64,000 nt of DNA, from the NCBI RefSeq assembly GCF_037975245.1, contig NC_092572.1:657501-721500 (forward strand). The letters are read 5' to 3'. Of this stretch, positions 1-64,000 are shown in pieces. Below the pieces are notes generated by a model. It was not told where the DNA came from and made no database searches. It saw nothing but the letters and a program-made list of their open reading frames with translations. Each line of letters begins with the position of its first letter. Positions within the stretch are counted from its first letter, which is position 1. The position numbers were made by a program, and so were the translations under genes. Source of the DNA: Apostichopus japonicus. Lineage: Eukaryota; Echinodermata; Holothuroidea; Aspidochirotida; Stichopodidae.

Positions 1-229
1 TTGCTTGAAGTTTTTCACAAAAGACAAGAAACTCAGCAGCAGTGAAACGTCAAGACTATCTTCTTTAGAACAATGACAAACATTTACAAGCGTAGTCGAC
101 TTTATTGTTTGATTTGTAAAAATCCTTCAAAAATACTTGAGTACAAGTATCCAGATGCTAATTTATCTCACCAAACGAATTTATTTTAATAAATTGTTAT
201 ATTTTACAAGTTTACTATGGGTGCAAATC
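1..229. other. No gene seen at left edge
   Basis: AT-rich sequence with no long open frame, RNA gene or clear repeat that I can recognise. Confidence 0.5.
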
Positions 230-690
230 GTCATTGTAATTTCCTTTTAACATGTCCGATGGTAGTGATGTCCTTTCAACTGTCCGATGGTAGTAATGTC
301 CTGACCATATGTCTGATGGTAGTAATGTCCTTTTCACCACATGTCCGATGGTAGTAATGTCCTATTCAACTTTCCGATGGTAGTAATGTCCTTTTCCACA
401 TGTCCGATGGTAGTAATGTCCTTTCCACATGCCCGATGGTAATACTGTCCTTTTCACCACATATTGTCCTTTCCACATGTACGATGGTAGCAATATGTCC
501 TTTCAACTGTCCGATGGTAGTAAAGTCCTTTCCATATGTCTGATGGTAGTAATGTCCTTTTCCACATAGTAATGTCCTTTCCACATGCCTGATGCGTAAT
601 GTCCTTTTCAAATTTCCGATGGTAGTAATGTCCTTTCCATATGTTCAATGTAGCAATGTTCTTTCCACATGTCCGATGGTAGTAGCGGGT
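230..690. repeat. 29-bp minisatellite, left copy
   Basis: Degenerate tandem array of a unit of about 28-32 bp built on TGTCCGATGGTAGTAATGTC followed by CTTTCCACA. A second array of the same unit, in the same orientation, lies at 18465-19065. The open minus frames across it are periodic artefacts and not genes. Confidence 0.9.
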
Positions 691-744
691 CCAAAAGTCC
701 ATATCAAATCACCAAATTTTGGCGTATGTTGTAGTTCGACATCT

Positions 745-816
745 TTGAAAAAGTCCCAAATTTGTGTATGATTGGACCACCATGAAATAAGCATATTCTG
801 AAAATTTCAGTTGCAT
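745..816 (+). repeat. Inverted-repeat partner, left
   Basis: The stretch containing ATGATTGGACCACCATGAAA and GCATATTCTGAAAATTTCAG reappears reverse-complemented at 18336-18405 with few differences. In both places it sits directly inside a 29-bp minisatellite array. Confidence 0.8.
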
Positions 817-824
817 AATGTTAA

Positions 825-965
825 CTAATATACACACTGTACATATACACCCAGTACAGTGTATGTTTTGTACACACTGTACATACATGTATGTACTGGT
901 TGAAATTCATTTTATAGTAAAGTCTTCTAATTCAACCAATTGTATATGTACAGTGTGTATATTAG
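825..965. mobile_element. 141-bp MITE-like palindromic element
   Basis: Positions 825-848 and 942-965 are perfect 24-bp terminal inverted repeats starting CTAATATACACACTGTACAT. Possible 5-bp target duplications TGTTA lie at 819-823 and 966-970, with one extra base between the left duplication and the repeat. A partial same-orientation copy is at 17376-17470. It encodes nothing. Superfamily unresolved. Confidence 0.65.
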
Positions 966-987
966 TGTTAGGTTTAAACATAGTCTT

Positions 988-1115
988 CTGGTGTGGCAGT
1001 AATGAGTGTCCGGGCGTCCGTAGGACACTTATTACTAGGAAATAGTGTCTCATTTGCGTGAATAGTGTCTCAGGGACACTTTCCCTTGCATTCTACGCCA
1101 CCGTGGAAAGTGTCC
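988..1115 (+). repeat. Candidate left terminal inverted repeat, GTGTCC-rich
   Basis: The block beginning GTGTGGCAGTAATGAGTGTC and continuing CGGGCGTC matches the reverse complement of 17185-17360. The inner part is a cluster of short AATAGTGTC and GGACACT motifs, as in subterminal repeats. It may mark the left end of a 16.4-kb element reaching 17360. No target-site duplication was found, so the boundary is provisional. Confidence 0.5.
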
Positions 1116-2135
1116 GGGTTCTCTTCAAAGAGCTTTAACGTGGTTCTGTTGAGTGACAAACACTTCTGGCCCTATCTACGTTCCCTTATTACTTAAAAGG
1201 AGGTAATTTACTAGCGAAGACCAGGTTGACAATGTTATATATCGGTCAGCATGCACCCTCAAAACTCGGTTAAAGTATAACTAATACTTCGAGTGTCGAC
1301 TGTTGTGGGAAGAGGCGGCAAAATGTTATTATTATCATGGAGACTACACTCCAGAGGGACGCTGTCCGCTCTATTTCGATCGTCGACTGTCAGAAGGCTG
1401 CATAATGAATGTAAAATTTATCTTCCGAACTAATTAGTCATGTCTGTCTGACTCTGCTGCTTATCAATCGTTACTACCATTAGGGTAGTTGTTTGGAAGG
1501 TCGGAATTTCTAAACGTTGGAGAAAGATCAACCATGTAGGTCGAAGGTAAATGTATTTTAACCGATACGCGTCGGCGATAGTTCCCCGCCATCCGGAGCA
1601 TGGATGTCAAATCCGGGGTCAGAGCAGGGAGTTGTTATGGGAAAACTCCCTGGTCAGAGTCAATATATTTTATTCAGTACGCGGGAAATGTGGAAATCTC
1701 CCGCTCTACGTTCTAGGTGTGACATGCGTATTTGCATTCTACTGTAAAATGTATACTGCTGTTTACTCAGTGAAGTAAGCCGAATGTGCCGTCTACGTCG
1801 TTACATGTCGCAGGCCCAAAATTTCTTAGTAGCTGCATATATGAGTTGAGACCGTTAACTTACTTAGCCCGATCTGATATTACAAGATGACTTCTCCTGA
1901 CCTGGATACCGATGACGAGTAGGCCTCCATTATCTTTGGAAAATATTTTTCGTCAGGACTGTACCCTGAAAAGTCTACGATAAATCTAGAAAGATCGATA
2001 AGGGGAAGATCGAAGAGTTTTAGACTGACGGGAGATGCCGATCTAGTTTACGTCGGCCCACATGGCAACGAAGATTAAAGCTTACAAGAAGGGTTTGGCG
2101 GTAAGTGTATTATTTGTTTATTTGTATAAAACTTT
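1116..2135. other. No confident gene; short open stretch before LINE
   Basis: Around 1890-2080 one plus frame is open across phrases such as YFSSGLYPEKSTINLERS and ends in a TAA just before a GT donor-like site at 2101. An upstream ATG in the same frame meets a stop after 11 codons. This could be a decayed exon or the 5' part of a repeat. I recognise no family. Confidence 0.25.
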
Positions 2136-3802
2136 TTCTGAAGAGCAATGCAGGAGGTGATCTCTGTGAAGAGTCACTTGTAAAAGAGAGATGGCGTGTT
2201 TATACAGAGGACTTGTACAGAAGTGATCACAATATCACCACACAATTTACGGAAGGGATCTACGAAGAGGAAGCACCGATAATTGAGGAAGAAGTCAGAA
2301 AAGCTGTAAAGTCACTAGCGAATGGAAAGTCTCCAGGATCGGACGAATTACCCATTGAACTCTTTAAGGAAGTGGGTGAAGAGGGTGTAATAGTACTAAC
2401 TGTAATTTGTCAGCGAATCTGGTGCACTGGTGTTTGGCCAAAAAGATGGAAGGAATCCATATACATCCCGATTCCGAAGAAAGGTGACCCCCGAATTTGC
2501 TCAAACAACCGAACGATAGCACTGATCTCACATGCAAGTAAAGTCATGCTGAAGGTAATTCAACACAGACTAGAGGGATATATGGAACGCGAAATGTCAA
2601 TCGAACAAGCAGGCTTCCGGAAAGGCAGAGGCACTCGGGACCAAATTGCCAACCTTAGATGGATTTTGGAAAGGTCAAGAGAGTTCCAGCGTCCCGTTTA
2701 TATGTGTTTCATAGACTACAGTAAAGCTTTTGATTGTGTTGACCATCCAACACTGTGGACCATGTTGACGGAAATGGGAATTCCCAAGCACATAGTACAT
2801 GTGATTAAATCATTATATAATGAACAGGAAGCGAAAGTTCGAACCGAATATGGGGATACAGAAAATTTCAACATCGGCAAGGGAGTTCGACAGGGGTGTA
2901 TCCTTTCACCTTACCTTTTCAACCTTTATAGCGAGTACATAATGAGACAAGCCAATCTAGACAATGTAGAGCTAGGGGTGAAGATAGGTGGCAGAAGAGT
3001 CAACAACCTCAGATATGCTGATGACACCACACTGCTCGCAGAAAGCAAAGAAGACCTCCTTAATCTGATGGAACGTGTGCAGGCACATAGCACTCAGGCT
3101 GGGCTACACCTGAACCTAAAGAAGACCAAGGTTATGTGCACAGAGGAGCTGGACGAAATTATTTTGGGTGGAAACAAAGTTGAAATAGTACACGACTTTA
3201 ACTTTCTCGGTTCTAGAATTGATGACAATGGTACCTGTAAGGGGGAGATTTTGAGACGGTTAGCTCTTGGAAGAGCTGCTGTGACGGGGTTAAACAAGAT
3301 CTGGAGGGACAAAGCAATCTCATTATTAACGAAGAGTCAACTGATGAAAGTACTAGTTTTCCCAGTTGTGCTCTATGGGAGTGAATCATGGACAATAACA
3401 AAGGGAATGAGGGAAAGAATAGACAGTTTTGAATTATGGTGCTGGCGCAGGCTATTGAGAGTCCCTTGGACTGCACATAGAACAAACATCTCGATTGTGG
3501 AACAAATAAAACCCTCACTTCCACTGGAAGCACAGATCCTGAGGCAACAACTAAATTTTTTCGGTCATATCATGCGTGCTGACGACTCTCTGGAAAAATC
3601 ATTAATGGTGGGAATGGGTGATGGATCACGAAAGAGGGGCAGGCCACGTGCACGATGGATGGATGGTGTCAAGCAGGCGACTGGGTTGACTCTGGATAGA
3701 CTTCGAGGGGCAACCAGGAGCCGGCAGGATTGGAGGATTAAAGTCATGGTCATCACCAGGGGTCGAACACGACTCGACGGCACAAGGTGACAAGGTGATA
3801 AA
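2136..3802 (+). mobile_element. LINE, RTE/BovB-like reverse transcriptase, 5'-truncated
   Basis: Non-LTR retrotransposon coding region ending at the stop 3788-3790. About 550 residues are open. Reverse-transcriptase landmarks in order: NGKSPGSDELP, a palm block AGFRKGRGTRDQIANLRW, CFIDYSKAFDCVDH, GVRQGCILSPYLFNLY, the catalytic YADD in NNLRYADDTTLLAE, then the C-terminal SWT-FELWCWRRLLRVPWT and FFGHIMR-RGRPRARW blocks. These closely resemble the BovB group of the RTE clade. The apurinic endonuclease domain expected upstream is absent, so the copy is 5'-truncated and cannot move by itself. The first codon of the open frame is not a true start. The intact RT frame suggests a fairly recent insertion. 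The short 3' end with repeated AAGGTGA words is consistent with RTE. Confidence 0.9.
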
Positions 3803-6800
3803 ACTTTTAGGAATTATTTCCACTGTAGAAATGATTCCCTAGATATGCATATAACTTGAACTAAGTGCATTGGCCATTTGGGCCTTGCAGATTATAGGTA
3901 TATTTTATTATTTGTAATCACCTAAGAGTAGAACTGAAAAGTCTAAACTCTATTAGCGTTAGAGAATATCGTGATGCATTATTAGTCGGCAAGACACGAA
4001 TAGTATTGGGCTACTATAGGCTAGCCTACTGTAGCCAGTGTTCGATTTTTCCGGTATCGCATCGCAAAATGCGATCCAAAACGACAAACTTGCGAGACGT
4101 TTCCAAATCAGCATCGCACATTGTGCCGATTTGTGCGATACAAATTCCTAGTCAGATTTGGGAGCAAACACTCAAACCTTAACTTACGAACTTCTACACA
4201 ATGTAGAAGTTATAATTTATTGAGTTTATACTCAATGTACAACTTATTCACTTGACCGTATAGCGAAAAAAAAAACTGAAAAAATAATATCCTACCATAG
4301 TTAAGTGTAAAGCAAATAGCCTAACCACCTCGGCGGTTACGGATCTCACGTAACGAAAAGGTTCCCTGGCAACGTGCCAAAAAATGTTAACAAACAGGTG
4401 TTACACAGGGGATGAGCTCACAGTTGTTGGGAAGGTACCTGGGCAAATTCGCAGCACATGTACCGTGGTACAGTAGTTGGGTATAGGGTTAAACACTGCA
4501 GTTGTAAAAATGTACGCATAGTGCACGCTATTCATTGTTAGGCAGTCTAGAAACGGGGCTTTGCTGAACGTTGTTTGTTTCATAATATCGGAAGTTTTGT
4601 AAGTTGCACTTTTTAAAGATTGAAAGACAGATTAAATCTCTTTTCATTTTATAACATAATATAGCTACTTTAACTTGTCATTTTAAAATTTCATCAGTTT
4701 CGTGACAATTTAAATAAAAAAAGTTGTCAGTATTTTGCATCCTCAACTGCGAATTTTTTCATCGCCAGACATCGCAAAAAATGACAACAATTTTCGGGGG
4801 CTTTCGCCCCCAGGTTCCCCACGAGGGTTCTACCCCATGACCCCACCATAGCCCTAAGACGGGCCCCTGGACACCACGCCTTTATGCTCGCACGTTACGC
4901 GTGCTAGGCAGGCGAACACCGGCGGGAAATCGGCAGTGTGTTCGCGGGAAATTGAACAAGGTTTTCCAACACTGCTGAACTGTGCAGTTACTGTATGCAT
5001 CATGTTCAAGGTTTTCACGGAGGCCTTTGAGGAAATGAATGGTTAGTACAGTGTATATATGCTGCACTAATGCTGTGTGTAGGCCAAGGTTCACGAAGGT
5101 CATTGGTTATATTCGCGCGCCGTAGACGTGTTTTTAGATGTTACGGAGAGTCAGGTTTCCATGGATATTAATCGAAAATGAATCTGAGTTTAACTGACGC
5201 TAAAGAAATGGATCGTCTTGGGCAGATTAACAAATCATTGCAAGTATAAATAAGTACAGGTAGCTCTGCTGTTAAAAAGAAAAGTTCAATATCGGTTTGC
5301 TGTTATCGGCAATTAGGCAAAATTTTACCGATACCGATATGCTGCCGATATTGCAAATATCGGCCGATACCGATATTGAAAACGATTATCGTAGCAACAC
5401 TAGTATAAATAATAATAAAAAACAAACATTTTCTAGTTAATACATTGATCGCCAACATTTGGTCCGTTTTGTGGTAATTTCAAAACTGCTATTCAATATT
5501 GGGGAACTGCTATGCAACAAAAATATTGTATAGCAATTGTCGAAATTTGTTGCTATGCAATTTTTTGGCCATAAGTCGAACACTGACTGTAGCATATGAG
5601 TAGGACTTCGAGAGTTATAACCCTTTTTGCAAATAATTTGCTTTATTCAAATTTAAGCCACTCCGATTGGCAATCTCTGAAATAAAGCCTACTTGGTATA
5701 ATTTTTGTTCCTCTGGTAGCTGCCAAAACTCCCAGATCAGCTGTCAGTTACATATCAGCTGTGTATTGTGTACCCATGCTACCATGAGTATACAAGCTTT
5801 TAATTTCAATAATGATTATGTGTTTGAAATTGCTAGGTTAAAAAAAAAAAATCTTCAGGATAGGACTTTTCAGATTTTCTGAAAGATATGTCCTGGGATT
5901 AGTCCCCTTACTAGTTAAAACACAAGGTAGCAAGGGAGAGGGGGGGGGGGGGGGGTCCCTGTCTTGTCCATTTGGAGGATCAATTAAATTAATGAGTGTT
6001 ACTTTATTATCTCTTTCTTTTTAGAGGTTTTCCCATATTTTTTTAATATATTGGTGCCGGGATGTGCACAGACACTGCAGCAGGTCGAATATATGCTATA
6101 GGTAATCAGTTGGCCACCTGCCCATCACTTCATTGTCAGAAGGTTAGCTGTGTTGGCTAATAATTTTTAATAAGTTTAATGGGCCTTTCTGCTGGTGATA
6201 TTTTAATTATGCAAGCATGTACATGGTTATGGTATGAATATTCATTAAACATTCTTCCACAGTAATTAAGGTTGTTAATATATGCACAAAACAATGTTGC
6301 AATTAAATTAGTGCAGGTTAAACCATGTAGCTATAAACCTGGGATTATAGCTCCATGGACCAAGTTTATATCATTTATATTAAATTTGCAATGTATTATC
6401 ACATGTAAAACTGCTTGGTGATATACTGTAGTATTGCTAGAATAGTGACCAGAATGGACCTAAAAAACTAATATAGGCCTAGTGTAATCTCTTTGACAAA
6501 TTTGAGGGTGGGTGAATAAATTTCTATTCAGGAGGATAGCTGGTTGTTGAGAGAAACAATTGAAAAAAGAGCAAATAAAAATGCACAACAATTTGCTTTC
6601 GTTTTATCTCACATGTTATCATGAACTTATTTGACCAAATGATAGGAGTATTTTGGTATAAGACCCTTATTTGAAAGAAAGGGATCTGAGAAGGTGGCTA
6701 AATCAATAGAAATATCAGGTTCATTTCAATTTCTGTAAGAGTGACTCCTTGTAGGACACGAGTGGGGACAATTTCACCACCTAAGTATTATTTTCATCTG

Positions 6801-8270
6801 CATTTCAGCAGGAGGCACATGTACACCTGATTTTGATGGAATCTGCAATGGAAGTTGTGTAACATGTTTTTTTTTCAAATACCTATCCTAGCTCATAGGC
6901 CTTACATGTTAATGGAATACATATGGACCACCTTATGCGTTCAGCTTATTAATGCTAGGCCTGGGTCGAAAATACTGTTCACAAGCAGCACAGTTATCAC
7001 TAAATCACTTTGTTTTTTGTCATCTAAAAGCAATATTTGTTTGCATGATTGTAACTGCAAAGTCATTCACCATATGCATATCAAGTTATCAACCGATGCT
7101 TAAAGTTTGCATCCCTTTGTTGGCCAGTGCAAGAGTATAAGGAGTATGTGTGGAGATTGTCCAGAGAATGAAAGATCTAGCTCATTCATTTGTTCTTAAA
7201 GTTATAATTTACTAAGCATATATTAAAGATGATCATGATGGTGGTACATTCAGTAGACTTAATGACTCGCAGTACTGTCGGGAATTTTCATGTACTGCAG
7301 CCATAAACACAAATTTCGCTAAGAACACATTTTGGTATTTTTTTTAGCTGCGTATAATTAAAGCAACAGGAAAACCTTTACATAGGACTTCATAATTATC
7401 TGATATGAATTTCAAAATGTAAAGAAAACTGAATTGTGATATGAAGCAAGAATGACACATGAACATAACAGAGTTCAGTAGTTGAATTGTTGTCATAAAG
7501 AAGTATCCGAGAAAATGTCCTAAGTACGTACATTCATATGCAGTTCATAACTAAAGTACCAACAGAGCCATAGCCTTTTGTCCAAAATTCATCCCCAATG
7601 AACCCATATGCTTATTTCAACATCTATTTAAGTAAATCTTGCTACTTGGTTAATAACCAAGAAGTCTTTCCTTCCATACTGTAACTCTACAGTGTGAATT
7701 TCTGTCATTAATATAAAAAATTCTGCAAATTCCCTTCAAAGATTAATTTGTAACATTTCTAAATGCTTACAATATATACATACCAAAGTATATATATAGG
7801 TTGTATCAAAGTATGCTTCCTACATCAGTTAGGTGTAACCCTGTCATCTCACTGACAGATTCCAAGGCAATTTTCTGACTAACTATCAATCACTCATCCA
7901 GGTACTTATACATCTGTTCCCCCCCCCCCCCACCCCACATTCAAAGGTGATGAAAATGGTTACCAGGCCTATGATAGTCCCTAGTGACAATTACCATCTA
8001 GATTGTCAGCTAGATCACTGCATGTGACTTGCATCTCACTTCAGAGATTTCCCATTGGACTTCCATATAACAGCTGGGTTTGACAAGTCAGTAAGTAATA
8101 GGTTTGGTAATGAAGAAAAAAATTGGTAACAGAGTCTTCCAGTGTGAGTTACAATAAAAAATAAAAAAAACAATTGAATGTTTAGCATTTTATAAAACTC
8201 AGATATAAATCACTTGAACATCAGTTCGTATGATTAGATTGTGTATGGTTCTGAATGCCATTTTACTTCT
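3803..8270. other. Intergenic, old repeats only
   Basis: No gene supported. 4785-4870 is a GC-rich repeat-like patch (GGGGGCTTTCGCCCCCAGG). 5285-5395 holds interleaved palindromes of the type CCGATACCGATAT and ATCGGCCGAT. 5941-5956 is a G run and 7920-7931 a C run. Open frames here are short and lack splice or family support. Confidence 0.5.
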
Positions 8271-8279
8271 TTTTTTAGA

Positions 8280-10142
8280 TGGGTGTGGATATGATTGGAC
8301 CCCTTCCAGAGACCATCAATGGAAATAAGTACATCATATAAACCCTATGTGACTATTTTTCAAAATGGCCAGAGGCTTTTGCTACATGTACAGAAACAAA
8401 ACAGCAAAAACTGTTGCAAACTTTCTGTTTGAAACCATGGCCAGGTAAATATCCATCTACTTTTGTTTCTACTTTACATGGAATTACTTATGCAGACCTG
8501 CATTTGCACTGTTTTAACTGTGACCCAGAAAGCGGCCAAATGGTTACAGGAATTTATAGAAGTTGTTTCTTAAGTTAATGTCAATGAAATGTTAGTGGGA
8601 TATGGTCAGTGCTTTTAACTTACTTTTTTTTTTTAAATCAGTGCTGAAATGATTTCCTGATTAAACCATGTAGCCATTCTGCAGATGCCAGTAGTTCATT
8701 ACATTACTCGTAATCAATACTTTAACAATAGTTATTTAAATGTTTCCATTTATTTAGATTTGGGTGCATGAAAATTGTCATCTCAGACCAGACAGGAAAA
8801 TTTGTTAATGCTCTGAACATGTCCCTGTTTGACATGATAGGGGTAGACCTCAGAGAATCCTCTAGCTACCACCCACAGACCAATGGGCTTGATGAAAGAT
8901 TCAACCAAACTCTGCAAAGGTCACTCATCAAGGTTGTCAATGAAAACCAACATGACTGAGATGAAATGCTGTCTTCAATTCTCATGGGGTACCATACAGC
9001 CAAACATGGTTCAATAGGTCTTTCACCTTTTGCTGTGATGTTTGGAAGGTTTGTAATAATTTAAACCTGCCATTGCTGAATAGAGATTTACATTTGCTAA
9101 GGCCATATACAGAGAAAAAGTAATCAGGGATACGAGAGTTTGGACAAATCTTGCATAGCTACACCGTCCTCTGTACGATAAAATCTAATTTGACACATGC
9201 CAGGTCCTGGAAAAAACGCTAAATAGAGGACCATCAATAACCCAATTTAAGTTACAATATCTAAACAAATAAATATTAACCCTGTATATGGTACACTCTG
9301 CAGCAAGTACAAAATATGAACATTCATTAAACTGTAAATGCATGCCCATTAACTTAAAAGATACATGCAATTAATGCCACTGACATTGGTTTTGTTTTTC
9401 ATATACTATATATTTATCATAATTGACTGGTATGCAAGTTGGACCTATAACAGCACAGAATATATATAAGGGTTTTATATTTGTGCTGGTTTGAGTATGT
9501 GATGTGACTCAAATTTCTGGTTCAATGGTCTTAATAGTGAAAATAAAATATATAAAAATTTATTTATTCTTCAGTCAACAAATTGTTGTGAATAATTGAA
9601 TGTTAATTTATCTTCATATATCCAGAGAGCCATTGCGACCATTCGACATGGAAAACTCCATTGTCCAACCAGAAGCTCCTACTACAGACTGCAGCGATGC
9701 ACAGCGGGAGAGGGTTTTTCAACTCATGTCACAGTCGCGGGACATAATCAAAGGTGTTGTGAGAGAAAATATTGGCAAAGCCCAAGAACGGCAAAAAAAA
9801 AGAATTTGGATAATAGGCACCAAAAAAGGTAATTATATAATGCTATGTTGTACATTGAAGTTGTAGTTAAATGAATGGCAACATATGCATTGTATTATGA
9901 TGTTTACGTATATCTGCTGGATTTTATTTTATTCAGAGCTTCGAAGTTGGTTCCAGTGTTCTCGTACGGAATGCTAGAAAGGATGCCCGAAGAGGAGGGA
10001 AGCTCGAAAACTCTTGGCTAATTGGGCCGTATGAAGTGAAGGCTGTGAATGAGAAAGTACTGTACACACTTATTAACAGTACCACAGGCCTTCCTCAGAA
10101 GAAGAAATTCAATTCAATTTTACTTAAAGAATTTTGCACAAG
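8280..10142 (+). mobile_element. Fossil integrase of gypsy/Ginger type in four blocks
   Basis: Four plus-strand blocks (about 8280-8445, 8758-9049, 9625-9830 and 9938-10141) carry, in order, the start of an integrase core (GVDMIGPLPE, DYFSKWPEA), the later core (SSYHPQTNG, a typical integrase motif), a linker and a GPY/F-like C-terminal module (LIGPYEVKAV). The family is the integrase shared by Ty3/gypsy retrotransposons and Ginger DNA transposons. The blocks are separated by gaps with GT-AG-like edges and pyrimidine tracts, as in an integrase gene carried in host-like exons. No gag, protease, reverse transcriptase or LTR was seen nearby. The remnant is broken, with at least three disruptions, and looks old. 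It lies inside the paired inverted repeats at 988-1115 and 17185-17360, but whether it belongs to them is unproven. Confidence 0.7.
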
Positions 10143-10544
10143 TAAGATTTCTTTGCAGTATTTTTTTTTGGGGGGGGGGGGGTGGGGAGGAGGAGGATTG
10201 GCATGATTCCTCCAGAATTTCCTTAAAAATAATCAGCAACTTAATCAGTTCTGAGTATTTGCTGGCTTATGTGAGGGTAAAGTGCTGTAGCTGTCTTCAC
10301 ACAATAAATCAGTTTCGACTTAATGGCCTAACAAATTAACCATTATTGCCAACAATAATAACGACGGGAATAAGTTAATTAGAAGAAAACTTCAGTTTCC
10401 TGACAATTGTTTTCAGAAATTAAATTTCATTTGTTTTAGTTTTGAGAAGATAATTTTATGTGATGTCAGTTTGAAACTCTGCAATTTAATGTTCAACTTC
10501 TGAAGAGCAGCTTTCCTGGCTTTGATAATAATCGTAACCTATTC

Positions 10545-10870
10545 ATTCATGCTGGCGTGTGTGTGCGTGTCTTTGTGAAATTGTCAAATTGTGAAACCTT
10601 GTAAACATGGTATCTCAATATTGGAAGCTTGGGCAGATCTCGTACTTGGTAAGATAGAGCATAACATTGAGTAAAAGAAACTGTTTGATTTTGTCGGAGG
10701 TCATAAAGGTCATTTGAAGTCAAAAAATGCCAAACAGTTACCTCACTCCCCTCTAACCTGTCCCTACACTAACGCACCTTCCTAAACATAATATCTCAGA
10801 AGCTTGGAACGATCGCATATTTGGTATGTAATTGTACCACATTGAGTACAGAAGCCTAATGTTGTGGGGC
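10545..10870 (+). repeat. Dispersed repeat family A, copy 1
   Basis: Two tandem units share the words CCTTGTAAACATGGTATCTC, GGAAGCTTGG, CACATTGAGTA and GAGGTCATAAAGGTCA. The same pattern recurs at 14310-14570. Non-coding. Confidence 0.65.
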
Positions 10871-10884
10871 GAGGTCATAGGCGT

Positions 10885-11050
10885 ACGGGACCATATTTTA
10901 GTTTGGGAGGGCAGAAAGTTTTGTGCCCGAAAGTTCCTGTGACACTATCTAAGCGGAACGCCATCATCGGTTGGCGTGTAGCGTACAAGAAAATTGTTGG
11001 CAAAAAAAGCCTCTTAGATTGCCGGAAATGGCACATCTGAGGCCTTGCAA
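10885..11050 (+). repeat. Dispersed repeat family B, copy 1
   Basis: Shares CTATCTAAGCGGAACGCCAT, GGTTGGCGTGTAGCGTAC and GAAATGGCAC with 42925-43040 in the same orientation, at about 75-80% by eye. An interspersed repeat of unknown class. Confidence 0.6.
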
Positions 11051-11290
11051 GTTGCATATAAATATTCTTTATTTTATGATCTCACATTTTAGAAATTTAC
11101 ACTTCCCCAAAAATTTGGCAAATTAGAAGAAGTTAGAAAAAAAAATTGATCGCGCAAAAAGCGTGGTAGCCCAGGTGAGCTGTGCTTACGGTGGTGTTAC
11201 ACGGAAATATTCGGGCATCATGATGCTAAATAAAGAAAATCAATGAATTGTCAGGCAAAAATTTGAAAAAGATTTGGGCAAGCTACTGCA

Positions 11291-11292
<2 letters not shown>

Positions 11293-11382
<90 letters not shown>

Positions 11383-11383
11383 G
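11293..11383. repeat. (TA)n microsatellite
   Basis: About 90 bp of nearly pure TA dinucleotides. Confidence 0.95.
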
Positions 11384-12214
11384 TTTCTCCTCTTAGGCTG
11401 CCCACATTTTTCAGGACTTTTGCCCGAATTTCTTGTCCTCTGGAAATTTGTTTTTTAAGACTCCCCCCCCCCCAGGCCTATTTTTACAATTCATGGTTAA
11501 GTAAGTTTCCAGTGTGCTATGATTGTGTTCTTTGCTTTGATTCAACAGAGATCTGTTTGCAACAGTTTTTCTTCAAGTTCCACGAAGCAGTTGTATGACC
11601 AATTGAAGAAACTCAAAAAGTTTGAAGTACAGTAAGTGTTAAATATTTCATTAAAGTGGGATTATATGCACTCCATAATCATGCAGTTATTGATACCAAC
11701 CTCAGTGGTAAACATTGGCAGTTACAAGCAAAATTTTGTAGTGCTTAAGCAACTCTCAAAATTCAAGCAGAAACAAATATTGATTAATATTAATGATAAA
11801 GGTGCTCTACCTGTTACCTATCATCATCGCTCGGCCAAACGCTTTTAGATGTTTCGCTACTTGTTGCAAACTTTTGTCGTGCTATATAGTAATGATATGT
11901 ATACTTTCAATGGTTAAGCACTGCATTTAAAGGAACTTTTTATTGAAAAATGGGATCCAGTCCTTCTGGTCATATCATTGTTTGTAAGTTTATCGCCCTA
12001 AGCCTTGCCTTGTCATGAATTTTACTTTCTGTGATTGAGTGCTTGAACTGTTGGCCCGTCCTGCCAGAAAATTTGAATCTAACACTGACTTACGTCGAGA
12101 CGTGACCTTAGTGCTGCATATAGGTCACACTTGATCAGATCTCACTCTAAGCTTGGCCTTGATACAATACACAGGAATGCGTACAGACTTCAATAGGCTA
12201 TCAACTTGCCATAC

Positions 12215-12665
12215 TGTATATCTGAATGCTCGCATGCTCAAGGAGGATCAGATCCCACACTTGGGGATTCAAGTTGCTATACTCTGAATAATCGCATGCT
12301 TAAGGAGGATCAAGCAGACCCCACAAATGAGGTGATCAACTTGCTAGTCTGAATCTTACATGCTCAAGTAGGACGAGACCTACAAGGGCGATCAACTTGC
12401 TATAGTTTGCATTCTCGCATGCTCAAGGATGATCAGACCCTACAATTTGGGTGATCAACGTCCTATAGTATAAATTATTGCATGGTTAAGGAGGATCAGA
12501 CCCACAAGGGCGAACAACACGCTAGTCTGAATATACTCCATACATGTTCACAGTGGATCAGACCCACAATCGGGGGATCAATTTGCTACAGTCTGAATGC
12601 TCGCATGCTCATGGAGGATCAGATCTGCATTTGTGGCAATAAACAATATTGCTAGTCTGAATGCT
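12215..12665. repeat. Minisatellite, about 60-65 bp unit
   Basis: About seven or eight degenerate units sharing GCATGCTCAAGGAGGATCAG, a run like ACCCACAA, and TGATCAACTTGCTA. No coding capacity. Confidence 0.85.
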
Positions 12666-12837
12666 TCACCTTGTTATTACCGAATGCTGCAAGATACATT
12701 AATTTTAAGTACCCATTTGTAATGATTGCTGAAATCATGTTTTCACAGTAATATTTACTTTCTATTTAATTTCTGTAACTTTGAAGCAATGCTTACTATT
12801 CATGCGTCCTTTTCTGCAGGCTAATACCTCAATGACG

Positions 12838-13206
12838 TTCTTGTCTCTCATGCTGTTGACCATCTCTACCACCTTGTCACAGGTTGCACCGAAACAGAAG
12901 CTGAAGCAGCCTGTAGTCAACTCCGTAAAAGCTTACCAAAGTAATGATCCTGATGCACAATTATCTTTTCAATATGATATGTGGTGTAAACATGCATTTT
13001 TTTAGCTTGAATGTGGTTACTTATTAACTTCTCTATTCAGTCAATAATTTTAAACTTTTATGTATAGGTATAGGTTGGTGCCAAGGGTTAGAGCATTTCA
13101 CCAGGATAGGAAGGGAGGCTATCCAAGCTGAATATGATGAGGTTGTAGATGATCAGGTGTTTGAGTATAACAACCAGTGGTTAAGACAAGAACTTGATAA
13201 TTTATG
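12838..13206 (+). other. Possible exon pair, unrecognised
   Basis: At 12838-12932 one plus frame reads VLVSHAVDHLYHLVTGC and continues to LRKSLPK before a GTAATG donor-like site. After an acceptor-like TATAG, a second open stretch begins at about 13068. In the phase-matched frame it reads YRLVPRVRAFHQDRKGGYPS and stops; in another frame it reads IGWCQGLEHF to a stop at 13207. I recognise no family and the two readings compete, so coding status is doubtful. Confidence 0.25.
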
Positions 13207-14309
13207 ATAAAAAGGTTTCTTTCTTTCATGCATATCGTTATTGTTTGTCCCCCACCCCCACTGATAGACAATTCCAGAAAAAAAATCCCGCTTAAAGTTT
13301 AAGTATGTTTATATGTGCAAGATAGATTAAAAACAGCAAGCAACAAGAAAAACAAAGCATAAATGCCGTCAGATAGCACTTTTTGGAACCGGCAATAAGT
13401 GTCCTTATATTAAGCAATATTTAATTCACACATTCCCTCTGTTCAAACCACACTAGATTGGTTTCAATTCAATTCATAACCCCCCCCCCTCTCATACACA
13501 CACTTCCTCCCCCTCCATGTATATCAAAGGGTCTGTTTTTCTCCCCCTGACAAGGAGGAAAATGTGCACACAATTAGTATACTGAATAGAATTAGTATTT
13601 CTATTATCTTATAATGCATTTAGTAATGGCATTGTAAGGTTGAATCAAGAGCAATGTTCCCAGAGAACTCCAGTCAGAATGATGGTATAAGTAAATCCTG
13701 GGATTGTTTTTGTTGATTGTGAAGTTCAAAGGACTCTAAGGTGACAAAATTCTAACAAAAGTCTCACATAACAAGCATATATTTTACCACACGTAGAAAG
13801 TAAGTTGTTCTATTGGTAGTTGTAATCTATAAACTCATGTGTCACATCCAGGACAGTAAATGGCAGTTAGTTCGTCTTTCTTCAGGTAAATGGAATTTTT
13901 ACATTCACCATCTAATTTTTTAAATTCTGTTCTGCTATGCTTTGCTTTGCTTTGGTCACACGAGTAGGTACTAATTAACAGAAAACTGGCTAAAACAAGC
14001 AGAACAATTATCTTTCCAAGATGAGGGAAGCCAGCTCACTTGATATAGCATACATTCATTGTTAGTTCTAAGCATAAACTTAGAGTCGTGACGGTATGGG
14101 TTAGAAAAAAATGATTTGTCATATTGCGTCATCTCAATATCAATGCTTAATTTTTTTGCTGATTTAATAAACCTATGCGTTAATACTTGTGTGTGCGGTA
14201 TGACACCTGGCTTCAAACACGCTATCTCTAGAAGGGAAGCTTGGAAAATGTAAGATTTAGTATGTATGTGAATCATATTGATTATATCCTGTATTTTTTG
14301 GGTGGATGT

Positions 14310-14570
14310 CAAAGGGTAAACAGGGTTCAAGTTGTGAAAACCTTGTAAAAATTATAAGTTCAAGAAAGGAAGCTGAACAGATATCATATTTAGTCTGTAA
14401 GTATACCACATGGCTAAAAGAGGCCTTTGTTATTGTGGAGATTAACAGTGGTCAAATTTTGTAAACCTTTAAAACTTGATATCTCAAGATGAGGAAGCTG
14501 GAAGAAATCTCATATTTACTGTAGTATGTATCACATTGAGTGAGTACAAGCAGGCTATCAGTGGTCATTT
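14310..14570 (+). repeat. Dispersed repeat family A, copy 2
   Basis: Two units with CCTTGTAAAAAT, GATATCTCAAGATGAGGAAG, ATCTCATATTTACTG and CACATTGAGTGAGTAC, matching 10545-10870. Confidence 0.65.
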
Positions 14571-14802
14571 GTGTCAGCATCTGTCATTGTGAATATACTG
14601 TTTGTCACTTCTTGCTGTATTACTAAGATCAAGTGTGTCAGTATGTCCCATTCATATGAAATGATACTCATGTTGGATCATAGAAACCACAGTCTGGTTT
14701 ATGCATACATGCTACTTGACAGCTGTCCTCATATGCCATTCAAGTATATCAAGACAAGTAACAACTGGGATATAGTTTCTTTATCTGTGATGCATTATGT
14801 AG

Positions 14803-15352
14803 TTGTTGCAACTGAATAAGCGTTTTCGTAGAAAAGGTCTTGTATCATGTAAGTTAACTAAAATCTCAATTAAAGATGCAGAAGTAGAACGCACTCATCA
14901 TACAGTATATCTAGGTGTTTGTATTGATGACAAACTAAGTTTCACTGGTCATATAAGCAGAATACTTAAACGGTGTACTTCATAGTCTCAACTCTATCGT
15001 ATATAGTTCCATATTTTCATGTTGATGTAAGCAAAAGAGTTTTTACTGCCAATATCTTACCACACCTAATATATGCTGTTTCTGCTTGGTATCACTTTTT
15101 ACTAATTAAAGATAATAAGAGAATTTTTTTTTTTAAGTATTGTTCTAGAATTTTTAATATAGATTTTAACTTTCTTATGAGTACTGTAAACAATGCTGCT
15201 AAAAATGATTCATTAGAAGTGTAAATTGCATACAGAGAAATGACAGACATTCTTTGCATACCGAACTTAACTCTCTACTTCGAGAAACTACTAGGTATAA
15301 TCTGAGAAACAAAGCAATAACACCAAAATTCAGAATTAATGTGTATAGATAG
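14803..15352 (+). mobile_element. LINE fragment, reverse-transcriptase C-terminus
   Basis: One frame carries HTVYLGVCIDDKLSFTGHIS, the KYLGV-type motif after the RT palm. It stops, and a second frame overlapping it continues PYFHVDVSKRVFTANILPHL and IYAVSAWY. A third stretch ends in TRYNLRNKAITPKFRINVYR and a stop at about 15352, a typical C-terminus of Jockey/CR1-type LINEs. At least one frameshift and two internal stops separate the pieces, so the copy is dead. Only the 3' end remains. Confidence 0.75.
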
Positions 15353-15437
15353 TTTTATAGTTTTATTTATCTTGCTGCTATTTTATTTACAAAATGGTAA
15401 TCTGGATAATTTATTGTAGACAGCTGCACTTGTACGT

Positions 15438-15522
15438 TTTGTATATATATATGTGTGTGTGTGTATGCGTGTATGTATGTGTGTATATATGTATATGTAT
15501 GTATGTGTATGTATGTGTATTT
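15438..15522. repeat. TG/TA-rich microsatellite
   Basis: Mixed TATA, TGTG and TATG repeats, low complexity. Confidence 0.85.
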
Positions 15523-17184
15523 TTATTTTCAGTGTTGACTGGCCTTGGATGCTCCCCAGTAAAGGATTCAGGTGATTATACTGTTGACTGTGTCAAGACC
15601 AAACTTTTAGTGCAAAGAATATTTATTTAATGTCAAAGGAAAAGGTGGGCCAAATATGTAGACAAAAGCAAGAGAAATGTTAACTGATACCAAGTTGTGT
15701 GAATTGTGTACAAATATGATTTTACTAGCTTCAGCTTGCATTTCCCAATTAGCCCTAATTGATTTTTTTTCTTTTCCAACATTTGAACAATAGTCATTGA
15801 GATACTTTGACTAACACTAAACAATCTGAGTGTAGTAGAACTGGTTCTCACACAGCCTCCTTTCCCAGTATTTATGTTAAGCCTGATACTTAGTGTGACC
15901 AGCAGCATGTCATTTGAAGGTAGTCTGTATAGGCCACAAAGTTGTATTGTTACATCAAGAAGTACATTCCTTGAGGTCTTTATAATCTCCAAATTTTCTC
16001 AGACATTTTAAAAGAACATGCAAAAGGACAGAATGTCCCAGTGAGGTAAATTTCCTACAGGTGGTACAAAAACAGTTTAATAATTTTGACCATAGGTGAC
16101 CATATTTTAGTATCTGGCATATTTGAAGCCAATACATAACTTTCAGCTGATTTTTGTTGAAAATAATTGATATAGCTTAGAGGCCTTTATGCCCATTAAC
16201 AATGCATAGTAGCAACAAACGTTTCTGGTGTTTATCAATACCAGTTGTGCATGGTGAGATATTCGTTTGGAAATACCTTCTAATGAATAATGCACTGCCT
16301 GACTGTGCAGGCAATATATCATGATTCGATGGTTGACATGTCATGAACACACGAAAACACCCTATACAAACCCTCTGCTCCTATACCATATGATTTTATA
16401 TTGCTTCCCAAGTACCATTTCCAACCAGCTAGGCATTGCCCAATCTTAAAATATATCACATGAAAAGGAATTTCCAAGTATTTTCACCATAGTTAACATT
16501 CACAGCCTGTCGATAATTGGATTAACAATAGTCTACCTTTAATTGATTGCCTAACCAAATACTGCTAGGCTACAACTGTGGACGCCAAAGCATGGTTTAC
16601 TTTGATTTATGTAACCTTTTTTTCCCATGTGAATGTCATTTTGTCTTGAGATCCCCAAGATTTCAAAAGTTACTAGATGTGAGGCTATCTGTTATTGTCA
16701 ATGGTTGTCAAGCATTAGTATTAAAAGTAGAAGGGAAATTGGATGATTTTTATAAAACAAAGTATTTGAAACAGCTTGTACTAAAAATAAAGAAACAGAT
16801 ACATTTGTTCTATGTCACAATAGACGTAGGATGTTGCACGAATCTTGCAGCACTTTTGTCATTTTTTAGAAATGTATTTATCTTATGCAGCAGAGAACAT
16901 GAAGGAGAATTAAATTTGCAATAAATTTTAAATTAAATTGATATTTCCATTCATTTGTGTCTGTCCAAATAGTATCATGCAAGAAATCATTAATGACCAT
17001 ATATTTCAGCCGTTCATCATGTAGAGAAATTGGTCTTAAGTTCCCCTATAAATCCTGCCATTAAGAAATGCAATTAAGATGAAAGGCATACTCCAAAGAA
17101 GCCTTGCTGTCCTGATGCTTTTGCACTACGTTTCCATACAGAAGAGCTTGTAGGACACATTTATCCGTGCTATTCTCTCATCCT
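15523..17184. other. No supported gene
   Basis: An open plus frame of 125 codons at 16547-16924 has no family resemblance, starts at a non-ATG codon and has no convincing splice context. I treat it as chance. Confidence 0.5.
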
Positions 17185-17360
17185 GTCCGCGCGGACAGAA
17201 AAGCACCACACACGGACGTTTTTTCCTAGTTAATAGTGTCCGTCCGGACAGATAATACTGTCCGCCGGACACAATTCCCCCCGAGAAAGTTGTCCTACGG
17301 ACACAATTCCCGTGGAATAGTGTCCGTGAGACGCCCGGACACTATTCCCTGTCACACTGG
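17185..17360 (-). repeat. Candidate right terminal inverted repeat, GTGTCC-rich
   Basis: Its reverse complement begins CCAGTGTGACAGGGAATAGT then GTCCGGGCGTC, matching 988-1030. Inside are repeated GGACACTATT and GTGTCCG words, some palindromic (TGTCCGCGCGGACA). It is the partner of 988-1115. Confidence 0.5.
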
Positions 17361-17375
17361 CACTCATGGCACTCT

Positions 17376-17470
17376 GTACATATACACCCAGTACAGTGTA
17401 TGTACTGTACACACTGTATATACATATGTATGTACGGGTTGAAATTCATTTTATAAGTCTTCTACTTAAA
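17376..17470 (+). repeat. Partial copy of the 825-965 MITE-like element
   Basis: Shares TGTACATATACACCCAGTAC and GGTTGAAATTCATTTTATA with 838-925 in the same orientation. The right terminal repeat is missing. Confidence 0.7.
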
Positions 17471-18335
17471 TGAATTCAACCAGGAGCAGACAAGTATATT
17501 GCAAATAGTATTTTTAATATGAAATTAAAAACTGCACAGTATTGAATTGAATGACCTTGAAGTACAATACAGGCTCAAAACACATGGAACATCAAAACAG
17601 GCAAAAACGTTTTTTGTAAAAATCCCAAACTTGAGGATTTTTCATTTCGAAATAAGGCAAACTACCCTCCTGAAATATTTTGTACAAACTGGGTTGCACT
17701 ATATCTCTTCCAGAAAAAAATTAGCAGATTTTTTTTTTTCAACATGACGCGGTTTGAGTTACTGGCCGTCAAAGACGACCTCTTTTGTACATCGGAGCAA
17801 CAACTTCATCCATCAATATTAAGAACAGCTAGAACCCTGAAATTTGTTTAGGTGTAAGAACTTTATTCTTTTAATTAAAGTATACAACCCTGACAGCTCG
17901 AACATTGTTACTTTGGTAAAATATTGACATCAAAACCCCTACCTCATGCTGAGTCGCAGCATGAAATAGCAACTTTAGAGTGGCACAACTTGCAAATATA
18001 TTTTAGGAAAGCATTGTAATCATTATTTTGTATTGCTTGTACTGGACATAATAACCTCTGAAAAAATTAAGTACCCTGAAGCAATGGTTTAGGAGCAATT
18101 CATTACTTAAAATAGCACATTTTTTAGTGAAAAGAACAAAAATGGAATATTTTGACAGTTGACTTAACTCCACAAGACAATATTTTTGTAGCCTCTATAG
18201 GAATCTGTAATAGAAAGGTAGTAGAATGTTTAATTGCTGAGAAATGAGACTTCAAAAGCCAAGAAAATGCCAAAATGTCATGGTGGCGACAAATTGCGGA
18301 ATTTCAAAGTGTGATAAATCAGCCAATTGTAAAGC

Positions 18336-18405
18336 AATACAACTGAAATTTTAGAATATGCTTATTTCATAGTGGTCCAATCATATAAAAAATTTGGGAA
18401 TTTTT
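18336..18405 (-). repeat. Inverted-repeat partner, right
   Basis: Reverse-complement match of 745-816, centred on GAATATGCTTATTTCATAGT followed by GGTCCAATCAT. Confidence 0.8.
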
Positions 18406-18464
18406 GGAGAGGGTGCAGCAAAAGCCATCCGTGGTTTGACACGGAATGACCCATTTGGTCCTTT

Positions 18465-19065
18465 TCACATGTCCGATGGTAGTAATGTTCTTTCCATATG
18501 TAAGATGGGAGTAATGTCCTTTCCACATGTCCTATGGTAGTCACGTCCTTTTCACCAGTCCGATGGTAGTAATGTCATTTCCATATGTCCGATGGTAGCA
18601 AATGTCCTTTTCCACATAGTAGTGTCCTTTCCGTCTTTCCGATGGTAGTAATTTCCTTTCCACATGTCCGATGGCAGTAATGTCCTGTCCTTATGTCCGA
18701 TGGTAGTAACGTCATTTCAAACTGTCCGATGGTAGTAATGTCCTTTCCACATTTCCGATGGTACTTATGTCCTTTCCACATGTCCTATGGTAGTCACGTA
18801 CTTTTCACCAGTCCGATGGTAGTAATGTCATTTCCAGATGTCCGATGGTAGCAAATGTCCTTTTCCACATAGTAATGTCCTTTCCATCTTTCCGATGGTA
18901 GTAATTTCCTTTCCACATGTCCGATGGCAGTAATGTCCTGTCCTTATGTCCGATGGTAGTAACGTCTTTTCGAACTGTCCGATGGTAGTAATGTCCTTTT
19001 CACATTTCCGATGGTAGTAATGTCCTTTCCACTTGTCCGATGGTAGTAATATCCTTTTCGACTGT
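18465..19065. repeat. 29-bp minisatellite, right copy
   Basis: Same unit and orientation as 230-690. It also has a higher-order duplication: a block of about 270 bp ending near 18790 is repeated to about 19060, including the distinctive TAGCAAATGTCCTTTTCCAC. Confidence 0.9.
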
Positions 19066-19323
19066 CGTTTTTATTTATTTATTTTTTTAATTTAATGTCA
19101 TGCTAATATTTCAATTAGAATTATGTAACTGTTTTATTTCTAGCATATTTATAATGTATGCACCTTAATGTCACTGACAAACCAAAAAGGCGAAAATGCA
19201 ACACTTTTATACAAACGCAAAAATTCTATCTCCATTTTTTAGCTCTATAACATTAGAATAACTGAACCAAATGCTGAAGCATGCTTTACATTAACCTAAA
19301 CTATACTTATTATCATGTAAAAT

Positions 19324-19508
19324 TTACATCTTCTGCAAAACGATTGTCTTGGCTGGCTCATCATTGATATGATATGATGCTCTCTCTTCTACACATCTGC
19401 ACAACTTAGCTTCAACACATTGTGACGACAGGATCTGAAATTGACGAGGGCTAAGAGCTTGGATTTCACTCATGGATGTCTCGGCAACATTAAAAATGAT
19501 GTATCCAC
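19324..19508 (-). CDS. METTL27: METTL27-like exon 5 (terminal)
   Basis: The acceptor TTTAG precedes GTGGATAC. The frame reads GGYIIFNVAETSMSE to LQKM and a TAA at 19324-19326. With the phase-1 G from exon 4 the junction reads KKGGYI, the usual KPGG turn before strand 6 of this fold. Confidence 0.8.
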
Positions 19509-19839
19509 CTAAAGAAAGAATGGAACAATACTGTACAGTAAACAACAAATAAAGTATAAGCGGGTCCATACAATCAAATATTTTCTTTCAAACTATTCAG
19601 AAGAATTAAACATTGATGCACTGTTCCACTTCAAAATTGATATGTTGCTCCAGTCAATGTTATTGTTAATAGTATTTTGATCGTTAGATTGTGCAATAAC
19701 TTGTGATGTCAACATGTGCAATGCATCAAATTCTTCCGTTTGTTTTCTTTCTTTAAAAAAAATCCATACTTGATACCATTCTTTATTTAGTTGAAGTCAC
19801 CTCCTTTGCCTAAAACCTCCTAATCACGTTGAATATTTC

Positions 19840-20100
19840 TCAAGATTGATAATTATGTAAACTGTGAAGGAAAGACACATGTTTAGGTGTAGTCCATGTA
19901 TGACCTGACAGATAATTGATCAACGGCATCAACCTAGAATAGTGAATAAATTGCAAGTTTTGATATCTCAACGACGAAACAAGCTTACACATATGACGCA
20001 GAAGAAATACTTGTATTTCAATCTTAGAGTTCGCTAATTCTTTAAATACAGGCAACAAGTTAGAGGTTTTAATCTGTCTTCGTATACAATCCAAACACAT
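19840..20100 (-). other. Unrecognised minus ORF in methyltransferase intron 4
   Basis: 86 codons from a true ATG (MCLDCIRRQIKTS) to a stop. No known domain or splice support that I can name. It lies within the intron between exons 4 and 5 and may be chance or an old repeat fragment. Confidence 0.2.
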
Positions 20101-20514
20101 GGTTCTCTTAATCTAAAAGCCTCGGCAGTTTTCGTTTGTATCCAAGTACGTTTGCTGCTTTACATCTAGCATGTTTAAATTTATTGCAAAAGAAAGCATT
20201 TTCATGTTTTGTGTAATTACTTGAATGTATTTAGGCTGATAGTCCGTAAACTATCTTTTTACCACCAGACATTTAGCAGAAATTCGGCTCGCTCTGGCAC
20301 ATAACACCGCAGCTGTTTAGTTCTAGCCTAGTTTGGAAAATCTAACCTGCAAATAGATCAATTATGATTATCATAATTAACAGTTATTTATAAGTCACAG
20401 ATGTTGGAGAAACCCGCAACTCACACGTTTTAACTCAACGTTAGAATCTTATCAATTTAAAAAAGTCATTTCAGATGGGAAAACCGTAGATTGCTCTTGG
20501 ATAAAGAAGCCACC

Positions 20515-20578
20515 ATACCATGACCCGGCCGGGTATCGAACCCGGAACCTCCCGATTGCTAATCCCCATTGCTTCAAT
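20515..20578 (-). repeat. tRNA-like SINE fragment
   Basis: The minus strand carries GGTTCGATACC inside CCGGGTTCGATACCCGG, a Pol III box B with paired T-arm. The 5' half lacks a convincing box A or cloverleaf, so this is a SINE remnant and not a tRNA gene. Confidence 0.55.
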
Positions 20579-21112
20579 AATGTAGTAAAATTATAGTACT
20601 CTGTAATTACCTTCAGCAAGTTATGAAAAATACTCTCAAATTTGTTACAGCTTACAGAACTATCGTGGCGGCAAATGATGAAACTGATCTAAGACGTAAC
20701 ACTTTACTATGTACTTAATTATACAGGAGTGAATAGTGAACCATACATTCTTTTATTACTGTAATCCCTTTTGATGTATTACTTTAGTCACCTCAATTCA
20801 TCCCTAGTTCCTTTGATTTGAGTTTCCCCACATATTTTCGTTCTATTCCAACTGTATAACAGTGCATTTAAGCAAATAACGTGTTGTAAGGTTAAACGAA
20901 GCAATGTTTTGTTATGTGTCTGAATGTCATTTGTTTAACTGTTATTCTACAACGGAAGCCACAAAAGCAAAATGCCATTGTTGAGATACTCTTTGTTAAT
21001 ATGTATAATTACTAACCGTTACTTCTTTCTTTACGCGATGGATTGTACGTGAACAGACACCTTGTGTAGGTAAAGCATAATTAAAGTTGTACAATGCTCT
21101 GTAAACTAATTG

Positions 21113-21160
21113 ACAGGCACACTGCTGTAAATCTACAGAATTTTTTTAACAGTGTATATT
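21113..21160 (-). repeat. Solo terminus resembling EnSpm-type TIR
   Basis: On the minus strand it reads TACACTGTTAAAAAAATTCT and then GTAGATTTACAGCAGTGTG, like the TA-CACTG termini of elements 1 and 3. No partner end was found. Confidence 0.35.
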
Positions 21161-22094
21161 CCAACTACATTGTGAAGAAAAGTTTGTAAATAGTGCATGA
21201 ATTTACAGTCGTTATACGTTCGATACGATTGCAAAAAAGAAAAATAATGAACAGTTGCCACGTAGATTATGTACTGTCGTTGATAACTTCACGGAGAGAT
21301 GAAGGGGAGGGTGGGGGGTGGGGAACTTACTACCGGCTCACCGACAAAACAGGTCTTGAAACAAGCTTTAAACCGGCAACATTTGGCTCACCGGACAAAA
21401 CTAGAATTTTTCGCGACCAAGAGAAAGGAGGTGCATCAGACTCAGTGGGTTGTGAGCTGGTAGACCATCTTCATCATGAAGGTATGGGCTATATACTTCT
21501 ACGATATATGTCCTTTCATGGAAATTGATTTCCAAATCAAGTTATACAAAATATGGCTTGCAAAAGTTGCAACCCATTACTTAAAGATAACGCGAACACA
21601 TTTCTTTCAAACAGATCAGAGGTCAAGGGAAAAACCCTAAAAATTGTCTCTTGAAAGGTCACAACATGAAATATGAAAGGTCACAACATCTTAAAATTGG
21701 CTTACAACCATTTTCTGTTTGTCAACATGTAAAAAGTATGCAATAAACCTCACGATATGTAGACAATGGCAAGACGAATTCAAGTTCTAACTTGGTGGGT
21801 AGGTGCCTGACCATAAATAACACGTTTCTTACGCAATTGGTGACGTCATAGGTCAAAGTTGAGAGATCAAAGACCCCAAACTGTTTGTTAGCCACAACCT
21901 GCTTGTCACTCTGTTGGAAAAAGTCATTTAAACACAATATATCCAGAGAACAATAAGACAAATTTAAAATAGTAAATTTTAAGGTTGTTCAAGATCGAGG
22001 TCAAAGGTCAATGTACTCCAGAAGTCAAATTTGCCCAAATTATGAGGATTGCCCTCTTGTTTATGCTTCGTTAAGTTAAACACTAAACACTTAC

Positions 22095-22144
22095 CCTTCT
22101 TAACGTAATCCATGAGCATTGGTATAGAGTTATACTGCACTGTA
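22095..22144 (-). CDS. METTL27: METTL27-like exon 4, downstream part
   Basis: Reads QYNSIPMLMDYVKKG up to a GTAAGT donor. The upstream part of the same exon is at 37470-37517. The TA at 22143-22144 is the target-site duplication of element 1. Confidence 0.85.
22143..22144. repeat. TA target-site duplication, left
   Basis: Matches TA at 37470-37471. With one TA kept and the element removed, exon 4 totals 96 bp, the length that keeps phase with exon 5. Confidence 0.85.
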
Positions 22145-22175
22145 CACTGTAAAAACTAAAAGGGTTTATTTACCC
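22145..22175 (+). repeat. Element 1 left terminal inverted repeat
   Basis: CACTGTAAAAACTAAAAGGG, then TTTATTTACCC. The first 20 bases match the right end with three mismatches. Confidence 0.85.
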
Positions 22176-22240
22176 CAAAATAGGGTAAATGTAAATCCCG
22201 CATGTGGACACAAAGTATGGGTATTTATAACCACATTTAG

Positions 22241-22945
22241 ATGTGCATTTACCCTTTATTGTGTCGCTATGCAGGATTTACATTTACCCACTATTTGGTT
22301 TCTTTTACACAATTTAGGTGTGAATTTACCCATTATTGTGTTGCTATGCAGGATTTACATTTACCCACTATTTGGTTACTTTTACACAATTTATTTGTAA
22401 GTTTACCCTTTATTGTGTTGCTATGCAGGATTTACATTTACCCACTATTTGATTACTTTAACACAATTTAGGTGTGAATTTACCCATATTTGTGTTGCTA
22501 TGCAGGATTTACATTTACCCACTATTTGGTTACTTTAACACAATTTAGGTGTGAATTTACCCATATTTGTGTTGCTATGCAGGATTTACATTTACCCACT
22601 ATTTGGTTACTTTAACACAATTTAGGTGTCGATTTACCCATATTTGTGTTGCTATGCAGGATTTACATTTACCCACTATTTGGTTACTTTAACACAACTT
22701 AGGTGTGAATTTGCCCATATTTGTGTTGCTATGCAGGATTTACATTTACCCAATATTTGGTTACTTTGACACAATTTAGGTGTGAATTTACCCATATTTG
22801 TGTTGCTATGCAGGATTTACATTTACCCACTATTTGGTTACTTTAACACAACTTAGGTGTCAATTTACCATTATTTGAGTTGCTAAGCAAGACTCACATT
22901 TACCCACTATTTGGTTACTTTTAAACAATATAGGTGTAAATTTAT
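22241..22945. repeat. Element 1 subterminal 77-bp tandem array
   Basis: About nine units of 77 bp, each with GTTGCTATGCAGGATTTACA, TTTACCCACTATTTGGTTAC and AATTTACCCATATTTGT. The TTTACCC core also occurs in the terminal repeat, so these are plausible binding sites for an element-encoded protein, as TNPA binds subterminal motifs in En/Spm (inference). Confidence 0.9.
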
Positions 22946-23699
22946 GACTTAGTTGTGTTGATGTGTGGGATTATTCCATTAGATCTTTTGGTACTATTAT
23001 GCTTAAGATGTACAACTACCTCTTTGATGCTGCTGCACATAATTTACAATTATATTAAAGGTATTCTGTATTGGCCCAAAATTATAGCATGCTATAATCG
23101 CTAGATGTTTTCAAAGAATACTTTCCTGGAGGTCACTACCCTCCAATGGTTCACAGACATTCTACATTGAGCACACAAGATGACTGAATGTCTCAGTGAG
23201 AAAAATTTCCTCAAGAGTGGTAATAAAAACAGTTCAGAATTTTAAGCAAAGATGACCATATTTGGCCAACACAGCATACCTTCATTGGGCTACATAACAC
23301 AATGCAATTTAATTGTGCAGATTCTTGAATTAATATAATGGGTAAGAATGTTAAATTAGGAGAAAACTAGAAACTTCAAACATGAATACTACACTGCATA
23401 AACGTGATATGAATAATCAATGCAATAGCATGTTTATATCAATCTAGGAATATTCATGCATAATGTACAATATGGTGAAGCAACACTTAAAGTTGGTAAC
23501 ATATGTGTATACTAGTAAAACCTTGACTAAAAAATGTTACATTTACTAATGTATGATCACATTTTCTCAACAATTAGAAACTGCCACAACCCATTACTAG
23601 GCATGTCAGGTATTAAACCATGTAACAATTTTCATTTACATCGATGAATACATTTGTAAAATTAAGGTGTGCCAATCTTTTAACATTAACATAAATCTC

Positions 23700-25060
23700 T
23701 ATTGACCACAAATATTACTTTCAGGTTGTCTGTTATGATTATGCTGTATCACTGTCACCTTAAAAATCTGGTATCACTCAAAAAGTGCATTACTTTGGCA
23801 TAACATTGGTAAAAAAGACCATAACTCCCACTTTTATAAAATGGCTCAGCAAAAAATTGAGAAACTTGGAGAATATTGGGATAAACAATAATAACTTACT
23901 AATAAAAACAATTTGTATGTAAACAACTAACTTTGCAAATCAATGCAGGTACATCAACATGCTTTTGTTTATGATCAAACCCATCAGTTCTCACTGACCA
24001 TGAATGTTGCATCAACACAATAAAGGTTTACATGATAAGACCTGTATGTTACTAAGTTGTAAATTAATAACTCTAAAACATACCTTAACTCTAATGTATG
24101 ATTAATTATACAGTTCTTAGTGCTTTAACATTTCATGTTGATTTATCTTGAATACAACAGTACACTCAAAAAGTTGCATTAGAGTGGTGCATGTTTATGT
24201 GCACCACCCCCACCCCACCAACCAAATTTTGTTGTGACAGAACAAGCCACAATATATGGAACTTTCTTGTCACTGATCTAATTGTTCCAGCAATTGTCTC
24301 CATGATTTTATTTATATGTGCATCAAGCATTACAAAGATTATCGATAACAACTTCCTGGTCTTGGTATAAATTGACAAAAACAAAATCAAATCGAGCAAA
24401 GATACGGTGATGCTTAAGTTTAGGCCTATGATTGTGAATGATCACCATTAACCATCTGTGTTGAGTGTAACCGAGGCTAACTGAGGAAGACTAGCATACA
24501 ATTAGTCTACACTAAGCTTGCTTCAACTAGGCTGAACGTTAAACCTTAATCACTATACCCCTCTATGTTTATTTAGACCCCACAATTTATCACAAAATAT
24601 TACTGTACACAATTTGCTATTCTTAATGCTCATCAATCTTGGTTTGAATGTATAAAAAATTTACTGGCTTAGATAATTTGCTTAATATCAACTAATTGCT
24701 GTTTGGCCTTCTTATTACACCCAGTTCTAATTGTATTAACAGCTTATTATTGACTTTACTATATGACACCTTTTATAAAGTTGCATTAGTGTTCCAACTA
24801 AATTTTCGCCCCCAACTTTGCTCTTCGTCATAACAAGGCATGTCACAGCACTTCAAACTTGTAGTTGCCCCTGATCTCACTGTTTCACCAATATTGTAAT
24901 GTTTAGTATTATATATCATTTAAGTGTATTAAGAATTACCCAAATTATCATTTTACACATTATTTGTCTTGTAAAATTGTGCTAACAAACTAAATCCCTG
25001 AAAACAACACTATGCAAATCCAGCAAACAATCTGAAAAACATAACTAACAATAATTCTGG
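23700..25060. repeat. Degenerate ~600-bp repeats in element 1
   Basis: Three loosely similar units share CACTCAAAAAGTTGCATTAG-like words (about 23774, 24164 and 24773) followed by a TGATCT-rich block and TTAAGAATTACC-like endings. Non-coding. Confidence 0.4.
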
Positions 25061-25117
25061 GTCAACAAATAACAGAAAAACAATAGAACTTGAAGAAAAG
25101 TCACAAAATGAAATAAA

Positions 25118-25402
25118 TCATGCTTGAAGTTTTGCAATTAATGAAATGATCTTTTGAGGCAATTTCCCCTTGTCTTTGCATTGCAGCAGAACATTTTGCA
25201 GAAATGTCAGTGTTCCTTTTACTTTGCCGTTATACTGTATGTTGAAAACATAATATGTTGCCAGCAGGATTAGAACTGCCTCAGGGAAAGATGCTGCAGT
25301 ACTGCATTTTTCGTTTTCTGCAATGATTGTTATGTTTGATGGGTCCAGCGGATCCCCAGTGTATGTTATGACCGGTGTGCTGATTTCAACATCCGAGCTA
25401 AC
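25118..25402 (-). CDS. SAMD3-like exon 9 (terminal)
   Basis: Phase-0 start at VSSDVEIST, a hydrophobic helix AVLILLATYYVFNI and an end at LIAKLQA. The same exon type, also phase 0, is at 51486-51815 in element 3. Confidence 0.9.
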   Translation of the reverse strand, partial: VSSDVEISTPVITYTGDPLDPSNITIIAENEKCSTAASFPEAVLILLATYYVFNIQYNGKVKGTLTFLQNVLLQCKDKGKLPQKIISLIAKLQA

Positions 25403-28400
25403 CTATCAAACAATGAAATAAATAGGATGATTAATTCCTGATAACACATTTTCAAAGGTAATCCAGCTTCTTCAGAATCACATACACTAAACTTGCATTT
25501 GATAATATTACTTGGGAGCTGATTTGAATAAGCATCATTTCTAGCTATAAATGAATATTGCGAATGTTTCTATAACTCAGGGTATATATAAACCAGAATG
25601 TCAAATAACTTAGTGATTCCTTGCCATTATGAAGCAACATTAGATGGCATATTTTCCAACTTCCACCGTGCTGACCTGATATCACCAGAAGTGCCATTGG
25701 CCTTAGAGTATCGAATCATAGGTGCCTATATAAGAAGATTGAATTTGAAACCAACTATCATTTCTTCAGCGATCAACTTTATTAAGACTTGGCTCTAATT
25801 GAAGACAAGTGAACTGTGACCTCCATACAAAACATTCGGGATTTGCTACTTACCAAATGCTACCTAAATTCAATTCATGATATGTGGTGGTAATTAAAGG
25901 GTTCACGTTTTCATGTTTGTTGATCTCAAATGACCTCTGACCACAATCAAAAACAGGAAGAACCACCTACTCACCAAGGGTTACCTTGTGTTATCTTTTA
26001 ATTCAAAGAAAAAATAGGGATCATCTGCTCACCAGGGCTATCTACATATTACTCTTGAAGTGCAAACCATCTTTCACTTCTTGAGGTATAGTGTTTACAA
26101 ACCGAGGCCTCACACACACCCCGATCAGCATTGCATAGATTTCTTTGGCCTTAGAAGGGTTATCGACATATTACTCTTTACATCTTTTGCAAGTTTACAA
26201 ATAATACACCAACTAATGAAAGGGTTATTAAAATGGGAAGCTTACATCATCATCACTGTTTATAAACAGAAAGTTGCGATCTTCTTTCAGGAAGCCAGGT
26301 AGTATCCAGAGAGCTGCAGTCCATGTAGCATCTGTAGCAGAAATAAACACTGAAGTTATTGTCTTCATTCAGTGTAAATGAATGTAAAATGTAACACAAC
26401 AGTAAAAAATTTCATGCTGATTTCCTGAAAATAACATAATGATTTAGTAAGTTGATGTAGTGTATCAATGCAGTTTTATCTCTGCACTCTTAAAAATAAC
26501 TACATTGAAGTGTTCCTTAATTAATGTTTTATTGCAGGATTCAGTAAACCATCTAATTCATCCAATGACGACACTGTTGCTACTTTGCCTCATATGGTCA
26601 CAACTTGTCTCCTTGCTCAGATTATCCTGTATATATGAAACAGGATTGGCCACATTTTTCTTCATTATCTTGAAAGACCTTGGATTTTTTTTTAAGTTTT
26701 CAAACATCTGCCATCAGTTTAACTAATTTATATTTTAAGAAGCTGACAAAATGCTTGTCTCAACTGAAACTGTTAAGACATATCTCCTAGTCTACATAAT
26801 AGTAAACTTTTTTATTATTTTTGGTAATTAACTCAGCACTTTGAGATGTTAACTTACCCCTTTTGTCTTTTTCTGTCAATTGCTGAATAAAGTTGTTGTA
26901 TTCAACAAGGAATCGAAGAGTGCCCTTTGAGTGATTTGTGTTGTAGGTGATGATCTTTGCTGCAATGTCATCAAGATTTTTGTAGAACATCTCCGACACT
27001 GCATCCCAACTGATGATGGCTGAAAAATCTTCTATGATCTATGAATTAAGGTAATAAAAAGGATGATAATGACATTGTATTAATAAATAACTTTCAAACA
27101 GGAACTTTCAGCCAAGTATTCGTGTTAGATCATTAAGTCAGTAAAAGAATCTTGTTTTGGCAGTTATTCATGATTTTCTTCAGTCAAACCTCTATTTTAG
27201 TAGAAATTCTAAACATTCAAATACTCTTACATATCATCCATGGTATTTAGATTCACCTACTTTTTTGAAAATCCCTGTCAAAGCTAACAATGTGTTTCTT
27301 CCATGGTAAATAAAACAGCTATGATAAGCTCACTTGGCAGGTTAATTTGTGGCAAAATGCACTCATGACCCTTTTCCTTGAACTTTGTCTACCTCAAATG
27401 ATTCTTGAACTAAAAAAGGTAGGAATCATCTACTAACCAAATGCAATCAACATTCTAAGGGATTTTTAAGAAGCCAGTAACTGACAATTTTAACACTTAT
27501 TGCACTGTGTTTCATGAATATCAGCTATGATTCAAGGAAGCTTCCCTTCCTGAGAAATCCTGAGAGCAAGCTATGCAGCATGAACACAAGTTCATTCACC
27601 CTTACATACACAAGCCTTAACATTGGCTTATGATTTCGTCAAACCAACAATTTCCAGTGTAGAACATTATAATCATAAGTCTTAATAATTAGGAATCATA
27701 TGTTTGAAATTACCTGTTCTGCACAAAATAGAGTAGGAAATTTGCCTCTGATTTCTGCTATTGGTGGTTTCTCCTCAAGTACAAGTCTCCTTCTCTCTCC
27801 AAATGTCAGTGCCATTAATGACTTAATTTTGTTCTTGTCTTGTTTTTTCTTTGTTGATTCCTTTTGTAGTTCCTTAATGTGCAGTTTGATAGTCTCCTCT
27901 GTTTCACCCTCAGGTAGAGTCCAATCAGCTCCGTCTTTTCGTTCTCCCTCGTCAGTTGTTGCATGTGTAGATGTCTTCCTCTTCTTCACAACTACATCCC
28001 TCGTCATGTGTCTCCTCTCATTTCTGAACTTATCTTTGAGTGCATTTTTCAATGCATCCTACAAAACCAAGATGCAAAAATGAATGGAAGCTGCAGTATG
28101 ATGAGATTATCTGATATCAATGTTACATATTCTGTTAAAATACCTTTCTTCAGTCTGGACTTGTAATTTAAAGAGCTATGAAATTGTGATGAACACTTGA
28201 ACACAAAGTATATTGTAATTTTGTTACAAGGTCTTAAAAACAGCTGAACAATTCAAATTAAACTTCAACACTATTGTTAGGTATAAAACTCGGCAACCTC
28301 ACAATGTAATTTATGCACATGTTTCATCATGTCACCTCACCCATTTTAAAGAGTAGACACCTTGATCTTACAAGCATGCACATCTGGACATTCATGTCAG

Positions 28401-31400
28401 ATGCATGCACAATGTGTACTGGTTCATGCATCTTCTCAGGTAGGCCAGTAAATTATATGAATATGTATGTATACATATATGTCACAGGAGGGGGCTAATG
28501 TGCAAACATCTGCATGTATACAAGACCCCAGACTACAATATCCCCCCCTCCCCTACCCACCCTGTGCTGCAGCAGTTCAACCCTTGCATCCACCCAGTTA
28601 AGTTCCCTCAAACTGAAAAGTACTTTTACAAACCAACAGCAAAATTAATCTATAGTGGATGTAAGATTTTGCCCTTGAAATGGCAGGAGAAACAATCTAG
28701 TTTTGAATGCCCCATCATTTGATGTCTTTATTAAAAAGATCCAGCTGTACATAGTTCTTCACTAGCACCAGCTACTGGATATAAAAATGGCTTTTGACAA
28801 TTAAGCAAATACAGTGAAAATAGTCTCCTGTCTACCTGAAAAGCACCAATTTGACTGATACCATTAGTAGTGGTAGTTTTGTACCAAGTAGTCGAAATTA
28901 CACAATCTAGTCAGGTGCTTTTTATATGTACATATACGCCCACCTTCTAGATAATAAATGAAGAGCTTAATCATATACTTACATAAGGCTCACAGAATGG
29001 TAATTTGATTGCCAAGTTTGGAAAGGACTTTATGACTGCTTTAGCTGCTGTATTGTATTGATCTGTAGTAGGATACCTACAAAAAAGAATATCACTTTAT
29101 AGTTGATTCACATACAGGGTTAGTGCCAGCTGTAAAATTTAGGAGGGGGGGGGGGCAATTACCCACTTAACCAACTCTTTTGGGGGGGATTTAGTATATT
29201 GGGGGAGCCTTTTTAAAATGTGGAGTGAAAGGAAAAGATGGTACTGTCTGGGGCTCCAAAAGCTCCAGTTTTTAACCTTCATATCAGCAGGACAGGGCTT
29301 GGTTGGGTGAGACTCATACAGGCCCAATGATCTCCCATAATAGAAATTTCTTATGTTACGGGATACTGCGGACCATCTCTATAGTGGTCTCTTGTATCAT
29401 TCTTGAAGATATATTGTCTAAATTGTTTTGTTTTTACTATGTAAAACTTAATTCCTTGTTTTAGTCTGATGTTGATCTGGGATTGAAATAAACCTTACAC
29501 ACACAAACACCAAAAATTACATTTTTAAAATAATATCAACAACTTATTTTGCAACTTAATAATAACAGTGAAAAGTTCACCCATTTACCCACTAACCATC
29601 AAGTCCTGCTTGTACTAAGTACCTTACCTAGCACCCCCATTCCCCCCAGACAGGCTGAGTCAGCTAAAAGGCTATGATTTTATATTTGAGGTCGCTGTCT
29701 GAGCTTGTTTGTTTTGGTAATGTGGATATCCCCATCTGAAGTTAAAATATCAACAGAACTTTAACAAAGTTGTAACCACATCATTCCAAGGTTCCACAAT
29801 ATTAAAATCTGTAGGTTATTGACACATGACGTCTTTATATGCAAAAAATCAAATGCGAAAATACAGGCTTCCAAAGGTGTTATTGTTCCAGGTTAAATAA
29901 CACCACAATTTCAAAGATGGCATACTTACACATTGACATATTTCAAAGCTAGTAATTCTGAGATGTTGAAAAGTCAAGATTCCAAAGACTTGTGCATTAT
30001 GCATGCGTATGACATTTGAAGGCAAAAATTTACACTGGTTTAGCATTAGTGATTGAAAAGACAAAATATTAATATTCAAATAGGGAAAGGTACTTACACA
30101 GTAAACAAACACATTTTGTCAAATGTAGCTTGGATTACAGCAGATTTAATTCTGTTGCTGACAGGTCCCCCTTTTAATAGTTCTACCAAGATGTCTCTCC
30201 TAACATCATCTTGATGCAGCTCAAACTTGTTTGGCCATGGCAAGAACTTTTCTTCTTCATGAAAACTATCAAGCATGCAAAAAGGGTAAACAAAACTTTA
30301 TTAGCAAAATGTATAGAATTAGCACTTTCAATAAAGTGACCCTAAACAAATTTTACATGAACAATACAGATTATACTTTGACACAGGTTGAACAGCTTGA
30401 TTTTCACTACTTCAGCTGTAAGTTGTTGAACATGCATGTCAGTACTTAGCAAAATGTGACTTCATATTAAATGGCCTCTTCAAATAAGGGGCTTTGTACT
30501 GAACTTCTTTAGGGAATGTGTGGGACTTACTGTTAACCAACCAAGTTCCACCAACCCCCCACCCCCCATACCCTAATATATTGTAGTGATAGCTTAAAGA
30601 GAAAATGCAGTCACCCTGATTTGAATTAGTATACTGTAGTATAATATTTCTATTATGGCTCTTCCTACTCATGTGACAATGTTTTTGTTACTGAATTGTT
30701 GAATTCATGCACCATAACTCTTAGATTTGTCTTTTATATGCAATATTTATGTTCTAAAATGCCATAAAATATAATTGTAAGGTCAGCACCAGAAATTTGC
30801 AAGGTTTAGCTGATATTGCAAATTAGTTTGGGGCAACTGCTTATTCCCTTAAATAAGCTCTTTTTTGCTTCTGTCAAGGTAGGATAATAATTCAAACATG
30901 AAATGTTACATGTCTTACCTGTCTGAAACATCACTGGTACAAGGTACATCTCTTTCATTTCCAGCCAATATAATGGTGTCATCTGAACTTGAAGAGCTTG
31001 TAAATGAACTGGCACTGAGGCATGCAACTGACAAAGGAAAGGAGTGTCCAAAATATGTATTATAAATTATTTTTCTAATTTGCAAAACCCCAGGATGTAA
31101 AGATTAAATATGTGTTGCTCATAAGTACAAGAAACAAAATAACTGGATTTGCATTGCAAGTTGCTACTTACTATTAAATCTTCAACTGCTAACCAATTTG
31201 ATATTGATTAGCACTTTCATTAGACAGTAATGCTTTTTGATTGATATTGCAAACTGTAAACTGTTACAATGAAAATTTGAAGTAGTATTCAACTTTGGCA
31301 TACCAATTTGTCCCTTGCAGAATACCTTCAGACTGTGATAATTTCTTATCTTAAAGCTTCCCTGAAATTTCAAATATGAATACTATAGTGACTTCCTCCT

Positions 31401-34400
31401 GTCAAATATCCCAAAACTTTCCACTACTGTAGGGGGAAAGCCATGAGGAGAGGTTATGACAATGTACATACATTCATACAAGAATGTTTTATGTGCATAT
31501 ATTATCCTTGGAACTACCCAAGTACCAATAAGTTCCAAATGGGGTTCACACATCATATTATGCCAATAAGGCTCCTTCATGAAATGGTAATAAACATGCT
31601 GCTGATAGGCAAATTTTTCTGGACAACAATCTTTTTGCAATCGTGTACAAGAAGCATTTATACTTACCTTCATCTCTTTCACCAATCACATTCAGTTTAA
31701 CTGCTTTATCTTCCATCTGCTCTTCTTCTATATCACCGTCAATGTCCACCCAGTCGTCAAAGTCTTTATCAAAGACCTGAAGCCGAAATTTCTTTATCCC
31801 AAATTGAGATTTGATTTCTGGTTCTACATCACTTGCACTACATAAGAAAACCCTTTTTCTGGATCCATAAGTTACATGGTACCGTTTAAGTGCTTCACTG
31901 AAGACACAAATATATAGAAACTAAAAAGTTGTTTCTTCTAACCTTTGAAGTTCAAAGTAACAACGATAAGGAATGAGATGCTCTATTTTAAGTATTAATG
32001 TTTCTCTAAACAAAGTACTTAAGTGTTACCATTCTCTGATTTTGATTTGTGTAAATTGATAAGGGTAAATGACAAGCAAAATCTTCATAAGCAAATATGA
32101 CCCATTTTTGTTGAAAACACAATACATAGCTATGGAAATGTTGACTGTAACCAATAGTGCGCAAAACCATCAAAACAAGATACACTTTACCACCTTTGAT
32201 AAAGATTGCATCTATTTTGCCAAATTCATGCAACCTATTTTCTCTTGCCTCTAGAACCATGCAACAACCTTTTGCATACAATGAACTGTGTAATTCAACA
32301 AAAGCTAATGTATGCACTTCTTCAATGCTTGGAAATTGACTTTTCAAAGCTCTCTGAATCCCATCACAAAACTAATGTAATTTTTGAATGTCCCCTCCTG
32401 AGTTGGATGTCATTTTGTCATCCCAAAAATTCTGACCAGCTCCATAATAGCACATAAGTAATTGATGACGCCTTGCCAATGTCTTACACAAATTCCGCCT
32501 GTTTTTCTGCCTATTGGCAATTTCTTTGAAATATGCATGTTTAGCTTCAAACCTCATTGTCCAGCAGTGAACAAGAGGTCCATATTTCAATATTGAACGA
32601 GGGTAATGCAATAAGTAATGACTTTTGGGTTTAATTCTATCTTCAGGAAAGAGCTCTTTCAGAGCAACCAGAAATCCATGCACCAAATATTCCAAGTATG
32701 CAACCATTTCACATGGTATAGAGGGAGCAAATGTAATTTCACAAATATCCATAAGTGACAAAAATAGTTCCCAGTATTCATTTCCCTCTGGAATTGAGCT
32801 TCCTATGATTAAAGGCAATAATCTCATCAGGCACCATGTTTGAGATGCTGTTTGTTTGATTTTGAAACTTCCCAGGTTAGCAGTGGTATTGCAAGTTGGT
32901 TTGCTTTTCTGATCACTTTTTCCAAAGGGAAAAAGTTTCAAAGCACTGTTAAAAGATTCCAAAGTGAAAAAGCCATCCTGAATAAATGTTGTCACAACCT
33001 TCGTCATTAATTCTGGAACAAGTCCTTCGAGCAAATCATGAGCTGGATCAGGTGGTAGACAACTGATTACATCAAAGTATTGCAAATCTGACAAAACAGA
33101 TTTAGAAGCTACTCCATAAACATGCCTAAGACCTTGATTTTCCATAACTAACTGCACCTGATGTTTGTGACCAACACTTGTTCTTTCGATTAAACTGGAT
33201 GAATCAAAATGATCTTGAATGTCATTACTACTTGCCATGCAAAATCTACATATTCTACCAGCATGAAAATGTTGCTGAAAGCCTCCTAACTGATGTGCTG
33301 CCAAGTTATCCATGGAAACCAAACTAATGCAACCCTTGAATGTAAACTCCTCCTGGTTTAAAGTTGTTATTGTCACCCCCTTACTTTCTAAGACTTTAAC
33401 ATCCTCAAGAAGCGGTTTGAGCACTTTCCCAAAGCCATACTGTTTTATTAATCTTGTACAGCAGAGGCAAACAAGCTGAATTGATGACAATTTTGACCGA
33501 AACTTTGGGGATAAATTTCCAAGAACAAAATAAAATGCAGCAACTTTGTAGCTGTTAGCTTTATTTCTAAGTGGGTTCACCACACCAAAATCATCATAAT
33601 AAAAATGAACTTGGAGTGCATGTGGCTCCAAAGAGAATAGGGGATGATTTTGAAATGCTTCACCATCACAGTAATCCTCATATCGCTTGTCCCCACGTCT
33701 AGAACGGGACTTCAGAACTTCTGCTAAAATATCATCATGACTTAAAAGACTTTTTAGAGTATCAAGCAATGGTACATAAATGAATGTATCATCTTTCCCA
33801 CAGGTGGAACCTAGCACATGTTCAACTGGCTCAACTAAACCAAAATGCTCCTTATAAAAAGCTGTCTGTTTATAGTCTGAGGCCAACTTTTCAAAGATGT
33901 TATTTTTCTTTTCAAACTTTTCATCGATAAAGTTAAAGATATCAGGATTTTTAGCCACTGTGAAACCAGAAGCTGAAAGTTTTTCTTTGATCTCTGTGCT
34001 ATCATCCCTTGAACTGTTATAGATGAGTTCAGATAGCTCTAATATTATGCTATTTGTAACAGTAAGTGGTAGTTTATGCTTCTCTTTCATGCCTAAGATG
34101 AAAAGAGCAAAGTCTCTTTCCGTGGATCTTTCACCGATTTCTCTGATGTGTGATCCATCACCCAGAGCAGCAGCATCGATAGCACTTATTCCAGTTGATT
34201 CTGCAAGACTATTTTTATGCGAATTATGAGTCACATCATCAACTTCTAAACCAATGTTTTCCGTCACTAGACTTGTGCCTACTTCAGTATCCTCATGCCC
34301 ACCAGAGTTACTGTCATGCCTTATGTTAACATCGAACACTCTTTTATGAAATTTCCGCAGATGGGAATAAAACGTGCTGAACACCCGATATTTTCTTTCA

Positions 34401-34896
34401 CAACCATCTATTCCACATCTTATGGAGAAGTTGGGTTCAATACTATGTGAGAATCTTATGTGATGTAACAACTTTTTGAAAGTAATGGTCCTGAAAGTGT
34501 TACATATTGAACAACTTTGCATCTGCAAGGATGCCATAAGGCCTAATCTAACAAAACCTTGGCTAGGCTTTATTAGGATGGCTTGGCATAAGTACTGGAC
34601 AAACCTCACAGCATTAATGCACACTCAGTTTTAATAGTTCAGTCTTGGCCTGCGCTAGCTAGGCTTATAAACTTTGATACAATGGTAGGCCACAGTGTAG
34701 GCCCTGCATTGTACTAGTGGCTGTTACTTGTAAGACATAGCCTAGGCTTAGTTATAAAGTCTTCTAATCTTATATAGGCGAATAAGTAGCAGAACAGTTA
34801 GGCTAGTAAAGCCTAGGCATAACAGTTATTTAATCTGTACTTTTATAAACCAAACAACTCTTTCAAGGGCTTAACGTCAACTTACACTTGTGACAT
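25118..34896 (-). CDS. SAMD3-like accessory protein of element 1, nine exons
   Basis: Exons right to left: 34896-34886, 31897-31668, 31027-30919, 30265-30098, 29076-28983, 28058-27714, 27038-26858, 26331-26246, 25402-25118. All have GT-AG edges, every phase agrees, and the total of 1509 nt gives 502 residues and a TGA. Start: MSQ in exon 1, just before GTAAGT. Residues 4-80 form a beta-grasp/PB1-like N-terminus (YHVTYGSRKRVFL, DFDDWVDIDGDIEEE). 81-117 is Ser-rich. 118-319 resembles the middle of SAMD3-like proteins (LPWPNKFEL, YPTTDQYNTAAKAVIKSFPN, a basic patch, then a helical KELQKESTKKKQDK). 409-502 is the tail typical of that family (AVLILLATYYVFNIQYNGKV). The SAM domain itself is not present. 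Role inferred: DNA-binding or regulatory partner of the transposase, equivalent to TNPA. Exon 1 lies upstream of the transposase ORF, so one promoter could serve both. Confidence 0.88.
27714..28058 (-). CDS. SAMD3-like exon 6
   Basis: 345 bp, phase 0 at both ends. DALKNALKDKFRNERRHM, a nuclear-localisation-like VVKKRKT, then ETIKLHIKELQKES and FGERRRLVLEEKPPIAEI, the most recognisable block of the SAMD3-like family. The plus-strand open frame over it is antisense. Confidence 0.9.
29110..29345. other. G-rich patch in SAMD3-like intron 4
   Basis: Begins CAGGGTTAGTGCCAGC and contains runs of G, as at hAT MITE ends, but no matching right end is visible. Possibly a truncated repeat. Confidence 0.3.
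31668..31897 (-). CDS. SAMD3-like exon 2
   Basis: Acceptor TGTCTTCAG, donor GTAAGT. Reads EALKRYHVTYGSRKRVFLCS to VIGERDE. Its phase fits only an upstream exon ending in two bases, which exon 1 (ending GT) supplies to give a valine. Confidence 0.85.
32006..34537 (-). CDS. C2H2 zinc-finger transposase-like protein of element 1, one in-frame stop
   Basis: Intronless frame of 843 codons from MASLQMQSC (an ATG preferred over the upstream GTG) to LKYFV and a TAG, with one internal TAG at codon 722 (32372-32374). Residues about 8-65 hold two C2H2 fingers (CSIC-x-HHIRFSH and CGIDGC-x-HLRKFH). The core contains SMDNLAAHQLGGF followed by CRFC, then PDPAHDLLEGLVPEL, HYLLHYPRSILKYGPLVH and MRFEAKHAYFKEIANR. 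Their order and spacing resemble TNP2/TNPD transposases of CACTA elements, with DN, HDLLEG and FEAKH as candidate acidic catalytic sites (inference). The C-terminal module ends in RMVTLKYFV, as in related zinc-finger proteins of fish and invertebrates. The ORF lies wholly in intron 1 of the SAMD3-like gene. The internal stop removes only the C-terminal module. It could be decay, an assembly error or readthrough. Confidence 0.85.
34886..34896 (-). CDS. SAMD3-like exon 1 (11 bp coding)
   Basis: ATGTCACAAGT followed by the strong donor GTAAGT. Spliced to exon 2 it gives MSQVEALKRYHV. The transposase ATG is 349 bp further along the same strand, so splicing or retaining intron 1 would choose between the two proteins. 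Confidence 0.75.
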
Positions 34897-35110
34897 GTTG
34901 CTTTAGATTCATATAAAAATACAAGCGGCCGTTGAAGGTGAAGTCCAGTCGTGTCAAGTCTCGTCAAATGTGACGGCGAAGCGCTTCTGCGGGAACAAAC
35001 TAAGAAATACTAGGACTGGTCGCCAAGCAGTGCAGTGATGACAGTATACTGTATACTGTACTGTACGTACGTAGGTCTAAGGCATTGTGTTAGCGCCAAG
35101 CGCCAAGCGC
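34897..35110 (-). promoter_or_regulatory. Probable promoter region of element 1 genes
   Basis: Upstream of exon 1 on the minus strand is a locally GC-richer stretch with several CpGs (GGCCGCTTG, CGCTTCGCCGTC) inside AT-rich DNA, and TATTTTTATA about 25 bases before the ATG. Position and composition suggest a promoter shared by both genes. The transcription start is not determinable here. Confidence 0.4.
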
Positions 35111-35699
35111 GAACGAACCACCCTTTGTGAAAGAAAACTTGTCATTGGCTTAAAGTTTGAATCTTTCATTTGATATTATGTGGGGTTCTTTCTAATTTTT
35201 CAGATATGCACCCATTTTCTGGAATACCAACTTTGAATCTTTTACATTTTTACCAATATTTATTACCACATCCACATTCTTGAAAGGCTGTATTCAGAGA
35301 ATTAATGTAAAGTAGTGTTTTAGGAAATTTGTTTTTAACCAATGAGAAGTAAGAACACTTCTGAGACGTATAGTCTGCCATTATTCTCTCGGCGCGGCCT
35401 GGCTGCAAACGTAACTTTTATTTCTAGTACGAATGAGTACATCATTGTAGAAAATTCTATAGAAGTCACAATGAAAAAAATGTTTCAGCTATGGTCGACG
35501 TTTAAGGGCCAGGCATTGTTATCATCCGTTGTGGGGATAAATGTATGCTGGCCGTGCGAAAAAGCACAAAACACTTAAACGTACACAATCATGACAAAAA
35601 TATTGTTCCAGCTAGCTCAAGCTGTACTTCTAAGAATATTTTGTAAACAAGTGTCTCGAGAAATACTCACGTTTAGGCTCTATCAGTTTGAATTGTGAG

Positions 35700-36072
35700 C
35701 AAGGGCGTAGGAACCGGGGGGCTGGGGGGGGGGGGGGGGCGCCAGCCCCCCAGTGAAAAATGTGGAGGGGCGGAAGTATCATTCCGCCCCCCCGGTTCGC
35801 AGGTCAGAAAACCCCTTTTTCATTTCCAAATGAGAAAAAAATCTCATTTGGAGCACCAAATTGCATCTAGGGCCAGTTGAAAATACAAAATTAAGTTTAC
35901 AAAATGGAGTGGGTGTTGAAGTGTGCTATATTGCACCAAATTGCATCTGAGGCCACCTGGAAATGCAAAAAATTCCAAAGGGGAGGGGGACACCCCCTCC
36001 CCTTAAACCCCTCCCCCAGGCCGGCCATCAGTCTTCAGCCCCCCCACTCAAAAGTACCTTCCTACGCCACTG
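35700..36072. mobile_element. hAT-type MITE nested in element 1
   Basis: Ends CAAGGGCGTAGGAACCGG and, inverted, CAGTGGCGTAGGAAGGTA. Exact 8-bp duplications ATTGTGAG lie at 35692-35699 and 36073-36080, the hAT size. The interior is G/C-run rich with two copies of GCACCAAATTGCATCT. Non-coding. It must have landed after element 1 was assembled. Confidence 0.9.
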
Positions 36073-36779
36073 ATTGTGAGTCAAACCGTCTTCATGGGCC
36101 AATCCAGAAGGGGAGGGATTCAGTGTTTCGAGAAAATGATCGCAGTAGCTTATATACTTTCCGTTGTTTTGTTATGTACATAACGTACGGGACTACCTTC
36201 GTTGAGGGGGGGGGGGTTGGTCTGACGCAACACAAGCTAGCATGCTCGAAAAAGAGCGGCTGGTCTGAAGAAAAGGGTACCTTCTGATCGATGGGTTGCA
36301 AACCTTCACCCCGTCTCATACGCGCCCATGGTTAGACCTATGTAGATCTTATAGATAATTGTCTGCACCCCTTAATCAGGTGTTGGTATTTATAGGTTGG
36401 GCGCCGCTCCTTATCTGTTCATTACCTCAGGATCATTTGCTATTTTGACTGTATTAGTTAGTCTTGCCTTATTAAACTTTCACGAAACTTCATATAGGCC
36501 TATCCTACGACTCCATTCATATCCTCTCACCCCCACATAAGAAACAGTTATTATTTTACTAATAACCATGCAGACATTTCCACGGGGAAATTCGGGGATA
36601 CTCCATATATCTGTGCAGTTTGCCGTATATTTATAACACGATATAGGCTATTAATAAATAAATGTCAAGCTAAACAGCTGGCCTATTGTCGCCCCAATTC
36701 CTTTTGACAGTAATTTGCATTGGTTGTTGGGACTTTAGAAATTGGGCCTATAGTCGCCGGGGCAGCTCTGTGTTCCAAA

Positions 36780-37439
36780 ATGTACATGTAGGGTACTATA
36801 GGGTGCATACAAATAATGACGGGCTAAGACCCGAAAATACTGGTAGTGATATATATTAACCCATGAACGAGTAAATTTATACTTCAGTACATAAATACTG
36901 GGTGATAATTCCCCCAGGGTGGCATTTTAAACTAATCACAAGTGTATAGAACAAATACAACCACATGAAGTGTATAAATAGCTCTTATCTTGTGTGATTC
37001 TACCCTCTTACGATACTTCAAAATAAGTGTTGTTGGTGTTATACCCTTTTTGATTTAAAACAACATACTAAGAAGGGTTATTTTACACCTTGTTACTAAG
37101 GTATACATTATTCGTGCAAAGTACATGTTATGTGGGTAAAATTACCCTATTGGTTAAAAAGGGTACTTTTTTGAAAAGTGAGTGTAAAATAAGCACTGTA
37201 AATGTGTAAATGTACATAAATCATTGTGTCTTATTACACGCACAGTATGTAAATTTACCCACAAAGATCAGAAATACACAAACCGGCTTTACCTCGGGGT
37301 ATATGTACACGTTAATCGGGTAATGGCCAAGGCAATGGTTATGTTTACACTTTGTGATGGTATAACTACATTGTGGATGTTTATTATACACTTTTCCAGT
37401 GTTTAATAACAATCCATGTGTTAAAATACCTGACAACAG
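36780..37439. repeat. Element 1 right subterminal region
   Basis: Contains repeated motifs of the GGGTAAAATTACCC, GGGTTATTTTACACC and AAATTTACCC type, mirroring the TTTACCC motifs at the left end, but no regular tandem array. Confidence 0.65.
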
Positions 37440-37469
37440 TGTAGAACTACCCGTTTATTTTTTAGAGTG
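37440..37469 (-). repeat. Element 1 right terminal inverted repeat
   Basis: Read inward: CACTCTAAAAAATAAACGGG, then TAGTTCTAC. It is followed outside by TA at 37470-37471 and then methyltransferase exon sequence. Confidence 0.85.
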
Positions 37470-37517
37470 TACCGACAGAAAAAAAAACGCCGCCAGCTAC
37501 TACAGCGTCATAGGAAT
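37470..37517 (-). CDS. METTL27: METTL27-like exon 4, upstream part
   Basis: Acceptor CAG, then SYDAVVAGGVFFSVG up to the TA duplication. With element 1 removed it reads on without a break into TVQYNSIPML at 22142. Confidence 0.85.
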
Positions 37518-38104
37518 CTGAAAAATGAAGAAATTATCACCTGAAATGACATCCAGTTATTGTTTTCTGTACAGTGCAAACCACATAACCTTCATCTTTG
37601 TCCATGCAATGGATATAGGTATCTCCCGTTTATTTCATCAATCCAACGTTGCTTTGAAATATAACATTGATTATTAGTTTCACACAGAACACATTGATAA
37701 ACATCAGCACATTGGGAGCCATGTTTGTGATTTTTTTCCATTGAAAGATATGTTCTGTGCTGTGCCTGAAATTAATTCTTTGTCCCTTCACTGTTTCTAT
37801 CCTACCTCTCCTCTACCCCTATTGGTTTCTTTCTTTCTACTCTCCATCCCTTGTCTACTCATCCCCTTACATCTATCGTTTTGTGTTCACAATGCTCATT
37901 AACCTGTCTGAATTCTGTGAGTGTTTTTGTTCCTTCTGTTACTGTTAATTGCCATTTAGTCTTAAGTTGTTAACAATTTCCTGCAGTTTTAGGTCAAGAA
38001 ACCAATTCCACATAGCATTTATGAGGCGCCGATGTTTTGTTTTTCATTTTTTATGATATTTAATGATATGTCATTCATTTGCTACTAAGTAAAAAAAAAA
38101 CAAT

Positions 38105-38262
<158 letters not shown>

Positions 38263-38934
38263 AGTACAAGCAATAATCAATACATTTGATATAGTGACAT
38301 CGAACATTATTTACTGGGACCCTCGTGCTGGAGTGATAAAGACATGGAATATCCAGAAAGGTACGCAACATGGGTATACGTAACAAAGAACAAACTTGTG
38401 CTCTTTTTAAAAGACAATAACAATTCTTAAATGTTAACTGACTAATATTATTATCTGGAAAAAGACCATCACAGCCTTACATGAAGATCGATAGACGGTT
38501 CAACGTTTAGACGTTTTAGTAAGTTAAAGTAGGTTACATTTAATTAACCTTTAGCTAGGAACAAGACGTTAAGATGTGAATGTTTTCATTTTCAATTAAT
38601 ATAAGTATCACTGTAAGTAACCTGTCATCGGAATATCACTTTAATGCGTCGAAGTGATTAAACCGAATTAACAAGATAAAAATTTGAAAAGATAAAATCC
38701 TCGAAGTCTTGTCTTTTCATGAATGATTCGTCCAGCGTTGGAGGACAAAATTCTCAATAGGTTATCATTATCTTCCGAATATGAATAGTTGCTCATGATG
38801 ATTAGTATTATCAGTGATAGTATAGGATATAAAATTCGGGGAGGGCGGTGTTCAGATATATTGATAATATATATTGCAGGAATTTATATACAGTCAATGT
38901 TACCAAGTTTGGTTTCATATTGACTTTAGCTTAC

Positions 38935-39074
38935 CTTCAGTAAGTCCTTTGATTTTTTTCTGTTCCTATAGTAGCCAAAAGTGTGTTACGGTAAACTCTT
39001 TTCCTTATGGCAATATCAAGCATCTTCTGTGAAGCATCTAATGCATCAATTGTTAGGAAACCTCGATCAAAAAG
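38935..39074 (-). CDS. METTL27: METTL27-like exon 3, frameshifted
   Basis: LFDRGFLTIDALDASQKMLD to TIGTE, then an A run. The exon is 140 bp where 139 would match the next phase, and the frame with one fewer A reads KIKGLTE into the GTAAGC donor. A single-base homopolymer error or mutation is likely. Confidence 0.75.
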
Positions 39075-39868
39075 CTGAGAACAAGGATGTTAAGATTGAT
39101 ATATAATTTCATATGGCTGTATAAGGTAAATGTGCGCAGCCTGTCTCGAACGTTATAGTACTCTTACACGGATGTCATATATGCAACTGCTAGCTTGTAT
39201 AACAAACGCTTGTTAGATTCCATCAATTTGTTTACACAATTAATTGGTTGATTAATGTTATGATCTGTTCTCCTACCTCCACCGTTACAATAACCTCCGC
39301 TCTAGACGAAAAGGCCATTATTACTAAAATCATTTATACAGATCGTTGAATAGACTAGAAACTTCAACGCACTGTCCAACACGTACAATTATTTTGGCAT
39401 CCAACCTAATAGAGAGTGGTAAAGAAAGGAGAACAATGCTTAATTTAAATGGCTGAAAACAAATCAAATAATAATCATCACTGAATTAAGCAGGCAAATA
39501 ATGTTGTTGTACTTTTAGCAATATATCTACAATTACGAAAGAAAAGAAGTGTATAACAGAGATTGTGTTTTTGTCAATGTCACCCAAATGTTCAGGGAGT
39601 AATATTGGAAATGCATATGCAACAACGTGCGCTATGTGGTCGTCACCAACTTGTGACCGTACAGCCCCAATTGCCCAATTACTTGCATCATGTAGTATCT
39701 AATACAAATGGTCGGCCCAAATTGGGATGGACCAAAATAGGAATACTTGTCAGAGCTAACTTAGGCTCCTCAGCAATATATTTCTGGTTTATATCAGTGG
39801 TTAACACATCACAAGTGTTAAAGCGCAAACAGAAGATAGGAGACTACTCGTTAGAATTACACACTTAC

Positions 39869-39991
39869 CAATTTGCCTATAATGCCAGATCCAGCGCCTA
39901 GGTCCAGAATTACAGCACGTTTGTTTGAAACGTATTCCACAACCGTTTCCGCTAAGCATAAGTGGTATCGAAATCCTGTATTTGGAAAGTT
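39869..39991 (-). CDS. METTL27: METTL27-like exon 2, SAM-binding motif
   Basis: 123 bp, phase 0 at both ends. NFPNTGFRYHLCLAETVV and the glycine loop VILDLGAGSGIIGKL, followed by GTAAGT. The plus-strand open frame here is antisense. Confidence 0.88.
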
Positions 39992-40795
39992 CTAACAGAA
40001 AAGCAAAGAAATATGTATTTCACGTACTTTGATGAGGCGCATGTGATATAGGATGGGAGGAGGCAATATTACCGTCTCATATTGCACCGCTTCGACCATT
40101 GATCTAATAATCTAAAATGTTTAAGAATACATTGTTGAACATTCCTCGTGGTCTCTCTACTATCAACTTCATTTTAGGGTTAAGGTAATGCAAAACTTCA
40201 CTATGAAAGAAATTGGTCTATTGACTATCATTGTTCATGTATTGATTGTTGATTGACTGAAGTTATGCCTCAAGATGGTATCATAATGACCTTTTGAGAG
40301 TTGTAGGTTGTAGCAGTTACTAAAACCTACGTTAGAGGCACATTAGTAACACAAAAGTATAGCTTGTCATCACAAATCTGCATTTTAGTCCAGTTTATTA
40401 ATTATATTTACTTCTGAAGGTTTTAAAAACTAAATAATTAGTTTTGAAAACAAGCTCACAAAAGATAATTGCTTAATATACTTGCTAGAAATGTAAATTT
40501 AATTAACAATAGAGCATGTTTTTGGCAAGTATGCGAATGCCGAAAATAGCTGAAAGTACAATAAAAACATGGACCTATTGATATATATTCAGAAATGTCT
40601 TAAACGAAATATCTTCAGTTTAATTCGTGTAAGCGGAAGTAAAAGCAGCAAAACTGAGAGATTTCGTTTCAAATAATCCGGATCGTTATGTAAAGTGTTA
40701 TGTTTTTACAATGAAAGACAAGATTGAAGCACCTATCTGCATATACACACCTAACGGTGATCTCAAATAATAATGTTCTACGTACCTTGTCATAT

Positions 40796-40857
40796 AATTC
40801 CGAGTTCTTGTTGTACCATCATGTACCAATAACATCATCAGTCTTTTCTGTCTGCAT
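40796..40857 (-). CDS. METTL27: METTL27-like exon 1, with nonsense codon
   Basis: Starts MQTEKTDDVIGT, has TGA at 40819-40821, then WYNKNSELYDK to a GTACGT donor in phase 0. The stop lies in the local duplication GGTACATGATGGTACA, which hints at a small slippage event. Confidence 0.6.
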
Positions 40858-41134
40858 AATTTCCCCCAAACAGTTCGCTCATGTAGATAGGTCTTCAAAG
40901 TCGACATGATCACATGGATTGTAATTTTATCAATTAATTTAGTCAGCTTGATTCTCGAACAGATTCAATAACAGAAAAACACATTCGCCTGAGCTAGCCG
41001 ACTGCTACGATGGAGTTTCTATATACTAGCTGAAGTCATTATTTGAAATGTGTGACATTCCATCACGTGAATTATCAACTACTTTCGTTATAATCAAAAT
41101 GTATTCCTTATATATGCTCCCACACACTGCCTAA

Positions 41135-41560
41135 ATGCACCCGATGCTAGGAAATATTTTTCTTGTGTCAGGCCCAGACGAGATCACAAATATGTTAATA
41201 AAAACATGTAGCTCTCAGCTAGCGCCAATGTTCACTCAAATCTTGCAAAGAACACTTGATGAGGGAGTTATTCCCGAGATATGGAAAACGTCAATCATAA
41301 CTCCGGTCCCTAAAACCAAAGTGGTTTCATGTTTAAATGACTACCGTCCGATATTACTCACGTCAAATATCATGAAATGTCAGAAAAGGGTGGTACTAAA
41401 ACTTCTTCTTGCTAAAAAGGTGTTGTTATAGATACAAAATAAGTTTGCCTACCAGAGCAAAAGAGGTGTAGATGACGTCATACTTGTTTACTTGCATGGG
41501 GTTTTGAAGCACTTACCCAGCAAACACAAACTTCATCTTAATACATCAGGAAAATATTTG
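41135..41560 (+). mobile_element. LINE fragment, reverse-transcriptase N-terminal part
   Basis: Reads SGPDEITNMLIKTCSSQLAP, IPEIWKTSIITPVPKT and LNDYRPILLTSNIMK, the RT fingers region of CR1/Jockey-type LINEs. After a TAG at 41429-41431 the same frame continues NKFAYQSKRGVDDVILVYLH. Short, truncated at both ends and dead. Confidence 0.75.
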
Positions 41561-41830
41561 AACCAATGTTATGATGCGTTATGAATAATGTTATTCAAAC
41601 GTAAATGTTGAGTCGCAAGAACAGCAGGATAACGACTTCGCAACGTTTTATATAACATTATTTCGATGTTAGCACAACCTTTTCAAGATGTGGCAGAAAA
41701 TGTTTTAAATACGTTATAATATCGTTTTGAGAAATATGATAACGTAATAAAATCACGTTATAAAAAAAATGTTGAGTCGCTAGAATAGCAGGATAACGTT
41801 ATCACAACGTTTTATATACCGTTTCTTGTT
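41515..41830. repeat. ACCCAGCAAACAC-type MITE-like repeat
   Basis: Starts at CCCAGCAAACACAAAC and contains two copies about 165 bp apart of ATGTTGAGTCGC with AGCAGGATAACG and CAACGTTTTATATA, plus many AACGTT words. This resembles a widespread invertebrate palindromic repeat. Confidence 0.55.
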
Positions 41831-42924
41831 GTTAGTACAACGTTTGTAAAATGTTAATTTATTTTTGATTTTTTGGGGGGAAATTTTAGCATTTCTTGCA
41901 ATACCATGTATTAGTCCTTCATACCTTTGGAACTCTTTCAACCTAATATTACCTTTCAACTCCAATATCCGCAATGCAAAAATCATTTGATCTCTGTTGA
42001 CCCTATAGATGATCTTTAACCTTCACCAACATTAATATGGTGTTCTTCCAAATATTACGGTACACTATATTTGCCAAGTACGAGACCTGTCAAGACTACG
42101 ATACGGTGTTTACAAGATGTACACACTTTGACCTGTGTTGACCCTAGATGATTTCTGACCTCCACCAGCTTCAACAGGGTTCTCATATATTTGAAAATGT
42201 TATATTTCAACAATGGAAATAAGCTATGAAGATTTTCAACCTCTGAAATATATGTCTTTAATTGTTCCAAACTTTATACCAAGCCAAATTTCACAAAGGA
42301 ACCTCCTTCCTCACCCCAACACCCTAAAGAAGAGTTGTATTTATTCAAAAGTGTTATTCATCACGTAGAAGTTCATGTTATATCACACCACCCAGGTAGT
42401 ACAATTAACCTTTGACATCCCTGCAAACATTCCTGTATTTATTTAGTATATTGACTTATACGCAATTTTGAAATTACAATGTCTACCAATAACAATTCTA
42501 GAAGTTGCTATATGGTATAGGCCGTATTGTTACTGGGATTTTAAAACTTGCGTCCACGGGACGCAACATCTTAAAATGTTTGCGTCGGCTCAGTAAAACT
42601 TGTGTCTAGGATGCTGTCCTCGATGAAAACCTGCACTTTAAAATACCTCCTAATGAACGCGCAATACTTAAATGCATAATGACCCTAACAGTACGCTGGC
42701 ATGTGCCTAAGGTAAGCGTGCAGTGGTATGCCTATTATGTGTACCAAAACATGTAACGATGAAACCGTTATTTAATTACAATAGCAACATTACTGTCAAA
42801 TTTCGAAGCGAGAACTTTGGTTGTTGACTAGTTAGCATATATGCAGGCATGGATAGCATACAGGGGCGTCAATCCGATTTGAAACGTGGGGGGGGGGTGA
42901 CGTAATCAATTCGAGTATTCCGGC

Positions 42925-43040
42925 CGTAAGTACTATCTAATCGGAGCGCCACCATGGGTTGGCCCGCAGCGTACCAAGAAAATTTCAGATTTCAATACCT
43001 GCCAGATCGCTGGAGATGGCACTTGTCAGGCTGGATAGCA
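42925..43040 (+). repeat. Dispersed repeat family B, copy 2
   Basis: Shares ACTATCTAATCGGAGCGCCA, GGTTGGCCCGCAGCGTACC and GAGATGGCAC with 10885-11050. It is preceded at 42873 by CAGGGGCGTCAATCCG and a G run, as at hAT-type MITE ends. Confidence 0.6.
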
Positions 43041-43369
43041 GCCATCTAGTTGCGTGATTTCGGGGGGAAATTACAAATTCGTCACTCAGGAAATCTGCAA
43101 TAAAGTTCATGCGACCTTCATTTTTGGTGGATTGTTTCTTTTATTAGTGATTGCAATTGAAATGAACATTAGAACCCAGTGCAAGTTGACAAATGATGCG
43201 GCGAACTGGAACCCCAGCCCCATTTTGCCCTGTTTCAGGACAGAATTCCCCATTTGTTCAAACCCATGACAACTAACAATCTGTGAATAAATTTTCTTCA
43301 AAATGGGCACATTATATTGCACCAAGTCGGTCAAGGAATGACCCCAGGGCCTCAGATATGGGCCTTTTG

Positions 43370-43739
43370 CAGGGGTGGGCAACCTTTTTGAATGAATGGG
43401 CCAGATTTTAGGAGTGAAAATTGACAGGGCCGCACCTAACCAACGACCTGCTGCTGATTTCAAACCTTTGATTCAGAGGACGTTCAAGCAATAGGTGTGT
43501 GTACTAATCTGTATTCACAAAAACATAATGTCAATACAGTCCAGTTGATAATTAATGGTGATAATAGACCAACCTGACAGCATCATTAGTGCAGATAAAT
43601 TCTAAGCAGCTAGCTCGATTTTGGTAATGATGTAAAATAGATTGATTCTTTTCTTTTCTTTTCTTTTTCTTGAGACATCTCACGGGCCGCAAAAATATCA
43701 CTGGCGGGCCGCATGTAGCCCGTAGGTTGCCCACCCCTG
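43370..43739. mobile_element. hAT MITE, CAGGGGTGGGCAACCT ends
   Basis: The 16-bp ends CAGGGGTGGGCAACCT and AGGTTGCCCACCCCTG are exact inverted repeats, followed inward by GGGCC(G) words typical of this common hAT family. The flanking 8-mers GCCTTTTG and GTCTATAG match at 5 of 8, so any duplication has diverged. Non-coding. Confidence 0.85.
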
Positions 43740-44249
43740 GTCTATAGGAACGATGTCACAAAATGTCTCCGGACATATATGCGAAGGAAGCTATCTGCTT
43801 CGACTGCATGTGAGTTTCTCGACAGTGCCGTCCTGGGAGTCATACCACAAAATGGTGCATTTCCTCATACGCACTTATTAATAATTTAAATAACTAACCA
43901 ATTAGGCAAAGCCCAGATCCGAGTTCGTATAGCGAGCTTAGCGCAAATTTGGCCAAAAGTCGTCAAACGCCAGCATGTTAAACCAGGTTGCTAGGTCAAC
44001 GAGAATACATTTCTATGAAATTTGAAACAAGAATGACAAGACAACCACTTTAATTATGTTTTCAGGACCTCACACATGCGCAGACTTAGAATAGGTCCCA
44101 TGTGAGTGGTGGCTTAAGTGATGAAGGCATCCAAATAAATCAGTGGTTGTTCGTTGGAGTACTCACGCAAGTTACCTCGGTTGCTAGGTGGATCTGCATT
44201 TGGTAATCGGTGAATTCTGGTCGGAGCGTACTATGTAACCACCGTGTAC

Positions 44250-44845
44250 CCATGAACGTAGCTACGGCCTGATGATGGAGAGGGAGGGGGGGGGGGGAGC
44301 GTGTAGTGGCTGAAAATCCAACTGGATGGGTTTTGAAGCCAGAAAATTCCGACTGCTGCTTTGTACACCCACCTTCGCGCTACTCGTCTACGATACGGTC
44401 AGTGTCAGACACCCAATCTTTCGCGACTGCACTTTTGTTCCGAACTTTTTTTCGATACATTTGTACCCACTGGCACTCATTTCACAAATTTATTAGCCGC
44501 CCCCCCCCCACCCCAACCAAATATTTTTGTGAAATTTCGGGCAAAATGCTGATAATTTTTCAGGCACCTACTGACAGAAAGATAATTTGCAATGTGTTTT
44601 TCAGTAGCAAAATTTATATTATTATTACCATTAATATTTTAACGACTTCCAAATAACTCTACCAATATGGAAGGGTAATAAGACGGAAATGATGGTATGT
44701 TATTTGCATGCGATTTAAAAATCGATGCATGTCTATATGGCATGCACATTGACACGTGGAACGCGCGCAAAATTTTTGGTTATATTTTTCGGGCACGTCG
44801 TTACATCCCCCCTCTTAAATCAAATTGGGCTCCTGCGCCTATGAC
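44250..44845. other. Repeat-like region, unclassified
   Basis: Contains a G run and a C run, CATGAACGTAGCTACGG at the left and GCTCCTGCGCCTATGAC at the right, as seen in unclassified interspersed repeats. Open frames across it are short and unsupported. Confidence 0.35.
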
Positions 44846-45042
44846 GGTACACTCAAAAAAATGAAGTGTTAAATTTGAATCGTAAAGTGTTGAATTTAAC
44901 ACCCCACCCTGTTTGGATTAGGGACAACACCCACCGGGTTAAATTAACACTTCAGAAGTGTAACATAATATAACACTTTGCGAGTGTTGCCTTAACAACA
45001 CCCATACAAGTGTCAAAATAACACTTCCTGGTGTTGAAGGTA

Positions 45043-45260
45043 CACTACAGGGAGTAAAATTAACACAATAAAGTGTTCATTTGTTGAAACTTCTGGGTGT
45101 CAACATGACACTTCAGGAAGTAAAATTAACACCATAAAGTGTTCATTTGTTAGCACTTCTGGGTGTCAAAATTGCACTTCAGGGAGTATAATTAACACTC
45201 TAGTGCACATTTTTTGGCCTTCTGGGTGTAAAAGTTCTTCTTCAGTGAGTAGAATTACCA
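45043..45260. repeat. Element 2 subterminal ~64-bp repeats
   Basis: About four units with AGTAAAATTAACACCATAAA, GTGTTCATTTGTTA and CTTCTGGGTGTCAA. Confidence 0.75.
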
Positions 45261-45744
45261 CCATATAGTGTTCATTTGTCATCTGTGTCAAGATGATACT
45301 TAATGGACTCTCAACACACAATAGTGCTCTCTCGTTTATACTTCTGGATGTATATTTAACTGCTGGTTGTAAAGTTTTACATGTTTATTATGTAACGCAA
45401 ATACAATACTGTTATGTAAAATTTTGCCAGAAAAGTTTACATCGCACCCGTTTTGTAAATATTTTATACAGGTTTTAGGTTAATTATTACCTAGTAATTA
45501 GGTAAACAATATGGATGCATGTTTGAATCGCTCACAGCAGAAAGGTACATTTAAGAGAAAGCAAAAAGCAATGACAACACAAACAATTCAGAATTATGTG
45601 GGATTTTCAGCAATTAAACACCATACTACCTTCCTATTCCAGAGGTCCATTTATTATATCCCATTAAATGTAAAACGAACAATTTAGGCTATAAAAGTAT
45701 TGTCTTGTGGAATTAAGTCAACTTAAAAGTGCCAACATTTTCAA

Positions 45745-46275
45745 ATGCTACAGTGCAGTTACTTGGTCTTTATTTTTTTGCACATGCCTTTTGGTTTCTA
45801 GATTAAAGACAAAGAAACAACTCTTCGTAAAGTCAATTTCAAATAAGCAACAACTTTAGAAAAATTCTGATCCATGGGATGAGAAAACATGGAGTGCTGT
45901 GTATGATGACTGCTACACTACAGTGACTATGTCTTTGTTGTTGGCAAATGCCTTTTGGTATTCCAGATTAAACGCAAGAAACAACTCTACCCAAAGTCAA
46001 TTTCAAATAAGCAACAACTTTAGATATATGCTGATCCGTGGGATGAGAAAACGTGGAGTACTGTCTATGATGACTGCTACACTGCAGTTACTTTGTCTTT
46101 GTTGTTGGCTCGTGCCTTTGGTATTCCAAATTAAACACAAAGAAAGAACTCTTCCCAAAGACAATTCCAAATAAGCAACAACTTTACATACATTCTGATC
46201 CGTGAGATGAGGAAACATGGAGTTCTGTCTATGACAACTGCTAAACTGCAGTAACTTTGTCTTTTTTGTTGGCAC
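45745..46275. repeat. Element 2 ~162-bp tandem repeats
   Basis: Just over three units sharing GCCTTTTGGTATTCCAGATT, CAATTTCAAATAAGCAACAA, TGATCCGTGGGATGAGAAAA and GACTGCTACACTGCAGTTAC. The last unit overlaps the 3' end of the SAMD3-like gene, so the repeat appears to derive from it. Confidence 0.85.
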
Positions 46276-47645
46276 GGTGAACATAACAATCTCGAATCTG
46301 GTTGCGTTTCACACCACCAGGCAACTTGTAGACAACTTTTTGGAAAAATTCCCCGGCACCGAGACTTGCAATTTGGTATAATTCAGATTTAACAAGTAGA
46401 ATAATTTGAAGCAAACATCAATGGCTTCATAAATGTCCTCTGGGGTAGGGCATGTCTCTGGATGATCACCAATGACTGCTTGGGGTGTATTTTGCTTCCT
46501 CCAAGAAGTAACACATATTGCTGAGGTCTTTCTGAAATCTTTTGCAAATAGAATTCCAAGTTGATGCTTCCTAAGTAACAACAAAGAAAAGAAAAGAAAA
46601 TTCCCATCATAATGAAGTTGTGTTAAAACCTTCTTGGAGCATAAGCAGTTTTTTACATGTACCCCTCACAAAACATGAACATTCCTAAAGAAAATGCACA
46701 CAATTTAATCAGTAGTGATTCTAACTTCTTCAAGTACGTTGAATCTAGAAAGCCAGATGGCCTATAGTGATTACTTGTCAAAACAGGAACTTGCATTAAA
46801 CTTTCATCAGACAAGGTAGGCAACTTTTATAACCCATGCATCATGTTAACAATGCTTAAAACAATGCTCACTCCCACTGTATGCAATTGTGTAGATTGAT
46901 ATGAATTATAACAGCTAGATCACTTCCATAAGATAGCTAAATTATAGTTGGGCCTAGGTCTAAAAGTATCACCAATCCACATCAGCTTCGGCCTACTTGC
47001 TACAACTTACAAGCTAAAATGGCAATTAGTGGTAATTATATATTGCATTACATGAATATATGTTTATCCCTTATTGAACATAGTACCAGCGTAACTATAG
47101 GCCCATGCCCGATGCTCCTTAAAATGCATTGTCTTGAAATAGCCTAACTATACCCTACTACTAGTAGTACTAGTAGTAGTACTACATAAAAAAGTGACTC
47201 GCAGGGTATACGAAGTTACGATTAACGCACAAAAAGGAATAGAATGCACTAGATTACAATAAAGGCCTAGATCAAAGTCCTCCGTCAGTCCGAAGGCAAT
47301 TCCGTTTAATGTTTACTTGTATGTATAGGCTACACTGATTCGTTGACAATTATGAGTTGACTATGACAAACAGCAGCTAGCCTATTATATTAACTTATAG
47401 TATGACTTTAACGTTAGGTCTACGTAACGCAAGGGATTCAAATGCATTCGTCTACACAGCTTAGTCGTGGGTCTCTAAGCATATCTCGTTCTTGTCACGT
47501 ACACTTACATAATATCAAAACATACCTTCGAATTTTTCAATCAATTCTTCCAGGTCCCAGTCTCCTATAACGTCATTTTCATGCCATTGTAGCTCGTTAT
47601 CGCACACTGAGTACGTAACGTTTTGTGGCTTGAATGTATATATGG
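46241..47645 (-). pseudogene. Two-exon SAMD3-like gene of element 2, degenerate
   Basis: Exon 1 (to 47526) reads QWHENDVIGDWDLEELIEKF and ends phase 1 at GTATGT. Its start is unclear and no ATG was found in frame. Exon 2 begins at 46570 with a matching phase: SINLEFYLQKISERPQQYVL, IHPKQSLVIIQRHALP. After about one frame change it reads PEDIYEAIDVCFKLFYLLNL, and after another, LGAGEFFQKVVYKLPGG to a TAG at 46241-46243. This is the tail module of SAMD3-like proteins joined to a short novel N-terminus. About two frameshifts break it. Confidence 0.65.
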
Positions 47646-47953
47646 CTGTGGTTACTATAGTACATTTAGTAACGATAAATGTCGACAAACTGGTACAAGT
47701 ATTGCTAGGTACGGTAAATGGGTGTTCATGGTACGGTGGTATCGTTTAAACACTTAACTTACACTAAGAATCCAGCTGACGGGAGGTTTGACCAATCAGA
47801 ATGCTCGAACTGAAAGTACACTTCTGCAGGTGTTAAAAAATCCACGCTACATAAATTATGTAACCCTACTCAGGGTCAGAGTAACCCTTCAGGTGTAGGG
47901 TGAACGGTTACACCTGGAAAGTGTTAAAATTCAACACTCCATTTTTTTGCGTG

Positions 47954-48263
47954 TAGTTCTATTAAGCATTTGTTTATTGGATTATTCAAAATCATACGAA
48001 GTTTTGTACGGTGGAGTATAAGAATCGCGAGATACAATTTCTCAAAGTGGCAAGGAAAACGTGGTAAATATGACAGATTCAAGGTAATTTTTGACCGAAA
48101 TTTTTCAATTTTTAGGTCATGCACCATCACAGATATAAGTGAATAGGCCTAGATAAACTAGAGTGCGAAAGTCGAAAATTCCGACTGTCGCACTCCAATT
48201 TTCAAACTATCGTCAGTTTTACTAAGTTTGGGGGCAAGACACCCCACGCCCCACTCACCCCTC
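47954..48263. other. Short spacer with a hairpin
   Basis: 48162-48197 is a near-perfect hairpin with arms GAGTGCGA and TCGCACTC and an inner GTCG/CGAC pairing. It resembles neither element terminus and has no T tail as in a terminator. Function unknown. Confidence 0.5.
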
Positions 48264-48909
48264 TACACTGTAAATAAAGAGTATTTAGATTTGAACGCTT
48301 AACTAAACACTTTTTTGTAACAGATCTGGAACCCTTCTTAGCGTTTATTGTAAACCTAAACACTTAAAAGTGTTTAAAAGAAAACACAATGACACGTTTA
48401 TATTCTGTACCAGCCTTTAGACACTTTATTAAAACTTGATTACGACTGTTTCTTGTATACATGAAAGGTGTCAAATCAGAAGTGCCTACACTACATAAAC
48501 AATGAAAACAAATACCATGAAATTAACAAATTCTAGTATGTAAGCCTCGATTCCATCAAAAGAGAGACATAAATGTGCTGTAAAATATTATGTACAAGTG
48601 AAGGGATAAACAGGCCCTTGCTGAATTTCCCAAAACTGAATCATTTTTGTGACCTTGAAAATAGAACATATGTTAAATGTTCTCCCTCTATAAGACATTA
48701 CAAAAGAGAGAGGAAAAATCCAAGAAAAATTTGACTGTTATTGTTCCATGGATTTTTGAACATTTTATATGATAAGAAAAAACATTATAATACATGAGCA
48801 ACACATACTCATATAAACTGTACTTTTTACCCTGCCTATATAATACATTTTTGAAAAAAAAAATGTTCAAATCTTGAAATAAAAGGTAATTAATATTCAA
48901 AGTCCTACG

Positions 48910-49100
48910 TCAAGAATTGTCATTAATTTTTTACTATAACATCACAGGATTGAATAAAAAGTGGTGTACTAGTGTCTTTTAAGAACACTTTTTCATCTTT
49001 TTAAACAGATAATGGTATCAAAGTATTTTGTTTCTAAAATTGTCCTTTATCATATAAATTTTGCAAAAATCCATGGTACTATTCCTTTAAAACCGAACCC
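48910..49100 (+). repeat. Inverted repeat inside element 3, left arm
   Basis: About 190 bp matching the reverse complement of 50975-51155. Shared words: GTACTAGTGTCTTTT, GGTATCAAAGT-like and AAAAATCCATGG. The AAAATCCATGG motif also recurs at 48740-48760 and 51335-51365. Confidence 0.7.
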
Positions 49101-49274
49101 ATTCTTTGCGTTCATGTTGAGTCAGTATCAACGTGCCTTAAACAATCTGTTTTTACCTCATTATTTACAGTTCTGATTGATTATGTCATAGACGTTGGAA
49201 TAAATGTTTCAATTAACACAAACAATGGTAAAATGGTAACAAGGCAAGAAGACTAATTCTAAAATATATCAACT

Positions 49275-50260
49275 GAAGTTGTCTTTAGGCTTCAGCTGAA
49301 TCAGAAAATTTTTGCTCATTCTTGCAGATAAATAAATGAGCAATGTGAAGTTAAAACTATAGAACATGAATAAAATAATAAATTTATGAATACATGAAGG
49401 CAGAGTTGCATAGCACCATCAGTTTTCATAGTCAAGGGGCAAGAATTTTTTTTTACACTATTTAATTAACTATCGCCTACATCTGTAGGTCAACTCTTAT
49501 GTATAGAAGTTATCTTGAACGTCAGCTGAAAAAGAAAATACTGACTCATACTATGCAGATGTATAAATGAGCAGCACTGTTCAAGTTAAAATATGAATAA
49601 AATAATAAAATATTGAATCTCTGAAAACTCTCTGAAGGCAGGGTTGCATAGCACCAGCAGTTTTAATAATTTAGGGGCAAGAAAACAATTTTACACTATA
49701 TCATTAACTATCACATGCATCTGTAAGTTGACTCTTATGTACAGAAGTTACCATGGGCTTCAGATGAATAAGAAAATTCGGGCTCGTTCTTTGCAGATAA
49801 ATACAAAAGTTTAAATATAAATAAAATAAAATAATAAAATATTGAATCTCTGAAAACCCTCTAAAGAGTTAGTTGTAGTAATTTAGAGACAAGAAAACAA
49901 TTTTACACTGTTACAAAACTATTGCATACAACTGTAACAATAGGTTGACTCCTATGTACTGAAATTGTCCTTGGGCTTCAGCTGAATAAGAAAATACCTA
50001 ATCCTTGCAAATAAATAAGTGAGCAACTCTGTTCGAGTTAGAATATGAATAAAATAGAATAAGATATTGAACCTCTGAAAACTCTAAGAAAGCAGAATTA
50101 CGTTAGCACCATCACATCAAGGTTTTTAGTGAATTCAAGATTTCAGTTGAAAAAATATACTTCAGTCTTTCTTCAAACATAAATAAAACAGATCAGACCG
50201 TCTGCTTTTGTGATAGAAAATATTAATACTGAATTGCATAGCATCATTAAGATAAAGCAA
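49275..50260. repeat. Element 3 ~230-bp tandem repeats
   Basis: Four clear units and a decayed fifth share GGCTTCAGCTGAATAAGAAA, GCAGATAAATA, TGAATAAAATAATAAA, GTTGCATAGCACCA and GGTTGACTC. Non-coding. Confidence 0.8.
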
Positions 50261-50604
50261 GGTTGACACTCAGAATCTAGTTCCCTTAAATGTTTACATT
50301 TAAACAAAGCTTGCTATATACAACTTCATGTGCTTCGGAGACTACTAAATATTTTGTAGGTAAATTTTTACACAGACGACAATTGGCAAATAGGTACCGG
50401 AAAGTACTGGGAAACAAAATAAGGCCTGTTTTGGTTGAAAATCAAGATTCAGTTAAAATGTTTGCCAAGCTGTCACAACATGACGATTATCCTGAAACTT
50501 GATTGCACACAACTTGAGTTTTTTATACAATTTAAAGTTAAGTACTGCCCCTGGAATGCAGGTAGAAATATGCTAAACGTCGTGTCTTAAATGCTAATGT
50601 ACAC

Positions 50605-50855
50605 TGGCATTTCTGTAAGATGTTGTTGTTGTTGTTTTACCTCCCTTTATTTAACGTCTAAGGTTATATAGAGATGAGACGAACATTTACACAATGACAC
50701 GATATGATACACATAAATGAGACGGATGAAGTGGGAGGAAACCGGAGTACCCGCAGAAAACCCACGACGTCAAGCGGGACTCGAACCCACGCACATGTGA
50801 AACACACAGTGGTGCACAGTCTGCGGCTTTAACCACTAGGCTACCTGACGAATTG
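50605..50855 (-). mobile_element. tRNA-derived SINE
   Basis: On the minus strand the head reads TAGCCTAGTGGTTAAAGC (box A) and, about 30 bases on, GGGTTCGAGTCCC (box B). A body with GGGTACTCCGGTTTCCTCCC follows, then a (CAA)n-like tail at 50621-50636. Body and Pol III boxes are intact enough to call a SINE. No clear target duplication was seen. Confidence 0.8.
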
Positions 50856-50974
50856 ACCTCAAGAATAAATTTCCTTAAATAGTACTCCTAAATGCCGAAG
50901 TATTAATAATTTGTGATATAGAAATTATTGTTGCAGACCTAATTCTCAGGATGCTTTTGAATTACTGACAGGCA

Positions 50975-51155
50975 TAGTCCCATGGATTTTTGAAAATTTT
51001 AGTATGGTAGAGGTCAAATAACCACTTTGATACAATGTTCCGTTTAAGAGAGATGATTTTTTAAAGATTAAAAAAAAATGTATTCAAAAGACACTAGTAC
51101 AGTAATTTCTTTTCAATCATGTGATATCATAGTGACAAATCAATGACAATTGGAC
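50975..51155 (-). repeat. Inverted repeat inside element 3, right arm
   Basis: Partner of 48910-49100. The pair encloses the tandem repeats and the SINE. Confidence 0.7.
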
Positions 51156-51485
51156 AATATATCTTAATAGATTACATAAAAACTTTGATTGAATTTGTCA
51201 CTGTGATGGCACATTTGACCTTTGACCCGCTTTATGCAGGCCATTCTCTTGGTGCTTCCCCTTGAACAACGTATGATATCAATATGATTTTTTCACCAAT
51301 TTGTATTATGAATTTTTCTATCATACAAAATTTTTCAAAAAATCCATGGGATTATTCCTTCAAAACAATTTTTTTACAAGGTTTGAACATACGTTACGTG
51401 TGAAGATATAACATAAGAAAACTACACAATCCAACCTACCTACCTCTACAATTTGACACTACATAGAACCAACCAAGATGAAAAC

Positions 51486-51815
51486 TTATTGTTTAAGTGC
51501 CATCTTTAGTTTTTGTGAGAAAACCAAATACTTCTTGCTTTTTAGCCCGTCATAAGGTACTGTTTTCACAAAATAAGTTTGAAATATCCCAAGCACTTGG
51601 GAGAAAATACGGGGGTAGTCTAAATCTAGAACGTAGTATGCCGCAAGAAGTTGCAGCAGAGCTACTGCAAAATCATTAGACTTACAGTCCATTACCACGT
51701 TATCTCCTACCACATATGTTCCCTTGATTATATCATTGCACTTTACACAAACGATATGTGGAGGAGATCTTTCAGGAGTTGCCAAAGCTGCAGTTACTTC
51801 AAAATCAGATACATC
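51486..51815 (-). CDS. SAMD3-like terminal exon of element 3, spliced to kinase-like exons
   Basis: Acceptor TTTGTTTCAG, phase 0, 109 residues and a stop: DVSDFEVTAALATPERSPPH, VCVKCNDIIKGTYVVG, then VALLQLLAAYYVLDLDYPRI and KYLVFSQKLKMALKQ. This is the homologue of element 1 exon 9, fully open. The nearest upstream donor on the strand is the phase-0 GTGAGT of the kinase-like exon at 52117, so it could serve as that gene's last exon. Confidence 0.8.
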   Translation of the reverse strand, partial: DVSDFEVTAALATPERSPPHIVCVKCNDIIKGTYVVGDNVVMDCKSNDFAVALLQLLAAYYVLDLDYPRIFSQVLGIFQTYFVKTVPYDGLKSKKYLVFSQKLKMALKQ

Positions 51816-54800
51816 CTGAAACAAACAAGACAAAAATAACATGCTCACATGACTAACATTAATTTAAAAAATGTTTATTAATGATATAGCATACGCAATG
51901 GATGTACGACTATATTTATGTGTTACTCAACTGACGTATTTAAAATTAAACCATAGAGCACGAAATATCTCAGTCATCTATCATAAAATATAGCTGTTGC
52001 TGTTCAGCAGGTGTGTTTGAAAACAATCTACTATCTGGTTATAAGTTTAATATAATGAAGACAAGAAACCACGACCTCTTAAAGTAAAGTAACATACTAA
52101 GCTATAGAAAACTCACCCCATAGGTCTTTATTATCTCCATTCCTTCTAAGATACCGGATATATATTTGATGAGAGTAGTAACAGAAAGTACACTGTCCGC
52201 TGGTCTACCTCCAGTCATTTCCCTGGTAAATAATCCATCGAGACTTTCACAGTCAAGGTGTTCACTAATTAGAAACTGGTTTACTGTAAAATTATATAGT
52301 AAAATATATTAATTAATCCTCTCATAAATTGATTGAATGATAAAAATGCATGTTTTAACATAACTTTATTCAGTCGAGGCACAAATTCAAATGTATGGTG
52401 ACTTATAATGATCAATTGTATAATTTAAAGAAAATACATACAAACCTGATTATATACATTACGTACGTAATCCCATTATCTTCTATTTAAACGGAGTATA
52501 TAAACTACATTTGTTAAACTATCCTACCATAATAAAAACTCATTAAAATTATGTACTCACTTTTCTGGATTGTAACTCCTTCAATCTTTACAAGATAATC
52601 TGACTTTGGTAAAGCTAAACACTTCTTAAGAAAAGATTTTCTAAATTTGTGAGAGAAAAGAGCAAGAAAGTCATAGATTTTGGGGCAGCTCGCGATGTCT
52701 GCCACCGCGGCTTTTGTGACTGTGTGCTGGGAGGTTCATCACTGTCACTCCAGCTGATTGGATCTAGGAATACAGGTGTATCATCTTGTAGCCTTTGTTG
52801 TCAATCCTCTGCCTAATATATTTAACATAAACTTCATTCTAGCCAATCTTACCTAGAAAGTAATGGTATTTGACATTAGTATATCATTAAATATTAGTTA
52901 CTGTATAGGAATCTTTGTGAAACAATACCGGTCTGTTCTACCAACACGGACACTACTCGATGCCTTTCTTGCTGGTACTTATTCCTAGTTCAATGTGTCA
53001 TTGATTACTACTTTAAGATCATTACGTGTTCTCGCGAACATGGAAAGAAAAATTCTTTTCACAAAAATGATCTTTAACTTGAATCCTTGTAATCTCATTC
53101 TACAAAACTGTTATATGAACTGTGATGTAAAGTTATGGGCAAGGTATAAGTTCATTTATACAAAGGCAATTATACAAAGTGATATAAGGATCAAAGTGTA
53201 CAGAAAGACAAAGAAAAGACACTATTATTTACTATTGCAGTTTACGAAATGGATGAACGTTATAAGCTGTGTCACATGCTTTATTCTGGTCACTTCTATT
53301 AGTAAGGTTATATAGTAACACTTGTGTTGAACACTTTCTTGTTTACGTTGAGTGTTTCTCGTAGTCACCAATAACCTGCCAAATTAGTGTCATCCGGTCG
53401 TGTTATCACTTTATTTATATAGTACACATCCATATATTAATTGCATTAGATTATTACCACCCGTTCGTGTAATCACTTTATTTATATAGTACACATCCAT
53501 ATATTCATTACATTAGCTTATTGTCACTCGTTCGTGTCATCACTTTATTTATATAGTACACATCCATATATTCATTGCATTAGATTTTACTTACCTGTCA
53601 AATCAGTTAATACTGCACATTTACCGATGTCACCCTGCAGAGTTATTGAACCCATCCATCTACTGTAGATGTTACCAATCTTCATCGGCATTATGATACA
53701 TACATCGGTCTCCTTAATCAATCTATAATCATCGCATGGAATCACATCCGTAGCTGTGTAGTACTCTGTAATAGAAACGTCGGTATTAGACTTGTTTACA
53801 GACTTGATTTCTAAATAATCAATTAAAATGCTGCTGACACTTAAAAATTAATGGTATAATCCATCGATTTTAGATTTAGGTTGAAGAGGAATTTCTTGGT
53901 CGAATTTGTACTCAATTGCTATGTACCGTTTTAGAGGATAACTATAGTTAAAACTAATTAAAATATTGCATTTGGTTTTGCTTTTCATAGTAAATTTTAA
54001 TATCCTCTCTGTTGTTTATTCGTAGATTAGGTATAGTTTAAATTAATCTATATAGGAGTTGTGAATTTTACATTCAACTTTTATATACAATGTACTGTTT
54101 TGCTGATGCGTAAACATGTTAACAACATGGAATCAACATTTGCAAAAGAAACCCGTTAAGTGTTGTCCTCTAACATCAATTTACAACATCACACATGTAA
54201 CGCTTGGAGAATTCCAAATTCAATCAGTTTTGTCAATGTCCATTAATGAAACTAAATTAACATGTTATTATTATCTCGGATATAACATGCAGGGTTTAAA
54301 CGAGAATTTACCAATATTCTAACATTATTCCTGTTTAGTCAGGGAGAATAAATTTGACCCTAAACCATTTTTCCAACCAAGACAAACAACGAAAAAACAC
54401 AACAAACATGCAGCTGTGTCATTTCAATAAAAACATTGATAGAAATTGTGACGCTTTAATGAGATAAAAGTTGCTTCGTTCGACAGCAAAATCAAATAAA
54501 TAACATATACTTTTAATTTACCTTGATGTTATTGAGTAGACATAAATGTAGCCAATGTTGCAAATTTCCTGTTATTTATCAACAATGAAACATGATAGTT
54601 TTTAGATTTGAAGAAATTAGACTTGATATATTTCTGCCATACATTCTATATTTGTCGTCCATATCTAATGAAGTTTGATTTAGATCAGAAAAACTTACTT
54701 TCTTCTTGAAATGATATATCTGGTGACTGGAATGAAACAAAGCCAAATATATTATTTTGAAACGATACACAAAAGAAGAAGAAGAATGAGAACACAAAAC

Positions 54801-57055
54801 ATGGACAATAAATTATGGATATTGCTCTGTAGAGATACTCAAAAGCGTATGAAGCTAACTATTAGATATTTTCTTCTTTATCGTGCACTGTACTAAATAT
54901 TGTTCAATAAAACCAAGAAGTAAGAAATAAAAACTCACTGCTGTTTCTACAACAAATTAATTCTTATCTTTAAGATAATTCTACCTTTCATTTACGTATA
55001 GTGTTACTTTAAATTCCGTGTTGGCATATCTTCAATCGAAAATCAAAATCAATATGCTCACCTTTTGAAAGTTTGAGAGTTTCTCGGAATATCTGATGAA
55101 AAATGGAATGCAATGCAGTCACAGGTTTGATGCATTATGAAGAAAATATGTGGACCGAAGAAATAATATAGTAATATTAAAATATTGGTTTAGGGTAGCA
55201 GTAATAACATTTATGCCCTGAATGCATGATGAAATCAAACGAAATTTACACGATGTAGGAGCGTAATTAGAAGATATTATATATTTCAGTTCTTTGCATA
55301 TGCTTTTGAGTTTAATCATATCCTCCTCAAAAAATATACAACTATGAATCCTTTGAAAAAGGAATTCTGTTGGGAATAAGGATAATAAGAATGAAAATTC
55401 TTTCACGTCTGTTGACGTTACTTACAACAAATTGGTGAACATGGTTAAAATTGACTTAAGTTATACGTGCTGATGTGAGATCTGACCTAGCTTGTAATGT
55501 ATGGTATGCATATTGTTAAGGTATGCAATGGTAACTGATGTTGTGGTTCTCACTAACCTGTATCAGGCTGGTGCATTGGCTGGTTGTTTGCTAAATTTAA
55601 ACTGCTTTGAAGATAAGAAGTAAAAATGAATGCAATATGTATACATCGATAATAAGTCTAGAGTACCAATAGAGTATGGCTGACAAATGCAAAAGTTGAG
55701 GTGCTTTGTTTTTTGGAGGTTTTGTAGCAACCAAACGCCAACCACCCCTTCTATCCCCACCCCTTCCATTCCGATTCATTCCATCCCATAGAAAGCAAAA
55801 TCAGATTCAAGTTACGATTCAAGATTCAAGTTGCGTTAAGATTCAAGTTGCGTGTCAATAGACACGCACAAAAATATATAAAACGAATAGTTGATGTCTT
55901 GTGATATTCCGGTAGTAGTGCAAATTATTCGATAATTAGATTCTGAAATGGTAAAGTCTAGTTAGTTTACCTTTCGACATACATTCTTCTGCTTCCTGTA
56001 ATAATAACAAAATGCATTTTTGGTTACAAGACAATGAATGCTTTATACAAAAATACACTATCTATAGCAAATTAATTAGTAGTCTAAGTAGGTATAGTTT
56101 ATTAAATTAAACATGAAAATATCATAAGATCTGCTGAGTGGTACTATATCTAGTATACATGAATTCAATAATATGCAGTTGATATTGTGTCCATCATAAC
56201 CAGCAAACCGTTAGATGTTTAAACAAACACGTTTATTTTAAGTTAACCAATGTATTCATTCTTGATTTAACTTGCACCTTATAAAGAATAATCTTGATAT
56301 ACCTACTTGTTCTCCTCCTATATATGCAGCAGCATGTCACTGACAGCATACATAACGCACACATAATAATCAGTCCAAAAATGTATAAGGACAAAGGCAG
56401 ATAGTCTCCCATCACAATGAACTGCAAACCAAAAGAATTCATTTAATGTCAGAGATAGGAGGAGGCGGTAGAAGGAGAAGGAGAAGGAGAAGGAGAAGGA
56501 GAAGGAGAAGGAGAAGGAGAAGGAGAAGGAGAAGAAGTAACTGTTATTACATCATGGCACACATGTAACAAAATCAATTCACATCATATAGGCCTACATG
56601 AGAGATAAGTCCTTTGCGTTTCATGCAAAACTTTAAAAAAAAAACTGATTTAATATACTTCTTGTTTCTTTCTCTTTTCAATATTCTATTCAATGTACAA
56701 TAACAACGGTTAGGGTAGTGTACCTTGAACATTATTGAACAAACTGTACCCTAACGTGACTTACACTGAACATCTAGTACAAAATATGTCAAATATTTGT
56801 TTGCGGATAGCTTTGCAAAATTGCAGTCAAAGTGGTACAGAAATAAAACACTAAAAAATAGTAATCAACATAACAAATGTTCACTGCAAGAGAGTAATCT
56901 CTAAACAGCATTTCCGCTAATAGGCACTGATTTACAAACGAAGCGATTCAGATTTGGTAATATGATTGAAATATTATATCATGTAATAATTCAGTTCTAC
57001 TCACGTAATGATACCGAGCTGAATGTTCATTGTAATTAGGATTTCCAAATACAAC
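51486..57055 (-). CDS. Receptor-tyrosine-kinase-like gene A with SAMD3-like tail (5' end not found)
   Basis: Exons right to left: 57055-57005, 56421-56303, 55995-55971, 55092-55062, 54719-54699, 53765-53595, 52719-52561, 52283-52117, 51815-51486. All GT-AG, with phases consistent throughout. VVFGNPNYNEHSARYHY is extracellular; LSLYIFGLIIMCALCMLSV is a transmembrane helix; RRRTSRKQKNVCRK is a basic stop-transfer. Small juxtamembrane exons follow (IFRETLKLSK, DISFQEE). The kinase N-lobe reads MKIGNIYSRWMGSI (degenerate glycine loop), KCAVLTDLT (no VAIK lysine), LPKSDYLVKIEGVTI, hinge FLISEHLDCESLDGL and helix E LIKYISGILEGMEI. No catalytic HRD loop or C-lobe follows. The next in-phase exon is the SAMD3-like tail, so as assembled it is a membrane pseudokinase fused to a transposon-derived domain. 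Extracellular exons upstream of 57055 were not identified. The whole may be decayed. Confidence 0.75.
53385..53590. repeat. 65-bp minisatellite in gene A intron
   Basis: Three units with TCACTTTATTTATATAGTAC, ACATCCATATATTCATTGCA and CCGTTCGTGT, abutting the donor of the kinase-like exon at 53595. Confidence 0.85.
56465..56535. repeat. (GGAGAA)n microsatellite
   Basis: About ten hexamer repeats in a gene A intron. Confidence 0.95.
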
Positions 57056-57374
57056 CTGAAGAGCAGCAAATTTCCGTTACAGCTTTATTTCCTCGATCAC
57101 TGATATCTAAAAGGTCGTGTGACATCGATTGTACATGTTCTTCTTAATTCACTATACAAACGTTTGTGTAGCACGAAATTTTATGTGATAGTGATGGCGT
57201 TCTTCCACTTAAAGTTGAATTCTCAATGCAAGAAAAAACTAACCTATACGTCCAACGAAAAAGTAAAGGGCAAATCACCCTTGGAAATTTATATCGTTCA
57301 TTTGTTGGAGAAGCCTTTTGTACTGTTTAATGTGAATTTGCACTGAATTCTTAATACGAAACGATTATCCCTCG

Positions 57375-58275
57375 ATCATCCTGCTTAAGCGACAGTCCTG
57401 CATTAGCGACAGTCCTGCATTAGCGACAGTCCTGCATTAGCGACAGTCCTGTATTAGCGACAGTCCTGCTGAGCGACAGTTCTGCAGTAAGCCAATCATG
57501 TACCAAGCAAGTCCTGCAGGTAGAGGTTCCTTTAGTAAACGAGTCTTGCGACAGGCGAATCCTGCAGAGAGCGAGTCCTGCAGTAAACGAGTCCTGCAGT
57601 AAGTGAATCCTGCAAGTAGAGATTCCTGCAGTTAGCGATTCATTCAGTTAGCAAATCCTGCAGTAAGCAAATCCTACACAGAGCGTGTATGTCACCAACG
57701 AGTCCTGCAGTAAGCGAATCCTGCAGGTAGCGATTCCAGTAGTAAGTGAGTCCTGCAGTAAGGAGCGATTCCGGCAGTAAGCGAGTCTTGCAGTAAGCGA
57801 GTCCTGCAGTTAGCGAGTCATGCAGTAAGCTATTCCTGCAGTTGACGAGTCCTGCAGTAAGCGAATCCTGCAGGTAGCGATACCTGCAGTAAGCAAGTCG
57901 TGCAGTTAGGTGCTGTTCCTGCAGTACGCGAGTCTTGCAGATAGCGATTCCTGCAGTTAGCGAGTCATGCAGTAAGCTATTCCTGCAGTTAACGAGTCCT
58001 GCAGTAAGCGAATCCTGTAGGTAGCGATTCCTGCAGTAAGCAAGTCTTGCAGTTAGGAGCTATTACTGCAGTAAGCGAGTCTTGCAGTAAGCGAATCCTG
58101 CAGGTAACGAGTCCTTCAGTTAGCGATTCCTGCAGTAAGCAAATCCTGCAGTAAGCAAATCCTGCATAGAGCGAGTCTTGCAGTAAGCGTGATCTGTCAC
58201 CAACGAATCCTGCAGTAAGCGAGTCCTGCAGTTACAGTAGCGAGTCCTGCAGTTAGCGATTCCTGCAGAGAGCTT
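57375..58275. repeat. 16-18-bp minisatellite with CTGCAG core
   Basis: About fifty degenerate units built on GCGAGTCCTGCAGTAA, beginning with a purer sub-array of AGCGACAGTCCTGCATT at 57390-57480. Each unit holds the palindrome CTGCAG. Upstream of gene A on its strand. Confidence 0.9.
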
Positions 58276-59400
58276 TGTTCAGATATGACGAAGACTTCAG
58301 CTCTCATAGCTAATTGTACACGGTCATGATACGGCTAACTGAAGGTGACATAAATAGCCAAAGTGGCAACGCTCTTGTGAAGGGAAGGGCTTAATTAGTG
58401 AGAACTACAGAGATTTAGAGACACATTACTTTAATCGTAACGTGTGTAAGTCAAATGAACCGGAAAATTATAAGGAGTATGCAACCATTGTAAGCTATAG
58501 TTAGAAATAGTTAGCAACCATTGTAAGCTATCAAAATGCTAGTGTTCTCCTTTACAGCTTTCGAAACTGCAGACAGCAGCGCAAAGTACTTTACTGAATC
58601 AACCCCCTCTATTATGTTTGAGGATTCTTTAACATTGAATTTACTAAGTCACTATGTGTATCATACACGCGAGGTAATCAATGATATTAGACGGGTTCTT
58701 TTTAATTAGGGTACAGTCGGGAATAATCGGTCAGCCATAATATTCGACTGTTGCATTTCTTTCCTTTTTCCTGAGATATATTACAGGAAAATTCTGCCTC
58801 AGTGTTTACATTTATCAAAAGAATCCCTCTTGACTTAATATTTCACCAATTATTTTACCGTTGGTGAAAATGTGCAAATTTGATGTTTCCTATGGCTCTA
58901 ACATTGTGATTCGTAGTTTCAATGCAATGCTCTTACTACGGTCTGTAAGAATCCATTGATGGAAGTTAAGTAATAGATCATAGATAAAGATGTTTTCAAG
59001 CTAATAATAAAATAACTTATGTATTTATGTATTTATTATAATGTAAGTGATTCACATCTTCAATTATTAATTCGTAATATTTCACTTGTTTATTTTATTA
59101 GGCCTACAGATCGTTTTGTGTGTAACTAACTAAGTTTATCATGCTAATTGGGGATTGCAACATACTCTGTACAGTGCCTATGTAAATGATTCACTAAAAT
59201 ATAGCATAATGCTTTTTATTAGCTAGTCGATGGAATGTAAATATTACACTCAACATTTACAGTGCTATAGAAGCATGTAATATATACAAATCGCACAATT
59301 TTCGATTCCCTAATGGATTTATTTCCACAGATACGATTGCCGGTAGAGGAATCCCGCTACAAGTAAACGAGATATATAGATGCAACACTTAGTGTATTCA
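58276..59400. other. No supported gene
   Basis: AT-rich. Open frames are short and lack family or splice support. No gene A extracellular exon was recognised here. Confidence 0.45.
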
Positions 59401-59403
59401 ATG

Positions 59404-60150
59404 TATGGACTTGGATCGGTTGGTAGCAGGTGTAATCCGTGGGGGACTTGGATCGTTTGGTAGCAGGTGTAATCCGTGGTGGACTTGGATCGTTTGGTAG
59501 CAGGTGTAATCCGTGGTGGACTTGGATCGTTTGGTAGCAGGTGTAATCCGTGGTGGACTTGGATCGTTTGGTAGCAGGTGTAATCCGTGGTGGACTTTGA
59601 TCGTTTGGTAGCAGGTGTAATCCGTGGTGGACTTTGATCGTTTGGTAGCAGGTGTAATCCGTGGTGGACTTGGATCGTTTGGTAGCAGGTGTAATCCGTG
59701 GTGGACTTGGATCGTTTGGTAGCAGGTGTAATCCGTGGTGGACTTTGATCGTTTGGTAGCAGGTGTAATCCGTGGTGGACTTGGATCGTTTGGTAGCAGG
59801 TGTAATCCGTGGTGGACTTGGATCGTTTGGTAGCAGGTGTAATCCGTGGTGGACTTTGATCGTTTGGTAGCAGGTGTAATCCGTGGTGGACTTGGATCGT
59901 TTGGTAGCAGGTGTAATCCGTGGTGGACTTTGATCGTTTGGTAGCAGGTGTAATCCGTGGTGGACTTGGATCGGTTGGTAGCAGGTGTAATCCGTGGTGG
60001 ACTTGGATCGTTTGGTAGTAGGTGTAATCCGTGGTGGACTTGGATCGGTTGGTAGCAGGTGTAATCCGTGGTGGACTTGGATCGGTTGGTAGCAGGTGTA
60101 ATCCGTGGTGGACTTGGATCGGTTGGTAGCAGGTGTAATCCTTGGTACAT
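59404..60150. repeat. 37-bp minisatellite, 20 units, open in three frames
   Basis: Unit: GGACTTGGATCGTTTGGTAG then CAGGTGTAATCCGTGGT, 37 bp, near-identical copies. Three variants differ at GGATCGTTT, TGATCGTTT and GGATCGGTT, arranged mostly in blocks with the GGATCGGTT form at both edges. The reverse complement contains no stop in any frame and 37 is not a multiple of 3, so all three minus frames stay open and each cycles through one 37-residue repeat (PPRITPATKRSKS, DYTCYQTIQVHHGLHLLPND). The low variation suggests recent homogenisation. Translation is unlikely. Confidence 0.95.
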
Positions 60151-60283
60151 CTGATCCTTTCTTCCAATGAGTGAAGACAGCCACTCTATCGCCTTTACTT
60201 CTATGGAGATGTACGTAGCCAGCTTACACCATCTAACATCAACATTCTACATTGTCCTTTGGTGCAACAAATAGAGTATGCCG

Positions 60284-60450
60284 TATCGTAGGGTAGTACG
60301 AGGACACGTATCGGATTGGGTAGGATTGTACGAGGACACGTATTGGAATGTGAAGGATATTACGAGAACACGCATCGGAATGTGTAGGTTGAGTACGAGG
60401 ACACGGGATGTGTAGGAAAGTACGAGGACACATATCGGGATATAAAGTGT
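60284..60450. repeat. ~36-bp minisatellite
   Basis: About five units with GTACGAGGACACGTATCGGA and ATGTGTAGGA. Confidence 0.85.
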
Positions 60451-62588
60451 CGTATGGAAGCTAATAACAGTAGATATTGACTGCCATGTATAACTCCAAT
60501 CAATCTAATTATTGTAATGTAGGTGTGTTGAAAACTTTCTTCATCAGCACTAAACTAAATATTTTTAATGTAAAATGTTAAGAAATTACATTATTGTTCC
60601 TTAATAGCCGCTAAGCTCGTTTTGAGAGCTAAGTAAAAATAAACCATTTTGAAAGAATATAAAATGAAACCAAGAAACAGAAACCTCGATGCATTACTAC
60701 CTGCTAGGACAATGATATGTACTCATCATATGTAATGTAATGGCCATACGTATGCAGAGTAGTGATCAAATCAGTAGGTTTTAGTATCGTTTCTAACTTC
60801 ACACAGATGTGCAATAAAAGTATCTTTTAAACAATTTCCCTTTTGAGTATTGTATCTTTCAGTATCTGGGTTCGTTGTTCTGCGTTAGTTGTTCATTAAT
60901 ATCTCCTTGTTTGATAATACTTCCTTGTATTATTCCTATTATAAATCAAACCTATACATTCGCAGTCTACATAAATGTACAATGTTTGTATGACAATACT
61001 AATTCTATAGTAGTAAAGTTGTGATGTAACTGTACACACGAAGCTTGTACTACAGACTTTTAAATTTCTATTTATAACTGACATGCTTTGAATTACAACA
61101 AAACAATTGAAAGTGATGTTGTATTGTTCGTCTGTTTGCCTGTCTATGCTGGTTTATAGTGTCTACGATGACTGTAAGAGAAGGATAAAGAATGTTTTAT
61201 GATTCAAGAAATAACTGAGAATAATGAGCTGAACAGTTGACAAAATTTCAAACAAAGATCTGTTGATAACTGTGTCTACACAATTATTTTTATTAGGGAA
61301 AAAATCAATTCATGTGACGGAAATAATGTTCAGTTTACTTTGAAATTATTAATCGGTCATTACTTATTTACTATTCTGTTTGACCAGTTTTTTAAGGTAT
61401 TAGTCAATGATGACCAATATAAGACAATCAAGAACAACACATAAGTCCCCTGCAGCGATACTCGTTCAATGAAGAAATTGTACATTCATTAAATGCGGAC
61501 AACGTTAACTATTCAACTAGTATCACTGAAGTATATTAAGACTCCTTAATTCGTTAGCATCATTTAGATACGAACAAATAAACTGATACATAAAGTATAC
61601 GTATGAGCATCATTTCCTGGACAAAGGCGCATTTATTTTATTTCCAATAACATTTTGCATATATAACCAGTTTGCCTTGAAATATCCTTGTAGGAACAGT
61701 AGTTATATGTGTGTGTATTAATAACACAGTAACTGTGTTTTTAAGTGAGTCACTTTTCCGGAGTTATAGTGGTTTTATAATAACACAACTTCCCATACCA
61801 TAGGTAATCAATGAAATTTATCGATATGTCTTCATTAAGAATTGTCATCACTTGTTTGCACCCACACATTATCATGCACTTATAATTAATATACATACTG
61901 TTCATCATAAAGTCTGTTTGCAAGAAAATGATTTGAAGTAACACTAAAAGGAGTGGTAATTTCTAATGTCCAATGTCAAATGGTTTTGTTGTTGCGTTAT
62001 CTGCGTCTTTCATACATCCTCCCTCTTCTTATTCAGGAAAACTCACACAATAGACCTAAGTAATATTTTAATGCTTCAAGTGCATTATACACACAGTTAT
62101 CAAGAAATAATAAAGTTACAAAGCACTTTCAAACGAGTAACATGTGAAATATACAGCTCTCCCTGCGCTCTCCCAACAGACACCTAAACATATAAAACGA
62201 TGAAATCCCACACATGGTGAGCAAACACTAATTGCATTAATAGCTTATCTTACTTTCCTCATGTGCTTTGAGCATGCAAGTTGTGTACATAAACAACGTA
62301 TAAAGGAAACCCTATTTATAGATACACAAACCGGTGTAAATTTTAATCATCCAACATAGTAAACATACGTTGAGCGCTCACTTTACAATGTGGTGGTTCA
62401 TTAACTGTTTGAAAGTATTTATTTGTTTTTTCCATCGTCTAAAATTCCTCAGTTAGTTTTCTGTTATGATTAAAATAACTAATAAAATTGTCTACATTGG
62501 AAAAACATTCAAACTCTGAAACAAGATTAAAACAATAACATAATCGATATTTAAAAACACTATGAACATGAATCATAAGTTGAATAAA
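60451..62588. other. No supported gene
   Basis: AT-rich spacer between the two receptor-kinase-like genes. No exon, RNA gene or classified repeat recognised. Confidence 0.45.
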
Positions 62589-63617
62589 TTACTCCCAAGC
62601 ATGGTAAATGTGGTCCTGATATTTATCGTCAGTGACGTCATAGGGATCTGGCATGGGTATGTACATAGTTGGGATTGGTATCTCATATGAACCGTCTTCA
62701 ATAATCTTCTCAAAAATCTGTCGATTCAAGCAATTTATTTCTATTAGTAAATACAACAAAGATTGTAGCAGTGCCTCTGCCAGAATATAATCTATCCCGC
62801 AAAAAGAAGAATAAATGTTGAGAATGAGGATTGGAAAATATAGAACTAAATCCTCTGCAAAAATACATTTTGGTAAATCATTGGTGATCAAGAATAAAGT
62901 AAAAGGTGATGATTAGACTTAATGCTATCTTGAAAATATTATTCATCAGATTCAAAATAATGTGGATCGTTAGCAAAGCCAGCCACCCTCTAAAGTAAGA
63001 CATAATTAACGATAGAACAATTAGCAGGAATATGAGTTACCTCTAAAAATGTTCCTCTTAAATGGTGAATGGAGGGACGCAAAGAACAGTTGTGACTCCA
63101 GCTCTCAAACAACGCATTGTTTCTGTAGAATACACATGCACTAGCAACATTAATAAAATAGTCAGCAAAAGTTTTAGTGATTCATACAAGAAAAAACTCT
63201 TCGTTCAACCACAAAGGTTCGCTGCGTTTCACATTACATACAGAGAAAAATGAAAGGAATTATGCAACTTATTCAATTTGAAGTTAACATTACATGCAGC
63301 GAAGAATGAAAAGGAAACATGCAAAATTATTACATTACACGTTAACATTACATGCATAGATGAATAAAAATGAATTATGCAAACTTAATTACATTGCATT
63401 CATTATAATATTATCATAATTCTGTATCTGGATACTTGGACATTTGTTGTTTTATTATAAATAATCCAAGCTCAAATTTTCTATCAGCTCTAACAATATG
63501 TTACCCAAGCAAAGATTGCACAATTTTACTTTAGCTCCTTGTATGTTGTCGGCCAAGATGGAGTTGTTGCAGGCATATCCCTATCAGGTTTCATGCTATC
63601 AGGAAATGGCGGATTAC
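62589..63617 (-). CDS. Receptor-tyrosine-kinase-like gene B, 3' end
   Basis: Three exons, right to left: 63617-63530, 63122-63041, 62717-62589 with the stop. GT-AG edges and phases agree. NPPFPD to TYKELK, then NNALFESWSHNCSLRPSIHH and LRGTFLE form the end of a tyrosine-kinase C-lobe (subdomains X-XI, with the conserved RP in SLRPSIHHL). The last exon is a cytoplasmic tail rich in tyrosine motifs (SYEIPIP, MYIPMPD, KYQDHIYHAWE), possible SH2 docking sites. The gene continues beyond the window. Its strand and closeness suggest a tandem relative of gene A, and unlike A it keeps a normal kinase end. Confidence 0.78.
63228..63395. repeat. ~60-bp degenerate tandem repeat
   Basis: Three units with ACATTACATGCA, GAATGAAAAGGAA-like and ATTATGCAA words, in gene B between the exons at 63122 and 63530. 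Confidence 0.65.
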
Positions 63618-63822
63618 CTGCAAGAGCATATTATAAGACTTAAATAAATATCTCATATCTCCAATTTTCAATTATTGAGGTATATATAAATAAGGTTTCC
63701 AGTATAATGTTACTGATTAAACAAATTATCATGAATTATCTCTGAGCAGGAATCACACTGCAGTTACAGGACATTCCTCTAAAATATTGTCGTCTGGTAC
63801 TTAACAGTCTTATACTTTAAGG

Positions 63823-64000
63823 CAGGGTTTCCCTAACTTTATCCCCCACGAACCCCTTGTGGATATCAGAGATGTCCACGAACCCCGCAATTTTCGAGAC
63901 ACGATCTGAGTAATTATTATACTATAACACTCATAACAGTGCTTTGTTAAAGATCAAGTTCATAGTGTAATAATGTAATGAAAAATGCACGGTACGGTAC
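63823..64000 (+). mobile_element. hAT-like element, left end (runs off window)
   Basis: CAGGGTTTCCCTAACTTTAT followed by CCCCCACGAACCCCTTGTGG resembles the 5' end of a common hAT MITE family. The right end is outside the window. Confidence 0.55.

Follow-up and report, generated by a model that had tools for sequence, protein, structure and literature searches.

The locus at positions 25118-34896 raises the question of whether an animal DNA transposon carries its transposase inside the first intron of a second gene, and whether one promoter and a splicing switch could serve both genes. To our knowledge, the origin of the transposase-in-regulator-intron design of maize En/Spm is an open question. 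The window, that is, the whole stretch of DNA analysed, was 64,000 nt of Apostichopus japonicus (GCF_037975245.1, NC_092572.1, positions 657,501-721,500 of the forward strand). The preferred reading, with a probability of about 0.6, is an En/Spm-like element in which the transposase lies in intron 1 of an accessory gene, both genes would share an upstream start and splicing would yield either mRNA.

Element limits and copies

The stretch 25118-34896 was found to be part of a larger unit, a transposon spanning 22145-37469 with the following features (strand in brackets):

22145..37469 (-): whole DNA transposon, 15,325 bp, both genes on the minus strand
37449..37469 (-): 5' terminal inverted repeat, CACTCTAAAAAATAAACGGGT
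22145..22165 (+): 3' terminal inverted repeat, CACTGTAAAAACTAAAAGGGT
22143..22144 (.): TA target duplication, left, from flank and empty-site coordinates
37470..37471 (.): TA target duplication, right, from flank and empty-site coordinates
22235..22944 (.): 3' subterminal array, 77-bp unit in 9.2 copies, TTTACCC-rich
35702..36073 (.): repeat inserted in the 5' region, missing in 5 of 18 other copies

The right end at 37469 was supported by 17 of the 18 copies compared, and on the left 12 of the 21 other near-identical copies started at 22131-22145. The 3' part of the element was common to 22 near-identical copies, the window copy counted. The termini were CACT...GTG and the two terminal inverted repeats matched at 18 of 21 positions. 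Three empty paralogous sites supported both the element ends and the TA duplication. The window copy was flanked by GTA on the left and TAC on the right, and copies c10 (right flank CA) and c12 (TT) were likewise compatible with a duplication of 2 bp. A 3-bp target duplication was rejected because the flanks and empty-site coordinates give 2 bp, and a left end at 24163 was rejected because the same letters run on leftward in 16 of the 17 copies compared. The motif TTTACCC occurred 18 times in 1055 bp at the 3' end (0.56 expected) and twice in 500 bp at the 5' end (0.21 expected). A scan of the window with Rfam gave no match reaching the gathering score. Divergence among the copies was taken over 28100-35689, with and without rows c4, c15 and c16, which were misaligned in parts of the copy alignment. 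The transposon is young and was mobile in the recent past.

Transposase reading frame

A single transposase frame was identified in the element:

32006..34537 (-): transposase ORF, tnp2 type, broken in the window copy by TAG at 32374-32372

An earlier reading made from the sequence only had described this ORF as complete and of zinc-finger type. The window copy is cut by the in-frame TAG, so that "complete" does not apply to it; the TAG was missing from all 18 other copies compared, and the ATG with 843 open codons was kept in 15 of these 18. The frame was broken in copies c4 and c9, and was open in copy c16 with the ATG lost. The zinc-finger name goes back to two C2H2-like patterns picked by eye; the Pfam match to zf-C2H2_aberr (E 0.083) fell short of the cut-off. 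Pfam Transposase_21 matched at E 5.2e-4 with 19.7 bits, below the cut-off of 28.6. A PDB sequence search produced a single weak match (E 0.59) and the AlphaFold model was too poor for use (pLDDT 34). The motifs YYDDF, SMDN, CRFC, HYLLH and MRFEAKH were picked by eye in the translation, and may be parts of a DDE and C(2)C/H(3-4)H pattern.

The second gene

Nine exons of the second gene joined into a single frame of 1509 nt (502 aa), with GT-AG borders at 8 of 8 introns:

34886..34896 (-): coding exon 1, ATGTCACAAGT, GTAAGT donor
31898..34885 (-): intron 1, GT-AG, encloses the transposase ORF, ends intact in 19 of 19 rows
31668..31897 (-): exon 2, PB1-like domain by predicted fold
30919..31027 (-): exon 3, joined frame, GT-AG introns
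30098..30265 (-): exon 4, joined frame, GT-AG introns
28983..29076 (-): exon 5, joined frame, GT-AG introns
27714..28058 (-): exon 6, joined frame, GT-AG introns
26858..27038 (-): exon 7, joined frame, GT-AG introns
26246..26331 (-): exon 8, joined frame, GT-AG introns
25118..25402 (-): exon 9 and stop, protein relatives adjoin other transposases
24568..24573 (-): AATAAA, about 545 bp past the stop of the second gene

The splice sites of exons 1-5 were intact in 19 of 19 alignment rows; for exon 6 the donor was kept in 19 rows and the acceptor in 18. The pN/pS among copies was 1.13 for the transposase and 0.77 for exons 1-6 of the second gene, the latter value including misaligned columns. Within the family, pN/pS gave no sign of constraint, the copies being too young for such a test.

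Exon 2 is predicted to encode a PB1-like (ubiquitin-like) fold. The name "SAMD3-like", under which the gene had been introduced, was unsupported: the 502 aa had no Pfam match at E≤1 and no PDB match at E≤5. Literature on EnSpm/CACTA, SAMD3 and PB1, covered mostly by title, named no animal element whose second gene is PB1 or SAMD3-like, and the excerpts of PMC4158355 and PMC4007536 describe no nested second gene in animals.

Exon 1 and the nested layout

The transposase ORF lay entirely within intron 1 of the second gene and on the same strand, as had been claimed, and the claimed junction 34886^31897 was in frame. Candidates for exon 1 were sought over the 5.6 kb from the 5' end of the element to exon 2, as an ATG combined with a phase-correct open frame and a GT[AG]AG donor no more than 300 nt away. 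Three candidates were found, and the 11-bp first coding exon already proposed at 34896 was the longest (11 nt) and the best, with the donor AGT/GTAAGT; those at 36538 and 34614 had 8 and 5 nt and weaker donors. No phase-correct ATG with a GT[AG]AG donor was found in the transposase ORF or in the 108-bp gap to exon 2. A coding exon upstream is needed for the whole exon-2 domain because in-frame ATGs are missing from exon 2 ahead of 31716. The 33-bp stretch of exon 1 and its donor occurred without mismatch at 23 of 25 places, including one copy whose identity elsewhere is about 91%. Exon 1 was not found in the C1 fragment L063, and a search of the genome for the spliced junction of exons 1 and 2, allowing up to 3 mismatches, gave no copy. 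Neither AATAAA nor ATTAAA occurred from the transposase stop to 30302, and AATAAA was present at 24573.

A splice joining exon 1 to the AG ahead of 34547 would yield an in-frame transposase that begins with MSQVLGLMASL, the start codon then possibly being shared by both proteins.

Gene order across families in the genome

An exon 9 partner was counted when it lay on the same strand, downstream and within 25 kb of a transposase locus. Such a partner was present at 22 of the 37 diverged transposase loci, which form about nine further families; 2000 rotations gave a mean of 0.13 and a maximum of 3 loci. The other 15 loci had no partner. Exon-2-like matches near a transposase were all downstream and on the same strand (5 of 5). 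Outside the family of the 22145-37469 element, 100 of 123 exon-9-like matches and 6 of 11 exon-2-like matches were near no listed transposase. About nine diverged families share the order, which is thus no accident of the window copy, and judged by this recurrence the order of transposase and then second gene is old. The nesting itself can be read in the letters in the family of the 22145-37469 element and, suggestively, in one other family. In family 2, the other family read in part, exon 2 of the second gene brings an ATG of its own; not every family therefore needs a coding exon ahead of the transposase.

Proposed mechanism and alternatives

In the preferred reading, the two genes on one strand would encode a one-exon tnp2-type transposase and a nine-exon accessory protein of 502 aa starting with the PB1-like part, and one promoter with a splicing switch may serve both. 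Transcription would most likely start upstream of 34896. Removal of intron 1 would produce the accessory mRNA, and an intron 1 that is kept, or spliced at a nearer 3' splice site, would place the transposase ahead of the accessory exons with a shared poly(A) end. The accessory protein would probably be TNPA-like, in that it would bind to the subterminal repeats or assemble on the transposase via PB1. An intron-1-keeping transcript would carry six ATGs ahead of the transposase ATG, that of exon 1 counted, which would hinder plain intron retention.

These six ATGs in the leader, together with the exon 2 ATG of family 2, would suit tandem genes with separate promoters, that of the transposase in or just above 34885-34538 and that of the second gene in or after the transposase ORF, with the exon at 34896 unused or minor. 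Such an arrangement is rather unlikely: if there is no other first exon, it would lose the PB1-like part, because of the missing in-frame ATG before 31716; neither the transposase ORF nor the 108-bp gap holds a phase-correct ATG and donor, and diverged copies retain the stretch of exon 1 and its donor. A shared promoter with another first coding exon (36538, 34614 or several upstream exons) would leave the nesting standing and displace only the exact exon 1. The two further phase-correct candidates and an acceptor-like CCCGCAG near 34987, within a conserved block upstream of exon 1, point in that direction, but the shortness of these candidates and their weaker donors make it improbable. The many exon-9-like matches away from any listed transposase would be expected if the second gene were an unrelated neighbour or a captured host gene, nested by accident in the family of the 22145-37469 element; with the gene inside the transposon ends and its exon 9 downstream of 22 of 37 diverged transposase loci on the same strand, this is very improbable.

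A broader version of the preferred reading is tentative, at somewhat less than even odds. It would see an old lineage of two-gene animal transposons, with about ten families in one genome, that has the En/Spm design with a PB1 accessory protein in the place of TNPA, a transposase-bearing intron that sets the protein ratio and possibly one shared start codon.

Comparison with known systems and classification

In maize En/Spm, according to excerpts of PMC2613891, the tnp2-type transposase lies within the first intron of a second gene with several exons (tnpD and tnpA), the layout also found here, and TNPA recognises subterminal repeats. En/Spm makes its two proteins by alternative splicing of a single pre-mRNA. 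The sea cucumber element differs from En/Spm in its 2-bp TA duplication, its one transposase ORF, a second protein that begins PB1-like and is without a Pfam match, strong repeats at one end only, and in being known from sequence. The nested anatomy and splice signals of the suggested En/Spm parallel hold at the level of sequence; it is not the first animal parallel, because the authors of SmTRC1 compared their element with Spm in 2006 (PMC1636069, in excerpt). In the same excerpt, the transposase ORF is left out of most ESTs of SmTRC1 from Schistosoma mansoni, and tandem ORFs are present in one clone; splicing around a transposase ORF thus had an earlier precedent in an animal. SmTRC1 is alike in being an animal element with Transposase_21, a domain that the element here matches below the cut-off, and differs in its 4.5 kb length and in TIRs of 54 bp that begin with CCC; the other SmTRC1 proteins are described there as not detectably conserved, whereas the nine-exon gene here has relatives in about nine further families. 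The fungal EnSpm and ESTA lineages (CMCT) share CA..TG ends, and ESTA has TA duplications by description; they differ as TET/JBP-carrying families, and are likened here by description (excerpts of PMC12730594).

The element probably belongs to the CACTA/EnSpm-Mirage-Chapaev-Transib (CMCT) clade, in which termini are 5'-CA..TG-3' "in most cases" (PMC12730594, in excerpt), target duplications are 2 to 5 bp and the transposase is a DDE enzyme whose second D and E are separated by C(2)C and H(3-4)H. The CACT...GTG termini and the TA duplication, placed by the coordinates of three empty sites, agree with this. Strict CACTA/EnSpm elements have a 3-bp target duplication (excerpts of PMC12730594 and PMC4007536), together with a Transposase_21 (tnp2) domain and subterminal repeats at both ends; as the duplication here is 2 bp, the element is not a strict CACTA.

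Biological meaning

The element was recently mobile and has the anatomy of En/Spm, and its second gene recurs in about nine further families. If the two-gene design is ancestral, it would predate the split of plants and animals; if convergent, it would represent a general way of keeping transposase scarce. The element would offer an animal system for testing splicing control of the transposition rate and the role of the accessory protein.

Transposon boundaries and insertion sites

Comparison of ends among copies placed the transposase and the second gene within one transposon.

22145-37469, genes on the minus strand: DNA transposon enclosing both genes

At the high-coordinate end, matches between the window and the other copies stopped at 37469-37473 and the flanks beyond differed. 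This end was reached within the fetched stretch by 17 of the 18 fetched copies (the exception was c15), and copies c17 and c18 on contig C7, which have a common flank and represent a duplicated segment, were counted as one insertion. The partner of the right end was located at 22145. In a coordinate search, the match started at 22131-22145 in 12 of the 21 other near-identical copies and further in, at 22235, 22312 or 22466, in the remaining nine, some of which carry additional rearranged pieces. A low-coordinate end at 24163 was ruled out as 16 of 17 left-side copy reads were still identical further out. The terminal inverted repeat was identical at 18 of 21 positions and the target duplication in the window was TA, with GTA as left flank and TAC as right flank. 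In copies c10 and c12, with right flanks starting CA and TT, the left match started one and two bases after the commonest start, respectively, as expected from a 2-bp duplication.

Three element-free paralogous segments were found on the same chromosome (approximately C12:3550051, 3560895 and 3775037), where the left flank matched at 81-93% and the match ran on into the right flank at 88-95%. These empty sites were read from match coordinates. The left- and right-flank matches have 17-18 bp in common, and at every site the two estimates place the TA 2 bp apart, a discrepancy ascribed to a gap within this A-rich shared stretch.

A 77-bp unit is present in 9.2 copies near the 3' end of the transposon. 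The motif TTTACCC occurs 18 times in 1055 bp at the 3' end (0.56 expected) and twice in the 5' 500 bp (0.21 expected). Further repeats and ORFs were observed inside the transposon and elsewhere in the window:

23055-23264: repeat of ~210 bp within the transposon 3' region, with relatives at 83-86% on several contigs
35702-36073: repeat inserted in the transposon 5' region and missing from five of the 18 other copies; the two ends make up a short inverted repeat around GGGCGTAGGAA, and a relative at 91% is present in L010 (7552-7897)
37777-37963: repeat of ~187 bp adjoining the transposon, with ~90% copies on many contigs
2105-3790, plus strand: 561-aa ORF with a YADD motif, which by eye we take to resemble a non-LTR reverse transcriptase
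59319-60184, minus strand: tandem array giving three ORFs (250-282 aa) that are repetitive and overlap one another

Copy number and age

A 501-bp probe produced at least 28 matches in the genome, with at least 19 full-length at ~100% (window included), at least three at 95%, at least three at 91-92% and at least three scraps. Mean pairwise difference over 28100-35689 was 0.27% for 16 of 19 rows (c4, c15 and c16 excluded) and 0.65% for all 19. An older, rearranged copy at G000:C6:10863091-10876683 has pieces of both transposon ends and keeps second-gene exon 9, interrupted by one TAG, and exon 1, with a single mismatch, with no transposase or exon 2 match among the matches listed there; it is likely a non-autonomous derivative.

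Transposase and second gene

The sequence-only reading had placed a complete transposase ORF in intron 1 of the second gene. The position was borne out. Completeness did not hold in the window, where a TAG interrupts the frame at 32374-32372, and held in 15 of 18 other copies, which keep the ATG and 843 codons intact. Transposase residues 297-436 were matched by Pfam Transposase_21 with an E value of 5.2e-4, under the family cut-off.

The 11-bp exon 1 has more support than so short an exon would lead one to expect: just three right-phase ATG-donor candidates lie in the 5.6 kb upstream, exon 2 in this family offers no useful ATG, the donor (AGT|GTAAGT) is strong and a 33-bp stretch around it recurs at 25 places, 23 exact and two with one mismatch. 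A copy on C8, ~91% identical elsewhere, has this stretch exact and shows visibly greater divergence above the conserved block. Nesting in intron 1 is very probably real splicing anatomy in this family.

No AATAAA or ATTAAA was found between the transposase stop and 30302, and an AATAAA lies at 24573, past the second gene, which suggests a putative common 3' end for the two genes. A leader retaining intron 1 has six ATGs ahead of the transposase ATG, counting that of exon 1. Exon 1 joined to the AG before 34547, a hypothetical splice, would give an in-frame transposase beginning MSQVLGLMASL, but three of the 32 listed AGs would yield an open in-frame join to exon 1. The odds that splicing controls the protein ratio are about even.

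For a second family, the copy at C18:5574300 was read over 515 bases. After an acceptor-like TTTCTTTTTCATTTCAG comes a short stretch that lacks any ATG and ends CAAA|GTAAGC. The transposase ATG begins 6 bases past this donor-like cut, and the second gene has its own ATG in exon 2. This order fits a predicted first exon that is noncoding and is followed by an intron containing the transposase, which would be a cleaner form of the splicing switch. Two separate promoters also fit, and the donor-like site could be a chance occurrence.

Gene order in other families

Of the 454 candidates in the genome search with the transposase, the best 62 were scored. This search listed 76 matches, of which 39 were dropped (28 own-family copies or fragments and 11 N-terminal pieces of retained loci) and 37 loci of other families, with 30-44% identity, were retained. 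In the exon-9 search, the best 150 of the 267 candidates were scored; of the 150 matches listed, 27 of this family were dropped and 123 retained. Among the matches listed, 22 of the 37 transposase loci are followed downstream, within 25 kb and on the same strand, by an exon-9 match, against a mean of 0.13 and a maximum of 3 in 2000 rotations with random strands (contig spans being the listed coordinates, not true lengths). No exon-9 partner was found at the other 15. The pairs among these matches totalled 23, of which 22 were on the same strand and all 23 downstream. By eye, the 22 paired loci form about nine families, grouped on spacing and identity.

The exon-2 search listed 38 rows, 11 of them outside this family. 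Five of the 11 lie near a retained transposase, all downstream on the same strand and in two families, with two of the five being weak (E 0.15 and 0.25); the other six had no retained transposase nearby.

Among the matches listed, 100 of the 123 outside exon-9-like matches had no retained transposase within 25 kb; some of these unpaired matches are groups of similar copies scattered over many chromosomes. The second gene may also be carried by other elements, or the transposases of the unpaired matches may have been unscored.

Comparison with known transposons

In En/Spm, tnpA has 11 exons and its intron 1 supplies the tnpD ORF; the tnpA mRNA is the more abundant by a factor of 100 (PMC2613891). 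The anatomy of the sea cucumber element, with a transposase ORF in intron 1 of a second gene, matches this arrangement, and the En/Spm-like layout proposed from sequence was upheld in this respect. The element departs from strict CACTA transposons in lacking a 3-bp duplication. It agrees in ends and duplication length with the broader CMCT description, which gives CA..TG termini for most cases and duplications of 2-5 bp (PMC12730594). SmTRC1 is an earlier animal example in which splicing was shown to skip a Transposase_21 ORF (PMC1636069). The literature search found no description of the second gene with its nine exons and PB1-like beginning, of this gene recurring across about nine other families or of its coding sequence beginning upstream of the transposase. 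Overall, the element is best explained, with a probability of about 0.6, as a two-gene transposon with the transposase in intron 1 of an accessory gene and alternative splicing.
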